In this document: positions 1 through 64,000 of the stretch, in pieces
How positions within the stretch are numbered: the stretch's first letter is position 1
Layout: each line of letters begins with the position of its first letter
Source of the DNA: Mycobacterium mantenii
GTDB taxonomy: Bacteria; Actinomycetota; Actinomycetes; Mycobacteriales; Mycobacteriaceae
Assembly (NCBI RefSeq): GCF_010731775.1
Contig: NZ_AP022590.1
Span: 5,146,001-5,210,000, forward strand
Direction of reading: 5' to 3'
DNA: 64,000 bases
Notes under the pieces: model-generated
What the model saw: only the letters and a program-made list of their open reading frames with translations
Databases searched by the model: none
What the model was told of the DNA's origin: nothing
Made by a program: the position numbers and the translations under genes

Positions 1-198
1 CGGGCGATCGCCGAGGTGATCGGCCGCCGCCTCGGTCTACCCGCCGAGCCCGCCCCGGCCGAGAGCTTCGGACCGCTCGGCCCCATCTCGGCCGCCGACC
101 AGCCCTCGTCCAGCGCGCTGACCCGCCAACGATTCAGCTGGAAGCCGACCGGTCCAAGCCTGCTCGAAGACCTGGAGACTGGTGCCTACGCCGAGTAG
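1..198 (+). CDS. C-terminal end of an NAD-dependent epimerase/dehydratase-like protein (partial)
   Basis: An open frame runs from the window edge to TAG at 196-198, giving the last 65 residues. The tail contains 'FSWKPTGPSLLEDLETGAY', a pattern typical of the C-terminus of extended short-chain dehydrogenases/epimerases (W-x-PTGPxLLEDL-x-x-G-Y). The Rossmann core lies outside the window, so substrate and function cannot be judged. In H37Rv the neighbour of Rv3572 is fadE34 (Rv3573c); this tail does not look like an acyl-CoA dehydrogenase, so the cluster boundary differs here. Family assignment is by pattern only. Confidence 0.55.
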   Translation, partial: RAIAEVIGRRLGLPAEPAPAESFGPLGPISAADQPSSSALTRQRFSWKPTGPSLLEDLETGAYAE

Positions 199-201
199 GG
201 G

Positions 202-735
202 TCAGGAGAACGTGGTCACCGCGCAGGTGCTCGGGGACGTGATGTTGACCCCGGAGTAGACCACCTGGATGTGGGTGCACGCGATGACGTTGTTGTCCGT
301 CTTGGGCTGGCCCGTCTGCCAATCGGTGGAGTCGATGCGCCCGTGCGTCTGGTACTTCTCCGGCGGGCCCTCGCCCATGTAGATCGTGGTGATCTCGTCG
401 GAACCCATCGACTTGTGCACCCGCTCATACTGGTCGTCGGCGTGCGCATCGAGGTAGGCCAACCGGTTCGAGGACCGGATCTCGGTGGTTTGCCGGGCCC
501 ACAGCCCGGGCGGGAAGCCGGTCACCCCGTCCGGCGTCAGCATGTCGGCCCCGGCGGTGAAGTCGCAATGGCCGTCGGCCTTGAAGCAGTTGAGGATGGC
601 CCGCGTCTCCAGCTGGTTGGGTCCGTCCAACGGGAACAGCGTGGTGGCGGTGTTGCTCGCCGCCGCGCACACACCGGCCGGCAGAAACATCGGCAGCACT
701 GCGACGACCGCGAATCCCGATACCAGCCGCATCAT
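202..735 (-). CDS. Secreted protein of unknown function, Rv3572-like
   Basis: 177 residues with a clear Sec signal peptide: short N-terminus with one Arg, hydrophobic core of about 18 residues and an Ala-rich cleavage zone near residue 25 (VCAAAS). The mature part has four Cys (NCFKADGHC, ACTH, STCAV) that could form two disulfides, and no recognisable enzyme motif. Two adjacent ATGs (735 and 732) follow a GGGGAG ribosome binding site. It lies 45 bases downstream of kshB on the same strand, the position of Rv3572 in M. tuberculosis, and may be co-transcribed with it. The role is unknown. Confidence 0.75.
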   Translation of the reverse strand: MMRLVSGFAVVAVLPMFLPAGVCAAASNTATTLFPLDGPNQLETRAILNCFKADGHCDFTAGADMLTPDGVTGFPPGLWARQTTEIRSSNRLAYLDAHADDQYERVHKSMGSDEITTIYMGEGPPEKYQTHGRIDSTDWQTGQPKTDNNVIACTHIQVVYSGVNITSPSTCAVTTFS

Positions 736-780
736 CGATGCTCCCCTTCGCTCCGACCCCAGGGTGAACTTAACCCGCGA

Positions 781-1863
781 CTACTCGTCGTAGGTGACTT
801 CTACCGAATCAGATTCGGGGTGAGATTGACAGGCCAGGATCAGGCCCTCGTCGAGATCCTGCTGCTCGAGCACGTCGTTGACTTCCATGCTCACCTTGCC
901 GCCGCGCAACGTGCAGGCACACGCACCGCAGTGACCCTCGCGGCAGGAGAAGGGCGCGTCGAGGCCCTTGGCCAGCAGCACATCGAGCAACTTGGCGTTG
1001 CGCGGCCACGACACGGTGTGGGTTTCGCCGTCGAGTTCCACCACCGCGGTCGCCGGCGGCTCGTCACCCTCCGGGGTGTCCTCGATCTTCACCGCCGCGA
1101 ACGGATCGGAGTCCAGCGACTTGAACACTTCGATATGGATCTGCGGCGCAGGAACTTTCAGCGTTTCCAGCGCTTCTTTCGCTGAATCCATGAAGGCGCC
1201 CGGGCCGCAGATGTAGACGGGCCGATCCGTGTAGGGGGCGGCCAGCTTGGCCAGCGCGGTCACGCCGGGCAGGCCCTGCAGCGATTCCAGCCAGTGGAGC
1301 ACCGTCAGCCGGTCGGGATATTTGGCGGACAGCTCGCGCAGCGCGTCGGCGAAGATCACCGAGCGGTCGTCGCGGTTGGCGTAGACCAGCGTCACCTGCC
1401 CGCCGCCCTCGGCCAGCGCCGACTTGCAGATCGACATGATCGGGGTGATCCCACTGCCCGCGGCCATCAGCAGGAAGTCGTCGCCCAGCGTTTTGGGCAC
1501 GAAGTTGCCGGACGGGGCCAGCACGTGGATCCGCATGCCCTTGTGCGCGTGGTCGCACAGCCAGTTGGACGCGTAACCGTCCGCCGTGCGTTTGACCGTG
1601 ACCGTGAGCGCATCGCCGGTGAACGGCGAGCTGCACAACGAATAGCAGCGGGCCACCGACCCGGTGCGCTCGCTGGGAACGCGCAGCGTCAAGAACTGGC
1701 CCGGCGCGTACCGGAGCCGCTCGGGCGGGATGTCGGGGTCTCCGGCGTCGTCCGGTACCGCGAACACCAGCGACCGCGCGTCGTCGGTCTCGTCGATGAC
1801 CTCGGCGACCTGCAGTTCAAGGACGTGGTCACCGAGTGGCTCGTCGGGAATCGCCTCGGTCAA
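781..1863 (-). CDS. kshB: KshB, reductase component of 3-ketosteroid 9-alpha-hydroxylase
   Basis: This ferredoxin-NADH reductase passes electrons to the Rieske oxygenase KshA (44114-45295), which hydroxylates C9 of androst-1,4-diene-3,17-dione and so opens ring B. An N-terminal FAD domain carries 'RCYSLCSSP', an NADH domain follows with 'GSGITPIMS' and 'YICGPGAFMD', and the C-terminus has a plant-type 2Fe-2S motif 'CREGHCGACAC' plus a distal Cys (ILACQS). I chose the TTG start at 1863 (360 residues, usual family length) because it follows AGGAAGGGA; the frame stays open upstream to 1953, but that stretch would translate through the KstR operator. It is divergent from hsaA, with two operator-like sites between. 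Confidence 0.95.
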   Translation of the reverse strand: MTEAIPDEPLGDHVLELQVAEVIDETDDARSLVFAVPDDAGDPDIPPERLRYAPGQFLTLRVPSERTGSVARCYSLCSSPFTGDALTVTVKRTADGYASNWLCDHAHKGMRIHVLAPSGNFVPKTLGDDFLLMAAGSGITPIMSICKSALAEGGGQVTLVYANRDDRSVIFADALRELSAKYPDRLTVLHWLESLQGLPGVTALAKLAAPYTDRPVYICGPGAFMDSAKEALETLKVPAPQIHIEVFKSLDSDPFAAVKIEDTPEGDEPPATAVVELDGETHTVSWPRNAKLLDVLLAKGLDAPFSCREGHCGACACTLRGGKVSMEVNDVLEQQDLDEGLILACQSHPESDSVEVTYDE

Positions 1864-1889
1864 GGCCCGTCCCTTCCTTTCGTCGCAAC

Positions 1890-1903
1890 TAGAACATGTT
1901 ACA
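1890..1903. promoter_or_regulatory. KstR operator, kshB side
   Basis: TAGAACATGTTACA fits the KstR motif TNNAACNNGTTNNA completely. It lies 27 bases upstream of the kshB start in the kshB/hsaA divergent interval. KstR is the TetR-family repressor released by 3-oxo-cholestenoyl-CoA-type ligands. Confidence 0.88.
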
Positions 1904-1957
1904 GAAAAGTGGATTCGTATCGCTACCAGCCGCAGGAATACCCTGCTCGACACAAAT

Positions 1958-1971
1958 CGGAACGTGTTCTA
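1958..1971. promoter_or_regulatory. KstR operator-like site, hsaA side
   Basis: CGGAACGTGTTCTA matches the KstR motif except for C in place of the first T. It lies 51 bases upstream of the hsaA start. With the site at 1890 it gives the divergent kshB/hsaA promoter pair one operator each, with centres about 68 bases apart. Confidence 0.75.
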
Positions 1972-2021
1972 GTCTCTGGTGTAAGTCCGCTGAGTAAGTC
2001 TGGCGCAGGAGGCAAACGTAA

Positions 2022-4983
<2,962 letters not shown>

Positions 4984-4992
4984 ATTCGGGGT

Positions 4993-5559
4993 ATGACTGC
5001 CGCGCCGATCGATCCGCGCACGTTCCGCAGCGTGCTCGGCCAGTTCTGCACCGGGATCACCATCATCACCACCGTGCACGAGGACGTTCCGGTCGGCTTC
5101 GCCTGCCAATCCTTCGCGGCGCTGTCGCTTGATCCGCCGCTGGTGCTGTTCTGCCCCACCAAGGTGTCGCGGTCGTGGAAGGCCATCGAGGCCAGCGGCC
5201 AGTTCTGCGTCAACATGCTGACCGAGCAGCAGAAGCACGTCTCGGCCCGCTTCGGCTCCAAGGAGCCCGACAAGTTCGCCGGGATCGACTGGCACCCTTC
5301 CGAACTCGGATCACCGATCATCGACGGTTCACTGGCCTACATCGACTGCACGGTGGCTTCCGCGCATGACGGCGGCGATCACTTCGTGGTTTTCGGTGCG
5401 GTGCAATCGCTTTCGGAGGCCCCCAAGATCAAGCCGCGGCCGCTGTTGTTCTATCGCGGTGAATACACCGGCATCGAACCGGACAAGACGACGCCGGCGC
5501 AGTGGCGCGACGACCTGGAAGCGTTCCTGACGACCACCACCCAGGACACCTGGCTGTAG
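4993..5559 (+). CDS. hsaB: HsaB, flavin reductase of 3-HSA hydroxylase
   Basis: NADH-dependent flavin reductase that supplies reduced FMN to HsaA. The 188 residues carry the flavin-reductase (FMN-binding split-barrel) core: 'GQFCTGITIITT', 'GFACQSFAALSLDPPLVLFC' and 'GDHFVVFGAV'. The start at 4993 lies 9 bases after hsaC, making it last in hsaADCB. In H37Rv nat follows on the same strand; here a minus-strand gene (5567-6055) separates them. Confidence 0.96.
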   Translation: MTAAPIDPRTFRSVLGQFCTGITIITTVHEDVPVGFACQSFAALSLDPPLVLFCPTKVSRSWKAIEASGQFCVNMLTEQQKHVSARFGSKEPDKFAGIDWHPSELGSPIIDGSLAYIDCTVASAHDGGDHFVVFGAVQSLSEAPKIKPRPLLFYRGEYTGIEPDKTTPAQWRDDLEAFLTTTTQDTWL

Positions 5560-5566
5560 CGGCTTG

Positions 5567-6055
5567 CTACGTGGTCGCGCCGCGCTGGGTCCCCGCGTCG
5601 CGGTGTTCGCCCGACAGGTTCACCGTGGGGGAGTTGTCCGGGATCGGCTGCTCCTGGCTCCACGCGGCGTCGCGGTCGGGGCCGACCTCGCCGGCAGCCG
5701 CGTCCTTTTCGGCCTTCACCCTCGGGTCGAGGCTCTCGGCACGCTGCCATTGCTCGTCCAGCTGTTGGCGCGAGGACGCGGCTTCCGTCTGATGCGCCGA
5801 CGCCCGGTCCTGCAGCCGGGCGGCCTCTGCCGCCTTGGCCTCGGCTTCCGCCTGCGCGGCACGTGCTTTCGCGGCCGTCTCGGCGGCCAGCGCCTCGCGG
5901 CGCTCGACCTTGGCGGTTTCCAGCTTGGCCTGTTCGCGAAGTTTCTCGGCCTCCCGCTGGTGGCGGCGCCTGGTCGCGGCGCGGGCCGCGATGACGAGCG
6001 CGGCGATCACCAGGACAGCCACAACTACGGCGATGACGATCCAGACGGTGTTCAT
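5567..6055 (-). CDS. Single-pass membrane protein with a long charged coiled coil (unknown function)
   Basis: I place the start at the ATG ending at 6055 (MNTVW...), after GGAGC, giving 162 residues; the frame is open to 6202 but that part would overlap nat. One N-terminal membrane helix (about residues 3-23, Val/Ile/Ala only) is followed by an Arg-rich stop-transfer (ATRRRHQ) and about 70 residues rich in Ala, Glu, Lys and Gln with heptad character (coiled coil), ending in a Pro/Gly-rich tail. The topology suggests a cytoplasmic coiled coil tethered to the membrane. It sits where the small gene Rv3566A lies in H37Rv. No enzyme motif. Confidence 0.8.
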   Translation of the reverse strand: MNTVWIVIAVVVAVLVIAALVIAARAATRRRHQREAEKLREQAKLETAKVERREALAAETAAKARAAQAEAEAKAAEAARLQDRASAHQTEAASSRQQLDEQWQRAESLDPRVKAEKDAAAGEVGPDRDAAWSQEQPIPDNSPTVNLSGEHRDAGTQRGATT

Positions 6056-6167
6056 GATGGGCTCCGTTGTCGGTAAGGGGAGCTCTAAGGCCCAATTCGG
6101 CGGGTTGCCGCATTCGGCACGATTGAAACCACCGCTTCGGCCCGACACCACGGGCCAGAATGGGGTC

Positions 6168-6998
6168 ATGACGCTGGATCTCGACGCGTACTTCATCCGC
6201 ATCGGCTACCGGGGCGCCGCCGAGCCGACCCTCGAGGTGCTGCAGGATCTGATGACCGCGCACACCGCCTCGATCCCGTTCGAGAACCTTGATCCGCTGA
6301 CGGGAGTGCCGGTCCACGACCTGAGCCCGGAAGCCCTGACCGACAAGCTGGTCCACCGGCGCCGCGGGGGCTACTGCTACGAGCAAAATGGGCTGATGGG
6401 CTACGCGCTCGCCGAGATCGGGTTCCGGGTGCGGCGGTTGGCCGGCCGGGTGGTGTGGATGCTGCCGCCCGACACGCCGCCCGGAGCCCAGACGCACACG
6501 GTGCTGGCGGTGACGTTCCCGGGCTCGCAGGGTTCGTTTCTGGTCGACGTCGGCTTCGGTGGCCAGACGCTGACCTCTCCCATTCGCTTGCAGACCGGGA
6601 ACGCCCAGCAGACCACACACGAGCCGTACCGGCTGAACGACCGCGGTGACGGCCTGGTCCTGCAAGCGCTGGTCCGGGGCGAATGGCAGCCGCTGTACGT
6701 ATTCGGCACCCAGACCGTGCCGCAGGTCGATCTGAAGGTGGGCAGCTGGTATGTCTCCACGCACCCGTCGTCGATATTCGTGACCGGCCTGATGGCGGCG
6801 CTGACCACCGACGACGCGCGGTACAACCTGGCCGGCCGGAACCTGACCATCCACCGCGCCGACGGTAGCGAGAAGATCCGCCTCGACGACGCGGCGGCGG
6901 TCGTCGACGTCCTCGGTGAGCGGTTCGGCATCGACGTTACGGGCATCGGCGACCGCGGAGCGCTTGAGGCGCACATCGAGCGGGTGCTCGACGCGTAG
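6168..6998 (+). CDS. nat: Arylamine N-acetyltransferase Nat
   Basis: Transfers acetyl or propionyl groups from CoA to arylamines; in mycobacteria the gene belongs to the cholesterol cluster and the enzyme can use propionyl-CoA, a product of sterol breakdown. The ATG at 6168 gives 276 residues. The Cys-His-Asp triad falls exactly where the family has it: Cys70 (RRGGYCYEQN), His110 (AQTHTV) and Asp127 (LVDVGFG). The long in-frame extension to 5835 is a shadow of the opposite-strand coiled-coil gene. Convergent with aspB. Confidence 0.97.
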   Translation: MTLDLDAYFIRIGYRGAAEPTLEVLQDLMTAHTASIPFENLDPLTGVPVHDLSPEALTDKLVHRRRGGYCYEQNGLMGYALAEIGFRVRRLAGRVVWMLPPDTPPGAQTHTVLAVTFPGSQGSFLVDVGFGGQTLTSPIRLQTGNAQQTTHEPYRLNDRGDGLVLQALVRGEWQPLYVFGTQTVPQVDLKVGSWYVSTHPSSIFVTGLMAALTTDDARYNLAGRNLTIHRADGSEKIRLDDAAAVVDVLGERFGIDVTGIGDRGALEAHIERVLDA

Positions 6999-7016
6999 GC
7001 GACCCGTCCGCCGTCG

Positions 7017-8183
7017 CTAGCGGGATGAAAGCCAGGGGCCGAGGCGGCGCACGGCTTCCTCGATGTCGTTCGTAGGGCCCGCGAAGGACAGCCGCACGAA
7101 CGAATTTCCGCGCGCGGTGTCGAAGTCGATTCCCGGTGCGATCGCAACGCCGGTCTCTTCCAACAACTTTGAGCAGAACGCGATCGAGTTGTCGGTGAAA
7201 CCCGAGACGTCGGCATATACGTAGAACGCGCCGTCGGTCGGGGCCAGCCGCTCGACGCCGATGCTGCGCAGCCCGTCGAGCACCAAGGAGCGGTTGGTCG
7301 CGTAGTGGTGCAGGTGGCCGTCGGCTTCGGCGGTCGCCTCCGGGGTGAAGGCCGCCACCGCGGCGAGTTGCGACAGCACCGGCGGGCAGATGGTGAAGTT
7401 CCCGGTGAGGCAATCCACCGCGCGGCGCAGCTCGGATGGCACCAGCAGCCAGCCCAGCCGCCAGCCGGTCATCGCGTAGTACTTCGAAAAGCTGTTGACC
7501 ACCACGGCGTTTCGCGATGTCTGCCACGCGCAGCTGGTCTGCGGAGCTCCTTGATAGACCAAACCGTGGTAGACCTCGTCGCTGATCAGCCGCGCCCCGG
7601 ACGCGTCGCACCAGGAGGCGATGGCGGCCAGCTCGGCCGGCTCGATGACCGTGCCGGTGGGGTTGGCCGGGCTTGCGACGATGACACCCTGCACCGGGGG
7701 ATCGAGCTCGGCGAGCATCTGCGCGGTCGGCTGGAAGCGGGTTTGTGGTCCGCAGGGGATTTCCACCACCTCGCATCCCAATGCCGACAGGATGTTTCGG
7801 TAGCACGGGTAGCCGGGGCTGGCCAGCGCCACCCGATCGCCGACGTCGAAGCAGGCCAGAAAGGTGAGCAGGAAGCCACCCGAGGAGCCCGTGGTGATCA
7901 CCACCGCGTCGGGTTCGACGTCGAGCCCGTGTTGGCGTTGGTAGTCCGCGGCGATCGCGGCACGCAGTTCGGGGGTGCCCAACGACACCGAGTAACCCAG
8001 CTCGTTGGAATGCACTGCGGCGGCCGCGGCCGCTCGCACCGGCTCGGGCGCTCCCACGCTGGGCTGACCCGCTGACAGGTTGACCAAGTCGCCGTGGCTG
8101 CGCTGCCGTTCCGCGGCCGCCAGCCAGACATCCATCACATAGAACGGTGGGATGCCGGCGCGCAGCGAGACACGGTCGGTCAC
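7017..8183 (-). CDS. aspB: Class I/II pyridoxal-phosphate aminotransferase AspB
   Basis: Fold-type I aminotransferase of 388 residues, corresponding to Rv3565 (annotated as an aspartate aminotransferase). Motifs: 'SPANPTGTVI' (cofactor-binding Asn), 'LISDEVYHGLVY' (Asp and Tyr contacting PLP) and 'VVNSFSKYYAMTGWRLGW' with the Schiff-base Lys. The GTG start at 8183 overlaps the TGA of fadE33 (GTGA), so it is last in a fadD3-fadE31-fadE32-fadE33-aspB operon. A role in sterol catabolism is unproven; membership rests on the operon. Confidence 0.93.
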   Translation of the reverse strand: MTDRVSLRAGIPPFYVMDVWLAAAERQRSHGDLVNLSAGQPSVGAPEPVRAAAAAAVHSNELGYSVSLGTPELRAAIAADYQRQHGLDVEPDAVVITTGSSGGFLLTFLACFDVGDRVALASPGYPCYRNILSALGCEVVEIPCGPQTRFQPTAQMLAELDPPVQGVIVASPANPTGTVIEPAELAAIASWCDASGARLISDEVYHGLVYQGAPQTSCAWQTSRNAVVVNSFSKYYAMTGWRLGWLLVPSELRRAVDCLTGNFTICPPVLSQLAAVAAFTPEATAEADGHLHHYATNRSLVLDGLRSIGVERLAPTDGAFYVYADVSGFTDNSIAFCSKLLEETGVAIAPGIDFDTARGNSFVRLSFAGPTNDIEEAVRRLGPWLSSR

Positions 8184-9130
8184 GGCGTGTTGAGTACCTC
8201 GGATTCCAGTCGCTTAAGCAGTTCTTGCGACGAATCGAGCAGGTGTGCACTGCCGTGGGCACGCTTGAAGTACAGGTGCATGTCGTGTTCCCAGGTGATC
8301 GCGATGCCGCCGTGCAGTTGGATGCCTTCGGCGGCCACGGTGTTCAGCGCCTCGGTGGCCGCAAGGCGGGCGGCTGCGGCGTTGGTGGGGGTGGGGTCAT
8401 CGCAGGCATCAGCGACGACGGCCTTCGCCGCGGCGACGGTGACGTACAGGTCGGCCATCCGGTGCTTGAGCGCCTGGAAACTACCGATCGGCCGGCCGAA
8501 TTGCTCTCGCTCCTTGGCGTATTCGACGGTTAGTTCCAGGCAGCGTTCGGCGGCGCCGATCTGCTCGGCCGCCAACAGGACGGCCGCCTTGTCCGCCAGG
8601 CCCGGGTCGGTGCCGATCGGCTCGGTTTCCTCGGCTGCCAGGCGTGCCAGGCGCCGGGTCGGGTCCATCGTGGTGACGGGCTCCGCGGCGAATCGGGTCC
8701 ACCTGCTCAGCTGTCCGTCCTCGACGGCGACCACGACGTCGGCGATGTCGCCGTTGACGACGTAGTCGGCGTCGAGCACCAGCGCGCCGATCGAGGCGCC
8801 CTCGGCCAGGCCTTCCAGCGTCGCGGCGTCCGGCTCGGTCGCGCTCAGCAGCGCCAGCTCGGCCAGCGTGGTGCCCAGCAGCGGAGAGGGCACCAGGGCG
8901 CGGCCCAGCTCCTGCAAAACGGCTGCGGCATCAGCTAATTCGCCGCCCGCGCCGCCCAACTCCTCGGGTATCACCAGCGCCGCGGCGCCGACCTGTTCGC
9001 ACAGCAGCTGCCATAGCGATTCGTCGTAGCCGCGGTCGGATTCCATGGCCGAACGCACCGCCGCCGGCGCGGCGTGCTTGGCGACCAGGGCGGCGACCGT
9101 CTCGGCCAGCATCTGCCGTTCTTCACTCAT
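8180..9130 (-). CDS. fadE33: Acyl-CoA dehydrogenase FadE33
   Basis: 316-residue acyl-CoA dehydrogenase-like subunit (Rv3564-like), shorter than homotetrameric enzymes and typical of the paired alpha2-beta2 ACADs of this cluster. The C-terminal domain 'REQFGRPIGSFQALKHRMAD' and 'EGIQLHGGIAITWEHDMHLY' are family signatures. It belongs with FadE31 and FadE32 to a set implicated in late degradation of the C/D-ring CoA thioesters. Preceded by a 56-base spacer holding a repeat-like element with a ribosome binding site (AAGGAG). Confidence 0.93.
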   Translation of the reverse strand: MSEERQMLAETVAALVAKHAAPAAVRSAMESDRGYDESLWQLLCEQVGAAALVIPEELGGAGGELADAAAVLQELGRALVPSPLLGTTLAELALLSATEPDAATLEGLAEGASIGALVLDADYVVNGDIADVVVAVEDGQLSRWTRFAAEPVTTMDPTRRLARLAAEETEPIGTDPGLADKAAVLLAAEQIGAAERCLELTVEYAKEREQFGRPIGSFQALKHRMADLYVTVAAAKAVVADACDDPTPTNAAAARLAATEALNTVAAEGIQLHGGIAITWEHDMHLYFKRAHGSAHLLDSSQELLKRLESEVLNTP

Positions 9131-9186
9131 GGGCGCCGCTCCTTCTCATCGCTTCCTCTGCATCGTCGCGGCGCGACTCATCGCAC
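9131..9186 (-). repeat. MIRU-like intergenic element between fadE32 and fadE33
   Basis: Read on the minus strand the spacer contains GACGATGCAGAGGAAGCGAT followed by GAGAAGGAGCGGCGCC just before the fadE33 ATG. Close variants occur at 20957, 38909, 46353 and 50866. The core resembles the GACGATGCAGAG...GCGATGAGG text of mycobacterial interspersed repetitive units (from memory). Here it supplies the ribosome binding site of the downstream gene. Confidence 0.6.
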
Positions 9187-10140
9187 TCATAGCGCCTCCA
9201 GCACTCGCCGCCGATGTTCCTCCGGCGTCCCCCACGCGGATCGCAGTGCCTGCACCCGCAGCAGCAACAGCGACAGGTCGTGCTCCTGGGTGAAACCGAT
9301 TGCGCCGTGGGTCTGCAGCGCCGAGCGCGCCGCCAGCAGGCCCGCCTCGGATGCGGCCGCCTTGGCCGCGCTGACGTCGCGCGGGTCCATCGTCAGGGCC
9401 GCGCCATACACGAGCGGCCGGGCCAGCTCGATGGCGATGTGCACGTCGGCGAGCTTGTGCTTGATCGCCTGGTACGAGCCGATCACCCGGCCGAACTGGG
9501 TGCGTTGCTTGGCGTAGTCGACCGCACCGTCGCGCAGCGCCTCGGCCGCCCCGATCAGCTGCGCCGCGGTCGCCAATGCGCCGAACTGGTAGGCGCGCTT
9601 GACTATTCCTTTCGGAACCTGCCAGCTTCTGCCGGTCGCGGCCACGTCGGAGAGCTTTCGGCTGGGGTCAACGGACTCGTGTACGTCACCCGGTGTCGCC
9701 TCGGTAACACCCTCCTCGGTGGCCAGCAGCACCAGACCGGCCACCTCGGCGGAGACGGCGCGCGGTGTCTGCGGCGGCAGCGCGACGGTGGCGATCAGCT
9801 CACCGGACGCCAGTGCGGCGCAGCGCTCGGCGTGATCGTCGGAGGCGAGCAAGACCGGTGCCACAGCGATGGATTCGACCACCGGCCCCGGTACGCACCA
9901 CCGCCCGAGGCGCTCGACGGCCACGACCAGGTCGACCGGATCGGCCTCGATGCCGTCGAATTTCTCCGGCACGGCCAGGGCAGTGACGCCGAGGTTGGCC
10001 AACTGCTCCCAGACCTTGCGTCCCGGTGCGGTATCTCCCGCGGACCAGGCGCGCACCGCGCCGGGCAGGTCCGCCGCGCCGAGCGCCGCGTCGATGCTGG
10101 CCGCGAAGTCGCGCTGCTGTTCGTCTAGCGCAAATTTCAC
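9187..10140 (-). CDS. fadE32: Acyl-CoA dehydrogenase FadE32
   Basis: 317-residue ACAD subunit (Rv3563-like). I set the start at GTG 10140 (MKFALDEQQRDFAAS), which overlaps the fadE31 stop as GTGA; the longer open frame to 10263 would read into fadE31 out of frame. Signatures: 'RTQFGRVIGSYQAIKHKLAD' and 'ALQTHGAIGFTQEHDLSLLL'. It probably forms mixed oligomers with FadE31 or FadE33, and FadE32 is implicated in removing carbons left after ring C opening. Confidence 0.94.
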   Translation of the reverse strand: MKFALDEQQRDFAASIDAALGAADLPGAVRAWSAGDTAPGRKVWEQLANLGVTALAVPEKFDGIEADPVDLVVAVERLGRWCVPGPVVESIAVAPVLLASDDHAERCAALASGELIATVALPPQTPRAVSAEVAGLVLLATEEGVTEATPGDVHESVDPSRKLSDVAATGRSWQVPKGIVKRAYQFGALATAAQLIGAAEALRDGAVDYAKQRTQFGRVIGSYQAIKHKLADVHIAIELARPLVYGAALTMDPRDVSAAKAAASEAGLLAARSALQTHGAIGFTQEHDLSLLLLRVQALRSAWGTPEEHRRRVLEAL

Positions 10141-11282
10141 TTCTTGCCCCCCGGCTTTTCGCGCGGCAGTCCCAGCAACCGCTCGGAGATGATGTTGCGC
10201 TGAATCTCGTTGGTGCCGGCGTAGATCGGGCCACCCAGCGCGAACAGCAGACCCTCGGTCCACCGGCTCGCGAGCTCCCCGTCGGCGGCGAGCAGATCCA
10301 GGGCGGTCTGGTGCAATTCGACGTCGAGGTCAGACCAGAACACCTTGGTCACCGACGATTCGGCGCCCAGCTCGCCGCCGAGGGCCAGCCGGGTCACCGT
10401 GCCGAAGGTCTGCAGCCGGTAGGCCTGCGCCTTGATCCAGCCGTCGGCGACCCGGTCGGCGAATGCGTCCGGTGAGCCGCTGTCCTTCCACAGCTGCACC
10501 AGCCGCTCGGCGGTGGCCAGGAAGCGGGCCGGGCTGCGCAGCGACATGCCGCGCTCGTTGCTCGAGGTGCTCATGGCCGCCCGCCAGCCCTCGTGCGGGG
10601 TGCCGATCACGTCCTCGTCGGGCACGAAGACGTCGTCGAGGAAGATCTCGCCGAAGCCGGTGTCGCCGCCCAGTTGGACGATGGGCCGGACCGTGACGCC
10701 CTTGGCCTTCAGATCGAACATGAAGTACGTCAGGCCGTTGTGCCGCTCGGCGCCGGGGTCGGAGCGGAAGAGCCCAAAACCGCTCTCGGCGAACGGCGCT
10801 CGCGAGCTCCAGATCTTCTGGCCGTTGAGCAGCCAGCCGCCGTCGGTCTGGGTGGCGGTGGAGCGCAGCGACGCCAGGTCGCTGCCGGATTCGGGCTCCG
10901 ACCACGCCTGGGCCCAGATCTCTTCCCCGCTGGCCATTTTCGGCAGGATCCGGTCGCGCTGTTCTTCGGTGCCGTGCGCGAAGAGCGTCGGCGCGAGCAT
11001 CGAGGTGCCGTTGGCGCTGGCCCGGCCCGGCGCCCCCGCCCGGAAGTACTCCTCCTCGAACACCACCCAGTGCAGCAGCGGCGCGTCGCGGCCCCCGTAC
11101 TTCTTCGGCCAGGTGATCACCGACAGGCCGGCGTCGAACAACACGCGGTCCCAATGCCGATGCTGGTCAAAGCCTTCGGCGTTGTCATACGACTTCGTCG
11201 GGATCGAATCGGCGTTGGCCGACAGGAATTCCCGCACCTCCGCCTGGAAGGCCAAGGTGTCTTCGTCCAGTTCCAGATCCAT
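10137..11282 (-). CDS. fadE31: Acyl-CoA dehydrogenase FadE31
   Basis: 381-residue acyl-CoA dehydrogenase (Rv3562-like) of full length. Visible motifs: 'WAQAWSEPESGSDLASLRS' (FAD/acyl-CoA binding), 'GWLLNGQKIWSS', and the C-terminal 'YAGTNEIQRNIISERLLGLP' loop. Probable partner subunit of FadE32/FadE33 in C/D-ring degradation. ATG at 11282 overlaps the stop of fadD3 by one base (ATGA); 4-base overlap with fadE32. Confidence 0.95.
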   Translation of the reverse strand: MDLELDEDTLAFQAEVREFLSANADSIPTKSYDNAEGFDQHRHWDRVLFDAGLSVITWPKKYGGRDAPLLHWVVFEEEYFRAGAPGRASANGTSMLAPTLFAHGTEEQRDRILPKMASGEEIWAQAWSEPESGSDLASLRSTATQTDGGWLLNGQKIWSSRAPFAESGFGLFRSDPGAERHNGLTYFMFDLKAKGVTVRPIVQLGGDTGFGEIFLDDVFVPDEDVIGTPHEGWRAAMSTSSNERGMSLRSPARFLATAERLVQLWKDSGSPDAFADRVADGWIKAQAYRLQTFGTVTRLALGGELGAESSVTKVFWSDLDVELHQTALDLLAADGELASRWTEGLLFALGGPIYAGTNEIQRNIISERLLGLPREKPGGKK

Positions 11283-12817
11283 CAGCCTTGCTCTCGCAGT
11301 TGTGGTTTGAGCACCTTGCCGCCCGCATTGCGCGGCAACGCGTCGACGAACCGCACCAACCGCGGTGCCTTGAAGTTCGCTAAATGCTCACGGGCGTAAG
11401 CGATCACGGATTGTTCGTCGAGTTCGGCGCCGGGCCGGGTGACCAAGTACGCCCGGCCGACTTCGCCGAGCCGTTCGTCGGGAACCCCGATCACCGCGGC
11501 GTCGGCCACGCCGTCCATCCGGGTCAGTACCTGCTCGACCTCGGCGGGGTAGACGTTGAATCCGCCGCAGATATACATGTCTTTCAGCCGGTCGGTGATG
11601 CGCAGGTTGCCGGCGGCGTCGACGGCGCCGATGTCACCGGTGTGCAGCCACCCGTCGGTGTCGATGGCGGCCGCGGTGGCCTCCGGGTCTTCGAGGTAGC
11701 CCAGCATCACGTTCGGCCCGCGCAGCAGGACCTCGCCCTCTTCGCCGGGAGTGCTTGCGTCGATGCGTAATTCGAAGTCGGCGAACGGACGTCCGCAGGT
11801 GGTGGCGACGGTGACCGCGTCGTCGTCGGCGCGGCACATGGTTCCCATGCCGTTGGCCTCGGTCAGCCCGTAGGCGGTCAGCACGATGTCGATGTCGAGT
11901 TCGGATTGCATGCGTTCGACCAGGACGACCGGCACGGTCGCGGCCCCGGTCACCGCGAACCGCAGCGAGCTCAGGTCGTAGTCGTTGCGTGCCGGGTGGT
12001 CCAGCAGGGTCTGGTAGATGGTGGGCGGCCCGGGCAGCACGGTGATGCGGTGCCGCTCGATGGCTTGCAGCGCGCGCAGCGGGTCGAAGGTCAGGTGGGG
12101 GATCAGCGTCGCACCGGTCTGCAGGCAGGCCAGGATGCCGGCCTTGTAGCCGAAGTTGTGGAAGAACGGGTTGATGCACAGGTAGCGGTCGTCGCTGGTG
12201 ATCTTGCCGTTCGCCGCCCAGGCCGCCGAGGCCGACAGCGATTGCCGGTGCGCGCACAGCACGCCTTTGCTGCGGCCGGTCGTACCGGACGTGAAGAGGA
12301 TGTCGCTGACGTCGTCGGGTTCGACGGCGGACGCACGGGCGGCGACCGCGTCGAGGTCGCCGCCGCGGGCGATGAATTCGTCCCACGTCCCGTCGTCGGC
12401 GTCGACCGGGATCCGCACGATGTGCCGCAGCGCGGGCAGCGCCGCACGGTCCAGGTCGGCGACGCGGTCGTGGCCCAGGAATCGGCCCATCCCGAACAGC
12501 ACCGGCGCGCCGGTGCGGGCCAGGATGTCGCTGGCCTCGTCGGCGGTGTAGCGGGTGTTCAGCGGCACCATCGTGGCCCCGGCGTGGTGGATGGCCAGGC
12601 AGGCCACCACCCAGTGCCAGGTGTTCGGGGACCAGATGGCCACCCGGTCGCCCGCCCGCACGCCGAGGTCGATGAGGGCGGCGGCGGCCCGGTGCACCTC
12701 GTCGCGCAGCGCGGCGGCGGTGAAGGACCGGTCTTCGGTGATCAACGCGTCGTGGTCGGGGAGTTGGCCCGCAAAACGATCCAGCGCCGCGGGCACCGTG
12801 CGCGGATCGTCGGTCAT
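11282..12817 (-). CDS. fadD3: FadD3, HIP-CoA synthetase
   Basis: Acyl-CoA ligase that activates the C/D-ring acid HIP (DOHNAA) with ATP and CoA; the product HIP-CoA is the KstR2 effector. 511 residues. AMP-binding motif 'LFTSGTTGRSKGV', A-domain signature 'TAYGLTEANGMGTM', hinge 'GDIGAVDAAGNLRITDRLKD' and catalytic C-terminal Lys in 'GGKVLKPQL'. ATG at 12817 follows GAGGAG, so this side of the divergent promoter is leadered. First gene of the fadD3-fadE31-32-33-aspB operon. Confidence 0.96.
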   Translation of the reverse strand: MTDDPRTVPAALDRFAGQLPDHDALITEDRSFTAAALRDEVHRAAAALIDLGVRAGDRVAIWSPNTWHWVVACLAIHHAGATMVPLNTRYTADEASDILARTGAPVLFGMGRFLGHDRVADLDRAALPALRHIVRIPVDADDGTWDEFIARGGDLDAVAARASAVEPDDVSDILFTSGTTGRSKGVLCAHRQSLSASAAWAANGKITSDDRYLCINPFFHNFGYKAGILACLQTGATLIPHLTFDPLRALQAIERHRITVLPGPPTIYQTLLDHPARNDYDLSSLRFAVTGAATVPVVLVERMQSELDIDIVLTAYGLTEANGMGTMCRADDDAVTVATTCGRPFADFELRIDASTPGEEGEVLLRGPNVMLGYLEDPEATAAAIDTDGWLHTGDIGAVDAAGNLRITDRLKDMYICGGFNVYPAEVEQVLTRMDGVADAAVIGVPDERLGEVGRAYLVTRPGAELDEQSVIAYAREHLANFKAPRLVRFVDALPRNAGGKVLKPQLREQG

Positions 12818-12867
12818 CGGATGCTCCTCGAACTTCGGTCCGCGGCCTGCAGTCGGCGACGGCCTAA

Positions 12868-12886
12868 CAAAGCAAGTGCTTGGTAG
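12868..12886. promoter_or_regulatory. KstR2 operator between fadD3 and fadE30
   Basis: The core AGCAAGTGCTTGGT (12871-12884) is a near-palindrome fitting the KstR2 motif ANCAAGNNCTTGNT. Outer CTAAC (12864-12868) and GTTAG (12887-12891) arms extend the dyad. It sits between the divergent C/D-ring operons. Confidence 0.9.
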
Positions 12887-12888
12887 GT

Positions 12889-12894
12889 TAGCCT
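12889..12894 (+). promoter_or_regulatory. -10 box of a leaderless fadE30 promoter
   Basis: TAGCCT (TANNNT) lies 7 bases before the fadE30 ATG at 12902 and abuts the KstR2 operator. There is no ribosome binding site in between, so transcription should start at or within a base of the start codon. Inferred from spacing. Confidence 0.6.
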
Positions 12895-12901
12895 ACAGGG
12901 C

Positions 12902-14050
12902 ATGCAGGACGTCGAGGAGTTCCGGGCGGAGGTCCGGCAGTGGCTCGCCGACAATCTGGTCGGCGAATTCGCAGCTCTCAAGGGTCTCGGTGGGCCTGGA
13001 CGCGAGCACGAGGCGTTCGAAGAGCGCCGGGCATGGAATCAGCACCTGGCCAAGGCCGGCCTGACCTGCCTGGGCTGGCCGGTAGAGCACGGCGGCCGGG
13101 GTCTGTCGACCGCGCACCGGGTCGCCTTCTACGAGGAGTACGCCAAGGCCGACGCCCCGGACAAGGTCAATCACTTCGGCGAGGAGCTGCTCGGCCCGAC
13201 GTTGATCGCCTTCGGGACGCCCGAGCAGCAGCAGCGTTTCCTGCCGAAGATCCTCGATGTCACCGAGCTGTGGTGCCAAGGCTATTCGGAGCCGGGCGCC
13301 GGGAGCGACCTGGCCAACGTGGCGACGACCGCCGAACTGGACGGCGACGAGTGGGTGATCAACGGCCAGAAGGTGTGGACGTCGCTGGCGCACTGGGCGC
13401 AGTGGTGCTTCGTGGTCGCGCGCACCGAGAAGGGCTCCAAGCGGCACGCCGGCCTGTCGTATCTGCTGGTGCCGCTGGACCAACCGGGCGCCGAAGTGCG
13501 ACCGATCATCCAGCTGACCGGCGACTCGGAATTCAACGAGGTGTTCTTCGACGACGCCCGCACCGCGGCCGACCTGGTGGTCGGCGAGCCCGGGGACGGC
13601 TGGCGGGTTGCCATGGGCACGCTGACCTTCGAGCGCGGCGTGTCGACACTCGGACAGCAAATCCGTTACGCACGTGAGCTTTCCAACCTGGCCGAGCTTG
13701 CCCAGCGCACCGGTGCCGCCGACGACCCGTTCATCCGCGAGCGGCTGACCCGGGCGTGGACGGGCCTGCGGGCCATGCGCAGCTACGCCCTGGCCACCAT
13801 GGACGTCGAGCAGCCCGGCCAGGACAACGTGTCGAAGTTGTTGTGGGCCAACTGGCATCGCAGTCTGGGTGAGCTGGCCATGGACGTGATCGGCAAGCCG
13901 GGGCTGACGCTGTCCGACGGCGAATTCGACGAATGGCAGCGGCTGTTCCTATTCACCCGCGCCGACACCATCTACGGCGGGTCCAACGAGATCCAGCGCA
14001 ACATCATCGCCGAGCGGGTGCTCGGCCTACCTCGAGAGGTCAAAGGATGA
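12902..14050 (+). CDS. fadE30: Acyl-CoA dehydrogenase FadE30
   Basis: 382-residue ACAD (Rv3560c-like) acting on HIP-CoA-type thioesters in C/D-ring breakdown. Motifs: 'WCQGYSEPGAGSDLANV', 'WVINGQKVWTSLAHW', 'FNEVFFDDARTAADLVVG', and C-terminal 'IYGGSNEIQRNIIAERVLGL'. The first Met lies directly behind a probable -10 box, so translation is probably leaderless. The stop overlaps the ipdF start (ATGA). Confidence 0.96.
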   Translation: MQDVEEFRAEVRQWLADNLVGEFAALKGLGGPGREHEAFEERRAWNQHLAKAGLTCLGWPVEHGGRGLSTAHRVAFYEEYAKADAPDKVNHFGEELLGPTLIAFGTPEQQQRFLPKILDVTELWCQGYSEPGAGSDLANVATTAELDGDEWVINGQKVWTSLAHWAQWCFVVARTEKGSKRHAGLSYLLVPLDQPGAEVRPIIQLTGDSEFNEVFFDDARTAADLVVGEPGDGWRVAMGTLTFERGVSTLGQQIRYARELSNLAELAQRTGAADDPFIRERLTRAWTGLRAMRSYALATMDVEQPGQDNVSKLLWANWHRSLGELAMDVIGKPGLTLSDGEFDEWQRLFLFTRADTIYGGSNEIQRNIIAERVLGLPREVKG

Positions 14051-14835
14051 GTCTGTCCGAAGCCCCCAAAGAGATTGCCGGACACGGACTTTTGCAGGGC
14101 AAGGTCGTGGTCGTGACCGCTGCCGCGGGCACCGGCATCGGCGCGTCGACCGCACGGCGGATGCTGGCCGAGGGGGCTGACGTGGTGATCTCGGATCACC
14201 ACGAACGCCGGTTGGGGGAGACCGCCCAAGAGCTCGCCGCACTCGGGCAGGGCCGGGTCGAAAGCGTGCTGTGCGACGTCACGTCCACCGCACAGATCGA
14301 CGCGCTGTTCGCATCGGCTACCGCGCGGATGGGACGCATCGACGTCCTGGTCAACAACGCCGGGCTGGGCGGCCAGACGCCGGTGGTCGACATGACCGAC
14401 GAGGAATGGGACCGCGTCCTGGACGTCACCCTCACGTCGGTGTTTCGCGCCACCCGCGCGGCGCTGCGCTACTTCCGCGAGGCGCCGCACGGCGGGGTGA
14501 TCGTCAACAACGCCAGCGTCCTGGGCTGGCGTGCCCAGCACTCGCAGTCGCACTATGCCGCCGCCAAGGCCGGGGTGATGGCGCTGACCCGTTGCAGCGC
14601 AATCGAAGCCGCCGAGTACGACGTCCGGATCAACGCGGTGTCGCCGAGCATCGCGCGGCACAAGTTCCTGGAGAAGACGTCGTCGTCGGAGTTGCTCGAC
14701 CGGCTGTCGGCCGGCGAGGCCTTCGGGCGGGCCGCCGAGCCGTGGGAGGTGGCGGCCACCATCGCGTTTCTCGCCAGCGACTACTCCAGCTACCTCACCG
14801 GCGAGGTCATCTCGGTATCCAGCCAGCACCCGTGA
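14047..14835 (+). CDS. ipdF: IpdF, short-chain dehydrogenase of HIP degradation
   Basis: 262-residue SDR (Rv3559c length) in the KstR2 regulon; IpdF is implicated in oxidising the 5-hydroxyl of HIP-type intermediates. Start ATG 14047 overlaps the fadE30 stop. The nucleotide-binding loop is a variant, 'TAAAGTGIGAST' in place of TGxxxGIG; also 'NNAGLGG', catalytic 'SHYAAAKAG' (YxxxK) and C-terminal 'YLTGEVISV'. Two-gene operon with fadE30. Confidence 0.93.
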   Translation: MSLSEAPKEIAGHGLLQGKVVVVTAAAGTGIGASTARRMLAEGADVVISDHHERRLGETAQELAALGQGRVESVLCDVTSTAQIDALFASATARMGRIDVLVNNAGLGGQTPVVDMTDEEWDRVLDVTLTSVFRATRAALRYFREAPHGGVIVNNASVLGWRAQHSQSHYAAAKAGVMALTRCSAIEAAEYDVRINAVSPSIARHKFLEKTSSSELLDRLSAGEAFGRAAEPWEVAATIAFLASDYSSYLTGEVISVSSQHP

Positions 14836-14917
14836 GCTGCGATATCGCTGACTAGCGCGTGGCCGCGACGTGTTTACAATTGTCGACCAACGCGGTTGAG
14901 GCAGGTGGGAGGGTGCT

Positions 14918-16090
14918 GTGAGCGAAGGACCGGGTCACCGGCCGTGGGGTGAGAACCCGAGTCCCGCAAGCACCCCCGGCCAGCCTCCGGGCGCCCCCTG
15001 GCAATCCGACGCCGGCTGGCCGCACCAGTGGGGGCAACCAGGCCAGGCCACCCCTTTCGAGCAGCCCGCGTACGGGCCGTGGTCCTCGCCACCGCCGGTC
15101 ACCGTCGCCCACTTCGACGGGCCGCACGGTGGTCCCGGTCGACGCAATCGCAAGCCGTTGATCATCGGGCTGAGCGTGGCCGCCGCCGTGCTCGTCGTGA
15201 TCGTCATCGCCGTGATCGCGGTCAGCAGCGGCGGCGGATCGGGCAGCGCCGGTGACGCCGCCAAGGGCTACCTGGAAGCGCTCGCCCGCGGGGACGCGCA
15301 GGCCGCGCTGACCTACAGCACCGACCAGCCGGCGTCGAAAGAGTTTCTGACCGACGACATCCTCAAACGGCAGATCGCGCGGTGGCCGATCACCGACATC
15401 AAGATCCTCGACGACAACTCCGCTCACAGCTTTGGTTTCGGGCAGGTGCACGTTTCGGCGAAGTTCGGCGACAACACCTCCGACGTGACCATGTCGATCA
15501 AGAAGGCCGGCAACGACTGGAAGCTCGACCACGCCGCGATCAAGGTGGACACGCTGAACGCGGGCATCGAGCAGGCCGCCGTCAAAACCGCGACGTTCTT
15601 CGGCAAGCCCGTCGGCACCGCGCCGGTGTACGTCTTTCCCGGGTGGCTGGGCGTCGGCAGCAGCAACCCGAATTTGGCCGTCAACCCCAAAAAGCCCTTC
15701 CTGCTTGACAATCTGACGGCATCGGGGGCGTATTTCAACGACCTGGAATTCAAACTCAGCGACAAGGGGTTGTCTGCGACCAGCTCGGCGATCTCGGCGG
15801 CGCTGGCGAATTGCGCGAACTCGAACCAACTTCGACCGGCCGACTGCCCCCAGCACGCCTTCGACTACGACCTGGTGGACGGGACCGCGGCGTGGGGCAA
15901 GCCGGACATCAGTGGCATCAAGATCAACCTCTTCGACCCCTTCCGTCTCGAGGCGTCCTTCTCCGGGTCGGTCAACTTCCCGTTGACGGCCCAGACCCGC
16001 TCGGGCGGCACCAAGACGAGCGTGGTGAACGCGTTCGTGTCCGGCAACGCCGACGAGTCGCAGAACCCACCGGCGGTCTCGCTGCGCTGA
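14918..16090 (+). CDS. Pro-rich membrane-anchored protein with extracytoplasmic domain (unknown function)
   Basis: 390 residues from GTG 14918, after GGGAGGG. Residues 1-80 are rich in Pro, Gly, Gln and Trp and would be cytoplasmic; one membrane helix follows (about 85-105, 'LIIGLSVAAAVLVVIVIAVI'). The outer part begins 'AAKGYLEALARGDAQAAL', which resembles the start of NTF2-like DUF4878 domains in actinobacterial envelope proteins, then an unidentified region with two Cys (NCANS, ADCPQ). It sits between ipdF and kstR2 where H37Rv has PPE64 (Rv3558). No evident sterol role. Confidence 0.8.
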   Translation: MSEGPGHRPWGENPSPASTPGQPPGAPWQSDAGWPHQWGQPGQATPFEQPAYGPWSSPPPVTVAHFDGPHGGPGRRNRKPLIIGLSVAAAVLVVIVIAVIAVSSGGGSGSAGDAAKGYLEALARGDAQAALTYSTDQPASKEFLTDDILKRQIARWPITDIKILDDNSAHSFGFGQVHVSAKFGDNTSDVTMSIKKAGNDWKLDHAAIKVDTLNAGIEQAAVKTATFFGKPVGTAPVYVFPGWLGVGSSNPNLAVNPKKPFLLDNLTASGAYFNDLEFKLSDKGLSATSSAISAALANCANSNQLRPADCPQHAFDYDLVDGTAAWGKPDISGIKINLFDPFRLEASFSGSVNFPLTAQTRSGGTKTSVVNAFVSGNADESQNPPAVSLR

Positions 16091-16133
16091 CGCTCTCGGC
16101 GCGCCGGGCACGGGAAACAACACCTCGGTGGCC

Positions 16134-16149
16134 AAGCAAGCGCTTGGTT
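16134..16149. promoter_or_regulatory. KstR2 operator upstream of kstR2
   Basis: AAGCAAGCGCTTGGTT is a near-perfect 16-base palindrome fitting the KstR2 motif. It ends two bases before the -10 box and 14 bases before the start codon of kstR2, so bound KstR2 would occlude its own promoter: autoregulation. Confidence 0.93.
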
Positions 16150-16151
16150 GA

Positions 16152-16157
16152 TACTCT
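16152..16157 (+). promoter_or_regulatory. -10 box of a leaderless kstR2 promoter
   Basis: TACTCT fits TANNNT and is followed by exactly six bases (GTTCGG) and the GTG start at 16164. No Shine-Dalgarno sequence fits in that space, so a leaderless transcript is inferred. Confidence 0.65.
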
Positions 16158-16163
16158 GTTCGG

Positions 16164-16784
16164 GTGGACCGAGTGCCCGGTCAGGCCAACAGCCGGCGAG
16201 ACGAGCTACTGGAGCTTGCCGCGACCATGTTCGCCGAGCGCGGATTGCGCGCCACCACGGTCCGCGATATCGCCGACAGCGCCGGCATCCTGTCCGGCAG
16301 CCTGTATCACCACTTCTCCTCCAAAGAGGAGATGGTCGACGAGCTGTTGCGCAGTTTCCTGGACTGGTTGTTCGCGCGCTACCGCGAGATCGTGGACAGC
16401 GAGGCCAACCCGCTGGAGCGGCTCAAGGGACTGTTCATGGCGTCGTTCGAGGCGATCGAGCACCGGCACGCGCAGGTCGTCATCTACCAGGACGAAGCCC
16501 AACGGCTGTTGTCCCAGCCCCGGTTCTCCTACATCGAGGACATGAACCGGCAACAGCGCAAGATGTGGCTCGAGTTGCTCAATCAGGGCGTCGAGGAGGG
16601 CTGCTTCCGGCCCGACCTCGATGTCGATCTGATCTACCGCTTCATCCGGGACACCACGTGGGTGTCGGTGCGCTGGTATCAGCCGGGCGGGCCGCTCACC
16701 GCCGAGCAAGTCGGTCAGCAATACCTCGCCATCGTTCTTGGCGGGATTACTGCGGAATCAAAAAAGATTGAAGAAGGAGTCTGA
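16164..16784 (+). CDS. kstR2: KstR2, TetR-family repressor of the HIP (C/D-ring) regulon
   Basis: 206-residue TetR regulator that releases its operators on binding HIP-CoA. N-terminal HTH: 'MFAERGLRATTVRDIADSAG', then 'SGSLYHHFSSKEEMVDELL'. The ligand domain matches recalled KstR2 ('IEHRHAQVVIYQDEAQRL', 'IRDTTWVSVRWYQPGGPL'). I keep GTG 16164 because it lines up with the known N-terminus (MDRV-x-GQ-x-NSRR) and with the -10 spacing; GTG 16173 is an alternative. fadA6 follows after 2 bases. Confidence 0.97.
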   Translation: MDRVPGQANSRRDELLELAATMFAERGLRATTVRDIADSAGILSGSLYHHFSSKEEMVDELLRSFLDWLFARYREIVDSEANPLERLKGLFMASFEAIEHRHAQVVIYQDEAQRLLSQPRFSYIEDMNRQQRKMWLELLNQGVEEGCFRPDLDVDLIYRFIRDTTWVSVRWYQPGGPLTAEQVGQQYLAIVLGGITAESKKIEEGV

Positions 16785-16786
16785 AA

Positions 16787-17947
16787 ATGCCTGAGGCGTA
16801 CGTCATCGACGCTGTGCGTACCGCGGTCGGCAAGCGCGGCGGATCGCTGTCCGGAATTCATCCGGTCGATCTGGGCGCCCTGGGTTGGCGCGGACTGCTC
16901 GACCGGGTCGACGTCGATCCCGCCGCCGTTGACGACGTGATCGCGGGATGTGTCGACGCCATCGGCGCGCAGGCGGGGAACATCGCCCGGCTCTCGTGGC
17001 TGGCCGCCGGTTATCCCGAAGAGGTTCCCGGCGTGACCGTCGACCGGCAGTGCGGTTCCAGCCAGCAGGCCATTTCCTTTGGCGCCCAAGCGGTCTTGTC
17101 CGGCACGGCCGATCTGATCGTCGCCGGCGGCGTGCAGAACATGAGCCAGATCCCGATCTCGTCGGCCATGACGGTGGGCGAGCAATTCGGATTCACCTCT
17201 CCGACCAACGAATCCAAGCAGTGGCTGCACCGCTACGGCGACCAGGAGATCTCGCAGTTCCGCGGTTCGGAGCTGATCGCCGAGAAGTGGAACCTGTCGC
17301 GCGAAGAGATGGAGCGCTACGCGCTGACCAGTCACGAGCGCGCGTTCGCGGCCATCCGGAGTGGCCATTTCGACAACGAGATCATCACCGTCGAAACGGA
17401 ATCCGGGCCGTTCCGGGTTGACGAGGGACCGCGCGAGTCGTCGCTGGAGAAGATGGCCGGGCTCAAGCCGCTGGTCGAGGGTGGCCGGCTGACGGCGGCC
17501 ATGGCCAGCCAGATTTCCGACGGCGCCAGTGCCGTGCTGCTCGCGTCCGAAAAGGCTGTCAAGGAGCACAATCTGACGCCGCGGGCCCGCATCCATCACA
17601 TCAGCGCGCGCGCCGCCGACCCGGTCTTCATGCTGACCGGTCCCATCCCGGCGACCCGCTACGCGCTGGACAAGACCGGGCTGTCCATCGACGACATCGA
17701 CACCGTTGAGATCAACGAGGCTTTCGCGCCGGTGGTGTTGGCCTGGCTCAAGGAAGTCAAGGCGGACCCGGAGAAGGTCAACCCCAACGGTGGCGCGATC
17801 GCGCTAGGCCATCCGCTGGGTGCCACCGGCGCCAAGCTGTTCACCACCATGCTCAACGAGCTGGAGCGCATCGGCGGCCGCTACGGTCTGCAGACGATGT
17901 GCGAAGGCGGCGGCACCGCCAACGTCACGATCATCGAGCGGCTGTAA
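16787..17947 (+). CDS. fadA6: FadA6, thiolase of C/D-ring degradation
   Basis: 386-residue thiolase that cleaves the MOODA-CoA-type product after ring C opening. Nucleophilic Cys89 (DRQCGSSQQ), His in '[14 protein letters not shown]' and second Cys in 'TMCEGGGTAN' are present. The ATG follows GAAGGAG and lies 2 bases after kstR2, so it is co-transcribed with its repressor as in M. tuberculosis. Confidence 0.96.
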   Translation: MPEAYVIDAVRTAVGKRGGSLSGIHPVDLGALGWRGLLDRVDVDPAAVDDVIAGCVDAIGAQAGNIARLSWLAAGYPEEVPGVTVDRQCGSSQQAISFGAQAVLSGTADLIVAGGVQNMSQIPISSAMTVGEQFGFTSPTNESKQWLHRYGDQEISQFRGSELIAEKWNLSREEMERYALTSHERAFAAIRSGHFDNEIITVETESGPFRVDEGPRESSLEKMAGLKPLVEGGRLTAAMASQISDGASAVLLASEKAVKEHNLTPRARIHHISARAADPVFMLTGPIPATRYALDKTGLSIDDIDTVEINEAFAPVVLAWLKEVKADPEKVNPNGGAIALGHPLGATGAKLFTTMLNELERIGGRYGLQTMCEGGGTANVTIIERL

Positions 17948-17960
17948 CCCGTTGCGCCGC

Positions 17961-18701
17961 TTAGCGGGTCACCACAACCAGACCGATGCCGCCCAGGGCG
18001 ATCAGCCAGCTGGTGAAGCTGCCGACTAGGAAGTACTCGGTCACCTCGTCGATGCCGACGTCGCCGTTGCGGTTCGTTTGAGCGTTCAATTCCGGAAACC
18101 GGATGATGCCCTTGGCGGCGACGACGGCGCTGGCCGCGGCCACCTGTCCGCCGACGCCCAGGCTCAGGATCAGCAGGCGTTCCATCGGTCCGAGCAGCCT
18201 GCCGCCCTTGAGCCGGTCCGACGGCTGTGGCTCGCCGGCCGGGCGCACCGCGCCCACGGAGCCAAGCACCAAGCGCACCAACTGATTTGCGGTCGCGAAC
18301 TGGACAAGGACCACACCGACGAGCATCAGCAACCGGGTCGGCGCGACGTGGCTGAGCGGCAGGTGAACCCAGGCCGACCACCGCGCGACGATGCCACCGG
18401 CCGGCGAGGACCAGCCGGACGACACCGCCAGCAGCGCCAGCGCGGAGGCGAAGACGGCCAACGGTGCGGCTTGCCGACTGCCGCTGCGCTCGCTGCACGC
18501 GCACAGCCATTCCCAGGCGACTACCGCCGCGGCCACCAGCACCAGCAGCGGGATGTCGCCGGCGCGCCACAAGGCGCCCAGCCCCGCACACGTCAGCACC
18601 ACGACGGGTCCGATCAACAGTGGCGGCCAGAACGCGCGGATCGCGCGCCGGAAGAGGTCGGTGACTCCGAGTGCGATGAGCAACACGGCGATGGCGCTCA
18701 C
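17961..18701 (-). CDS. Multi-pass membrane protein paired with a SatD-family protein
   Basis: 246 residues, GTG start overlapping the stop of the SatD gene (GTGA). Mostly hydrophobic with about six helices; between the last two is a polar segment 'IIRFPELNAQTNRNGDVGID' followed by 'EYFLVGSFTSWLIALGGIG'. That 'RFPE...EYFL(V/I)GS..S' block is what I would expect of the membrane partner found beside SatD (DUF3307-like), though I cannot confirm the family. Not present at this position in H37Rv. Function unknown; the overlap implies it acts with the SatD protein. Confidence 0.8.
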   Translation of the reverse strand: MSAIAVLLIALGVTDLFRRAIRAFWPPLLIGPVVVLTCAGLGALWRAGDIPLLVLVAAAVVAWEWLCACSERSGSRQAAPLAVFASALALLAVSSGWSSPAGGIVARWSAWVHLPLSHVAPTRLLMLVGVVLVQFATANQLVRLVLGSVGAVRPAGEPQPSDRLKGGRLLGPMERLLILSLGVGGQVAAASAVVAAKGIIRFPELNAQTNRNGDVGIDEVTEYFLVGSFTSWLIALGGIGLVVVTR

Positions 18702-19345
18702 GGCAGACTCCGAAGATATTGGCCGGCAAGCACGATCAGATCCAGTCCATCACGGCTCGCGCGCTGCGACACCGCCGACGGGCTGATGCCCTCGTCGGCG
18801 GCTAGCTCCTTTTTGGTCCGGCCCGTCATCAACCCCCTCACGATGCGCAACGATCTCTCATCGAGCGATCCAAGCAGATGGTCCCGACAGATCAGGGCCG
18901 CGTTGACCGCGGCGGCGTCGCTGCGTGTGCCGGCGTCCGCCCGGAACGTCGTGCGTACCAGCGTGAAGCCGGGCTGCCGCTGCGCCTCGGCGGTGTGCTG
19001 GATGGCCTCTCGCGCGCTCCACCAGCCCGGCCCGTCCTGGATTCCCGCGTCGGCATCGAGGATGGTGACGGCGCCCCAGCCGATGCCGAACCGGACATCG
19101 ACTTCGGTGCCGACGGCAAGCCGCAGCGACAGGGCGGCATCGATCGCGGCGCCCACGGTCGGATAACTGCCCTGAAACTCGTCGCCGACGGTGAACGCCG
19201 GGGGGTCGATCGCACCCTCGGCGATCTGGCGCAGGGCGGCGGCGACGTGTCGATGCAGTGCCGGCCGATCGCCGACGCGCCGGGAGCCCACCACGTCCCC
19301 GATCACGGTCGCACGCAGTGAAGACGGGGGCTTCACCTTAGCCAT
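18698..19345 (-). CDS. SatD-family protein with C-terminal helix-turn-helix
   Basis: 215 residues. The N-terminal two thirds read like the SatD family: 'IGDVVGSRRVGDR' (11-27), 'FTVGDEFQGSYPTV' (51-64), 'VRFGIGWGAV' (84-93), 'GPGWWSAREAI' (105-115). The C-terminus has a sigma-70 region 4/LuxR-like HTH, 'GRTKKELAADEGISPSAVSQ' (175-194). GDEF and FGIGWG recall palm-domain nucleotide cyclases, but this is only a resemblance. ATG 19345 lies 6 bases behind a TATAAT box, so the mRNA is probably leaderless. The product could be a DNA-binding sensor controlling its membrane partner. Confidence 0.82.
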   Translation of the reverse strand: MAKVKPPSSLRATVIGDVVGSRRVGDRPALHRHVAAALRQIAEGAIDPPAFTVGDEFQGSYPTVGAAIDAALSLRLAVGTEVDVRFGIGWGAVTILDADAGIQDGPGWWSAREAIQHTAEAQRQPGFTLVRTTFRADAGTRSDAAAVNAALICRDHLLGSLDERSLRIVRGLMTGRTKKELAADEGISPSAVSQRASRDGLDLIVLAGQYLRSLP

Positions 19346-19364
19346 ATGAAGATTATAGCTTCAT
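19346..19364 (-). promoter_or_regulatory. Leaderless promoter with overlapping palindrome for the SatD operon
   Basis: On the minus strand TATAAT occupies 19357-19352 and is followed by six bases and the ATG at 19345. A dyad ATGAAG (19346-19351) / CTTCAT (19359-19364) with a 7-base centre encloses the -10 box, a likely operator. TTGCTG lies 19 bases upstream as a possible -35. The region (19346-19400) is AT-rich compared with its surroundings. Confidence 0.65.
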
Positions 19365-19417
19365 TCTTGCCTAATTCAGCAAATAGCTTAATGTGGCGCG
19401 GGTGGGAGACTTGTCGG

Positions 19418-19828
19418 TCAGACCTTGACCTTGAGGTACTGCTCGATGCCGACCCGCTCGAATGTGCGTCGCCGTCGAGCCGACAGCAACGGCAGGGCGG
19501 ACCCGGAATCGACGATCTCGGGCTGCACCACGTCGTAGTCTTCGCCCTCGGACCGGATGACCGCTCGCCCCGCAGCAAGGACGTTCCGCAGCCAATCGAC
19601 GCCGGCGCCGTAGGGCAGTGGTACCAGGAAGCCGTCAGCGATCCGCTCGGCCACGACCGGTGTGCTGTACTGCTTGCCCGACCGCCGCCCGGTGTGCTGG
19701 ATCGCCGCCGCATACCAGTTCTTGCGGCCGGCCAGCCGCAACATCAGCGGGTTGAGCAGATATCTGTTGGAAGTGCGAACCGCGTTCAACAGCGGAGTGG
19801 GCCAAGATCCCGGAGCCAGCTTCATCAT
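19418..19828 (-). CDS. F420-dependent (Ddn/FDOR-like) oxidoreductase family protein
   Basis: 136 residues (ATG 19828, or 19825). The segment 'IQHTGRRSGKQYSTPVVAER' is the F420-phosphate-binding signature of the split-barrel DUF385/Ddn family, and 'VPLPYGAGVDWLRNVLAAGR' is typical too. It is distinct from the true Ddn homologue at 25242. Substrate unknown. It lies upstream of the SatD pair and downstream of ipdC on the same strand, in the position held by fdxB/Rv3555c in H37Rv. Confidence 0.85.
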   Translation of the reverse strand: MMKLAPGSWPTPLLNAVRTSNRYLLNPLMLRLAGRKNWYAAAIQHTGRRSGKQYSTPVVAERIADGFLVPLPYGAGVDWLRNVLAAGRAVIRSEGEDYDVVQPEIVDSGSALPLLSARRRRTFERVGIEQYLKVKV

Positions 19829-19870
19829 CCATTCAGGGTGACGCCGCGCTGCCGGCCACCGCCAGGGCCG

Positions 19871-20956
19871 TTAGTCCACCGCTGACGGTTCTTCGATCAG
19901 TGCCGTCGCGGCCTTCAAGTGAGCTATCGCGTCGCGCACGATCGAGTCGATCAGCTCGGCGCACGACGGCAGGTCCTCGAGGATGCCCGCCACCTGGCCC
20001 GAGGCGAGCACCCCGGCGTCGGTGTTGCCGTCAACCAGCCCCGCCTTCAACAACATCGGGGTGTTGGCCGCCATCACCACCTGCGACCAGGTCAGCTCCT
20101 TGCCGTGGCGCATCGCCAGGCCGTCGCTGATCATCGACCGCCAGGTCATCTGCGACATGTGCTTGAACTTGGCGGCATTGCGCACGGCCGCGGTCAGACC
20201 CCGTACCGGCGAACCGCCCTCGAGCTTCTCGACCAGGCCGGTGCGCAGCACCCGGTGGGGCATGCCGTCGACACGCGTCGTGACGACGGTGCCGTCCAGC
20301 GCCGCCTCCAGGTAGCGCCGCTTGACCGCGTCGGGCACGGTCGAATCCGAGGTGAGCAGGAAGCGCGTGCCCATCGCCACGCCGGCGGCGCCGTAGCTCA
20401 GCGCGGCCGCGAGCCCGCGCCCGTCGAAGAATCCCCCCGCCGCGATCACCGGTATTCCGGTGCCCCGCACGGCGTCCAGCACCGACGGCAGCAGCAGGGT
20501 CGTGGCGACCGGGCCGGTATGGCCGCCGCCCTCGCCGCCCTGCACGATCATCGCGTCGGCGCCCCAGGCCGCGACCTTGCGTGCGTGCTTGGCCGCACCG
20601 ATCGACGGAATCACCACGGCGCCTGCCTCTTTCAGCCGGGCGATCAGCTCCTGCTTGGGCGCCAGCGCGAACGACGCCACCTTCACGCCCTCGCGGATCA
20701 TCAGGTCGACGCGGTCGCCGGCGTCGGCGGCGTCGGCGCGGATATTCACCCCGAACGGCTTGTCGGTGGCGGCCTTGACTTTGCTGATGGCCGTCGCCAG
20801 CTCGTCGAGCGTCATGGTGGCCGAAGCCAGGATGCCCAGCCCGCCCGCGTTGGCCGTGGCGGCGACCAGCCGGGCGCCGGCCACCCATCCCATCCCGGTC
20901 TGCACCACCGGGTGCTCGACACCGACCAGCTCGGTCAGCGGCGTGCGCAACTTCAT
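19871..20956 (-). CDS. ipdC: IpdC, flavin-dependent oxidoreductase (NMO/2-nitropropane dioxygenase family)
   Basis: 361-residue TIM-barrel flavoprotein (Rv3553-like) acting on the CoA-linked C/D-ring intermediate before EchA20. Flavin phosphate loops: 'MIVQGGEGGGHTGPV' and 'PVIAAGGFFDGRGLAAALSY'. I chose ATG 20956 (MKLRTPLTELVGVEHP), which matches the M. tuberculosis N-terminus; GTG 20962 adds two residues. Separated from ipdB by a repeat-like element. Confidence 0.95.
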   Translation of the reverse strand: MKLRTPLTELVGVEHPVVQTGMGWVAGARLVAATANAGGLGILASATMTLDELATAISKVKAATDKPFGVNIRADAADAGDRVDLMIREGVKVASFALAPKQELIARLKEAGAVVIPSIGAAKHARKVAAWGADAMIVQGGEGGGHTGPVATTLLLPSVLDAVRGTGIPVIAAGGFFDGRGLAAALSYGAAGVAMGTRFLLTSDSTVPDAVKRRYLEAALDGTVVTTRVDGMPHRVLRTGLVEKLEGGSPVRGLTAAVRNAAKFKHMSQMTWRSMISDGLAMRHGKELTWSQVVMAANTPMLLKAGLVDGNTDAGVLASGQVAGILEDLPSCAELIDSIVRDAIAHLKAATALIEEPSAVD

Positions 20957-21002
20957 AGCCACCGCCGACGATGCAGAGCGAAGCGATGAGGAGGCGGAAT
21001 GA
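20957..21002 (+). repeat. MIRU-like element between ipdB and ipdC
   Basis: CCGACGATGCAGAGCGAAGC followed by GATGAGGAGGCGG, on the plus strand although both neighbouring genes are on the minus strand. It shares the core with the elements at 38909 (same orientation) and, inverted, at 9131 and 46353. Opposite to the genes it cannot serve as a ribosome binding site here. Confidence 0.6.
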
Positions 21003-21745
21003 TCATGAACGTATCTCTCGGTCGCGCAGGGACTTCGGGTCGATCACCTCGCGGATGACCCGGAGCTCTTCGTCGGTCGGCAGCCTTGTCTCGCCGGCCT
21101 CGTCCACGCCGTGCACCTCGAACGACGTGGCCTCGCGGACGTCGTCGGGCGACACCCCGGGATGCAGGGACACCGCACGCATGGTGCGCTCGGGCCCGCC
21201 GAAGTCGAACACTCCGAGGTTGGAGACGACCCGGTAGGTGTTGGCGAAGCGGAACGCCGGATTGTCGGGGTCCACGTTGTCCCAGCCGATTCCGCAGACG
21301 ATGTCGACCTTCTCGCAGAACACCCGCTTGGAATGGTTGCCCACCCAGTAGCTGGTGGCGTGGTTGATCGCGTTGCCCGGCGCGCCCCGCAGGCCGAACA
21401 TCTGCCTGGTCGGGTGCTGCAGCGGACCGAATGCCGAGATGTTCTGATTGCCAAAGCGGTCAACCTGATTGGCGCCCATCACCACGTGCCGCCGCCCCCA
21501 GGTCAGCGTTTCGAAGACCCGCCCGAACGGCATCCAGCCCTCGACGTGCCCGGTCTTGCCCAGGGCCGGGGTGTCGGCCAGCAGCTGCGCCTCGCCGTCG
21601 GTCAGCAGGATGTCCGGCGAGAAGGTCAACCGCGCCAGTCGCGCACCGACCGACGCCATGTTCGTCATCGGGCTGACCATGATCTCGCCCGCATCCCGAA
21701 ACAGTTCGGCGCAGGCGACTGCGCACACTTCGGCGCGGGTGCTGC

Positions 21746-21749
<4 letters not shown>
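21003..21749 (-). CDS. ipdB: IpdB, beta subunit of COCHEA-CoA hydrolase
   Basis: 248 residues from GTG 21749 (MSSTRAEVCAVACAELF); the open frame to 21836 is an out-of-register extension into ipdA. CoA-transferase-fold subunit (Rv3552-like): 'GANQVDRFGNQNIS', 'GAPGNAINHATSYWVGNHSK', 'VSLHPGVSPDDV'. With IpdA it hydrolytically opens ring C, a retro-Claisen-like reaction rather than CoA transfer. GTGA overlap with ipdA implies coupled synthesis of the two subunits. Confidence 0.96.
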
Positions 21750-22626
<877 letters not shown>

Positions 22627-22630
<4 letters not shown>

Positions 22631-23385
22631 GACTTCTCGCCCTTCGTCGTGCCGGCGAACGCGTCGCGGTGCTCGTCGGCGACCCCGGCCAGATTGAGCT
22701 CGAACGTAAACCCTTGCTCCATGCGATAACTCGAGTTGACGCGTTGCACGTCGATCAGGTTAAGCGCCTCTTTGGCCGCCCGGATGACGCGGGTGTCCTT
22801 GACGGCGATGTCGCGCGCGACGCGCAGCGCGGCCTCGTCCAGCTCGTCACGCGGCACCACCTCGTGCACCGAACCGAAGTGATGCAGGGTGGCGGCGTCC
22901 ACGGTGGCCGCGGTGAAGAACAGCCGCCGCATCAGGTGCTGCGGAACGAGTCGCGACAGGTGCGTCGCCGCGCCGAGGGCGCCGCGTTCCACCTCCGGCA
23001 GCCGGAAGGTGGCGTCGTCGGAGGCCACGATGACGTCGGAGTTACCGACCAGCCCGATGCCGCCGCCGACGCAGAACCCGTTCACAGCGGCGACGACGGG
23101 CACCGCGCACTCGTAGACCGCGCGGAACGCGGCGAAGCAGCCGCGGTTGGCATCGATCAGCGCGGTGAATCCCTCGGTGCGCTGCATCTCCTTGATGTCG
23201 ACCCCGGCGTTGAAGCCGCGGCCCTCGGCGCGCAGGATCACCACGTGGGTCTCGGGATCGTGGCCGGCCGCGGTGATGGTGTCGGCCAGTTCGAACCAGC
23301 CGTGCGACGGGATGGCGTTGACGGGCGGGAAGTCGACGGTAACCGCGACGATGCCCGGTTCGGTGATTGTGGATGTGATGGGCAA
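22627..23385 (-). CDS. echA20: EchA20, ring D-opening hydrolase of the crotonase family
   Basis: 252-residue crotonase-fold enzyme (Rv3550-like) that hydrolytically opens ring D of the C/D-ring CoA thioester (HIEC-CoA). Oxyanion-hole segments 'GRGFNAGVDIKEMQRT' and 'NGFCVGGGIGLVGNSDVIVA' are visible. I accept the TTG start at 23385 because it follows AAGGAAG and gives MPITST, the recalled N-terminus of EchA20. First gene of the echA20-ipdA-ipdB-ipdC operon. Confidence 0.95.
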
Positions 23386-23424
23386 GGTGCCACTTCCTTG
23401 TGTGGGCTTGGGGGGTAACTACCT

Positions 23425-23440
23425 AAGCAAGCACTTGCTT
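23425..23440. promoter_or_regulatory. KstR2 operator between echA20 and the SDR operon
   Basis: AAGCAAGCACTTGCTT is palindromic except at its central CA and fits the KstR2 motif. It lies between the divergent echA20 and SDR operons, directly before the -10 box of the latter. Confidence 0.93.
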
Positions 23441-23442
23441 GG

Positions 23443-23448
23443 TACGCT
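23443..23448 (+). promoter_or_regulatory. -10 box of a leaderless SDR promoter
   Basis: TACGCT (TANNNT) is followed by six bases (AGCACA) and the GTG at 23455, the same spacing as at kstR2. No ribosome binding site lies between. Confidence 0.65.
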
Positions 23449-23454
23449 AGCACA

Positions 23455-24240
23455 GTGACTCGCGCCGAAGCATCCGACGCCATCAACTTGGGGCTGGCCG
23501 GGCGGGTGGTTCTCGTCACCGGCGGTGTCCGCGGTGTGGGGGCCGGCATCAGCTCCGTTTTCGCCGAGCAGGGCGCCATCGTCGTCACCTGCGCGCGACG
23601 CGAGGTCGAGGGCCTGCCCTATGAATTCCACTCCTGCGATGTCCGCGACGACGACGCCGTCAAGGGCTTGATCGGCACCATTGTGGACCGGCACGGGCGG
23701 CTCGACGTCGTCGTCAACAACGCCGGGGGATCGCCCTACGTGCTGACCGCAGAGTCCAGCGCCAAGTTCAACCGCAAGATCATCGAACTCAATCTGATTG
23801 GCGCGCTGTCGGTTTCGCAACACGCGAACACTCACATGCAAAGCCAGCAGCGGGGTGGGTCGATCATCAACATCTGCAGTCTCAGCGGCCGGCGGCCGAG
23901 CCCGGGCACCGGCGCCTACGGGGCCGCCAAGGCGGGCCTGGAAAGCCTCACGCAGACGCTGGCGGTGGAGTGGGGTCCGAAGGTCCGGGTGAACGCCTGC
24001 GTGGTCGGCATGGTGGAAACCGAGCAGTCCGAGCTGTTCTACGGCGACGCCGACTCCATCGCCGCGATCTCGAAGAATGTGCCGCTCGGGCGGCTGGCCA
24101 AGCCTGAGGACATCGGGTGGGCCGCAGCATTTCTGGCGTCCGACGTGGCGTCCTACATCAGCGGAGCCTCGTTAGAGGTGCACGGCGGCGGCGAGCCGCC
24201 GCACTATCTGGCCACCACGAACGCCAGCGCGATCAAGTAG
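23455..24240 (+). CDS. Short-chain dehydrogenase/reductase, Rv3549c-like
   Basis: 261-residue SDR: 'VLVTGGVRGVGAG' (cofactor loop), 'DVVVNNAGGSP', 'SLSGRRPSPGTGAYGAAKAG' with Ser and YxxxK, 'YISGASLEVHGGGEP' at the C-terminus. KstR2-controlled and therefore probably active on a C/D-ring hydroxyacyl intermediate, but the substrate is not established. GTG start chosen from the -10 spacing. A second SDR follows after 14 bases. Confidence 0.92.
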   Translation: MTRAEASDAINLGLAGRVVLVTGGVRGVGAGISSVFAEQGAIVVTCARREVEGLPYEFHSCDVRDDDAVKGLIGTIVDRHGRLDVVVNNAGGSPYVLTAESSAKFNRKIIELNLIGALSVSQHANTHMQSQQRGGSIINICSLSGRRPSPGTGAYGAAKAGLESLTQTLAVEWGPKVRVNACVVGMVETEQSELFYGDADSIAAISKNVPLGRLAKPEDIGWAAAFLASDVASYISGASLEVHGGGEPPHYLATTNASAIK

Positions 24241-24254
24241 AGGAGACAAGGACT

Positions 24255-25160
24255 ATGGGAGTGGTTGACGGCCGCGTCGTCATCGTCACCGGAGCGGGCG
24301 GCGGGATCGGTCGCGCGCACGCGCTGGCCTTCGCCGAAGAGGGTGCGCGCGTGGTGGTCAACGACATCGGGGTGGGCCTGGACGGCTCACCGGCCGGCGG
24401 CGGCAGCGCCGCCCAGAGCGTCGTCGACGAAATCACCGCAGCCGGTGGCGAAGCCGTCGCCGACGGATCCAACATCGCGGATTGGGACCAGGCGGCGAGT
24501 CTGATCCAGACCGCTGTCGAAAACTTCGGCGGGCTGGACGTTTTGGTGAACAACGCCGGCATCGTGCGCGACCGGATGATGGCCAACACCAGCGAAGAGG
24601 AGTTCGACGCCGTCATCGCCGTGCACCTCAAGGGGCACTTCGCCACGATGCGCCACGCCGCGTCGTACTGGCGCGGGCTGTCCAAAGAGGGCAAAACCGT
24701 TGACGCCCGGATCATTAACACGAGTTCGGGTGCCGGGCTGCAGGGCAGCGTCGGGCAGGGCAACTACAGCGCCGCCAAGGCCGGCATCGCGGCGCTGACC
24801 TTGGTCGGCGCCGCCGAGATGGGGCGCTACGGCGTCACCGTCAATGCCATCGCGCCCTCGGCGCGCACCCGGATGACCGAGACCGTGTTCGCCGAGATGA
24901 TGGCGACGCAGGACCAGGATTTCGACGCCATGGCCCCGGAAAACATTTCCCCGCTGGTGGTTTGGCTGGGCAGCGCCGAATCACGCGACGTCACCGGCAA
25001 GGTGTTCGAGGTCGAGGGCGGCAAGATTCGCGTCGCCGAGGGCTGGGCGCACGGGCCGGAGATCGACAAGGGCGCGAGGTGGGATCCCGCCGAACTGGGG
25101 CGCGTTGTCGCCGATCTGCTCGCCAAGGCGCGCCGGCCGGTCCCGGTCTACGGCGCCTAG
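24255..25160 (+). CDS. Short-chain dehydrogenase/reductase, Rv3548c-like
   Basis: 301 residues from ATG 24255, preceded by AGGAGAC; the open frame upstream is the 3' end of the previous SDR read in another frame. It belongs to the long SDR type related to the dehydrogenase part of multifunctional beta-oxidation enzymes: 'VTGAGGGIGRAHALAFAEEG', 'NDIGVGLDGSPAGGG', 'LVNNAGIVRDRMM', 'GNYSAAKAGIAALT'. Second gene of the KstR2-controlled SDR operon; probably a 3-hydroxyacyl-CoA dehydrogenase step. Confidence 0.92.
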   Translation: MGVVDGRVVIVTGAGGGIGRAHALAFAEEGARVVVNDIGVGLDGSPAGGGSAAQSVVDEITAAGGEAVADGSNIADWDQAASLIQTAVENFGGLDVLVNNAGIVRDRMMANTSEEEFDAVIAVHLKGHFATMRHAASYWRGLSKEGKTVDARIINTSSGAGLQGSVGQGNYSAAKAGIAALTLVGAAEMGRYGVTVNAIAPSARTRMTETVFAEMMATQDQDFDAMAPENISPLVVWLGSAESRDVTGKVFEVEGGKIRVAEGWAHGPEIDKGARWDPAELGRVVADLLAKARRPVPVYGA

Positions 25161-25241
25161 ACTGCGTGGGTCGATCGTGCACTCAGCGCGAAGTTTTCGT
25201 CGATTTCGCGCAGTGCGTGCACGCTCGGCACGGCTGCCGGT

Positions 25242-25760
<519 letters not shown>

Positions 25761-26153
25761 TTACCGGCGCCGCTGAATAAAAGGATGGAAGCGAACCGTG
25801 ATGTGGTGGATTTCGGCTTTCCCGCTTGCGCTTTCGGCCGGAATCACGAAGGTCTCGTTGACGTGCGCCGCGAGTCGCCGGCCGCCGAAAGCCGCCTTGG
25901 TCAGCACGGTGTACACCGCGCGCACCCGGTCGCCGTCGATGCGGTAGTGCGGTGGCGTCGTGCCCACTAGCAACCGGTACTGCAGCCCGCGATTGAGGCT
26001 GCGCCGCAGGTGATTTCCGGAGAAACCGTTCTTGATTCCCTGCTCGACGCGGGTGCAGCCGGCAGCGAATGGAACGGCGTCACCGTCATGGTTGACTAAC
26101 GCGTCGATGTAGGACTGCGCCGCAGCGATGCGGCTTTCGTCGGAGACGCCCAC
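25761..26153 (-). CDS. Small NTF2-like (DUF8021-like) protein, unknown function
   Basis: 130 residues from GTG 26153. The layout, a helix with 'AAQSYIDALVNHDGDAVPFA', a Gly-rich middle, then strands 'HYRIDGDRVRAVYTVLTKA' and 'IHHITVRFHPFIQRR', suggests a SnoaL/NTF2-like barrel such as DUF8021. It lies 24 bases downstream of fadA5 on the same strand, so is probably in the KstR-controlled fadA5 transcript. No catalytic residues can be named. Confidence 0.7.
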   Translation of the reverse strand: MGVSDESRIAAAQSYIDALVNHDGDAVPFAAGCTRVEQGIKNGFSGNHLRRSLNRGLQYRLLVGTTPPHYRIDGDRVRAVYTVLTKAAFGGRRLAAHVNETFVIPAESASGKAEIHHITVRFHPFIQRRR

Positions 26154-26177
26154 CGGAAGGCTGACAACGACCGAGCG

Positions 26178-27351
<1,174 letters not shown>

Positions 27352-27353
<2 letters not shown>

Positions 27354-27365
27354 GAACACGTTTCA
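27352..27365. promoter_or_regulatory. KstR operator, fadA5 side
   Basis: TAGAACACGTTTCA fits the KstR motif TNNAACNNGTTNNA fully and lies 11 bases from the fadA5 start codon. Confidence 0.9.
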
Positions 27366-27430
27366 TTAGTCTGACAAGCGAGGATGGTGACCTGCCTTTT
27401 ATCTGCGCAGGAGCCGTGTTTTACTGGCAC

Positions 27431-27444
27431 TAGAACACGTTGCA
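27431..27444. promoter_or_regulatory. KstR operator, cyp125 side
   Basis: TAGAACACGTTGCA fits the KstR motif and ends 18 bases before the cyp125 ATG. A GAGGAG ribosome binding site lies between, so cyp125 is leadered, unlike fadA5. Confidence 0.9.
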
Positions 27445-27462
27445 ATTGAGGAGCGCACACAC

Positions 27463-28713
27463 ATGGCACCCCCCAACATTCCCGCTGACTTCGACTTTCT
27501 CGACCCCGACGTCAACCTCGCAGGGTTGCCGGTCGAGGAACTCGCCCAGCTGCGTAAGGCAGAGCCGATCCACTGGGTCGACATTCCGAATGGCGCGGGT
27601 GGTTTCGAGGACCACGGATACTGGATCGTCACCAAGCACGCCGACGTCAAGGAGGTGTCGAAGCGCAGCGACATCTTCTCGAGCTGGATGAACGGCGCCA
27701 TCCCCACCTGGCCGCCGGAGATGAAGCGCGAGCAGGTCGAGCTGCAGCGCAGCGTCATGCTCAACATGGACGCGCCGCACCACACCCGGCTGCGCAAGAT
27801 CATCTCCCGCGGGTTCACGCCGCGGGCCATCGGACGCCTGGAAGCCGAACTGGCCCAGCGTGCCCAGAACATCGCCGAGACCGCCGCGAAGGAGGGCAGC
27901 GGCGACTTCGTCGAGCAGGTCTCGTGCGAGCTGCCGCTGCAAGCCATCGCGGGTCTGCTGGGCGTTCCCCAGGAGGATCGCGACAAGCTGTTCCGCTGGT
28001 CGAACGAGATGACCGGCGGCACCGACCCCGAGTACGCCCACGTCGATCCCGCGCAGTCGTCGATGGAGCTCATCACCTACGCCATGGCGATGGCGGCCGA
28101 GCGCAACAAGAACCCCACCGACGACATCGTCACCACGCTTATCCAGGCCGACATCGACGGGGAGAAGCTCTCCGACGACGAGTTCGGCTTCTTCGTGGTC
28201 ATGCTGGCCGTGGCGGGCAACGAGACGACACGTAACTCGATTACCCACGGCATGATCGCGATGGCGAACAACCCCGATCAGTGGGAGCTCTTCAAGAAGG
28301 AGCGCCCGGTGACCACGGCCGACGAGATCATCCGGTGGGCCACCCCGGTCTCGGCCTTCCAGCGCACCGCCAACGAGGACACCGAGCTGGGCGGCGTGCA
28401 GATCAAGAAGGGTCAGCGGGTAGTCATGTCGTACCGGTCGGCCAACTTCGACGAAGAGGTCTTCGACGACCCGCACAGCTTCAACATCCTGCGTGACCCG
28501 AACCCGCACGTCGGATTCGGCGGCACCGGGGCCCACTACTGCATCGGTGCGAACCTGGCCCGCATGACGATCAACCTGATCTTCAACGCGGTCGCCGACC
28601 ACATGCCCGATCTCAGGCCGATCGGTGAGCCCGAGCGGTTGCGGTCGGGCTGGCTCAACGGCATCAAGCATTGGCAGGTCGATTACGCCGGGAAGCCCGC
28701 GGTGACGTCCTGA
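27463..28713 (+). CDS. cyp125: CYP125, cholesterol/cholest-4-en-3-one 26(27)-hydroxylase
   Basis: 416-residue cytochrome P450 starting side-chain oxidation at C26. I-helix 'AVAGNETTRNSITHGM' (Thr pair), a PERF-type region near 'DDPHSFNILRDP', and heme loop 'GFGGTGAHYCIGANLARM' with the Cys ligand. The N-terminus is shorter than in H37Rv CYP125A1 (433). First gene of cyp125-fadE28-fadE29-chsH2-chsH1-ltp2; its TGA overlaps the fadE28 ATG (TGATG). Confidence 0.97.
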   Translation: MAPPNIPADFDFLDPDVNLAGLPVEELAQLRKAEPIHWVDIPNGAGGFEDHGYWIVTKHADVKEVSKRSDIFSSWMNGAIPTWPPEMKREQVELQRSVMLNMDAPHHTRLRKIISRGFTPRAIGRLEAELAQRAQNIAETAAKEGSGDFVEQVSCELPLQAIAGLLGVPQEDRDKLFRWSNEMTGGTDPEYAHVDPAQSSMELITYAMAMAAERNKNPTDDIVTTLIQADIDGEKLSDDEFGFFVVMLAVAGNETTRNSITHGMIAMANNPDQWELFKKERPVTTADEIIRWATPVSAFQRTANEDTELGGVQIKKGQRVVMSYRSANFDEEVFDDPHSFNILRDPNPHVGFGGTGAHYCIGANLARMTINLIFNAVADHMPDLRPIGEPERLRSGWLNGIKHWQVDYAGKPAVTS

Positions 28714-29756
28714 TGGACTTCGATCTCACCGCGACGCAACAGGCCGTCGCCGATGTGGTGACGTCGGTCTCCGAGCGCGAATTGAGCTGGGACGCTTTGG
28801 TCAACGGCGGCGTGACGGCGCTGCCAGTGCCCGAACGTCTCGGCGGCGACGGCGTGGGTCTGCCCGAGGTCGCCACTGTGCTGACCGAGATCGGTCGCCA
28901 CGGCGCCATCACACCGGCCCTGGCCACACTGGGTTTCGGTGTGGTGCCGCTGCTGGACCTGGCCTCCGAGGAACAACAGGACCGGTATCTGGCGGCCGTC
29001 CCCAAGGGCGGTGTGCTGACCGCGGCGCTCAACGAGCCCGGTACGGCGCTGCCCGACCGGCCCGCCACCACGTTCGCCAACGGCAAGTTGTCGGGCACCA
29101 AAGTCGGTGTGGCGTATGCCGCGTCGGCGGACTGGATGATCGTCACCGCCGACAGCGCGGTCGTCGTGGTGTCGCCGAAGGCAACCGGGGTCGGGGTGGT
29201 CCGGACCCCGACCTCGAACGACTCCGAGGAGTACACGGTCACGTTCGCCGACGTCATGATCGAAGACACGGACGTTTTGGCGGGCGCCGGGGCACCCCGG
29301 GTCAACCAGCTGGTGCTGGCCGCCATCGGCGCCTACGCCGACGGGCTGGTGGCCGGGGCGCTGCGTCTGACCGCCGACTACGTGGCCAACCGCAAGCAGT
29401 TCGGCAAGCCGCTGTCGACGTTCCAGACCGTGGCCGCCCAGCTCGCCGAGGTCTACATCGCCTCGCGCACCATCAATTTGGTGGCCAAGTCGGTCGTCTG
29501 GGGGCTGTCGGAGAGGGGCGGATCCGCCCCTCAAGTACAAGACGACCTGGACGTCCTCGGCTACTGGATCACCTCGCAGGCGCCGCCGGTGATGCAGATC
29601 TGCCATCACCTGCACGGCGGGATGGGGATGGACATCACCTATCCGATGCACCGGTACTACTCCACGATCAAGGACCTGTCCCGGCTGCTGGGCGGTTCTT
29701 CACTGCGCCTTGACCTCCTCGGAGGCCGCGACCTGGTGGGAGCGCAATGTTCATAG
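28713..29756 (+). CDS. fadE28: FadE28 (ChsE1/ChsE2-type ACAD subunit)
   Basis: 347-residue acyl-CoA dehydrogenase subunit that pairs with FadE29 as an alpha2-beta2 enzyme oxidising the C22 three-carbon side chain (3-oxo-pregnene-20-carboxyl-CoA). Start ATG 28713 overlaps cyp125. 'NRKQFGKPLSTFQTVAAQLA' and 'CHHLHGGMGMDITYPMHRYY' are the C-terminal domain signatures. Overlaps fadE29 by 10 bases. Confidence 0.95.
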   Translation: MDFDLTATQQAVADVVTSVSERELSWDALVNGGVTALPVPERLGGDGVGLPEVATVLTEIGRHGAITPALATLGFGVVPLLDLASEEQQDRYLAAVPKGGVLTAALNEPGTALPDRPATTFANGKLSGTKVGVAYAASADWMIVTADSAVVVVSPKATGVGVVRTPTSNDSEEYTVTFADVMIEDTDVLAGAGAPRVNQLVLAAIGAYADGLVAGALRLTADYVANRKQFGKPLSTFQTVAAQLAEVYIASRTINLVAKSVVWGLSERGGSAPQVQDDLDVLGYWITSQAPPVMQICHHLHGGMGMDITYPMHRYYSTIKDLSRLLGGSSLRLDLLGGRDLVGAQCS

Positions 29757-30910
29757 ACCTGACTCCGGAGCAGCGGCAGCTGCAAGCGGAACTGCGGGAA
29801 TACTTTTCGAACCTGATCTCGTCCGACGAGATGAAGGCGATGGAGCAGGACCGGCACAACGCGGCCTACCGCGCGGTGATCCGGCGGATGGGTCAGGACG
29901 GCAAGCTCGGCGTCGGATGGCCAAAGGAGTTCGGCGGATTGGGCTTCGGCCCGATCGAGCAGTCGATCTTCGTCAACGAGGCGCACCGGGCCGATGTGCC
30001 GCTGCCCGCGGTCACGTTGCAGACGGTCGGCCCGGTCCTGCAGCAGTTCGGCAGCGAGGCGCAGAAGGAGAAGTTCCTGCCGGCGATCCTGGCCGGGGAG
30101 GTGCACTTCGCGATCGGCTACACCGAGCCCGAGGCGGGAACCGACCTGGCGTCCCTGCGGACCACCGCCGTTCGTCAGGGCGACGAGTACATCGTCAACG
30201 GTCAGAAGATCTTCACCACCGGTGCCCATGACGCGGACTACATCTGGCTGGCCTGCCGCACCGACCCGGAAGCCGTGAAGCACAAGGGCATTTCGATCCT
30301 GATCGTCGACACCAAGGATCCCGGCTACTCCTGGACACCGATCATCCTGTCCGACGGCGCCCACCACACCAACGCCACGTACTACAACGACGTGCGGGTC
30401 CCCACCGACATGCTGGTCGGCGAGGAGAACGGCGGGTGGCGGCTGATCACCACCCAGCTCAACAACGAGCGGGTCATGCTGGGCCCCGCGGGCCGCACCG
30501 CCGGCATCTACGACCGGGTGCACGCCTGGGCGTCCAAGCCGGGCAGCGACGGCGTCACGCCGATCGACCACCAGGACGTCAGGCGGGCGCTCGGTGAGAT
30601 CCATGCGATGTGGCGGATCAACGAGCTGCTGAACTGGCAGGTGGCCGCCGCGGGCGAGGAGATCAACGTCGCCGACGCCGCGTCGACGAAAGTCTTTGGC
30701 ACGGAGCGCATCCAGTACATCGGCCGACTGGCCGAGGAGATCGTCGGCAAGTACGGCAACCCCGCCGACTCGGATACCTCCGACCTGCTCAACTGGCTGG
30801 ACTCCCAAACCAAGCGCAACCTCGTCATCACCTTCGGTGGCGGTGTCAACGAAGTCATGCGCGAGATGATCGCGGCGGCCGGCCTCAAGGTGCCGAGGGT
30901 GCCTCGATGA
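29747..30910 (+). CDS. fadE29: FadE29 (partner ACAD subunit of FadE28)
   Basis: 387 residues, same length as Rv3543c. 'FAIGYTEPEAGTDLASLRTT', 'YIVNGQKIFTTGAHDADYIW' and 'FGGGVNEVMREMIAAAGL' are ACAD signatures. Forms the heterotetramer with FadE28 that makes the C17(20) double bond hydrated by ChsH1-ChsH2. The start lies inside fadE28 and the stop overlaps chsH2 (ATGA), so the complex subunits are translationally coupled. Confidence 0.96.
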   Translation: MFIDLTPEQRQLQAELREYFSNLISSDEMKAMEQDRHNAAYRAVIRRMGQDGKLGVGWPKEFGGLGFGPIEQSIFVNEAHRADVPLPAVTLQTVGPVLQQFGSEAQKEKFLPAILAGEVHFAIGYTEPEAGTDLASLRTTAVRQGDEYIVNGQKIFTTGAHDADYIWLACRTDPEAVKHKGISILIVDTKDPGYSWTPIILSDGAHHTNATYYNDVRVPTDMLVGEENGGWRLITTQLNNERVMLGPAGRTAGIYDRVHAWASKPGSDGVTPIDHQDVRRALGEIHAMWRINELLNWQVAAAGEEINVADAASTKVFGTERIQYIGRLAEEIVGKYGNPADSDTSDLLNWLDSQTKRNLVITFGGGVNEVMREMIAAAGLKVPRVPR

Positions 30911-31869
30911 CCGATATCAAGGAAGCGGTCGCGGAGATCACCGCCACCGTTGTCGCTGCGCCGCGCGATGCCCGGGATCCCGTGAACCAGCCGACGATCA
31001 ACAACTGGGTCGAGGCGCTCGGCGACCGCAATCCGATCTACGTCGACGAGGTCGCCGCTCGCGCGGCGGGACACCCGGGGATTGTTGCGCCGCCGGCCAT
31101 GATTCAGGTGTGGACGATGTTCGGCCTGGGCGGGGAACGCCCGACCGACGACCCCATGGGCCCGATCATGCAGCTGTTCGACGAGGCCGGTTACATCGGG
31201 GTGGTCGCGACCAACTGCGAACAGACCTACCACCGGTACCTGCGTCCTGGCGAGCAGGTCACCGTCTACTCCGAGATGCGCGACGTGGTCGGCCCCAAGC
31301 AGACTGGACTCGGTGAGGGCTGGTTCATCAACCAGCACATCACCTGGCGGGTCGGTGACGAGGATGTCGCCGAGATGGCCTGGCGCATCCTGAAATTCAG
31401 GCCCCGCGAGGATTCCGGCGCCGTCGGCTCCGTCCCGCAGGACCTGGACGCCGACGCCATGATGCGCCCGGCGGTGTCGCGCGACACCGCCTTTTTCTGG
31501 GAGGGCGTCAAGGCGCACGAGCTACGCATCCAGCGTCTTGCCGATGGCACCCTGCGGCATCCGCCGGTGCCGGCGGTGTGGCAGGACAAGGCCGAGCCCA
31601 TCGACTACGCGGTGGCCAGTGGTCGCGGCACGGTGTTCAGCTACGTGGTGCACCACGCGCCGAAGGTGCCCGGACGCACGCTGCCGTTCGTGATCGCACT
31701 GATCGAACTGGAAGAGGGCGTTCGGATGCTCGGTGAGCTGCGCAACGTCGACCACGCCGAGATCAAGATCGGAATGCCGGTGCGCGCAACCTATATCGAC
31801 TTCCCGGCCGGCGAGTCCGGCCCGGAATGGAGCCTCTACGCCTGGGAGCCTCTGGGAGATCAAGCATGA
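30907..31869 (+). CDS. chsH2: ChsH2, MaoC-like hydratase subunit fused to a DUF35 domain
   Basis: 320 residues. Residues 1-170 form a MaoC/hotdog domain ('HPGIVAPPAMIQVWTMFGLG'); the C-terminal 120 residues form a DUF35 OB-fold domain that recruits the aldolase Ltp2. With ChsH1 it hydrates 3-oxo-pregna-4,17-diene-20-carboxyl-CoA. The DUF35 part lacks the usual zinc-ribbon Cys pairs ('LADGTLRHPPVPAVWQDKAE' stands where C-x2-C would be). Start ATG 30907 overlaps fadE29; the stop overlaps the chsH1 ATG. Confidence 0.95.
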   Translation: MTDIKEAVAEITATVVAAPRDARDPVNQPTINNWVEALGDRNPIYVDEVAARAAGHPGIVAPPAMIQVWTMFGLGGERPTDDPMGPIMQLFDEAGYIGVVATNCEQTYHRYLRPGEQVTVYSEMRDVVGPKQTGLGEGWFINQHITWRVGDEDVAEMAWRILKFRPREDSGAVGSVPQDLDADAMMRPAVSRDTAFFWEGVKAHELRIQRLADGTLRHPPVPAVWQDKAEPIDYAVASGRGTVFSYVVHHAPKVPGRTLPFVIALIELEEGVRMLGELRNVDHAEIKIGMPVRATYIDFPAGESGPEWSLYAWEPLGDQA

Positions 31870-32267
31870 GCGCACCCGTTGTCGAAGTGGGCACCACCCT
31901 GCCCGAGCTCAAGCTGCACGGTACGCCGACGTTCATCATCTCAACGGCCCTGGCCACCAGGGACTTTCAGGACGTGCACCACGACCGGGACCTGGCCCAG
32001 GCCAAGGGTTCCAAAGACATCTTCGTCAACATCCTCACCGACACCGGCTTGGTGCAGCGCTACGTCACCGATTGGGCGGGCCCGACGGCGCTGATCAAAT
32101 CGATCGGGCTGCGGCTTGGCGTGCCGTGGTACGCCTACGACACCGTCACGTTCTCCGGTGAGGTAACTGCTGTTGATGACGGCCTGGTCACGCTGAAGGT
32201 GTTCGGCCGCAACAGCCTTGGCGACCACGTCATCGCGAACGTGACGCTGACGATCGGGGGTGCCTGA
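31866..32267 (+). CDS. chsH1: ChsH1, MaoC-like hydratase subunit
   Basis: 133 residues from ATG 31866 (MSAPVVEVG); the open frame from 31827 is a shadow of chsH2. It carries the hydratase dyad region 'ALATRDFQDVHHDRDLAQAK' with Asp and His expected for hydratase 2 catalysis, and 'GSKDIFVNILTDTGLVQRYV'. Works as the catalytic partner of ChsH2. The stop overlaps the ltp2 ATG (TGATG). Confidence 0.95.
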   Translation: MSAPVVEVGTTLPELKLHGTPTFIISTALATRDFQDVHHDRDLAQAKGSKDIFVNILTDTGLVQRYVTDWAGPTALIKSIGLRLGVPWYAYDTVTFSGEVTAVDDGLVTLKVFGRNSLGDHVIANVTLTIGGA

Positions 32268-33436
32268 TGTTGTCGGGTAAGGCCGCGATCGTCGGTATCG
32301 GTGCCACCGACTTCTCCAAGGACTCGGGCCGCAGCGAGCTGCGTCTGGCGGCCGAGGCGGTTCTGGATGCGTTGGACGACGCGGGTCTTTCACCGTCGGA
32401 TGTCGACGGCCTGACCACCTTTACGATGGACACCAACAACGAGACCGCCGTCGCGCGCGCGGCCGGCATCGGTGACCTGAAGTTCTTTTCGCAGATCGGG
32501 TACGGCGGTGGCGCCGCGTGCGCGACCGTACAGCAGGCGGCGATCGCGGTGGCCACCGGGGTGGCCGACGTCGTCGTCGCGTACCGGGCGTTCAACGAGC
32601 GCTCGGGCATGCGGTTCGGTCAGGTCCAGACCCGGCTGGTGGGAAACGCCGGGGTGCAAGCGGATTCGACAGCGGCCGACAACTCCTTCTCGTATCCGCA
32701 TGGGTTGTCGACCCCGGCCGCCCAGGTCGCGATGATCGCCCAGCGCTACATGCATCTGTCCGGTGCGACCAGCCGCGACTTCGGTGCGATCTCGGTGGCC
32801 GACCGCAAGCATGCGGCCAAGAACCCGAAGGCGTATTTCTACGAGAAGCCGATAACCATTGAGGACCACCAGAATTCGCGGTGGATCGCCGAGCCGTTGC
32901 GGCTGCTGGACTGCTGCCAGGAGACCGACGGAGCTGTCGCGATCGTGGTGACGTCGCCGGAGCGCGCGAAGGACCTCAAGCAGCGACCGGCGATCATCGA
33001 GGCGGCGGCGCAGGGCTCCAGCCCCGACCAGTACACGATGGTCAGCTACTACCGGCCCGAGCTCGGCCTGCCCGAGATGGGCGTGGTGGGCCGGCAGCTG
33101 TGGCAGCAATCCGGTCTGAAGCCGACCGACATCCAGACCGCCGTGCTCTACGACCACTTCACCCCCTTCACACTGATTCAGTTGGAAGAGTTGGGATTCT
33201 GCGGCAAGGGCGAGGCGAAGGACTTCATCGCCGATGGCGCCATTGAAATCGGCGGCCGGCTGCCGATCAACACGCATGGCGGTCAGCTCGGTGAGGCCTA
33301 CATTCACGGCATGAACGGCATCGCCGAGGGCGTGCGGCAACTGCGGGGCACGTCGGTGAACCCGGTGCCGGACGTCGAGCACGTCCTGGTCACCGCGGGC
33401 ACGGGCGTTCCCACATCGGGCCTCATCCTGGGCTAA
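32267..33436 (+). CDS. ltp2: Ltp2, retro-aldolase completing side-chain removal
   Basis: 389-residue thiolase-fold protein (SCP-x type, Rv3540c-like). With the DUF35 domain of ChsH2 it cleaves 17-hydroxy-3-oxo-pregnene-20-carboxyl-CoA to androstenedione and propionyl-CoA. Thiolase-like segments 'AAIVGIGATDFSKDSGRSEL' and 'INTHGGQLGEAYIHGMNGIA' are seen; 'YGGGAACATVQQA' replaces the classical thiolase nucleophile context. Last gene of the cyp125 operon; a pair of palindromes follows 54 bases later. Confidence 0.95.
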   Translation: MLSGKAAIVGIGATDFSKDSGRSELRLAAEAVLDALDDAGLSPSDVDGLTTFTMDTNNETAVARAAGIGDLKFFSQIGYGGGAACATVQQAAIAVATGVADVVVAYRAFNERSGMRFGQVQTRLVGNAGVQADSTAADNSFSYPHGLSTPAAQVAMIAQRYMHLSGATSRDFGAISVADRKHAAKNPKAYFYEKPITIEDHQNSRWIAEPLRLLDCCQETDGAVAIVVTSPERAKDLKQRPAIIEAAAQGSSPDQYTMVSYYRPELGLPEMGVVGRQLWQQSGLKPTDIQTAVLYDHFTPFTLIQLEELGFCGKGEAKDFIADGAIEIGGRLPINTHGGQLGEAYIHGMNGIAEGVRQLRGTSVNPVPDVEHVLVTAGTGVPTSGLILG

Positions 33437-33489
33437 CCCTCGGCTGGCGGGCGGCCCTCGCGGCCTTCTCGGTCTCCACCCTCGACCGC

Positions 33490-33545
33490 CGAGCGTGAAG
33501 TTAGTTTCACGTTCGCGGTCGAGCGTGAAGTTAGTTTCACGCTCG
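33490..33545. repeat. Pair of 26-base palindromes left of the DUF559-type gene
   Basis: Two copies (33490-33515 and 33520-33545) share the core GTGAAGTTAGTTTCAC flanked by CGAGC and GCTCG-like ends (the first right end is GTTCG); four bases separate them. Each can fold into a hairpin. A second pair lies on the other side of the next gene (34421-34476). No T tract follows. Confidence 0.85.
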
Positions 33546-33568
33546 CCGGGTGAAGTGACGTCAGCTGC

Positions 33569-34429
33569 ATGGCATGCGACGCTGCGGCGATGGCTGAGCC
33601 GTTCCTTGGTAGCGAAGCCATTGCTGATGGAACGCTGACCAGAAGTCAGCTAGCTACCCGCTACACCAGGCTGTTCCGGGATGTCTATGTCAATCGGGAT
33701 GTAGAAGTAACTGCCGCATTGCGCGCGAAAGCGGGATGGCTTTGGGCAAAGCGGCGAGGAGTTGTCGCCGGTCTGTCTGCTGCCGCCTTGCACGGTTGTA
33801 AGTGGGTAGACGGCACGACGACGGTCGAATTGATCCATGCGAACCGCCACCGATTGCCGGGTATTCATACGCGCGGGGACTCCATAGAGGAAGACGAGAT
33901 CACCATCGTTACCGGTGTTCCGGTGACTACGCCGGCCAGGACAGTGCTCGATCTCGGTTGCTGGTACCCAACCACGAGCGCGGTCGCCGCTATCGACTCG
34001 TTGGCTCGTGCGGCGGAATTCAAGGCTGCTGATGTAGAGCTGTTTGCTCAGCGCTACTCAGGACGGCGCGGCATCGCACGCGCACGCCGGGCGCTCATTC
34101 TGTTTGACGCAGGAGCGCAGTCCCCGAAGGAGACGTGGTTACGGCTGGTTCTGGTGGAGGCTGGACTACCGCGGCCGCAGACGCAAATCCCGGTCCGCAA
34201 TGAATTCGGCCAGGCGATTGCCTATCTGGACATGGGCTGGGAGGACGTCAAGGTCGCAGTGGAGTACGACGGAGATCAGCACCGCAGCGATCGGTCCCAA
34301 TTCGCTTGGGATATCCGGCGATTGGAGAGTTTGCAGCACAAGGGCTGGATCGTGATCCGCGTCGTCGCAGCGGATCGGCCTGCCGACATTGTCCGGCGAG
34401 TCCGCGCTGCCCTCGCCCGCCGAACGTGA
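33569..34429 (+). CDS. AbiEi-like winged-helix protein with C-terminal DUF559 (Vsr-like) nuclease domain
   Basis: 286 residues (ATG 33590 is an equally possible start). The N-terminal half looks like the actinobacterial AbiEi-type antitoxin/winged-helix region ('GTLTRSQLATRYTRLFRDVY', 'AALHGCKWVDG', 'VPVTTPARTVLDLG'). The C-terminal half has a PD-(D/E)XK-like DUF559 core: 'YLDMGWEDVKVAVEYDGDQH' (D...VEYDG-x-x-H), then 'DIRRLESLQHKGWIVIRV'. Codons are visibly more AT-rich at third positions than in neighbours. It sits where H37Rv carries PPE63 and is bracketed by palindromes, which suggests horizontal gain. Role unknown; no cognate toxin is adjacent. Confidence 0.8.
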   Translation: MACDAAAMAEPFLGSEAIADGTLTRSQLATRYTRLFRDVYVNRDVEVTAALRAKAGWLWAKRRGVVAGLSAAALHGCKWVDGTTTVELIHANRHRLPGIHTRGDSIEEDEITIVTGVPVTTPARTVLDLGCWYPTTSAVAAIDSLARAAEFKAADVELFAQRYSGRRGIARARRALILFDAGAQSPKETWLRLVLVEAGLPRPQTQIPVRNEFGQAIAYLDMGWEDVKVAVEYDGDQHRSDRSQFAWDIRRLESLQHKGWIVIRVVAADRPADIVRRVRAALARRT

Positions 34430-34476
34430 AGTTAGTTTCACGCTCGACCTCGAACGTGAAGTTAGCTTCACGCTCG
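34421..34476. repeat. Pair of 26-base palindromes right of the DUF559-type gene
   Basis: Copies at 34421-34446 and 34451-34476 (core GTGAAGTTAGTTTCAC, and GTGAAGTTAGCTTCAC in the second) with CGAAC left ends and GCTCG right ends. The left copy overlaps the stop codon of the preceding gene. Same repeat as at 33490-33545, in the same two-copy arrangement with a four-base gap. Confidence 0.85.
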
Positions 34477-34508
34477 CCCTGCTGAAGTAAGGCGGGAGGC
34501 GAAACGAC

Positions 34509-35381
34509 CTACGCGGGCACCAGTTCGACGCCGGAGAGCACGACGGCGTTGTCGCGCGAGGGCGCGACAACGCTGGCCAGGAAGCGGCCTTCAGAAGACG
34601 TCGAGTCCTTCCAGATGCGGACCTTGAGCGTCTCGCCGGGGAAGGCCACCCCGGCGAAACGCGCGCCGTAGGCCGCCACCGCGCCGGCGTCGCCGTCAAG
34701 TAGCGCATCGGTGATCGCCTTGCAGGTCATGCCGTAGGTGCACAGCCCGTGCAGGATGGGCTGTGAAAAGCCTGCGGCGGCAGCGAATTCGGGATCGGAG
34801 TGCAGCGGGTTGCGGTCGCCGCACAGCCGGTAGAGCAATGCCTGCTGCGGGAGGATGGGCATGTCGACCTCGAGATCGGGGGCCCGGTCCGGCGCGCCGT
34901 CCGAGGTCGACGGGCCACGCTCGCCGCCGAATCCGCCCTCGCCGCGGGCGAAGATCGACCGGCGCTGGGTCCACAACAGTGTGCCGTCAGGTGCGGTCAC
35001 CGTCGTCTCGCTCCAGATGACCGCAGCCTTGCCCTTGTCCCAGATGTCGGTGAACCGGGTGACGGCCTTGGCCGAGCCGGACGGCGGGAGCGGAGCTGGC
35101 GCCTCGACTCGCTCGCTGGCGTGCAGCACCCTGCCCAGTTCGATGTCGATGCCGGGAAACTTCACGGTCGGCGGTTTGGTGGCGTGGAAGGTGGCGGCCA
35201 CGTTGCCGAACGTCGGCAGCACCTGCGGGGTGTCATCAATCAGGTAGCGCAGTTCACGCGGGTCCATCGGATCGGCGCCCGCGCCCAGGCCGAGATGGTA
35301 GAGCTGAACATCGCTGCTGGCCCAGGAGAATTCGATGGGATCCAGCTCAGCGTTCAGCGCAACGTCTACGTCGATTGGCAT
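34509..35381 (-). CDS. chsH3: MaoC-type enoyl-CoA hydratase, Rv3538-like (ChsH3/Hsd4B)
   Basis: 290-residue double-hotdog hydratase of the MFE-2 hydratase type: N-terminal domain with 'DVQLYHLGLGAGADPMDP' and C-terminal domain with the hydratase-2 motif 'LYRLCGDRNPLHSDPEFAAA' (Asp, Asn-Pro-x-His) and 'PILHGLCTYGMTCKAI'. Acts on 22-enoyl sterol CoA thioesters in the side-chain cycle. It starts 1 base after the kstD stop, so both share the KstR-controlled kstD promoter. Confidence 0.93.
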   Translation of the reverse strand: MPIDVDVALNAELDPIEFSWASSDVQLYHLGLGAGADPMDPRELRYLIDDTPQVLPTFGNVAATFHATKPPTVKFPGIDIELGRVLHASERVEAPAPLPPSGSAKAVTRFTDIWDKGKAAVIWSETTVTAPDGTLLWTQRRSIFARGEGGFGGERGPSTSDGAPDRAPDLEVDMPILPQQALLYRLCGDRNPLHSDPEFAAAAGFSQPILHGLCTYGMTCKAITDALLDGDAGAVAAYGARFAGVAFPGETLKVRIWKDSTSSEGRFLASVVAPSRDNAVVLSGVELVPA

Positions 35382-35382
35382 C

Positions 35383-37065
35383 TCAGCACTCCTCCGCGAT
35401 GTGCAACGCCGCCAGGTAGCCGAACGTCATGGCCGGACCGATGGTGCCACCCGGGCCGGGGTACGTGTGGCCCATCACCGGAGCGCTGACATTGCCCGCG
35501 GCGTAAAGGCCTTCGATGATACTGCCGTCATCGCGCAGCGCCCTGGCGTGCACGTCGGTGCGGATGCCGCCCTTGGTGCCCAGGTCGCCGGGCACCATCT
35601 TGGCCGCGTAATACGGCGCGTGACTGATCTCGCCGAGGTTGGGGTTCGGCTTGTTGGTCGGGTCACCGTAGTACTTGTCGTAGGCGCTCTCGCCGCGCTG
35701 GAAGTCGGCGTCGATGCCTGAGCGTGCGAATCCGTTGAAACGTTCCACGGTCGCGTTGAATTCGTCTACCGGAAGGCCGGCTTTCTGCGCCAGTTCCGCC
35801 AGTGTGTCGGCCTGGATGATGACGCCGGACTCCAACCACTTACGCGGAATGCGTTGTCCGGGCTGCAATCCCGCGAAGATGTAGCGGTCCCTGTACTGCT
35901 GGTCGAACACCAGCCAGGCGGGAATGTTCTCGCCGGGTCCCGGCCCCTGGCCGTATTCGCCCCCGTACATGTGATGGCACGCTTCGACATAGGGCATAGA
36001 TTCGTTCATGAACCGCTTGCCCGACATGTTGACGATGATCGACCCCGGCGAGTTGCGCTCGGACAACGCGAACCACGGTGCACCCACCAGCGGAACGGTC
36101 GGCCCCCACCAGGCGTCTTCCATGATATCCAGTGCGGCGCCGAGCTTTTCGCCCGCCAGAATTCCGTCGCCGGTGTTGGCCACCGCGCCGACGGTCCACT
36201 CGGTGGTGATCGGCGCGCGCTGGTACTTCACCCGCATCTGTTCGTTGTGCTCGAACCCACCCGAGGCCAGGATCACGCCGCGCCGGGCCCGGATCAGCCG
36301 GGGCTCACCCGATTCGGCGTCGTCGGCGCCACGCACGTAGACACCGCGCACCACGCCGTCTTCGACGTAGAGGTCGGTGAGCGCGGTGTTGAGCACCACC
36401 GGAACCCCGGCCTGCTGCAACCCGATCCGCAGCGGCCCGATCAGCGCCCGGCCCATGCCGACCAGGTTCTTGCCGGTCGCCTTGGCCCACATGGTGCGGG
36501 CACCGACCTTCAGGCTGCGCAGCACACCGCGGGGGTGGCGCTTCAGCTGATTCAGCCGCACGTAATCCTGTTGCATCACCACGACGTTCAGCGGAACCTT
36601 GCCGTACGCCGGCTCCAGGCCCGATTCGTCGGCACCGAGCTTGCGGGCGTTGAACGGTTTCGGTTCGATCGATCGGCCCTCGGCGCGCCCGCCCGGCGAC
36701 TCAGGGTAGTAGTCGGAGTACTTCGGTACCCAGCACATCTTCAACGGTGTGTGCTTCAGCACGAAGGACAGCATTTCGGGTCCGCGCTCGAGGTAGGTGT
36801 CGATGCGTTCCGGCTCGACGACGCTGCCGACGATCCCGTGCAGATAGGTGCGGGCGGCCTCGGCGGTATCGCGGACCCCGTCACGCTTGAGCACTTCGTT
36901 ATTTGGGATCCAAACGCCGCCGCCCGACCGCGCTGTCGAGCCGCCGAAATGCGGGGCCTTCTCGATGACTATGGTGGAAAGACCCCGGTGAGCGGCGGTA
37001 AGGGCGGCGACCATGCCGGCTCCGCCGCTCCCGACCACGACGACGTCGTACTCCTGCGCTGACAT
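35383..37065 (-). CDS. kstD: KstD, 3-ketosteroid delta1-dehydrogenase
   Basis: 560-residue FAD enzyme introducing the C1-C2 double bond in ring A. I set the start at ATG 37065 (MSAQEYDVVVVGSGGAGM); the frame stays open to 37860 but that part is antisense to hsaE. FAD motif 'VVVVGSGGAGMVAALTAAHR', 'GGSTARSGGGVWIPNN', and C-terminal 'GLYAAGNVSAPVMGHTYPGP' are typical. The ATG lies one base after the KstR site, so translation is probably leaderless. Operon with chsH3. Confidence 0.97.
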   Translation of the reverse strand: MSAQEYDVVVVGSGGAGMVAALTAAHRGLSTIVIEKAPHFGGSTARSGGGVWIPNNEVLKRDGVRDTAEAARTYLHGIVGSVVEPERIDTYLERGPEMLSFVLKHTPLKMCWVPKYSDYYPESPGGRAEGRSIEPKPFNARKLGADESGLEPAYGKVPLNVVVMQQDYVRLNQLKRHPRGVLRSLKVGARTMWAKATGKNLVGMGRALIGPLRIGLQQAGVPVVLNTALTDLYVEDGVVRGVYVRGADDAESGEPRLIRARRGVILASGGFEHNEQMRVKYQRAPITTEWTVGAVANTGDGILAGEKLGAALDIMEDAWWGPTVPLVGAPWFALSERNSPGSIIVNMSGKRFMNESMPYVEACHHMYGGEYGQGPGPGENIPAWLVFDQQYRDRYIFAGLQPGQRIPRKWLESGVIIQADTLAELAQKAGLPVDEFNATVERFNGFARSGIDADFQRGESAYDKYYGDPTNKPNPNLGEISHAPYYAAKMVPGDLGTKGGIRTDVHARALRDDGSIIEGLYAAGNVSAPVMGHTYPGPGGTIGPAMTFGYLAALHIAEEC

Positions 37066-37066
37066 G

Positions 37067-37080
37067 TAGAACACGTTATA
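37067..37080. promoter_or_regulatory. KstR operator between kstD and hsaE, overlapping the kstD -10 box
   Basis: TAGAACACGTTATA fits the KstR motif. Read on the minus strand its first six bases are TATAAC (37080-37075), a plausible -10 box 9 bases from the kstD ATG. Binding would block kstD initiation directly and also sits 58 bases upstream of hsaE. Confidence 0.88.
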
Positions 37081-37137
37081 GAATTGCCCGGGGCGACCGC
37101 TACTGGCCCGGTCGACCGTACGAGGAGACTTGGAAAA

Positions 37138-37923
37138 ATGCTCAGTGTTGCTACTCGCGACGAGCTGGCTGCCGACTTGGCGCAAGCCGAGCGAAGCGGC
37201 GAGCCGATCGCCCCGCTCACCGCCGCCTACCCGGACATCGACGTCGTCGACGCCTACGAGATTCAGCTGATCAATATCCGGCAGAGAGTCGCGGAGGGGG
37301 CCCGGGTGCTGGGCCACAAGGTCGGCCTGTCGTCGTTGGCGATCCAGCAAATGATGGGCGTCGACGAGCCGGACTACGGACATCTGCTCGACGAGATGCA
37401 GCTGTTCGAAAACATCCCGGTCAAGGCGAATCGCTATCTGTACCCGCGGGTCGAGGTGGAAGTCGGTTTCGTCCTCAACGCGGACCTGCCGGGCGCCGGC
37501 TGCACCGAGGACGACGTGCTGGCGGCCACCGAGGCACTGGTCCCGTCCATTGAGCTGATCGACACCCGGATCACCGACTGGAAGATCGAACTGTGCGACA
37601 CCATCGCCGACAACGCTTCGTCGGCGGGCTTCGTGCTCGGTGAGGCCCGTGTTTCCCCGAGCGAGATCGACATCAAGGGCATCGACGCCGTGTTGCGCTG
37701 CAACGGTGAGGTCGTCGCCGAAGGCCGTACCGACGCGGTCCTGGGTAACCCGGTCACCGCGGTGGCCTGGCTGGCCCGCAAGGTGGACGGTTTCGGCGTG
37801 CGGCTGCGCAAGGGCGACGTGGTGCTGCCCGGGTCCTGCACGCGAGCGATCGACGCACACCCCGGCGACAACTTCGTGGCCGACTTCGCGGGCCTCGGTT
37901 CGGTGCGGTTATCGTTCGAATAG
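37138..37923 (+). CDS. hsaE: HsaE, 2-hydroxyhexa-2,4-dienoate hydratase
   Basis: 261 residues, same length as Rv3536c. Hydrates the C6 fragment released by HsaD to 4-hydroxy-2-oxohexanoate. FAH/hydratase family motifs: 'GHKVGLSSLAIQQMMGVDEP', 'PRVEVEVGFVLNADLPG' with metal-binding acids, and 'GDVVLPGSCTRAIDAHPGD'. ATG 37138 has GAGGAG upstream. Divergent from kstD; hsaG and hsaF follow. Confidence 0.96.
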   Translation: MLSVATRDELAADLAQAERSGEPIAPLTAAYPDIDVVDAYEIQLINIRQRVAEGARVLGHKVGLSSLAIQQMMGVDEPDYGHLLDEMQLFENIPVKANRYLYPRVEVEVGFVLNADLPGAGCTEDDVLAATEALVPSIELIDTRITDWKIELCDTIADNASSAGFVLGEARVSPSEIDIKGIDAVLRCNGEVVAEGRTDAVLGNPVTAVAWLARKVDGFGVRLRKGDVVLPGSCTRAIDAHPGDNFVADFAGLGSVRLSFE

Positions 37924-37975
37924 GCTCGAATTAAATCGTCTAACTTAAATCTCGAACGCTTCGAAAAGGAGCATC

Positions 37976-38908
37976 ATGCCGACTAAGGCGACCGTGGCCA
38001 TTGTCGGGTCGGGGAACATCAGCACTGACCTGCTCTACAAGTTGCTCCGATCGGACTGGCTGGAACCCCGCTGGATGGTCGGCATCGACCCGGAAAGCGA
38101 GGGCTTGGCCCGGGCCCGCAAGCTGGGTTTGGAGACCACCCACGAGGGTGTGGACTGGCTGTTGGCGCAGTCCGAGAAGCCCGATCTGGTGTTCGAGGCG
38201 ACCAGCGCCTACGTGCACCGCGACGCCGCACCCAAGTACGAGGCCGCCGGGATCAGGGCCATCGATCTGACGCCGGCCGCCGTGGGTCCGGCGGTGATCC
38301 CGCCGGCCAACCTGCGCCAGCACCTGGACGCACCGAACGTCAACATGATCACCTGCGGCGGGCAGGCGACCATTCCGATCGTCTACGCGGTGTCGCGCGC
38401 GGTCGCCGACCTCGGGGGCGTGCCGTATGCCGAAATCGTCGCCTCGGTCGCCTCGCTGTCGGCCGGGCCGGGCACCCGGGCCAACATCGACGAGTTCACC
38501 AAGACCACCAGCAGGGGTGTGGAGACCATCGGCGGCGCCAAGCGCGGCAAGGCGATCATCATCCTCAACCCCGCCGACCCGCCGATGATCATGCGCGACA
38601 CCATCTTCTGCGCCATCCCCGAGGACGCCGATCGGGATGCGATCGCCAAGTCCATCCGTGACGTGGTGGCCGAGGTGCAGACCTACGTGCCGGGATACCG
38701 GCTGCTCAACGAGCCCCAGTTCGACGACCCGTCGATCAACTCCGGGGGCCAGGCGCTGGTCACCACGTTCGTCGAGGTCGAGGGCGCCGGCGATTACCTG
38801 CCCTCGTATGCGGGCAACCTGGACATCATGACCGCCGCGGCGACCAAGGTCGGCGAGGAGATCGCCAAGGAGTCCTTGAGCGCGACGGCCGGAGGAGCGC
38901 AATCATGA
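37976..38908 (+). CDS. hsaG: HsaG, acylating aldehyde dehydrogenase
   Basis: 310-residue CoA-acylating aldehyde dehydrogenase (BphJ type) turning the aldehyde released by HsaF (propanal) into propionyl-CoA. Rossmann loop '[18 protein letters not shown]', nucleophilic Cys in '[17 protein letters not shown]', and '[20 protein letters not shown]'-like domain ('[20 protein letters not shown]'). Works with HsaF as a channeling aldolase-dehydrogenase complex. A 52-base AT-richer gap precedes it, with AAGGAG before the ATG. Confidence 0.96.
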
Positions 38909-38959
38909 GCACCCGCGCCGTCGACGATGCAAAGCGAAGCGATGAGGAGGAGTGGCGCC
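38909..38959 (+). repeat. MIRU-like element between hsaG and hsaF
   Basis: GTCGACGATGCAAAGCGAAG then CGATGAGGAGGAGTGGCGCC ends directly at the hsaF ATG, so its GAGGAGG part acts as the ribosome binding site. Variants lie at 9131, 20957, 46353 and 50866. An in-frame ATG inside the element (38927) would add 11 residues to HsaF but is not needed. Confidence 0.6.
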
Positions 38960-40018
38960 ATGACCGGTGACATTTTCTTCAACCCGATCTGGGACGTCCG
39001 GATGACCGACACGTCGTTGCGGGACGGCTCGCACCACAAGCGTCACCAGTTCACCAAGGACGAGGTCGGCGCCATCGTGGCCGCCCTGGACACCGCGGGT
39101 GTGCCCGTCATCGAGGTCACCCACGGCGACGGCCTGGGTGGGTCGAGCTTCAACTACGGGTTCTCCAAGACCCCCGAGCAGGAACTGATCAAGCTGGCCG
39201 CCGAGACGGCCAAAGAGGCCAAGATCGCCTTTTTGATGCTGCCCGGCGTCGGCACCAAGGAAGACATCAAAGAGGCCCAGGACAACGGCGGGTCGATCTG
39301 CCGGATCGCCACCCACTGCACCGAGGCCGACGTGTCGATCCAGCACTTCGGTCTGGCCCGCGAACTCGGCCTGGAAACCGTCGGGTTTCTGATGATGAGC
39401 CACACCATCCCGCCTGAGAAGCTGGCCGCCCAGGCCCGCATCATGGCCGACGCCGGCTGCCAGTGTGTCTATGTGGTCGACTCGGCCGGAGCGCTGGTCC
39501 TCGAAGGCGTGCGCGACCGGGTCGCCGCGCTGGTCGACGAGTTGGGGTCGGACGCTCAAGTTGGTTTTCATGGCCACGAGAACCTCGGGCTGGGCGTGGC
39601 CAATAGCGTCGAGGCCGTCCGGGCCGGCGCCAAGCAGATCGACGGTTCCTGCCGCCGGTTCGGCGCCGGGGCGGGCAACGCGCCCGTGGAGGCGCTGATC
39701 GGAGTGTTCGACAAGATCGGCGTGAAGACCGGGATCGACTTCTTCGACATCGCCGACGCCGCCGAAGAGGTGGTCGCCCCCGCCATGCCCGCCGAGTGCC
39801 TGCTCGACCGCAACGCGCTGATCATGGGCTATTCCGGCGTCTATTCGAGCTTCCTCAAGCACGCCATCCGGCAGGGTGAGCGCTACGGCGTCCCACCGCA
39901 TGAGCTGCTGCACCGCGCCGGCCAGCGCAAACTCATCGGCGGCCAAGAGGACCAGCTGATCGACATCGCGCTGGAGATCAAGCGCGAGCAAGAAAGCGGC
40001 GCCGCGGCTACCACATAG
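38960..40018 (+). CDS. hsaF: HsaF, 4-hydroxy-2-oxovalerate/hexanoate aldolase
   Basis: 352 residues from ATG 38960 ([15 protein letters not shown]). HMG-CoA-lyase-like metal aldolase (BphI type) giving pyruvate and propanal. Active-site segments '[17 protein letters not shown]' (Arg-Asp and the catalytic His), '[15 protein letters not shown]' and metal-binding '[16 protein letters not shown]'. Last gene of hsaE-hsaG-hsaF. Confidence 0.96.
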
Positions 40019-40081
40019 CCCGGGATTTTGGCGGCACTCCGCACAGGTCCCGCATAGCTATCGCGAGTACGCTGAGGTGGC

Positions 40082-40360
40082 ATGAGCACGACATCGAAGA
40101 AAGTCGGCCTGCTCGCCGGGGGGCTGCTAACCGCTACCGCTGCGACCATGATTGCGCTGCCAGTGGCTAACGCCCAACCGTGCAATCAGGACGTGGGTTC
40201 ATCCATCGACTCGTACCTGCAGCGGCATCCCGACCTCCACCAGCAACTGCAGGCCAAGTCGGAGGCGGAGGGCGGTAACGGCAACGTCATCGACTACCTC
40301 AATCGGCATCCCGACGTCCGCCAGCACCTGATCGACCTTTCCCACGCGTGCCCTCCCTAG
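40082..40360 (+). CDS. Small secreted hemophore-like protein
   Basis: 92 residues: signal peptide of about 31 residues with cleavage near 'VANA-QP', then about 60 mature residues. Two related 12-residue stretches, 'YLQRHPDLHQQL' and 'YLNRHPDVRQHL', sit about 38 residues apart, and two Cys (PCNQD, HACPP) bracket the mature chain and could pair. Layout and the repeated RHPD helix resemble mycobacterial hemophore-related proteins (Rv0203-like family), but this is tentative. H37Rv has PPE61/PPE62 at this position. Confidence 0.75.
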   Translation: MSTTSKKVGLLAGGLLTATAATMIALPVANAQPCNQDVGSSIDSYLQRHPDLHQQLQAKSEAEGGNGNVIDYLNRHPDVRQHLIDLSHACPP

Positions 40361-40424
40361 TGAGTCGGCGTCGTCCTTGAACGCCGCGGGCGACGCGCGG
40401 GAATGTTCGCCATTGACGAAAAAG

Positions 40425-40438
40425 TAGAACACGTTCTA
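40425..40438. promoter_or_regulatory. KstR operator upstream of the Rv3531c-like gene
   Basis: TAGAACACGTTCTA fits the KstR motif and is palindromic apart from the central AC. Its last two bases are the start of a TAGCGT -10 candidate. Confidence 0.92.
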
Positions 40439-40442
40439 GCGT
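40437..40442 (+). promoter_or_regulatory. -10 box of a leaderless promoter
   Basis: TAGCGT is followed by six bases (CTAGGC) and the GTG start at 40449. It overlaps the KstR site, matching the layout seen at kstR2 and at 23443. Confidence 0.55.
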
Positions 40443-40448
40443 CTAGGC

Positions 40449-41576
40449 GTGTTCTCTGATTCCCTCACCGCCGCGATCGCAGAGGCCGAGCAGTTGGTGG
40501 CCGACGCGCCGTTCATCGAGACCGAAGCCGACCTGCTCGAAGGGCTGCAGTATCTAGCCGGCTGTATCTCGGGCTGCATCCATTTGGCCGTGGACTACGA
40601 CCGCGACCATCCCTTCCTGCAGTCGGGCACCGGGCCGTTCACCAAGATGGGCCTCGACAATCCCGATACCCTCTACTTCGGCACCCGGGTGCACGCCGAC
40701 CACGAGTACGTGGTCACCGGCAGGCGCGGTACCACCACCGACCTGAGTTTCCAGCTGCTCGGCGGCGAGTACACGGACGACTTCGTGCCCGTCAGCCAGG
40801 CCGCGTTCGACGACCGCGAACTCGAGATAGCGCCCGACGGCAGCTTCGAGTGGCGGGTGCGCCCGACGAGTCCGGGGCAACTGGTGATCCGCGAGGTGTA
40901 TGGCGACTGGTCGGCGCAGCGCGGCACGCTGGCCATCGCCCGCACGGACACGGCGGGCACCGCACCGCCTCCGTTGACCCGTCAGCTCATCGAAAAGCGT
41001 TATGCCACAGCGGCAAAGCAGTTGGTGCAACGGGTGAAGACGTGGCTCCAATTCCCTCAGTGGTTTTACCTGGACCTCCCGGTCAACACCATGGTCCCGC
41101 CGCGACTGACTCCCGGCGGCCTGGCCACGCAATACTCGTCCGTCGGGCACTTCGACCTGCGGCCCGATCAGGCGATGGTGATCACCATCCCGGTCACCGA
41201 CGCGCCCTACCTCGGCTTCCAACTGGGCAGCCTCTGGTACATCTCGCTGGACTACATCAACCACCAGACCTCCCTGAACAACACTCAGGCACAGGCGGAT
41301 CCGGACGGCAAGGTGCGCATCGTCGTCGCCGACCAGAACCCGGGAGTGACCAACTGGGTGGAGACGCTCGGCCATCGGCGGGGCTTCCTGCAGTTCCGTT
41401 GGCAGCGGGTGTCGCGCGAGCTCGCCGACGCCGACGGTCCCACGGTCGAGGTGGTCGACATCGACAAGGTTCCGGCCGTGCTGCCGTATTTCGATCAGAA
41501 CAAGATTTCAGAGGACGACTGGCGCTCCCGGATCGCGCTGCGCCACCAACAGATTCAGGCGAGGATGCTGGGATGA
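40449..41576 (+). CDS. DUF1214-type protein, Rv3531c-like (unknown function)
   Basis: 375 residues, the length recalled for Rv3531c. It has DUF1214/DUF1254-like features: 'PFTKMGLDNPDTLYFGTRVH', 'GSFEWRVRPTSPGQLVIREV' and C-terminal 'ISLDYINHQTSLNNTQAQAD'. No signal peptide or catalytic motif is clear. KstR site and -10 box directly upstream make it first gene of a KstR-controlled operon with an SDR and a sulfotransferase-like protein. GTG start chosen from the -10 spacing. Confidence 0.88.
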   Translation: MFSDSLTAAIAEAEQLVADAPFIETEADLLEGLQYLAGCISGCIHLAVDYDRDHPFLQSGTGPFTKMGLDNPDTLYFGTRVHADHEYVVTGRRGTTTDLSFQLLGGEYTDDFVPVSQAAFDDRELEIAPDGSFEWRVRPTSPGQLVIREVYGDWSAQRGTLAIARTDTAGTAPPPLTRQLIEKRYATAAKQLVQRVKTWLQFPQWFYLDLPVNTMVPPRLTPGGLATQYSSVGHFDLRPDQAMVITIPVTDAPYLGFQLGSLWYISLDYINHQTSLNNTQAQADPDGKVRIVVADQNPGVTNWVETLGHRRGFLQFRWQRVSRELADADGPTVEVVDIDKVPAVLPYFDQNKISEDDWRSRIALRHQQIQARMLG

Positions 41577-42355
41577 CGAAGTTGCTCGACGGCAAGGTAG
41601 TGGTGATCAGCGGCGTCGGCCCGGGTCTGGGCACGACGCTGGCGCACCGATGCACGCGAGAGGGCGCCGACCTGGTGCTGGCGGCCCGCACCGTCGAACG
41701 CCTGGACGACGTCGCCAAGCAGATCGTCGACCTCGGAGGCCGTGCGACAACGGTGCGCACCGACATCACCGAGGACGACCAGGTGAGCAACCTGGTCGAT
41801 GCCACCTTGGAGGCCTACGGCAAGGTTGATGTGCTGATTAACAACGCCTTCCGGGTGCCGTCGCTGAAACCGTTCTCGGGCACCAGCTTCCAGCATATCC
41901 GCGACGCGATCGAACTCAGCGCGCTCGGCGCACTGCGGCTCATCCAGGGGTTCACGCCGGCGCTGGCCGAGTCCAAGGGCTCGATCGTCAACGTGAATTC
42001 CATGGTGCTGCGGCACTCGCAGGCGAAATACGGCGCCTACAAGATGGCCAAGTCCGCTCTGCTGTCCATGTCGCATTCGCTGGCCACCGAGCTTGGCGAG
42101 CAGGGGATCCGGGTCAATTCCGTTGCACCCGGCTATATCTGGGGCGAGACACTGCAGGGCTACTTCAACCACCAGGCCGGTAAGTACGGCACCACGGCCG
42201 AGCAGATCTACGAGGCCACCGCGGCCGGCTCCGACCTGAAGCGGCTGCCGACCGAGGACGAGGTGGCCTCGGCGATCCTGTTCATGGCCAGCGACCTGTC
42301 CAGCGGCATCACCGGGCAGACCCTGGACGTCAATTGCGGGGAGTACCACACCTAA
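41573..42355 (+). CDS. Short-chain dehydrogenase, Rv3530c-like
   Basis: 260 residues from ATG 41573, overlapping the preceding stop (ATGA); the much longer open frame from 40850 is a shadow. Variant SDR motifs: cofactor loop 'VISGVGPGLGTTLAHRC' in place of TGxxxGIG, 'VLINNAFRVPS' in place of NNAG, and 'YGAYKMAKSAL' giving YxxxK. The cofactor-loop changes are shared with recalled Rv3530c. Probable steroid or acyl-CoA alcohol dehydrogenase; substrate unknown. Confidence 0.92.
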   Translation: MTKLLDGKVVVISGVGPGLGTTLAHRCTREGADLVLAARTVERLDDVAKQIVDLGGRATTVRTDITEDDQVSNLVDATLEAYGKVDVLINNAFRVPSLKPFSGTSFQHIRDAIELSALGALRLIQGFTPALAESKGSIVNVNSMVLRHSQAKYGAYKMAKSALLSMSHSLATELGEQGIRVNSVAPGYIWGETLQGYFNHQAGKYGTTAEQIYEATAAGSDLKRLPTEDEVASAILFMASDLSSGITGQTLDVNCGEYHT

Positions 42356-43500
42356 TGGCAGAACGCACCGATGTCGGCACCGTTGACGACCTGAAAGCTT
42401 CGGCAAGCAAGATGATCGGGCTGGACGATTTCGGTAGTAACGACGACAACTACCTTGAAGCGCTGGAAGTGCTGCTGGACTCCTACCGGCGCGACGCCGA
42501 CTTGACGCCGTTGGGCAGCAAGATGAATCGCTTCTTCCTGCGCGGTGCGCTGGTGGCGCGACTGCTGTCCGAGGCCGCCTGGAAGCAGTACCCGCAGTAC
42601 GCCGACGTCGCCATCGAACGCCCCATATTCGTCACCGGTCTGGTGCGCACCGGCACCACTGCCTTGCATCGGCTTCTTGGCGCCGATCCCGCGCACCAGG
42701 GCCTGCATCTGTGGTTGGCCGAATTTCCGCAGCCACGGCCGCCTCGTGAAACCTGGGATTCCAACCCGTATTACAGCCAACTGAACGCGCAGTTCAACAA
42801 GCACCATGCCGAAAACCCGGACTACACGGGTCTGCATTTCATGGCCGCATACGAGCTGGAGGAGTGCTGGCAGCTGCTGCGGCAGTCGCTGCATTCGGCG
42901 TCCTACGAAACCCTGGCGCACCTGCCCACTTACTCGCAGTGGCTGGCCCGGCAGGACTGGACGCCGTCGTATCAGCGGCACCGCCGCAACCTTCAGCTGA
43001 TCGGTCTCAACGACGCCGACAAGCGGTGGGTGCTCAAGAATCCCAGCCACCTGTTCGCGCTGGACGCGTTGATGGCGACCTATCCCGACGCGTTGGTGAT
43101 TCAGACTCATCGTCCGGTCGAGACGATCATGGCCTCGATGTGCTCGCTGGCGCAGCACACCGCCGAGGGATGGTCGACGTCATTCACCGGAGCCCAAATC
43201 GGCGCTGACGCAATGGAAACCTGGTCACGGGGGCTGGAGCGGTTCAACACCGCACGGGCCAAATACAGCCCGTCCCAGTTCTACGACGTCGACTATAAGG
43301 AATTGATCGCCGACCCGATGGGCACCGTCGCCGACATCTACCGGCACTTCGGCCTGACGTTGACCGAAGAGGCCAAAGCGGCCATGGAGAAAACACACGC
43401 CGACAGCCAGTCTGGAGCGCGGGCGCCGAAGCACACCTACTCGCTGGCCGACTACGGACTCAGCACCGAGACGGTCAAGGAGCGGTTCGCGGACCTGTGA
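42355..43500 (+). CDS. Sulfotransferase-family protein, Rv3529c-like
   Basis: 381 residues from ATG 42355, sharing one base with the SDR stop (TAATG). The PAPS 5'-phosphosulfate loop is 'IFVTGLVRTGTTALHRLLGA'; a 3'-phosphate segment lies near 'YPDALVIQTHRPVETIMASM'. Belongs to the bacterial Sulfotransfer_3 type. Third gene of the KstR-controlled Rv3531c-Rv3530c-Rv3529c operon; whether it sulfates a sterol is unknown. Confidence 0.92.
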   Translation: MAERTDVGTVDDLKASASKMIGLDDFGSNDDNYLEALEVLLDSYRRDADLTPLGSKMNRFFLRGALVARLLSEAAWKQYPQYADVAIERPIFVTGLVRTGTTALHRLLGADPAHQGLHLWLAEFPQPRPPRETWDSNPYYSQLNAQFNKHHAENPDYTGLHFMAAYELEECWQLLRQSLHSASYETLAHLPTYSQWLARQDWTPSYQRHRRNLQLIGLNDADKRWVLKNPSHLFALDALMATYPDALVIQTHRPVETIMASMCSLAQHTAEGWSTSFTGAQIGADAMETWSRGLERFNTARAKYSPSQFYDVDYKELIADPMGTVADIYRHFGLTLTEEAKAAMEKTHADSQSGARAPKHTYSLADYGLSTETVKERFADL

Positions 43501-43637
43501 TCACGGGCGCCACAATGGTTTCCGTGCTCCGGCGGGCATAAGACCAGTGCTCCCGGACGCGGGACCGATGATGCGGGTGCGACGCCCGGGGGAGAGCCGG
43601 TGCCTGGCGCGGGCGGTGTTGCGGGCGTGCCGGGGGA

Positions 43638-44108
43638 TCAGTCCTGGTCCGGTTCGTCGTCGGCGTCGAGGTAGCCCTCGGCGACCGCATGCTCAATGCT
43701 GTCAGCCAATTTGGGACACGACCGGGTGCGCGCGGTGTTGCCGCCGGACTCGCGTACCTCCGTGAAATGCGCGCAGCGCTGCCAGGCCTCGGTGTTCCAT
43801 TGCACCGCGGTGTGCCCCGGCCCGAGCCTGCGGACGGTGACCCGCACGTGGCAGAACCGGCAGTCCACCGGCAGCAGACCCGAGTTGAGGTACCGCTCGC
43901 GGTCGGCGCGACTGGCCTCGGCAACGGCTGCGGCGCGCTGCGGGTCATCGGCGAAATCTCTTGATTTCGACGCTAAACCGGAACGCGCACCGCCCTTGCG
44001 TTCGGGGCCGGCCGGATGCTCGTCGTGATCATGATGATCGCCGTGCAGCAACAACATCGACCGCGCAAGCTGATCGACGTCAGGTACCGCCGGCTGATCG
44101 TCGCCCAT
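43638..44108 (-). CDS. Small His/Cys-rich putative zinc-binding protein, Rv3527-like
   Basis: 156 residues. A His/Asp-rich stretch 'LLLHGDHHDHDEH' near residue 20-32 and later 'VDCRFCHVRV', 'QRCAHFTEVR' and 'TRSCPKLADSI' supply four or more Cys and His, consistent with a metal site. It lies 5 bases downstream of kshA and is probably co-transcribed with it. A role in delivering iron or in Rieske-cluster support is speculation. Confidence 0.8.
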   Translation of the reverse strand: MGDDQPAVPDVDQLARSMLLLHGDHHDHDEHPAGPERKGGARSGLASKSRDFADDPQRAAAVAEASRADRERYLNSGLLPVDCRFCHVRVTVRRLGPGHTAVQWNTEAWQRCAHFTEVRESGGNTARTRSCPKLADSIEHAVAEGYLDADDEPDQD

Positions 44109-44113
44109 GATTT

Positions 44114-45295
44114 TTAGTGTTGCTTGGCCGGCACGTCGTCAGGAACCGCCTGGTCCGCGTCGGAGTCCTTGGCGGCCTTGAGGTTTTCCTCGACCTCGGC
44201 ATTCCAGTACTCGTTGGCGCGGGTGGTGTCCACCTCGATCTCGAAGCGCTCCACCATTTCCGGCTCGATGTCGGCGACGTCGACGTAGAACTGCTGATAC
44301 CAACGGCGCAACTGGTAGACCGCACCGTCCTCTTCGACCAGCAGCGGATTGTCGATGCGGGTCTTGTGCTTCCAGATCTCGACGTCCTGCAGGAAGCCCT
44401 TGCTGACGCCCTCGGTGAATACCTTCGACAGCTTGTCGGTCATCTTTTCGTCCATGCCCTTGGGCTTTTCGACGATGACGCCCCACTGCAGCACGAAAGA
44501 GTTCTGGGTCACCGGGTAGTGGCAGTTGATCAGGATCGACTCGGCCTTGTAGCCGCCGTAGCTGTTGTGCAGCCAGTTGATCATGAACGACGGCCCGAAG
44601 TAGGACGCCTCGGAATCCAGATGCGCCTCACCGTAGGACGTGCCCAGATCATTGACGTCGGGCCGGCCCACGTTGTGCAGGAACTGCGACGCGATGTGAC
44701 CCTCGAAGACGTTCTTGAAATACGTCGGCAACCCGAAATGGATGTAGAAAAAGTGCGCCATGTCGGTGACGTTGTCGATGATGTCGCGGCAGTTGGACCC
44801 CTCGATGAGGATGCGGTTCCACCGCCACTCCGTCCACTCGTCGCTGTGCGACTCCGGGATGTCGGGAATGCGCACGGCGGGGTCCGGCGGGTTGTTTTCG
44901 TGATCGTGCCAGACGAACAGCAGGCCGCCGCGCACGTCCGTCGTCCACGACCGGGTGCGGGCCGTCTTGGGGGTGCGCTTGGCGTAGGGGACCAGCTTGC
45001 AGCGGCCGTCACCGCCCCAGCGCCAGTCGTGGAACGGGCAGGCGACCTCGTCGCCCTTGATGGTGCCCTCCGACAGGTCGCCGCCCATGTGGCGGCAGTA
45101 GCCGTCGAGGACCTTCAGCTCGCCCTGCGAGTCGGCAAAAACCACCAGCTTGGTGCCGAAAGCCTCGATCGCATGCGGCTTGCCGTCCTGGAAGTCCTTT
45201 GCGACCCCCAGGCAGTGCCAACCGCGGGCGTACCTGGTCGGCAATGCGCCGGGATCGATTTCCCGGATGCCGACCGCCTTGGTGTCGGTACTCAC
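44114..45295 (-). CDS. kshA: KshA, Rieske oxygenase of 3-ketosteroid 9-alpha-hydroxylase
   Basis: 393-residue terminal oxygenase partnering KshB. The Rieske motif is C-x-H-x16-C-x2-H ('CRHMGG' ... 'CPFHDW'). The mononuclear iron site is in 'CRDIIDNVTDMAHFFYIHFG' (Asn, Asp, His, His). 9-alpha-hydroxylation with KstD desaturation makes ring B collapse to 3-HSA. GTG start 45295 follows GGAGGT; a KstR operator lies 32 bases upstream. Confidence 0.97.
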   Translation of the reverse strand: MSTDTKAVGIREIDPGALPTRYARGWHCLGVAKDFQDGKPHAIEAFGTKLVVFADSQGELKVLDGYCRHMGGDLSEGTIKGDEVACPFHDWRWGGDGRCKLVPYAKRTPKTARTRSWTTDVRGGLLFVWHDHENNPPDPAVRIPDIPESHSDEWTEWRWNRILIEGSNCRDIIDNVTDMAHFFYIHFGLPTYFKNVFEGHIASQFLHNVGRPDVNDLGTSYGEAHLDSEASYFGPSFMINWLHNSYGGYKAESILINCHYPVTQNSFVLQWGVIVEKPKGMDEKMTDKLSKVFTEGVSKGFLQDVEIWKHKTRIDNPLLVEEDGAVYQLRRWYQQFYVDVADIEPEMVERFEIEVDTTRANEYWNAEVEENLKAAKDSDADQAVPDDVPAKQH

Positions 45296-45326
45296 CCTGT
45301 CACCTCCAACTCACTACGCCTCTAAC

Positions 45327-45340
45327 TAGAACACGTTACA
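45327..45340. promoter_or_regulatory. KstR operator between kshA and the carbonic-anhydrase-like gene
   Basis: TAGAACACGTTACA fits the KstR motif. It is 32 bases from the kshA start and 84 from the divergent gene at 45424, so control of kshA is the clear case. Confidence 0.9.
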
Positions 45341-45423
45341 GTTTTGCGGCGGGGGCGCGCAACGAAGGCGAGCCTGGCCGGGGCACCGGGCGGCGTATGC
45401 GGGAGCGGGGGTATATCTAAACG

Positions 45424-45948
45424 ATGCCGCTGTTTGCGTTCGAGGGCCGCGCGCCACGGGTCGATCCCACCGCTTTTGTGGCCCCGACGGCAACCCTGAT
45501 CGGCGAGGTCGTGGTGGAGGCCGGGGCGTCGGTCTGGTTCAACGCCGTATTGCGCGGCGACTACGGGCCCGTCGTGGTGCGCGAAGGCGCCAATGTCCAG
45601 GACGGATCGGTGTTGCACGCGCCGCCCGGTATCCCGGTCGACATCGGTCCGGGCGCGACGGTCGCGCATCTGTGCGTCATTCACGGGGTCCACGTCGGGC
45701 CTGAGGCGCTGATCGCGAACCACGCCACGGTTCTGGACGGTGCGGTGATCGGTGCGCGCAGCCTGGTCGCCGCGCACTCACTGGTGACGGCCGGCACCCA
45801 GATTCCCGCCGGGATGCTGGCGGTCGGCGCACCCGCTCAGATCCGGGGCCCGGTCGCCGGGACCGGCGCCGAAATGTGGGTGAAGGTGAACCCGCAGGCC
45901 TACCGGGACCTCGCTCAACGGCATCTGGCCGGGCTGGAACCGCTTTAG
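45424..45948 (+). CDS. Gamma-carbonic-anhydrase-like hexapeptide-repeat protein, Rv3525c-like
   Basis: 174 residues of left-handed beta-helix hexapeptide repeats, e.g. 'VVVREGANVQDGSVLHAP' and 'ANHATVLDGAVIGARSLV'. His residues in 'ATVAHLCVIHG' and 'ANHATVLDG' stand where gamma-class anhydrases bind metal. Carbonic anhydrase activity or an acyl-carrier/ferripyochelin-binding-like role are both possible. Divergent from kshA; its stop overlaps the end of the convergent gene at 45945. Confidence 0.9.
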   Translation: MPLFAFEGRAPRVDPTAFVAPTATLIGEVVVEAGASVWFNAVLRGDYGPVVVREGANVQDGSVLHAPPGIPVDIGPGATVAHLCVIHGVHVGPEALIANHATVLDGAVIGARSLVAAHSLVTAGTQIPAGMLAVGAPAQIRGPVAGTGAEMWVKVNPQAYRDLAQRHLAGLEPL

Positions 45949-46352
45949 ATCTTGCGCGTGTTGGCCGCCGCGCGCTCCATCTCCCAGTAGGCGCGCAGGG
46001 CCACTATCTTGCCCTCGGCGTCGGCTTTGTAGGTGAACACGCCCTCGGCTGTCGTCTGGTACTCACCCGTCGTGATGAGGATGTGCCCGACGTTGGCTTC
46101 CTCGTTGCCGCACTGGTAGGTGTCGCGGAAGAAGAACTCGATCTTCGTGGTGGGGGCAATCGCCTTGTCCCAGAAGACCGAGATCGCGTCGCGGCCTCGG
46201 TGCCCGACCCCCTCGGGGTCGAACACCGAGGGCCCGATCGGGTCTTCGACGATGGCGTCGTCGGCGAACACCGCCAGCCAGGCGTCCTTGTCCCGGGCCG
46301 CCACCGCCTCGCGGGAGCGGCGGCCGGCCTCGTGCGCGGGATGCTCAGTCAC
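45945..46352 (-). CDS. Ketosteroid-isomerase-like (NTF2-fold) protein
   Basis: 135 residues, GTG start. The N-terminal part closely resembles bacterial delta5-3-ketosteroid isomerase: 'AVFADDAIVEDPIGP' against the 'ALFADDATVEDPVGS' I recall for the Comamonas enzyme, keeping the catalytic base (Asp37 here, Asp38 there). By hand alignment the Tyr14 and Asp99 equivalents are not kept. Position between kshA-side genes and ltp3 supports a steroid ligand. It could be an isomerase, a binding protein or a dehydratase. I do not recall a counterpart at this spot in H37Rv. Confidence 0.82.
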   Translation of the reverse strand: MTEHPAHEAGRRSREAVAARDKDAWLAVFADDAIVEDPIGPSVFDPEGVGHRGRDAISVFWDKAIAPTTKIEFFFRDTYQCGNEEANVGHILITTGEYQTTAEGVFTYKADAEGKIVALRAYWEMERAAANTRKI

Positions 46353-46400
46353 CGGCGCCGCTCCTTCGCATCGCTGCGCTCTGCGTCGTCGTCGGCGCGC
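46353..46400 (-). repeat. MIRU-like element between ltp3 and the isomerase-like gene
   Basis: On the minus strand: GACGACGCAGAGCGCAGCGA then TGCGAAGGAGCGGCGCC, ending at the GTG of the next gene, whose ribosome binding site (AAGGAG) it provides. Same family as the elements at 9131 and 38909. Confidence 0.6.
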
Positions 46401-47599
<1,199 letters not shown>

Positions 47600-47600
<1 letters not shown>

Positions 47601-48664
47601 CAGTTCTTTCCTTCCATCACCGCGACCAGGTTCTGTTGTAGCGCAGGCCCGCTGGTAGCGTGCGCCAGCACCCGCTCAGCCGAGCCGTTCCAGATGTGTT
47701 GTGCCGCAAAGCCGATGCGTTCGAGGCCGGCGACAAACATGGGGTTGGCCGCCAGCGCGCCGCCGGACGGGTTGACCTTGGTCGGGCCCGGTATCCGGAT
47801 GGCTTCCTCGATGATCAGGTGCTGGTGGGTGAACGGCGCGCAGATCTCGGCCACGTCGAGGTTGTCGGTCCTGCCGCCCGTGGCCACGTGGGCCGCGGCC
47901 TTGGTCGACGGGGATTCGGTGAGGTCGCGCGCGCCCAGCGAGGGGGTTTCGATGCGGTGTTCGATTCCGGTTATCCAGGCGGGGTTTTCGCGCAGTTCGC
48001 GTGCCCGGTCACCGGCCGCGAGCACGATCGCCGCGGCGCCGTCGGTGATCGGAGCGATGTCGTGACGGCGTAGCGGTTCGGCGAAGAACGGCCGCTCGAG
48101 CAGTTCGGCGACGCTGATCGACCCCTCCACATTGTCCACCCGGCGCGCGTTGGCGAAGGAGTCGAAGGCCACGCGCGCCATCTGCTCTTCGTTCCACTTG
48201 CCGCTGTCGAGCCCGAGGCGCGCCTGCAGCCCGGCCATCGAAATCGAATCCGGCCACAACGGCGCGACGGTGTACGGGTCGGTCTGCCGCGTCAGGATCT
48301 GGCGCAGAATGCCGGCCGAGGACTTGCCGAAGCCGTACACCAGCGCGGTGTCGACCTCGCCGGTGAGGATTTTGATGTAGGCCTCGTAAAGTGCCCAGGC
48401 CGCGTCCATCTCGACGTGCGATTCGTTGATCGGCGGGACGGCGCCGATCGAGTCGATCGCCGAGATGAACGAAAATGCCCGTCCGGCAAGGTAATCGGAT
48501 GACCCGGAACACCAGAAGCCGATATCGGTCCTGCTGATGCCCAGCTCCTCGTACAGCTCGGCGAAGCACGGGATCAACATCTCGACACCGTTGGTGGTGC
48601 CGTCGGTGCGGCGGACATGCGGCGCGTGGGCAAAGCCGACCACCGCAACGTTGCGAGCGCTCAT
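47600..48664 (-). CDS. ltp4: Ltp4, thiolase-fold lipid-transfer/aldolase-type protein
   Basis: 354 residues, the length of Rv3522. 'NVAVVGFAHAPHVRRTDGTT', 'FWCSGSSDYLAGRAFSFISA' and 'KVNPSGGALAANPMFVAGLE' are SCP-x thiolase features. It likely forms a heteromer with Ltp3; the third partner is the tandem DUF35 protein (48680). All three are co-directional with short or no gaps, behind the KstR site at 49691. Confidence 0.93.
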
Positions 48665-48679
48665 GTGCAGGTAAGCCCT

Positions 48680-49651
48680 TTACAGGTGGTGCTTGTAGGT
48701 GTCGTACTCGGCGTCGGGTTCCCCGGTCGGCCGGAAGTACTCGATGTTGTCGATGCCAAATCCCCACTCCTCGCGGGGTTTCCACACCGCCTCGACGCGC
48801 ATGCCCATCCGTACTTCGTGGGCGTCGATGTCGGCGACCAGGTGCAGGAAGGGGATGTCGGCTCCGTCGAGCAGTACGTAAGCCGCCACATAGGGCGGCT
48901 TGATGCGCTGACCCTGAAACGGGATGTTGATGATCGCGAACGTCGTGACGGTGCCCTTGTCCGGCAACTCCACGAACTCGGTCGTCGGCTGGCCGGTGGC
49001 CGGGTCGGCGCCGTGCGGGGGGAAGTAAACCTTGCCGCTCTCGCCGGTGCGCGCGCCCAGCAGCTTGCCCTGCGCGATGGCGCGCAGGTAGGCGCTCTCC
49101 TCGTGGGAGGCGGTGTGCTGAATGGTCAGCGAGATCGGGGTGACGATCATGGTCACCGGTTCTTTGTCGCCGTCCGGCTGCTCCGCGACGGCTTCGGCTT
49201 CCTCGCCGAGCGCGAAATACGCGATGTCGGTGATGGCGCCCACCGGCTCGTCGACCCAGTGCACGTGCACCCGGGCGCCGGTCTTGATGGCGGAAGGACC
49301 GGCGGCTCCAACGTCAACGGCGTGGATCAACGGGGTGTCAGCGCCGTCGAGCTTGATCAGCGCCCACGCGAACGGCCGGTCCAGTGGCTGGCCCTCGATG
49401 GGTTCGGGCTGCCAGGTCCACGAGACCACGGTGCCGACGCTGGACACCGGTACCATCTCGCCCAGCGGCTCATAGGTGACCGGGTCATACTCCGCCGGCG
49501 GAACGTGCACCCGGCCATCCGATCCGCGCACACCCAGGACGTGGCGGTCACGCAGTGCGGTGAAGAACTTGCTCAGCGTGGGGCCGACTGAACGGGTGTA
49601 GTCGAAGGACAACGTCAGTGGCGCGGAGAGCGGTGGCTCAGGGTGATCCAT
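48680..49651 (-). CDS. Tandem DUF35 OB-fold protein, Rv3521-like
   Basis: 323 residues from ATG 49651; GTG 49681 (10 more residues) is an alternative, since neither has a ribosome binding site. Two similar halves: 'HVLGVRGSDGRVHVPPAEYD' with 'VSSVGTVVSWTWQPEP', then 'KLLGARTGESGKVYFPPHGA' with 'LPDKGTVTTFAIINIPFQGQ'. Each is a DUF35 unit whose zinc-ribbon Cys have been lost. By analogy with ChsH2-Ltp2, this protein probably binds Ltp3/Ltp4. The frame is open far upstream (to 50014) but that overlaps the divergent LLM gene. Confidence 0.88.
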   Translation of the reverse strand: MDHPEPPLSAPLTLSFDYTRSVGPTLSKFFTALRDRHVLGVRGSDGRVHVPPAEYDPVTYEPLGEMVPVSSVGTVVSWTWQPEPIEGQPLDRPFAWALIKLDGADTPLIHAVDVGAAGPSAIKTGARVHVHWVDEPVGAITDIAYFALGEEAEAVAEQPDGDKEPVTMIVTPISLTIQHTASHEESAYLRAIAQGKLLGARTGESGKVYFPPHGADPATGQPTTEFVELPDKGTVTTFAIINIPFQGQRIKPPYVAAYVLLDGADIPFLHLVADIDAHEVRMGMRVEAVWKPREEWGFGIDNIEYFRPTGEPDAEYDTYKHHL

Positions 49652-49690
49652 CAGGGGCGGGCTACTCGAGCTGGCTGTCACGCCATCGAG

Positions 49691-49704
49691 TAGAACAGGT
49701 TCTA
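49691..49704. promoter_or_regulatory. KstR operator between the DUF35-ltp4-ltp3 and LLM genes
   Basis: TAGAACAGGTTCTA fits the KstR motif and is palindromic apart from its central AG. It lies 38 bases upstream of the LLM GTG (49742) and 10 or 40 bases from the two possible starts of the DUF35 gene. Confidence 0.9.
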
Positions 49705-49741
49705 AGAACGGATTCAACATCGGGTCGGCCGGAAGGGTTGA

Positions 49742-50779
49742 GTGACTATGAAGCTGGGATTGCAGCTGGGGTATTGGGGCGCTCAGCCGCCGCAGAACCA
49801 CGGCGAGCTCGTCGCCGCGGCCGAGGAGGCCGGGTACGACGCCGTCTTCACCGCCGAGGCGTGGGGATCGGACGCCTACACACCGCTGGCGTGGTTGGGT
49901 TCGTCGACGTCGCGGGTGCGGCTGGGCACCTCGGTGGTCCAGCTGTCCGCCCGCACCCCGACGGCCTGCGCGATGGCGGCTCTGACGCTCGACCACCTTT
50001 CCGGCGGCCGGCACGTCCTCGGGCTCGGCGTCTCCGGGCCGCAGGTGGTCGAGGGCTGGTATGGCCAGTCATTCCCCAAGCCGCTGGCCCGCACCCGCGA
50101 ATACATCGACATCATCCGCCAGGTGTGGGCGCGCGAGGCGCCGGTGACCAGCGACGGCCCGCACTATCCGCTGCCGCGCACCGGCGAGGGCACCACGGGC
50201 CTGGGCAAGCCGCTCAAGCCCATCACCCATCCGCTACGGGCCGACATCCCGATCATGCTGGGCGCCGAGGGGCCGAAAAACGTCGCGCTGGCCGCCGAGA
50301 TCTGCGACGGCTGGCTGCCGATCTTCTACACGCCGCGGATGGCCGACACCTACAACGAGTGGCTGGACGAGGGCTTCGCCCGCCCGGGCGCACGCCGCAG
50401 CCGCGAGGACTTCGAGATCTGCGCGACGGCCAACATCGTCATCACCGAGGACCGCAGCGCCGCGTTCGCGGCCATGAAGCCCTACATCGCGCTCTACATG
50501 GGCGGGATGGGCGCCGAGGACACCAACTTCCACGCCGACGTGTACCGCCGGATGGGCTACGCCGAAGTGGTGGACGATGTGACCAAACTGTTCCGCAGCA
50601 ACCAGAAGGACAAGGCCGCCGAAATCATCCCCGACGAGGTGATCGACGACGCGGCGATCGTCGGCGACATGGACTACGTGCGTAAGCAGATCAAGGCCTG
50701 GGAGGCTGCCGGAGTGACCATGATGGTGGTGTCCGGTCGCAGTACGGAGCAGGTCCGCGAGCTGGCGACCCTGATCTGA
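49742..50779 (+). CDS. F420-dependent LLM-class oxidoreductase, Rv3520c-like
   Basis: 345-residue luciferase-like TIM barrel. 'KLGLQLGYWGAQPPQNHGEL', 'RVRLGTSVVQLSARTPTACA', 'LGLGVSGPQVVEGWYGQSF' and 'PIMLGAEGPKNVALAAEICD' are typical of F420-dependent LLM enzymes. GTG start follows GGAAGG. KstR site upstream places it in the sterol regulon; the substrate is unknown. Tandem KstR-like palindromes lie just after its stop. Confidence 0.92.
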   Translation: MTMKLGLQLGYWGAQPPQNHGELVAAAEEAGYDAVFTAEAWGSDAYTPLAWLGSSTSRVRLGTSVVQLSARTPTACAMAALTLDHLSGGRHVLGLGVSGPQVVEGWYGQSFPKPLARTREYIDIIRQVWAREAPVTSDGPHYPLPRTGEGTTGLGKPLKPITHPLRADIPIMLGAEGPKNVALAAEICDGWLPIFYTPRMADTYNEWLDEGFARPGARRSREDFEICATANIVITEDRSAAFAAMKPYIALYMGGMGAEDTNFHADVYRRMGYAEVVDDVTKLFRSNQKDKAAEIIPDEVIDDAAIVGDMDYVRKQIKAWEAAGVTMMVVSGRSTEQVRELATLI

Positions 50780-50793
50780 CACCCGCGCACAAC

Positions 50794-50815
50794 AAACTAG
50801 AACGCGTTCTAGTTT
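50794..50815. promoter_or_regulatory. Orphan KstR operator 1 (22-base perfect palindrome)
   Basis: The core TAGAACGCGTTCTA (50798-50811) fits the KstR motif perfectly, and the dyad extends to 22 bases without mismatch, longer than any other site in the window. It lies 15 bases after the LLM stop, where no intact gene starts in either direction. Confidence 0.85.
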
Positions 50816-50827
50816 TCTTGCCAGGGG

Positions 50828-50845
50828 TCTAGAACGCGTTCTAGA
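50828..50845. promoter_or_regulatory. Orphan KstR operator 2 (18-base perfect palindrome)
   Basis: Core TAGAACGCGTTCTA (50830-50843) within an 18-base perfect palindrome. Centre-to-centre distance from operator 1 is 32 bases, about three helical turns, so both could be bound on the same face. An ATG follows at 50854 but opens only a frame antisense to the next gene. Confidence 0.85.
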
Positions 50846-50865
50846 TTGTCCGGATGACCCGCCCG

Positions 50866-50900
50866 ACGACGATGCAGAGCGCGCGGCGCGAGAAGGAGCA
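50866..50900 (+). repeat. MIRU-like element after the orphan KstR sites
   Basis: GACGATGCAGAGCGCGCGGC followed by GCGAGAAGGAGCA, a shortened variant of the elements at 38909 and 46353. Elsewhere such elements end at a start codon; here no plus-strand gene follows, which fits loss of a gene. Confidence 0.5.
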
Positions 50901-50928
50901 GCCGGGCACTCGGCACCGGCCCGGCCGG

Positions 50929-51651
50929 TCAGCCGAGCGGGTGGGCGTCGCCGAATGTCATCTCGACGTGGCCGACAGATCCAGAGACCATCGCCCGCTT
51001 CGGCAGGCCCAGCGACGCGAGCTCTTTGGCGTAGGCGTGATCGCCCAGTCGCAACGTCGCCCCGCCGAGCTGACCGCGCAGCCCGCGCACCCGCATCTCC
51101 CAGGGCACTTCCCGGGTGGTGCCGTCGGCAAAGGTGTAGGTATTCAGAACCTGCGGCCGGGACGTGAACATCGAGGGCACCGGCAATCCGCGGGCGAAGT
51201 CGATGCCGGCGATGTGCGCGCCGTCGGCGCTGACGTCGAATCCGAATCGGCCGCGCTCGCGAACGGTGAAGTCCGCCATGATCTTCGGGAATCCCCAGAT
51301 CGACCGTCCGGCCTCCAGGGTGAAGCTCTGGTCGACGGGCAGATGATGGATGAACGCGGCCGCATCACCGAGTGCCCGCCAGCCGCGCGCCGTCGAGCCG
51401 GGCGGGTTGACCATGACGCAGGTGCCGAATTCGTTGTACTGCCCCAAATCGCCGTCGATATAGCGCGCCAGCATCAGGTTCACCACCGCCCGGCCGGGGC
51501 GGTGCCGGCAGACTTCCAGGCCGCTGTAGTCGATAAGGCGTTGTGCGGCTTGCGCATCCACCGAAAACATCGCGGTGTGCACCTCGGCTTTTCGTATCCG
51601 CACCGGCATGGTGAGGACTGTCCCCGCAACTACGTGTTGTGACTCAGGCAT
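50929..51651 (-). CDS. Acetoacetate-decarboxylase-like protein, Rv3519-like
   Basis: 240 residues from ATG 51651 (the frame is open to 51960 but overlaps cyp142). Features of the acetoacetate decarboxylase fold: 'YNEFGTCVMVNPPGSTARGW', 'HLPVDQSFTLEAGRSIWGFP' and 'KIMADFTVRERGRFGF'. In true decarboxylases a Lys pair is catalytic; 'GFPKIMAD' offers one Lys in the right kind of loop. Function in sterol catabolism unknown. Divergent from cyp142 with a degenerate KstR-like site between. Confidence 0.88.
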   Translation of the reverse strand: MPESQHVVAGTVLTMPVRIRKAEVHTAMFSVDAQAAQRLIDYSGLEVCRHRPGRAVVNLMLARYIDGDLGQYNEFGTCVMVNPPGSTARGWRALGDAAAFIHHLPVDQSFTLEAGRSIWGFPKIMADFTVRERGRFGFDVSADGAHIAGIDFARGLPVPSMFTSRPQVLNTYTFADGTTREVPWEMRVRGLRGQLGGATLRLGDHAYAKELASLGLPKRAMVSGSVGHVEMTFGDAHPLG

Positions 51652-51660
51652 GCCGGTTAC

Positions 51661-51674
51661 TGTAATCCGTTCGT
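51661..51674. promoter_or_regulatory. Degenerate KstR-like site between Rv3519-like gene and cyp142
   Basis: TGTAATCCGTTCGT matches TNNAACNNGTTNNA except at two of its eight fixed positions. It lies 10 bases from the minus-strand ATG and 20 from cyp142. It may be a weak operator or chance. Confidence 0.35.
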
Positions 51675-51693
51675 CAACATATGGAGGCTGTAG

Positions 51694-52917
51694 ATGACTT
51701 CGACCATCCCGGAAGCGATCTCGAACATCGACCTGACCGACGGCAACTTCTACGCCGACCGTCACACGTCGCGCGAGGCCTATCGCTGGATGCGGGCCAA
51801 CCAGCCGGTGTTTCGTGATCGCAATGGATTGGCCGGTGCCACCACCTATCAAGCCATCCTCGACGCCGAGCGCAATCCGGAACTGTTCTCCAGCACGGGC
51901 GGCATCCGTCCCGATCAGCCCGGCATGCCCTACATGATCGACATGGACGATCCGGCACACCTGGTGCGGCGCAAGCTGGTCAACGCCGGCTTCACCCGCA
52001 AGCGGGTGAAGGAGAAGGAACCGTCCATCGCCAAGCTGTGCGACACCCTGATCGACGCGGTATGTGAGCGCGGCGAGTGTGACTTCGTTCGCGACATCGC
52101 CGCCCCGCTACCGATGGCGGTGATCGGCGACATGCTGGGCGTGCTGCCCCAGGAACGCGGCATGCTGCTGAAGTGGTCCGACGACCTGGTGTGCGGGCTG
52201 AGCTCGCACATCGACCCGGAATCGGAGGTCGCCCAGAGCGTGATGAACGCTTTCGCCGCCTACACCGCGTTCACCATGGACATCATCACCAAGCGGCGAG
52301 CCGAGCCCACCGACGACCTGTTCTCCATCCTGGTGAACGCCGAGGTCGAGGGGCAGCGGATGTCCGATGACGAGATCGTCATGGAGACGCTGCTCATCCT
52401 CATCGGCGGCGACGAAACCACGAGGCACACGCTGAGCGGGGGTACCGAGCAGCTGGTGCGCCACCGCGACCAGTGGGATGCCCTGGTGCGCGACCCCTCG
52501 TTGCTGCCTGGCGCCATCGAGGAGATGCTGCGCTGGACCTCGCCGGTGAAGAACATGTGCCGAATCTTGACCGCCGACACCGAATTCCACGGCACCTCGC
52601 TGCGTGAGGGCGAGAAGATCATGCTGCTGTTCGAGTCGGGCAACTTCGACGAGTCGGTGTTCGATGAGCCGGACACGTTCGACATCCGACGTAACCCCAA
52701 CAGCCACATGGCTTTCGGCTTCGGGACGCATTTCTGCCTGGGGAACCAGCTCGCCCGGCTGGAGCTGTCGATGATGACCGAGCGGGTGCTCAAGCGGCTG
52801 CCGGATCTCCGGCTGGCCGAGGACGACTCGACCCTGCCGTTGCGCCCGGCGAACTTCGTCAGCGGCCTGGAAGCAATGCCGGTGGTGTTCACCCCGAGCG
52901 CCCCGCTGCTCGGCTGA
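51694..52917 (+). CDS. cyp142: CYP142, cholesterol side-chain (C26/C27) monooxygenase
   Basis: 407-residue P450 (Rv3518c-like), functionally redundant with CYP125 in side-chain C26/27 oxidation. I-helix 'LLILIGGDETTRHTLSGG', heme loop 'AFGFGTHFCLGNQLARLE' with Cys ligand. ATG follows TGGAGG. Convergent with echA19 across a 58-base inverted repeat. Confidence 0.96.
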   Translation: MTSTIPEAISNIDLTDGNFYADRHTSREAYRWMRANQPVFRDRNGLAGATTYQAILDAERNPELFSSTGGIRPDQPGMPYMIDMDDPAHLVRRKLVNAGFTRKRVKEKEPSIAKLCDTLIDAVCERGECDFVRDIAAPLPMAVIGDMLGVLPQERGMLLKWSDDLVCGLSSHIDPESEVAQSVMNAFAAYTAFTMDIITKRRAEPTDDLFSILVNAEVEGQRMSDDEIVMETLLILIGGDETTRHTLSGGTEQLVRHRDQWDALVRDPSLLPGAIEEMLRWTSPVKNMCRILTADTEFHGTSLREGEKIMLLFESGNFDESVFDEPDTFDIRRNPNSHMAFGFGTHFCLGNQLARLELSMMTERVLKRLPDLRLAEDDSTLPLRPANFVSGLEAMPVVFTPSAPLLG

Positions 52918-52957
52918 TTCGTGCGCCCGGGCGTGAGCGTTGTTGCGCCTCCCGTTC

Positions 52958-53015
52958 GCGAGCGTAAGCCCACTGCGGAAAATCGCGGAAGATTTCGCAG
53001 TGGGCTTACGCTCGC
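52958..53015. terminator. 58-base inverted repeat between convergent cyp142 and echA19
   Basis: Perfect 20-base arms (52958-52977 and 52996-53015; left arm GCGAGCGTAAGCCCACTGCG) around an 18-base centre whose ends GAAAATC and GATTTC can pair partly as well. No T run on either side. Placement between two convergent stops suggests a bidirectional terminator; its GCGAGCGT ends echo the CGAGCGTG ends of the palindromes at 33490. Confidence 0.75.
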
Positions 53016-53027
53016 CGAAATGACGCC

Positions 53028-53861
53028 CTAGCGGTTCTTGAAGTTGGGCTTGCGCTTCTCGGCGAACGCGCGGGGGCCTTCCTTGGAGTCCTCGGAGAGG
53101 AACACCGGGATGCCGTTGGCGGTGTCGGGCCTGAAGGCCTCTTCCTCGTGCATGCCCTCGGTCTCGCGGATCGTCTTGAGGATCGCCTGCACGGCCAACG
53201 GCCCGTTGTTCTCGATGACCTCCGCGATCTCGAGCGCCTTGGTCAGCGCCTGCCCGTCGGGAACGACGTGGCCGATCAGGCCGATCTCCTTGGCTTCGGC
53301 GGCGGTGATGTGCCGTCCGGTCAGCAGCAGGTCGCAGGCCACGGTGTAGGGGATCTGGCGCACCAGCCGGACGGCGGATCCGCCCATCGGGTACAGGCTC
53401 CACTTGGCCTCGGAGATGCCGAATTTGGCGCTCTCGCCGGCGACCCGGATATCGGTGCCCTGCAGGATCTCGGTGCCCCCGGCGATGGCCGGGCCCTCGA
53501 CGGCGGCGATCAGCGGCTTTTTGAGCCGGCGGCCCTTGAGCAAGGCATCGATTCGCGACGGGTCGTAGCTGCCGTCCTTGAAGGACTCACCCGGCGGCTT
53601 CTGGGTTGCTGCCTTGAGGTCCATGCCCGCGCAGAAGTAGCCACCGGCACCGGTCAGGATGCAGCAGCGGATGTCGTCGTCGTTGTCGACGCGGTCCCAG
53701 GCATGGACCATGATTTCCATCATTTCCGTGCTCAACGCGTTGCGGCGGTGCGGCCGGTTCATGGTCACGATGAGAGTGTGACCACGCTGTTCGATCAGCG
53801 CGTCGGGTCCGGTTTCCCCGTTTCCTGTGTTTGCTGGGGTTCCGGCATTCTCCACGGTCAC
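53028..53861 (-). CDS. echA19: EchA19, enoyl-CoA hydratase of side-chain degradation
   Basis: 277 residues from GTG 53861 ([11 protein letters not shown]), preceded by AAAGGCGG; GTG 53855 is also possible, and the open frame up to 53969 crosses the KstR site. Crotonase motifs: '[16 protein letters not shown]' (first oxyanion-hole NH and FCAGxD) and '[20 protein letters not shown]' with catalytic-type Glu. Hydrates C24 enoyl sterol CoA thioesters. Divergent from fadD19. Confidence 0.94.
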
Positions 53862-53906
53862 GGCTACCGCCTTTCCCTCGACAATGGGCACGAGCTTGCC
53901 TCGAAA

Positions 53907-53920
53907 TGTAACACGTTCTA
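53907..53920. promoter_or_regulatory. KstR operator between echA19 and fadD19
   Basis: TGTAACACGTTCTA fits the KstR motif. It ends 5 bases before the first possible fadD19 GTG (53926). TAATTT (53919-53924) could serve as a -10 box 7 bases before GTG 53932. Confidence 0.9.
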
Positions 53921-53925
53921 ATTTG

Positions 53926-55587
53926 GTGGCCGTGGCCTTGAATATTGCCGACCTTGCAGAGCACGCCATCGACGCTGTGCCCGATCGTGTCGCCCTGATC
54001 TGCGGCGACGAGAAGCTGACCTATGCCCAGCTAGAGGAGAAGGCCAACCGCCTGGCTCACTACCTGATCGAGCAGGGGGTGAAAAAGGACGACAAGGTCG
54101 GGCTGTACTGCCGCAATCGCATCGAGATCGTCATCGCGATGCTCGGCATCATCAAGGCGGGCGCCATCCTGGTGAACGTCAACTACCGCTACGTCGAGGG
54201 CGAGCTGCGCTACCTGTTCGACAACTCCGACATGGTCGCGCTGGTCCACGAGCGCCAGTACTCCGACCGGGTGGCCAACGTGCTGCCCGAGACCCCCAAC
54301 GTCAAGACGATCCTGGTCGTCGAGGACGGCAGCGACAACGACTTCCAGCGCTACGGCGGCGTCGAGTTCTACTCGGCGATCGCGAACAGCTCACCCGAAC
54401 GCGACTTCGGCGAGCGCAGCGCCGACGACATCTACCTGCTGTACACCGGCGGCACCACCGGGTTCCCGAAGGGCGTGATGTGGCGCCACGAGGACATCTA
54501 CCGGGTGCTGTTCGGCGGAACCGACTTCGCCACAGGCGAATTCGTCAAGGACGAGCATGACCTGGCCAAGGCCGCCGCGGAGAACCCGCCGATGGTCCGC
54601 CACCCGATTCCGCCGATGATCCACGGCGCCACCCAGTCGGCCACCTGGATGTCGATCTTCTCGGGCCAAACCACCGTGCTGGCACCGGAATTCAACGCCG
54701 ACGAGGTGTGGCGCACGATTCACGAGCACAAGGTGAACCTGCTGTTCTTCACCGGCGACGCGATGGCGCGGCCGCTGCTGGACGCGCTGCTGGCAGCGCA
54801 GGAAGGCGCGGAAGGGAAAGAGGCGTACGACCTGTCGTCGCTGTTCCTGCTCGCCTCTACCGCGGCGCTGTTCTCGCCGAGCATCAAGGAGAAGTTTCTC
54901 GAGTTGCTGCCCAACCGGGTGATCACCGACTCCATCGGCTCCTCGGAGACCGGATTCGGGGGCACCAGCATCGTCGCCAAGGACGCGGCGCACAGCGGCG
55001 GCCCGCGCGTGACCATCGACCACCGCACCGTCGTCCTCGACGAGGACGGCAACGAGGTCAAGCCCGGCTCCGGGGTGCGCGGCTTCATCGCGAAGAAGGG
55101 CAACATCCCGGTCGGCTACTACAAGGACGAGAAGAAGACCGCCGAGACGTTCAAGACCATCAACGGCGTGCGCTACGCCATCCCCGGTGACTACGCGACG
55201 GTCGAGGAGGACGGCACTGTCACGATGCTGGGCCGTGGCTCGGTATCGATCAACAGCGGCGGCGAGAAGATCTACCCCGAGGAGGTCGAGGCCGCGCTCA
55301 AGGGTCATCCCGACGTCTTCGACGCCCTGGTGGTCGGTGTGCCCGACGCCCGGTACGGGCAGCACGTCGCCGCCGTCGTGCAGCCCCGCCCGGGAACCCG
55401 CCCCGCGCTGTCGGAGCTGGACAGCTTCGTGCGCTCCGAGATCGCGGGATACAAGGTGCCGCGCAGCCTGTGGTTGGTCGACGAAGTGAAGCGGTCGCCC
55501 GCGGGTAAGCCCGACTACCGCTGGGCCAAGGAGCAGACCGAGGCCCGCCCGGCCGACGACGTGCACGCCGCGCACGCGACCGCCTGA
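53926..55587 (+). CDS. fadD19: FadD19, steroid C24/C26 acyl-CoA ligase
   Basis: 553-residue long-chain/steroid acyl-CoA synthetase. AMP-binding motif '[20 protein letters not shown]', '[16 protein letters not shown]', hinge '[20 protein letters not shown]' and C-terminal catalytic Lys in '[16 protein letters not shown]'. I chose GTG 53926 because it gives [14 protein letters not shown], the recalled Rv3515c N-terminus; GTG 53932 would suit a leaderless start. Everything upstream in the frame overlaps the operator. Confidence 0.96.
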
Positions 55588-55617
55588 TGCGTTTCCAGCG
55601 CTAGCCCCGCGCGCGGT

Positions 55618-56385
55618 GTGACCGACTTCGTCAAGCACCGTGCGGGCGTGCCCGCCGGTTTCTTCGCGGCCGAAGCCGCGGGGCTGCAATGGCTTTCCGC
55701 CGTCGACGGTGGTGTGCCGTGTGCGGAGGTCGTCTCCGTTGACGAGGCGGGCCTGACCCTGCGGCGCCTCGAATCGGTCGGCCCCACCCCCGAGGCGGCG
55801 CGCACGTTCGGCAGCCGACTGGCCGTCACGCACGACGCCGGCGCCCCGGCGTTCGGCGCGGGGCCGGACGGCTGGGACGGGCCCGGCTTTTTCGGGCCGC
55901 TGTCGCAGCCCTTGCCGATGTCGCTGCGCCGGCACCGGCGCTGGGGGGAGTTCTACGCCGAGGAACGGCTGGCCCCGATGGCCGATCTCGCGGCCCCGCG
56001 GCTCGATGCCGCCACGCGCGACGCCGTCGACTCCGTCGCGGCCCGTTGCCGCGCGGGCGATTTCGACGACGACGACCGGCCGGCGCGGCTGCACGGCGAT
56101 TTGTGGAGCGGGAACGTGATGTGGACGCCCGGCGGTGTGGTGCTGATCGACCCGGCCGCGCACGCCGGTCACCGCGAGACCGATCTGGCGATGCTCGCGC
56201 TGTTCGGTTGTCCGCACTACGACGCCGTGGTCGACGGCTACCAGCGGGTGCGGCCGCTACGACCCGGCTGGCGCGACCGTACCGCCCTGCATCAGCTCTT
56301 CCCGCTGCTGGCGCACGTCGTCCTGTTCGGCGGCGGATACGCGCAGCAGACGCACGACTGCGCCCGCGCCGCGCTGAGCAGCTGA
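55618..56385 (+). CDS. Fructosamine-kinase-family (FN3K-like) phosphotransferase
   Basis: 255 residues. Kinase-like fold signatures: catalytic loop 'PARLHGDLWSGNVMWTPGGV' (HGDLWSGN) and metal-binding 'LIDPAAHAGHRETDLAMLAL' (DPA...G.RE.DLAM), the hallmark of the fructosamine/ketosamine kinase family. The N-terminal lobe is short but has 'FFAAEAAGLQWLSA'. It would phosphorylate and so destabilise glycated amines. Not part of the sterol cluster in H37Rv; it follows fadD19 after 30 bases where H37Rv carries PE_PGRS genes. Confidence 0.88.
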   Translation: MTDFVKHRAGVPAGFFAAEAAGLQWLSAVDGGVPCAEVVSVDEAGLTLRRLESVGPTPEAARTFGSRLAVTHDAGAPAFGAGPDGWDGPGFFGPLSQPLPMSLRRHRRWGEFYAEERLAPMADLAAPRLDAATRDAVDSVAARCRAGDFDDDDRPARLHGDLWSGNVMWTPGGVVLIDPAAHAGHRETDLAMLALFGCPHYDAVVDGYQRVRPLRPGWRDRTALHQLFPLLAHVVLFGGGYAQQTHDCARAALSS

Positions 56386-56424
56386 TCTCGGCGGGCAGCC
56401 GGCCCCGGTCTAGAGTCGAATCGC

Positions 56425-57252
56425 ATGACGATCGATGTGTGGATGCAGCATCCGACTGCGCGGTTCTTGCGCAGCGACATGTTGGCATCCCTGCGGCGGT
56501 GGACGGGCAGGTCGATCCCCGATACCGACATCCCGATCGAGGCGACCCTGGCGTCGATGGACGCCGCAGGCGTCGAATTGGGTGTGCTCAGCGCCTGGTG
56601 CCGGCCCGGTGGCGACGACCTGGTCTCCAATGATGAGGTGGCGCAATGGGTTGCCGCACACCCGAACCGGCTGGCCGGCCTGGCCGCCGTCGACCTGGAC
56701 CGCCCGATGGAAGCCGTCCGGGAGCTGCGGCGCCGGATAGCCGACGGAGGATTCGTCGGCCTGCGGGTGGTGCCGTGGCTGTGGAACGCCCCGCCCACCG
56801 ATCGCCGCTACTATCCGCTGTTCGCGCAGTGCGTGGAATCCGGGGTGCCGTTCTGCACCCAGGTCGGTCATACCGGCCCGTTGCGCCCGTCGGAGACCGG
56901 CCGGCCGATTCCCTACATCGATCAGGTGGCGCTCGATTTCCCGGAGCTGGTGATCGTCTGCGGCCACGTCGGCTACCCGTGGACCGAAGAGATGGTCGCG
57001 GTGGCACGCAAGCATGAAAACGTCTACATCGACACCTCGGCGTACACGATCAAGCGGTTGCCGGAAGAACTCGTCAGATTCATGAAGACCGGTACCGGGC
57101 AGCGAAAGGTATTGTTCGGCACCAATTATCCGATGATCACCCACGAGCACGCGTTGGCGGGGCTGGACGAACTCGGGCTGTCCGAAGAGGCTCGCCGAGA
57201 TTTCCTGCGCGGCAACGCCGAGCGAGTTTTCCGACTGGAGGCAGTGCAGTGA
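56425..57252 (+). CDS. Amidohydrolase-family (ACMSD-like) protein, Rv3510c-like
   Basis: 275-residue TIM-barrel metal-dependent hydrolase of the amidohydrolase-2 type: 'GLRVVPWLWNAPPTDRRYYP', 'PFCTQVGHTGPLRPSETGRP' (metal His), 'LVIVCGHVGYPWTEEMVAVA' (His) and 'KVLFGTNYPMITHEHA' where Asp is common (Asn here). Overlaps ilvX (GTGA). Function unknown; the pairing with a ThDP enzyme suggests they act on one small keto or carboxylic substrate. Confidence 0.88.
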   Translation: MTIDVWMQHPTARFLRSDMLASLRRWTGRSIPDTDIPIEATLASMDAAGVELGVLSAWCRPGGDDLVSNDEVAQWVAAHPNRLAGLAAVDLDRPMEAVRELRRRIADGGFVGLRVVPWLWNAPPTDRRYYPLFAQCVESGVPFCTQVGHTGPLRPSETGRPIPYIDQVALDFPELVIVCGHVGYPWTEEMVAVARKHENVYIDTSAYTIKRLPEELVRFMKTGTGQRKVLFGTNYPMITHEHALAGLDELGLSEEARRDFLRGNAERVFRLEAVQ

Positions 57253-58799
57253 ACGGTGCCCAGGCCTTGATCAACACCCTGGTCGACGGCGGCGTCGACG
57301 TGTGTTTCGCCAACCCGGGCACGTCGGAAATGCACTTCGTCGCGGCGTTGGACACCGTCCCGCGGATGCGCGGCGTGCTGGCGTTGTTTGAGGGCGTCGC
57401 CACGGGCGCGGCCGACGGTTATGCCCGCATCGCCGATCGCCCGGCGGCCGTGCTGTTGCACCTGGGGCCCGGGCTGGGCAACGGCCTGGCTAACCTGCAC
57501 AACGCGCGCCGCGCGCGGGTGCCGATGGTGGTGGTCGTCGGCGACCACGCTACGTACCACAAAAAGTACGACGCCCCACTGGAATCCGACATCGACGCGC
57601 TCGCGGGCAGCGTCTCGGGATGGGTGCGGCGAACCAGCGACGCCTCCCAGGTTTCGGCCGATGCCGTCGAGGGCATCGCGGCCAGCCGATGGGGTTCGCA
57701 GATCTCGACACTGATCCTGCCCGCCGACGTCTCCTGGTCCGACGGCGCCCAGCTGTTCTCCAACCTCGAGGCACAACCGGCCGGTGCCGATCCGCTGCTG
57801 GCGCCCGAGGTACTCGAGGTGCTCCAGTCCGGGGAGCCGACCGTGATCATGGTGGGCGGCGACGCCACCCGTCGTGCCGGGCTGGCGGCGGCCACCCGCA
57901 TCGCGGCGGCGACGGGCGCGCGCGTGCTGTGCGAAACCTTCCCCACCCGGCTGGAGCGCGGCGCCGGCGTCCCCGCGGTCGACCGGCTCGCATATTTCGC
58001 CGAAGCCGCGACCGCCCAGTTGGACGGCGCCAAGCATCTGGTGCTGGCCGGCGCGAAGTCGCCGGTGTCGTTCTTCGCCTACCCCGGCATGCCCAGCGAC
58101 CTGGTACCGGCCGGCTGCGAGGTGCATGTGCTCGCCGAATACAGCGGTGCGGCAGACGCTTTGATCGCCCTGGCCGATCGGGTGGCGCCCGGCACCGAGG
58201 CGCCGGTGGCGGCCGCATCGCGTCCTGCGCTGCCGACGGGTGCGCTGACCTCCGCGTCGGCCGCAGACGTGATCGGGGCGCTGCTGCCCGAGGGGGCGAT
58301 CGTGGTCGACGAGTCGAACACCTCGGGTGTGCTGCTCGCCCAGGCAACCGCCGGGGCGCCGGCGCACGACTGGCTGACCCTGACCGGTGGGGCGATCGGC
58401 TACGGCATCCCGGCGGCCGTCGGCGCCGCGGTGGCCGCGCCGAATCGTCCGGTGCTGTGTCTGGAATCGGATGGTTCGGCGATGTACACGATTTCGGGAT
58501 TGTGGACCCAGGCGCGGGAGAACCTCAACGTGACCACCGTGCTGTACAACAACGGCGCCTACGACATCCTCCGGATTGAGCTGCAACGCGTCGGTGCCGG
58601 GTCGGCACCCGGCCCCGAAGCGCTCTCCCTGCTCGATTTATCCGATCCGGCAATGGATTTCGTAAAGATCAGCGAAGGCATGGGAGTGCCCGCCCGGCGC
58701 GTGACCACGGCCGAGGAACTGGCCGATGCGCTGCGCGCGGCGTTCGCCGAAGCCGGGCCGCATTTGATCGAAGCCATGGTGCCGTCAATAACGGGCTAG
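57249..58799 (+). CDS. ilvX: IlvX, ThDP-dependent enzyme annotated as acetolactate-synthase-like
   Basis: 516 residues. N-terminal ThDP Glu in 'GVLALFEGVATGAADGYARI', central FAD/DHS-type domain, C-terminal Mg-ThDP motif 'LESDGSAMYTISGLWTQARE' ending in NN ('VLYNNGAY'). The usual GDG reads SDG here. It resembles the benzoylformate-decarboxylase/acetolactate-synthase branch but lacks a regulatory subunit gene nearby, so true acetolactate synthesis is doubtful. Coupled to the amidohydrolase by GTGA; 15-base overlap at the 3' end with the convergent serine hydrolase. Confidence 0.9.
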   Translation: MNGAQALINTLVDGGVDVCFANPGTSEMHFVAALDTVPRMRGVLALFEGVATGAADGYARIADRPAAVLLHLGPGLGNGLANLHNARRARVPMVVVVGDHATYHKKYDAPLESDIDALAGSVSGWVRRTSDASQVSADAVEGIAASRWGSQISTLILPADVSWSDGAQLFSNLEAQPAGADPLLAPEVLEVLQSGEPTVIMVGGDATRRAGLAAATRIAAATGARVLCETFPTRLERGAGVPAVDRLAYFAEAATAQLDGAKHLVLAGAKSPVSFFAYPGMPSDLVPAGCEVHVLAEYSGAADALIALADRVAPGTEAPVAAASRPALPTGALTSASAADVIGALLPEGAIVVDESNTSGVLLAQATAGAPAHDWLTLTGGAIGYGIPAAVGAAVAAPNRPVLCLESDGSAMYTISGLWTQARENLNVTTVLYNNGAYDILRIELQRVGAGSAPGPEALSLLDLSDPAMDFVKISEGMGVPARRVTTAEELADALRAAFAEAGPHLIEAMVPSITG

Positions 58800-59498
58800 G
58801 GTCGGCAGCCGGTTCAGCAGCCAGTCCGTCAGCGTATTGATCACGTCGACGCCCGTTTCGAACGCGCCGTCGTCCGCATCCGCTGCCAGTGCCACACCCC
58901 ACTGCCCGGAGGGGGTGGGGACGATGCCGAATTGGCGGACCAGGTACTCGCCGCGCACGCCCGGCCCCCAACCACCCTTCGCGGCAAGGCCTTTGGCGGC
59001 CAGGCCCCACTGGTCACCGGCGACCAGCCGCTGCATCAGGTCAATCACTTCGACGGCGTCGGGGATTGTCGACAGCTCTGCGGCGAACCGTGCCTGGCGC
59101 TGCATGCTCCACTGGGTTTGACCGAAAGCGGTGAAACCACGGCGAAGCCGGCGTGACTCGACCACGGTCGCGGTGTCACCGCCCTCGGCCACCACGGCCT
59201 GAACCCGCCGCGCCGCGTTCACCGGCTCGCCCAGTTGCGACCACAACTGTTCGGACGCTCGGTTGTCGGATTCGGTGATGGCTTTCACGACCAGATCGCG
59301 TGCGCCCAGCCAATCGTTGCGCAACGCCGCTATCGCCAAGGGCACCTTGATCGTCGACCATGCCACGCCCGACCACCAGCTGCCCAGGGAGAACGTCCTG
59401 TCCGGCCGGGCGATCGCGACGCCGACGTTGGCCGGGACAGCGGCGGCAAGCTGGTCAAAGCTCGCTTCCAGCGCGAGTTCGAGAGGCCGTGCGGTCAT
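58785..59498 (-). CDS. Serine hydrolase of the class A beta-lactamase fold
   Basis: 237 residues without signal peptide. Motifs in order: S-x-x-K at Ser48-Lys51 ('WSTIKVPLAIAAL'), SDN at 77-79 ('AITESDNRASEQLW') and a KTG-like 'AKGGWGPG' near residue 190. No clear Omega-loop ExxLN is seen, so it is probably a peptidase/esterase-like relative and not an antibiotic-hydrolysing lactamase. Occupies the PE_PGRS53/54 location of H37Rv together with the next gene. Confidence 0.85.
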   Translation of the reverse strand: MTARPLELALEASFDQLAAAVPANVGVAIARPDRTFSLGSWWSGVAWSTIKVPLAIAALRNDWLGARDLVVKAITESDNRASEQLWSQLGEPVNAARRVQAVVAEGGDTATVVESRRLRRGFTAFGQTQWSMQRQARFAAELSTIPDAVEVIDLMQRLVAGDQWGLAAKGLAAKGGWGPGVRGEYLVRQFGIVPTPSGQWGVALAADADDGAFETGVDVINTLTDWLLNRLPTLARY

Positions 59499-59608
59499 GC
59501 GCCGGTCTCGCCGTCGGCGTGCGAGACGATGGCGCCGAAGTGGGCGACCGGCGCATCAACCATCGCGTCTCCTTGTGTTCGGGCAGCCAAAACGTGTGCC
59601 GGTCGAAA

Positions 59609-59845
59609 TCATCGGCCCGACGGCGGGAGCGGTGGCAGCGGCAACCTCGGGTCCTGCGGGGGTGGCGCTTCCCACGGTTGGGGGTCCGGCGTCTGCGGTG
59701 ACCACACCAACGGAGGGGGTGGAGGCGGTGGAGGAGGCGGCGGGGCCGGCTCGGCGGCGGCGAAACCGGCGCCCAGCCCGAGCGCGCCGCCACCCAGCGA
59801 CCCGACCAGGATCGAGCCGGCGATCACTTCACGGATTTTCATCAA
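59609..59845 (-). CDS. Small secreted proline-rich protein
   Basis: 78 residues: signal peptide ('VIAGSILVGSLGGGALGLGA', cleavage near FAAAEP) and a mature part that is nearly half proline, including an unbroken run of 11 prolines. Typical of mycobacterial envelope proteins of low complexity. ATG 59845 or 59842. No homologue or function recognised. Confidence 0.7.
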   Translation of the reverse strand: MMKIREVIAGSILVGSLGGGALGLGAGFAAAEPAPPPPPPPPPPPLVWSPQTPDPQPWEAPPPQDPRLPLPPLPPSGR

Positions 59846-59898
59846 GCGCTGAGTTTACTGCTACGACGGCGCATCCGGCGGCAACGCCCGCCCGGGCG

Positions 59899-61410
59899 CT
59901 AGCGGCGGATCTTCCAGACCGGGTCGCCACACTCGACACCCTGAGCGGCCAACTGTCGTTTCAGCACCTTGAAGGTCACCGTCCGCGGGAGCTCGGCGCT
60001 GACCCGCACGTACGCCGGCCACTGCTTGGGTCCCAGGTCCGGTTGCTCGGAAAGGAAGGCACGGAATTTCTCGTCATCGAATTCTTTGCCCGGGGCCAGC
60101 ACCAACGCCGCCATCACCTGGTCCCCGACAATCGCGTCGGGCACCGGGTATACCGCGACCTCGGAGACGTCCGGGTGGCGCAGCAACACCCGCTCGATTG
60201 GGGCCGCGCCCAGGTTTTCGCCGTCGACCCGCATCCAATCGCCCAGCCGCCCAGCGAAGTACGCGAAGCCGGCATCGTCGCGGTAGGCGAGATCACCACT
60301 GTGATACACCCCGCCGGCCATCCGCTCGGCTTCGGCGGCCTCATCGTTGTAGTAACCCTCGAAGCGGCCCGGCCCCGCGGTGTTGACCAGTTCCCCGACC
60401 ACGCCCGGCGGGCATGAGGCGCCGCTGTCGGGATCGATGATGTCGATTCCCTGCGGGAGCGGGCCCAACGAACCCGCCGGTGTCTCGGGGGTGCGCGCGA
60501 TGGCCACGCCGCCTTCGGTGGAACCGAACCCGTCCTGCACCACGCATCCGAACCTTCGCCCGAACCGCTCGATGTCGTCGGGCACGCCCTCGTTGCCGTA
60601 GACCGCGCGCAGCGGGTTGTCCGCATCGTCGGGCTGCTCGGGCGTGGCCAGCACGTACGACAGCGGCTTGCCCACGTAATTCGCGTAGGTGGCGCCGTAG
60701 CGACGCACATCGACGATGAAGTTCGAGGCGGAGAACTTGCGCCGCAAGACCATTGAGCCCTCGCAGGCCGCCGCCACCGCCCAGCCGACCAGCACCGCGT
60801 TGGAATGGAACAGCGGCATCGACACGTAACACACGTCGTCGCTGCCGAGTCCGAAGCGCTGTGACATCGTCACGCCCGCGATCGCGACCTTGCCGTGGCT
60901 GCACTTGACCGCCTTGGGTTCGCCGCTGGTGCCCGACGTGAAGATCAACATGAACAGATCCGCCGGCGAGGCGGATTGAAAAGACAGCGGCGCGTCGCGG
61001 TGCGCGGCGACCTCGTCGGCCCACTCGGGAGAGTCGGCGTTCAGGTGCTCGATGTCGCCCAGCGGCTCAGACGATTTCGAATCCGCCAGCACTAATTGGC
61101 AATCGGCCCTGTCGATGTCACGCTGCAGCGCCTCACCGCGGCGTACCGGGTTCAGCCCCACCGGCACGATGCCCGACATTCCCGCGGCCACCAGCATCGC
61201 CGAGAAGAAGGGAGTGTTCTCCAACAGCACGCCGACGTGCGGCGGCCGGGCGGGGTCGAGCCGCGCCCGCAGCGCCGCGGCGATCGCCGCACCATGCCGC
61301 AGGTGGTCGCGCCAGCTGGTGAACGAGTCCTCGAAGTAGACACCCCGATCGTCGATCTCGGTCAGCGGCTCCAGCAGCCTGGTGACCGTCAGGTTATCGG
61401 TGAGTTCCAT
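59899..61410 (-). CDS. fadD17: FadD17, steroid acyl-CoA ligase
   Basis: 503-residue AMP-forming ligase (Rv3506-like, 502) reported to activate steroid side chains of C24-type acids. 'FMLIFTSGTSGEPKAVKCSH' (P-loop), 'VQDGFGSTEGGVAIARTP', 'SGDLAYRDDAGFAYFAGRLG' and C-terminal 'PRTVTFKVLKRQLAAQG' with catalytic Lys. The region 'GDWMRVDGENLGAAPIERVL' is the hinge. Five bases separate its ATG from the fadE27 stop; same operon. Confidence 0.94.
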   Translation of the reverse strand: MELTDNLTVTRLLEPLTEIDDRGVYFEDSFTSWRDHLRHGAAIAAALRARLDPARPPHVGVLLENTPFFSAMLVAAGMSGIVPVGLNPVRRGEALQRDIDRADCQLVLADSKSSEPLGDIEHLNADSPEWADEVAAHRDAPLSFQSASPADLFMLIFTSGTSGEPKAVKCSHGKVAIAGVTMSQRFGLGSDDVCYVSMPLFHSNAVLVGWAVAAACEGSMVLRRKFSASNFIVDVRRYGATYANYVGKPLSYVLATPEQPDDADNPLRAVYGNEGVPDDIERFGRRFGCVVQDGFGSTEGGVAIARTPETPAGSLGPLPQGIDIIDPDSGASCPPGVVGELVNTAGPGRFEGYYNDEAAEAERMAGGVYHSGDLAYRDDAGFAYFAGRLGDWMRVDGENLGAAPIERVLLRHPDVSEVAVYPVPDAIVGDQVMAALVLAPGKEFDDEKFRAFLSEQPDLGPKQWPAYVRVSAELPRTVTFKVLKRQLAAQGVECGDPVWKIRR

Positions 61411-61415
61411 TGCGC

Positions 61416-62513
61416 CTAAGCTGGTGTCTCGGCCAGCTCCCGGCCGATCCGGCGCAGCTGACCGGTGGCGCCGCCGAGCGCGAACTCGATCTCTTTGGCG
61501 GCCAGGAAGTAACGGTGCGCGGGGTGATCGGTGTCGACGCCGACGCCGCCGTGCACGTGCACGATGGTGTGCGCCACCCGGTGACCGGCATCCGCCGCCC
61601 AGAACGCCGCACTGGCGACGTCGATTTCGGCCGGAATGTCTTCCGAGACTCGCCAGGCCGCCTGGGTGAGCGTGAGCCGCAATCCCTTGACGTCGATGTA
61701 GCCGTCGGCCAGTCGCTGCGACACCGCTTGAAAGCTGCCGATCGGGCGGTCGAACTGCTCACGCTCTCGCGCGTATTCGGCCGTCATCTGCAGACCTCGC
61801 TCGAGCACCCCGAGCTGGAAAGCGCTGCGGCCCAAGGTGCCGAGCGTGCCGAGCCACGCCACGACCTCTGCGCCGCCGACCTTGCGGCTGTCGTCCACCT
61901 CGGTCCCGTCCAGTGCGAGGTGCCCGATGCTGCCCAGGCCGGTCGTTTCCAGTGCGGTCACCTTGACGCCGGGCGCGTCGGCGGCGACCAGGAAAACCGC
62001 GGTGCCGGAGTCCGTTTCGGCGGGGACCAGGAACGCGTCGGCCACCGGACCGAAGCCGATCTGGGTGCGGGTTCCGGTCAGCCGGTAGCCGGAGCCGGCG
62101 GCGGTCGCCTGCACCGGGCCCTCGCCCATCTCACCGTCGAGGGCGACGCTGAGCGTCTTGTCGCCGTTGACCGCCGGCACGCCCCAACTCTGTTGCAGCT
62201 CTTCGGAACCGAACCGGGCCAGCGCTCCGGCTCCCAGCACCACCGACTCCAGGTAGGGCACCGCGGCCAGCTGGTGCCCGAGCGCGACCAGGATCGCGAT
62301 CTGCTCGAGCGCGCCGAAGCCGTCGCCGCCCAGCGACGAAGCCGACGCGCTGGACAGGATGCCCGCGTCGATCAGCTTGCGCCACAGGTCGCGGTCGAAC
62401 CGCTGATCGAGCCCGTCGAGCTCACGTTGGTGTTCGGGGGTGCATACCGAGTCCACGATGGTGTCGACCAGGTTGCCGAGGTCGTGCGCCGCTTCGGTTG
62501 TGGTGAAATCCAT
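61416..62513 (-). CDS. fadE27: FadE27 (ChsE5-type ACAD subunit)
   Basis: 365 residues from ATG 62513 (MDFTTTEAAHDLGNL), preceded by GAAGGACG; the frame upstream to 62933 is a shadow of fadE26. It pairs with FadE26 as an alpha2-beta2 dehydrogenase acting on the long C27/C24 sterol side chain. 'REQFDRPIGSFQAVSQRLAD' and 'IVHVHGGVGVDTDHPAHRYF' are the C-terminal signatures. Confidence 0.95.
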   Translation of the reverse strand: MDFTTTEAAHDLGNLVDTIVDSVCTPEHQRELDGLDQRFDRDLWRKLIDAGILSSASASSLGGDGFGALEQIAILVALGHQLAAVPYLESVVLGAGALARFGSEELQQSWGVPAVNGDKTLSVALDGEMGEGPVQATAAGSGYRLTGTRTQIGFGPVADAFLVPAETDSGTAVFLVAADAPGVKVTALETTGLGSIGHLALDGTEVDDSRKVGGAEVVAWLGTLGTLGRSAFQLGVLERGLQMTAEYAREREQFDRPIGSFQAVSQRLADGYIDVKGLRLTLTQAAWRVSEDIPAEIDVASAAFWAADAGHRVAHTIVHVHGGVGVDTDHPAHRYFLAAKEIEFALGGATGQLRRIGRELAETPA

Positions 62514-62542
62514 GAAACGTCGTCCTTCTATTCCGTAGCGGC

Positions 62543-63724
62543 TCAGCGGTTTCGGGGCAGGCCGAGGGCGACCATGCCGATGATGTCGCGCTGCACCTCG
62601 TTGGTGCCGCCGCCGAAGGTCAGGATCAGGCAGGCCCGGTGCATCCGCTCGACCCGGCCGCGCAGCAACGAGCCCGGCGAGTTCTGGCGCACCGTTGCCG
62701 CGGTACCGAGCACCTCCATCAGCAGCCGGTAGGCCTCGGTGGCCAGTTCGGTGCCGTACACCTTGGCCGCCGACGCGTCGGCGGGCGACAGGGCTTCGTT
62801 GGCCGCCGATGCCAATTCCCAGTTGATCAGCTTGAGAACTTCGGCCTTGGCGTGCACCCGGGCCAGGTTGATCTGCACCCACTCGGAATCGATCAGCCGG
62901 GCGCCGCCGGCGTCCTTGGTGTTTTGCGCCCATTCACGAACCTCGCGCAGGGCCAGGAAGATCGGTTGCGGCGAGACCAGGGCGACCCGCTCGTGGTTGA
63001 GCTGGTTGGTCACCAGTTTCCAGCCGCCGTTCTCCTCGCCGACCAGGTTGGTCACCGGCACGCGCACGTCGGAGTAATAGGTGGCGCTGGTGTCCACCCC
63101 GGCCATGGTGTGCACCGGCGTCCAGGAGAAACCCTCGGCCGTGGTCGGCACGGTCAGCATCGAAATGCCGCGGTGCTTCTTGGCCTCGGGGTTGGTGCGC
63201 ACCGCCAGCCATACCCAGTCCGCGTAGGCGATCAGGCTGGTCCACATCTTCTGCCCGTTGATGACGTAGTCGTCACCGTCGCGGACCGCGGTGGTGCGCA
63301 GGTTCGCCAGGTCGGTGCCCGCGCCGGGCTCGGAATAGCCGATGGAGAAGTGCAGTTCACCGGCCGCGATCTTGGGCAGGAAGAACTTTTTCTGTTCCTC
63401 GGTGCCGAACGCCATGATGGTCGGTGCCACGCTGTTGATGGTCAGGAACGGCACCGGCACGCCGGCAATGGCGGCCTCGTCGGTGAAGATCAGCGAGTCC
63501 ATCGGGGAGCGGTCCTGACCGCCGTACTCCTTGGGCCAGTTCAGGGTGAGCCACCCGTCCTTGCCCATCTGCGCGACGGTGTCGCGGTACGCGGTGCCGG
63601 TCCCGACCTCGCCGCCGCCCGACGAGGTCAGCGCCTCCCGGCGCTCGGGGGTCATCAGCTCGGTGAAGTACGACCGCAGCTCGCGACGCAGCTCCTCTTG
63701 TTCCGGGGTGTAACTGATACGCAT
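62543..63724 (-). CDS. fadE26: FadE26 (ChsE4-type ACAD subunit)
   Basis: 393 residues. 'FSIGYSEPGAGTDLANLRTT', 'YVINGQKMWTSLIAYADWVW' and 'FGGGTNEVQRDIIGMVALGL' are ACAD signatures. With FadE27 it desaturates 3-oxo-cholest-4-en-26-oyl-CoA-type thioesters. First gene of fadE26-fadE27-fadD17; a KstR operator lies 92 bases upstream, shared with divergent fdxD. Confidence 0.96.
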   Translation of the reverse strand: MRISYTPEQEELRRELRSYFTELMTPERREALTSSGGGEVGTGTAYRDTVAQMGKDGWLTLNWPKEYGGQDRSPMDSLIFTDEAAIAGVPVPFLTINSVAPTIMAFGTEEQKKFFLPKIAAGELHFSIGYSEPGAGTDLANLRTTAVRDGDDYVINGQKMWTSLIAYADWVWLAVRTNPEAKKHRGISMLTVPTTAEGFSWTPVHTMAGVDTSATYYSDVRVPVTNLVGEENGGWKLVTNQLNHERVALVSPQPIFLALREVREWAQNTKDAGGARLIDSEWVQINLARVHAKAEVLKLINWELASAANEALSPADASAAKVYGTELATEAYRLLMEVLGTAATVRQNSPGSLLRGRVERMHRACLILTFGGGTNEVQRDIIGMVALGLPRNR

Positions 63725-63815
63725 TTCGGCCGTCCTTGAAGTTAACGACGTTCGGAGGAACCAGCCTCGTCATAGGCTGCAGTTCGACCAACGGCTACCC
63801 GTTCGTCTTCCCGGT

Positions 63816-63829
63816 TGTAACACGTTCTA
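63816..63829. promoter_or_regulatory. KstR operator between fadE26 and fdxD
   Basis: TGTAACACGTTCTA fits the KstR motif, the same sequence as at 53907. It lies in the 212-base divergent interval. Confidence 0.9.
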
Positions 63830-63936
63830 GTCTCGGAATCCAGCGACCGTTTCCCCAGAGGTGTCAGGGTCCTATGGTGGACCTACATACTGGTGGGGCG
63901 TGTTCTCAGCTGAAGGCCAGGTTCAAGGAGGGTGCT

Positions 63937-64000
63937 GTGCGGGTGATCGTGGACCGTGACCGGTGCGAAGGTAACGCAGTGTGCTTGGGAATTGCCCCAG
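63937..64000 (+). CDS. fdxD: Ferredoxin FdxD, first 21 codons (partial)
   Basis: GTG 63937 follows AAGGAGG and opens 'MRVIVDRDRCEGNAVCLGIA', the N-terminus of a small 3Fe-4S/4Fe-4S ferredoxin with the C-x5-C spacing typical of P450 redox partners. Position next to divergent fadE26 matches Rv3503c. The gene continues beyond the window. Confidence 0.88.
   Translation, partial: MRVIVDRDRCEGNAVCLGIAP

Follow-up and report, generated by a model that had tools for sequence, protein, structure and literature searches.

A palindrome-bracketed AbiEi-like/DUF559 nuclease gene of Mycobacterium mantenii as a probable member of an actinobacterial family of REP/RAYT-like elements

Introduction

The described systems that come closest to the locus studied here are the REP/RAYT systems. 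In the portions of PMC2817692 available, RAYT genes are always flanked by two inverted REPs, gene and repeat co-evolve and REP abundance follows the presence of the gene; the available text of PMC3116915 describes REPINs as REP doublets that form hairpins. AbiEi-type proteins offer a second point of comparison, as AbiEi and Rv2827c bind inverted repeats in their own promoters and autoregulate, according to the accessible part of PMC7319586. The MTES_1575 Vsr-REase domain is described, in the part of PMC3710099 at hand, within a large HEPN/transglutaminase fusion protein of Microbacterium, and palindromes are not mentioned there.

Stem-loop families of M. tuberculosis and M. leprae (PMC2267715) and a repeat screen of M. 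intracellulare (PMC10117815) have been published, and in the parts available both are known here by description rather than by sequence; it is possible that gene-less copies of the elements treated below were sighted earlier in one of them. Our literature search, which covered mainly open-access articles, found no description of a palindrome-bracketed AbiEi/DUF559 system, and the sections of the REP/RAYT papers PMC2817692, PMC3116915 and PMC3733652 available in text do not mention mycobacteria.

Here, we analyze a window of 64,000 nucleotides of Mycobacterium mantenii (NZ_AP022590.1, positions 5,146,001 to 5,210,000 of the forward strand), in which an earlier note, made from the sequence alone, had proposed that a single gene and its flanking palindromes form a mobile cassette, a single-gene defence or a nuclease acting on its own repeats.

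A nuclease gene between two copies of a tandem palindrome

The letters, read directly, bear out the claim that the gene is bracketed by matched pairs of 26-base palindromes with a 4-base gap, each flanking unit comprising two 26-nt palindromes and a 4-nt spacer, 56 bp in total (Table 1). When folded as a single strand, each of the two elements is more stable than 200 of 200 shuffles (z -6.5 left, -4.0 right). The right pair had been said to begin in the stop codon; the overlap is real and the starting point is not, as the element begins 6 nt before the stop codon and its first palindrome holds the last two codons together with the TGA (34427-34429). The lower-GC codon use that had been noticed is likewise found, with a GC3 of 0.66 in the nuclease gene versus 0.87 and 0.85 in its two neighbors.

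Table 1. Features of the window discussed in the text (window coordinates).
Feature	Position	Strand	Details	Basis
Left 56-bp dyad element, type A	33490..33545	.	palindromes 33490-33515 and 33520-33545, spacer 33516-33519	letters read directly; folding
Right 56-bp dyad element, type A	34421..34476	.	palindromes 34421-34446 and 34451-34476, spacer 34447-34450	letters read directly; folding
AbiEi-like/DUF559 (MTES_1575-type) nuclease gene	33569..34429	+	286 aa (279 aa if a later Met is the start)	
AbiEi-antitoxin-like half	33569..34108	+	codons 1-180; tracks element type	
Vsr/EDxHD-type nuclease half	34109..34426	+	codons 181-286	
Upstream neighbor, thiolase-like	32267..33436	+	"ltp2" in the earlier note	
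Downstream convergent neighbor, MaoC-like	34509..35381	-	"chsH3" in the earlier note	
Gene-less 56-bp hairpin, second type	52959..53014	.	cognate to paralogue G000:683434-684273; P450/crotonase gap	

Known structured RNAs were rejected as an identity for the elements, the only matches being two microRNA-like ones at 25.3 bits against a gathering threshold of 268 and at 20.3 against 100. An ordinary intrinsic terminator was rejected as well: a terminator scan of the region gives one pattern, and shuffled sequence 0.7 on average. Elsewhere in the window, at 50793-50848, lies a tandem dyad with two copies of TAGAACGCGTTCTA, which presumably resembles a KstR-type operator pair.

The Pfam matches of the window protein to MTES_1575 REase, DUF559 and AbiEi_1 are weak, none of them reaching the Pfam cut-off, and the predicted structure supports both halves that had been proposed, the antitoxin-like and the Vsr/DUF559-like: in the model they match an AbiEi antitoxin and the catalytic domain of a Vsr/EDxHD homing endonuclease, with I-Bth0305I as the closest predicted match of the latter. 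MTES_1575 is the top Pfam match of the nuclease half and is reached at E <= 0.001 by 37 of 41 aligned members, among which D221, G235 and H238 are invariant and E232 nearly so; these are candidate catalytic residues. Neither a Pfam match to an HUH tyrosine transposase (IS200/IS605-like) domain nor a transposase domain of any insertion sequence was found in the window protein or the 41 aligned members, and an AbiEii/DUF1814 nucleotidyltransferase toxin gene is absent from the two adjoining genes. Some relatives bear the database names "type IV toxin-antitoxin system AbiEi family antitoxin" or "DUF559 domain-containing protein".

Gene-less elements and paralogues in the host genome

The host genome (G000; 6.19 Mb, one contig) holds the type A doublet without the gene at no fewer than 11 further places, found by a DNA search with the cassette, a lower bound for which 40 of 53 first-look candidates were scored. 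None of the 11 adjoins another family gene, the nearest lying 12.7 kb off. At up to one mismatch, the core pattern gives 14 + 14 matches in the genome and its backwards control none. Judged by open reading frames rather than annotation, at least five of the 11 lie within 50 nt 3' of a stop codon and one (158829) lies between two divergent reading frames, the others being farther from a stop codon or ambiguous.

The genome encodes six family genes (eight matches, as two of the genes are split into two frames). Among the five paralogues outside the window, those at 628, 683 and 799 kb are each clearly bracketed by an element of their own, a doublet of different sequence in the first and a single hairpin of ~60 nt in the other two; at the 5.69-Mb paralogue the left element is complete and the right one partial, and the 3.79-Mb paralogue (3793634) is without a left element. 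The two-frame genes, G000:628568-629418 (L056) and G000:5693952-5694777 (L060), have kept their flanking elements, the right one of L060 in part. Hairpins of the 683-kb type recur at at least nine gene-less places, one of them in the window (Table 1), again a lower bound with 40 of 99 first-look candidates scored, and in a 400-kb evenly spaced sample of the genome, hairpins that by eye resemble the 799-kb and 5.69-Mb types stand away from family genes (L299, L301). One intergenic gap in the G000:2054971 region (L237) contains a type A, a B/D-like single and a type C element (types defined below), as if the elements were piling up.

Matched flanks across the genus and the phylum

The family is present in 117 of 118 genomes of the genus (E <= 1e-20). 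Flanks were compared at 94 loci, comprising the five own paralogues and 89 loci drawn from the best-scoring genus matches rather than at random, with some near contig ends skipped; the 91 loci with full flanks were scored. The local score of the upstream against the downstream flank averages 56.1 for true pairs versus 24.5 for mismatched pairs, 21.5 for outer parts of the same loci and 18.8 for shuffles. A score of at least 40 is attained by 73 of the 91 true pairs, versus 7% of 1365 mismatched pairs and none of the 91 outer parts or 91 shuffles, and 10 of the 91 loci score below 30. Among 349 other genes of the host genome, examined as a control, a single one reaches 40. This gene (L316:8969-10261), which we take to be mce-like, has a GTACATTTCACTGGTCTT-containing stretch on either side.

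A further 56 named loci are close relatives by construction. Seven of the 150 fetched loci are duplicates, and 135 of the 143 distinct ones have enough flank for a scan for 56-nt dyads with at least 18 of 28 pairs: such dyads lie upstream in 97, downstream in 93 and on both sides in 71, versus 8 of 270 shuffles and 3 of 266 outer controls. The usual anatomy is a 56-bp dyad, some 13-39 nt, the gene and a second 56-bp dyad over the stop codon; the start of a well-scoring right element is mostly placed as in the window, 6 nt short of the end of the last aligned codon. The dyad comes in two architectures, a doublet of near-palindromes or a single long hairpin (~56 nt), and by eye most elements begin with CGA and end with TCG. 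At L118 (the same gene as L183) and L150 the left hairpin is present and the end of the gene is without a visible right element. A short TGTCGGT/TGTCAGT-like motif is found repeatedly in the stretch from the left element to the start codon, at otherwise unlike loci (e.g., L057, L115 and L188).

A profile of the 41 members matches 20 of 296 genomes of the phylum at E <= 1e-25, 15 of them outside the genus. We examined 20 of the 23 matched loci outside the genus; 11 of these score above the top mismatched pair (36), with repeats unlike the mycobacterial ones and with one case (L285) in which the repeat may be duplicated coding sequence, and the other nine have no matched repeat above that maximum. 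At the level of sequence, most of the genes examined are bracketed by two copies of a palindromic element of their own, further copies of which are scattered through the genome without the gene.

Element type follows gene type

Five types of doublet are distinguished here by their cores: A GTGAARYTARYTTCAC, B GTGCGGCYRGCCGCAC, C GTCACGCYRGCGTGRC, D GCCCGGCYRGCCGGGC and E GTGACGCTGCAGTCAC/GTGACTGCAGCGTCAC. Allowing up to three mismatches, the doublet patterns occur in 21 (type A), 19 (type B) and 9 (type E) of the 118 genomes and the backwards control in none, with at most 17 copies in one genome; with its halves in swapped order, the type E pattern is found in 1 of 118 genomes versus 9 of 118 in the right order.

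The abundance of gene-less copies, counted as copies minus two for the gene's own flanks, follows the type of the gene. Gene types are known for the 34 genomes from which a gene of types A-E was fetched, so that the "other" genomes may hold unfetched genes of the type, and the p-values ignore kinship. Type B elements average 8.7 gene-less copies in genomes with the type B gene (9 of 9 have some) versus 0.56 in others (10 of 109; p 1.3e-13); the corresponding values are 4.7 (6 of 9) versus 0.47 (13 of 109; p 2.5e-6) for type A and 1.2 (3 of 4) versus 0.11 (5 of 114; p 2.9e-8) for type E. There are exceptions. Four genomes (G116, G046, G051 and G048) carry 9 to 17 type B elements with no type B gene among those fetched, possibly as populations orphaned by loss of the gene; the type B element is retained at the ltp2 site in G116, G001 and G051. 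In two others without a fetched type A gene, G094 and G106, the type A pattern matches 15 and 12 times, and some genomes have type E elements and no fetched type E gene.

One gene-less gap (L048 and orthologues) could be followed across genomes, 18 of 30 loci giving both flanks. The element is present in 13 genomes and absent in two, where the gap is 10 nt (G061) or 9 nt (G058); left out of the comparison were L250 and L261, with gaps above 1 kb, and L266, an element-free gap of 19 nt in G007. In 10 of the 13 genomes the element is of the type of the fetched gene or of the remnant at the ltp2 site (permutation p 0.0009), with mismatches in the other three, and in 9 of the 13 it is of the type found at the ltp2 site itself (p 0.0015). 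No clear target-site duplication was seen by eye at this one site, the only one compared with element-free versions.

The part of the protein that follows the element can be narrowed down at the ltp2 locus, where 43 of 53 genes entered the comparison. Element similarity correlates with identity over residues 1-180 (Spearman 0.73), and the correlation is 0.71 given ltp2 DNA identity and 0.55 given both ltp2 and the nuclease half (Mantel-type p 0.001). Given the N-terminal half, the nuclease half contributes a further 0.12. Two loci of sister species, L071 and L072, whose ltp2 DNA is 94.6% identical over the compared part, have type B and type D elements, respectively, on both sides, N-terminal halves that are 63% identical and nuclease halves that are 85% identical (dS 1.95 and 0.75), which looks like a joint change of the recognition half and its two elements with an old nuclease half left in place. 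Among 49 proteins, the 30 residues that best follow element type, a ranking to which clade structure contributes, comprise 10 in residues 1-60, 19 in 61-180 and one beyond; residues 24, 29, 77 and 94 are candidate specificity residues. Sequence comparison thus shows that gene and element types go together and that, within the protein, it is the AbiEi-like N-terminal half with which the element covaries. The suggestion in the earlier note of a REP-like nuclease with the palindrome as its possible substrate fits well with a family in which most members examined have palindrome types of their own on both sides, gene-less copies follow the gene type and element sequence tracks the N-terminal half.

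The same covariation could also arise by regulation. The gene would then be a domesticated AbiEi-type repressor with a nuclease tail, and the palindromes its operators and regulon, the downstream one being a second operator or a terminator; operators co-evolve with a DNA-binding half, and mobility would be unneeded. The predicted AbiEi fold of the N-terminal half, its tracking of the element type and the doublet between divergent reading frames at 158829 agree with such a role, as does the autoregulation by promoter inverted repeats reported in the accessible part of PMC7319586. Nevertheless, we consider this explanation unlikely: elements lie on both sides of the gene, with the right one over the stop codon, at least five of the 11 gene-less doublets closely follow a stop codon (the others being ambiguous), the nuclease motif residues are conserved, and a gene-less element has element-free sites in G061, G058 and G007.

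Sites, orientations and gene-less states

Clustered by flanking DNA, with inverted placements counted apart, 151 loci form 28 clusters, the largest of which hold 65 (ltp2/MaoC), 29 (P450/crotonase) and 19 loci. Both orientations of the cassette occur at three sites (L093 and L096 at the first, L138 and L188 at the second, L141 and L182 at the third), and these six inverted loci supply most of the 251 opposite-strand flank matches. A check of L093 and L096 placed the MaoC gene upstream of the family gene, the reverse of the window; the sites of the other four were read from matching loci and flank ends.

Thirty ltp2 junctions comprise 15 with an intact gene, four with a broken or partial one and 11 without a gene within 1.5 kb. 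Empty sites with one palindrome pair, which the earlier note had proposed to look for, exist in part: five of the 11 gene-less junctions keep an element, a doublet in two and a single 26-nt palindrome in three. One more ends at a contig end, and the remaining five have no element and different neighbors; two of these five (G074 and G108; L229 and L233) have a cassette 1.6-2.4 kb further on. Among 40 more ltp2 junctions of 2 kb each, picked for the absence of a known cassette right after ltp2, none has the gene in the stretch, two have a 56-nt hairpin of cassette-like type (L334 and L336), three are 9-nt gaps without an element (L324, L325 and L328), and the remainder have other contents; in G020 (L348) a cassette (L096) lies just past the 2 kb. 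At L317 (G064) a long hairpin of yet another sequence directly follows ltp2, with no family gene within 2 kb. Among the sites compared, element-free, one-element and cassette states all occur, with no order in time that could be read from them.

At the P450/crotonase site, 28 of the 29 cassette loci have these two neighbors, the 29th being cut by a contig end. The same gap in the window holds a single 56-bp hairpin and no gene, and since this hairpin is of the 683-kb type and differs by eye from the types of the cassettes at that site, it is not a plain scar of them.

The proposal of a mobile cassette is plausible. The many sites, the two orientations at three of them and the gene-less sites with an element speak for it, and the search of extrachromosomal carriers against it: a phage- or plasmid-borne gene was rejected, with no family match in 50,697 phage records and six matches in 72,556 plasmid records, all of them partial and short of 80% coverage; nor was movement caught.

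The gene might instead be a homing endonuclease that lands by break repair on elements which arise and spread by other means. The match of the predicted catalytic domain to I-Bth0305I and the element at some gene-less ltp2 sites are in keeping with this. Homing, however, destroys the target site on insertion, whereas whole elements flank the gene on both sides here and at most loci, leaving the target unsplit; moreover, gene-less elements are commonest where the cognate gene or a remnant of it is present, and we regard homing by itself as distinctly improbable.

More improbable still is a single-gene anti-phage nuclease, with the palindromes as self-markers or as recombination ends for swapping specificities. 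PADLOC does return AbiEi matches (best E 2.8e-12), and L071 and L072 appear to have exchanged the N-terminal half and kept the nuclease half; yet the N-terminal half follows the host's own palindromes, and AbiEi itself is an antitoxin, for which neither adjoining gene supplies a toxin partner. The earlier suggestion of defence finds no support here beyond the AbiEi similarity.

That the palindromes are ordinary terminators standing beside the gene by coincidence is hardly credible: they are genome-wide, several lie at gene ends and one terminator-like pattern overlaps the left element (33512-33529), but the matching on both sides is type-specific and distinguishes 73 of 91 family genes from 1 of 349 others, and the terminator scan stays near its shuffle mean. 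The finding that was to count against the earlier note, genome-wide terminators lacking association with DUF559-type genes, is half borne out: the palindromes are genome-wide, and their association with such genes is strong. Chance was ruled out by the core pattern against its backwards control, the flank scores, the dyad scan and the control genes.

Discussion

We think it probable that the locus belongs to a large actinobacterial family of selfish repeat-and-nuclease elements, REP/RAYT-like in organization and built on an unrelated nuclease. The N-terminal half would bind one half of the dyad, a homodimer would cover the 56 bp, and the Vsr/EDxHD-type domains would cut at or near the dyad center. 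Cutting at both flanks followed by rejoining could free the cassette and leave one element, and joining of the cassette into a cut gene-less element could restore two, in either orientation; one element would remain after excision and two after insertion because both cassette ends are whole elements. Repeated cutting and repair from other copies would spread the elements and keep them alike within a genome and different between genomes, and the gene and its palindromes would therefore form a selfish partnership.

Mobility of the cassette is plausible on the arrangement of sites, and both cutting and movement are our inference. An element at some gene-less sites is what excision would predict, and recombination between the two copies would predict it equally; single 26-nt halves need an extra step if excision is the source. 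To our knowledge, Vsr-like nucleases do not join DNA, and with both flanking elements intact, the locus would itself be a target of the enzyme in the absence of regulation. Against mobility, 65 of the 151 loci lie at one site in one orientation, which suggests that vertical inheritance with in-place change of the elements is at least as common as hopping.

The likeness to REP/RAYT systems and REPINs lies in an own palindrome on both sides of the gene, as the two REP copies flank a RAYT gene, in co-evolution of gene and repeat, in copies and doublets dispersed in intergenic gaps and in an abundance that follows the gene type, here with exceptions (PMC2817692, PMC3116915 and PMC3733652, as far as their available text goes). 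The protein differs, RAYTs being HUH tyrosine transposases and the present family AbiEi-like with a Vsr/EDxHD nuclease. The repeat differs as well, as REPs bear a GTAG-like head and the 56-bp dyad has, by eye, no GTAG/GTGG head and mostly starts with CGA. So do the numbers, with up to 17 copies per genome by the patterns used here, versus 37 to 427 for Stenotrophomonas in the portion of PMC2817692 available. With the AbiEi antitoxins (Streptococcus agalactiae AbiEi and M. tuberculosis Rv2827c) the family shares the predicted AbiEi fold; unlike them, it has a fused nuclease domain, no AbiEii neighbor and palindromes that lie on both sides and are dispersed. The EDxHD/Vsr catalytic fold is, on the structural prediction, common to the family, I-Bth0305I, the DUF559-like NGO0050 and Vsr, which have a different DNA-binding half, and the family gene neither splits its target on insertion nor resides in an intron or phage gene. 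To the MTES_1575 Vsr-REase the likeness is that of the best Pfam match of the nuclease half.

We rate the machinery as new in kind because it has in common with the systems it resembles none of their defining protein features as a whole; that it moves the cassette is what we infer from sequence patterns. Tentatively, and with slightly more doubt than confidence, we propose a new mobile or self-propagating class, not related to any known class of transposase, in which a dimeric AbiEi-Vsr/EDxHD nuclease would read the 56-bp dyad, move or copy the cassette in either orientation and spread and homogenize gene-less dyads, a convergent actinobacterial counterpart of REP/RAYT whose specificity would change by exchange of the N-terminal half together with coordinated change of both elements.

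If this is true, actinobacteria have palindrome-spreading machinery of their own, and a class of hairpins scattered between mycobacterial genes would be accounted for. The family would also offer many natural protein-target pairs from which to learn how an AbiEi-type half reads DNA, and genes now named AbiEi antitoxin or DUF559 protein would be recast as parts of a repeat system.
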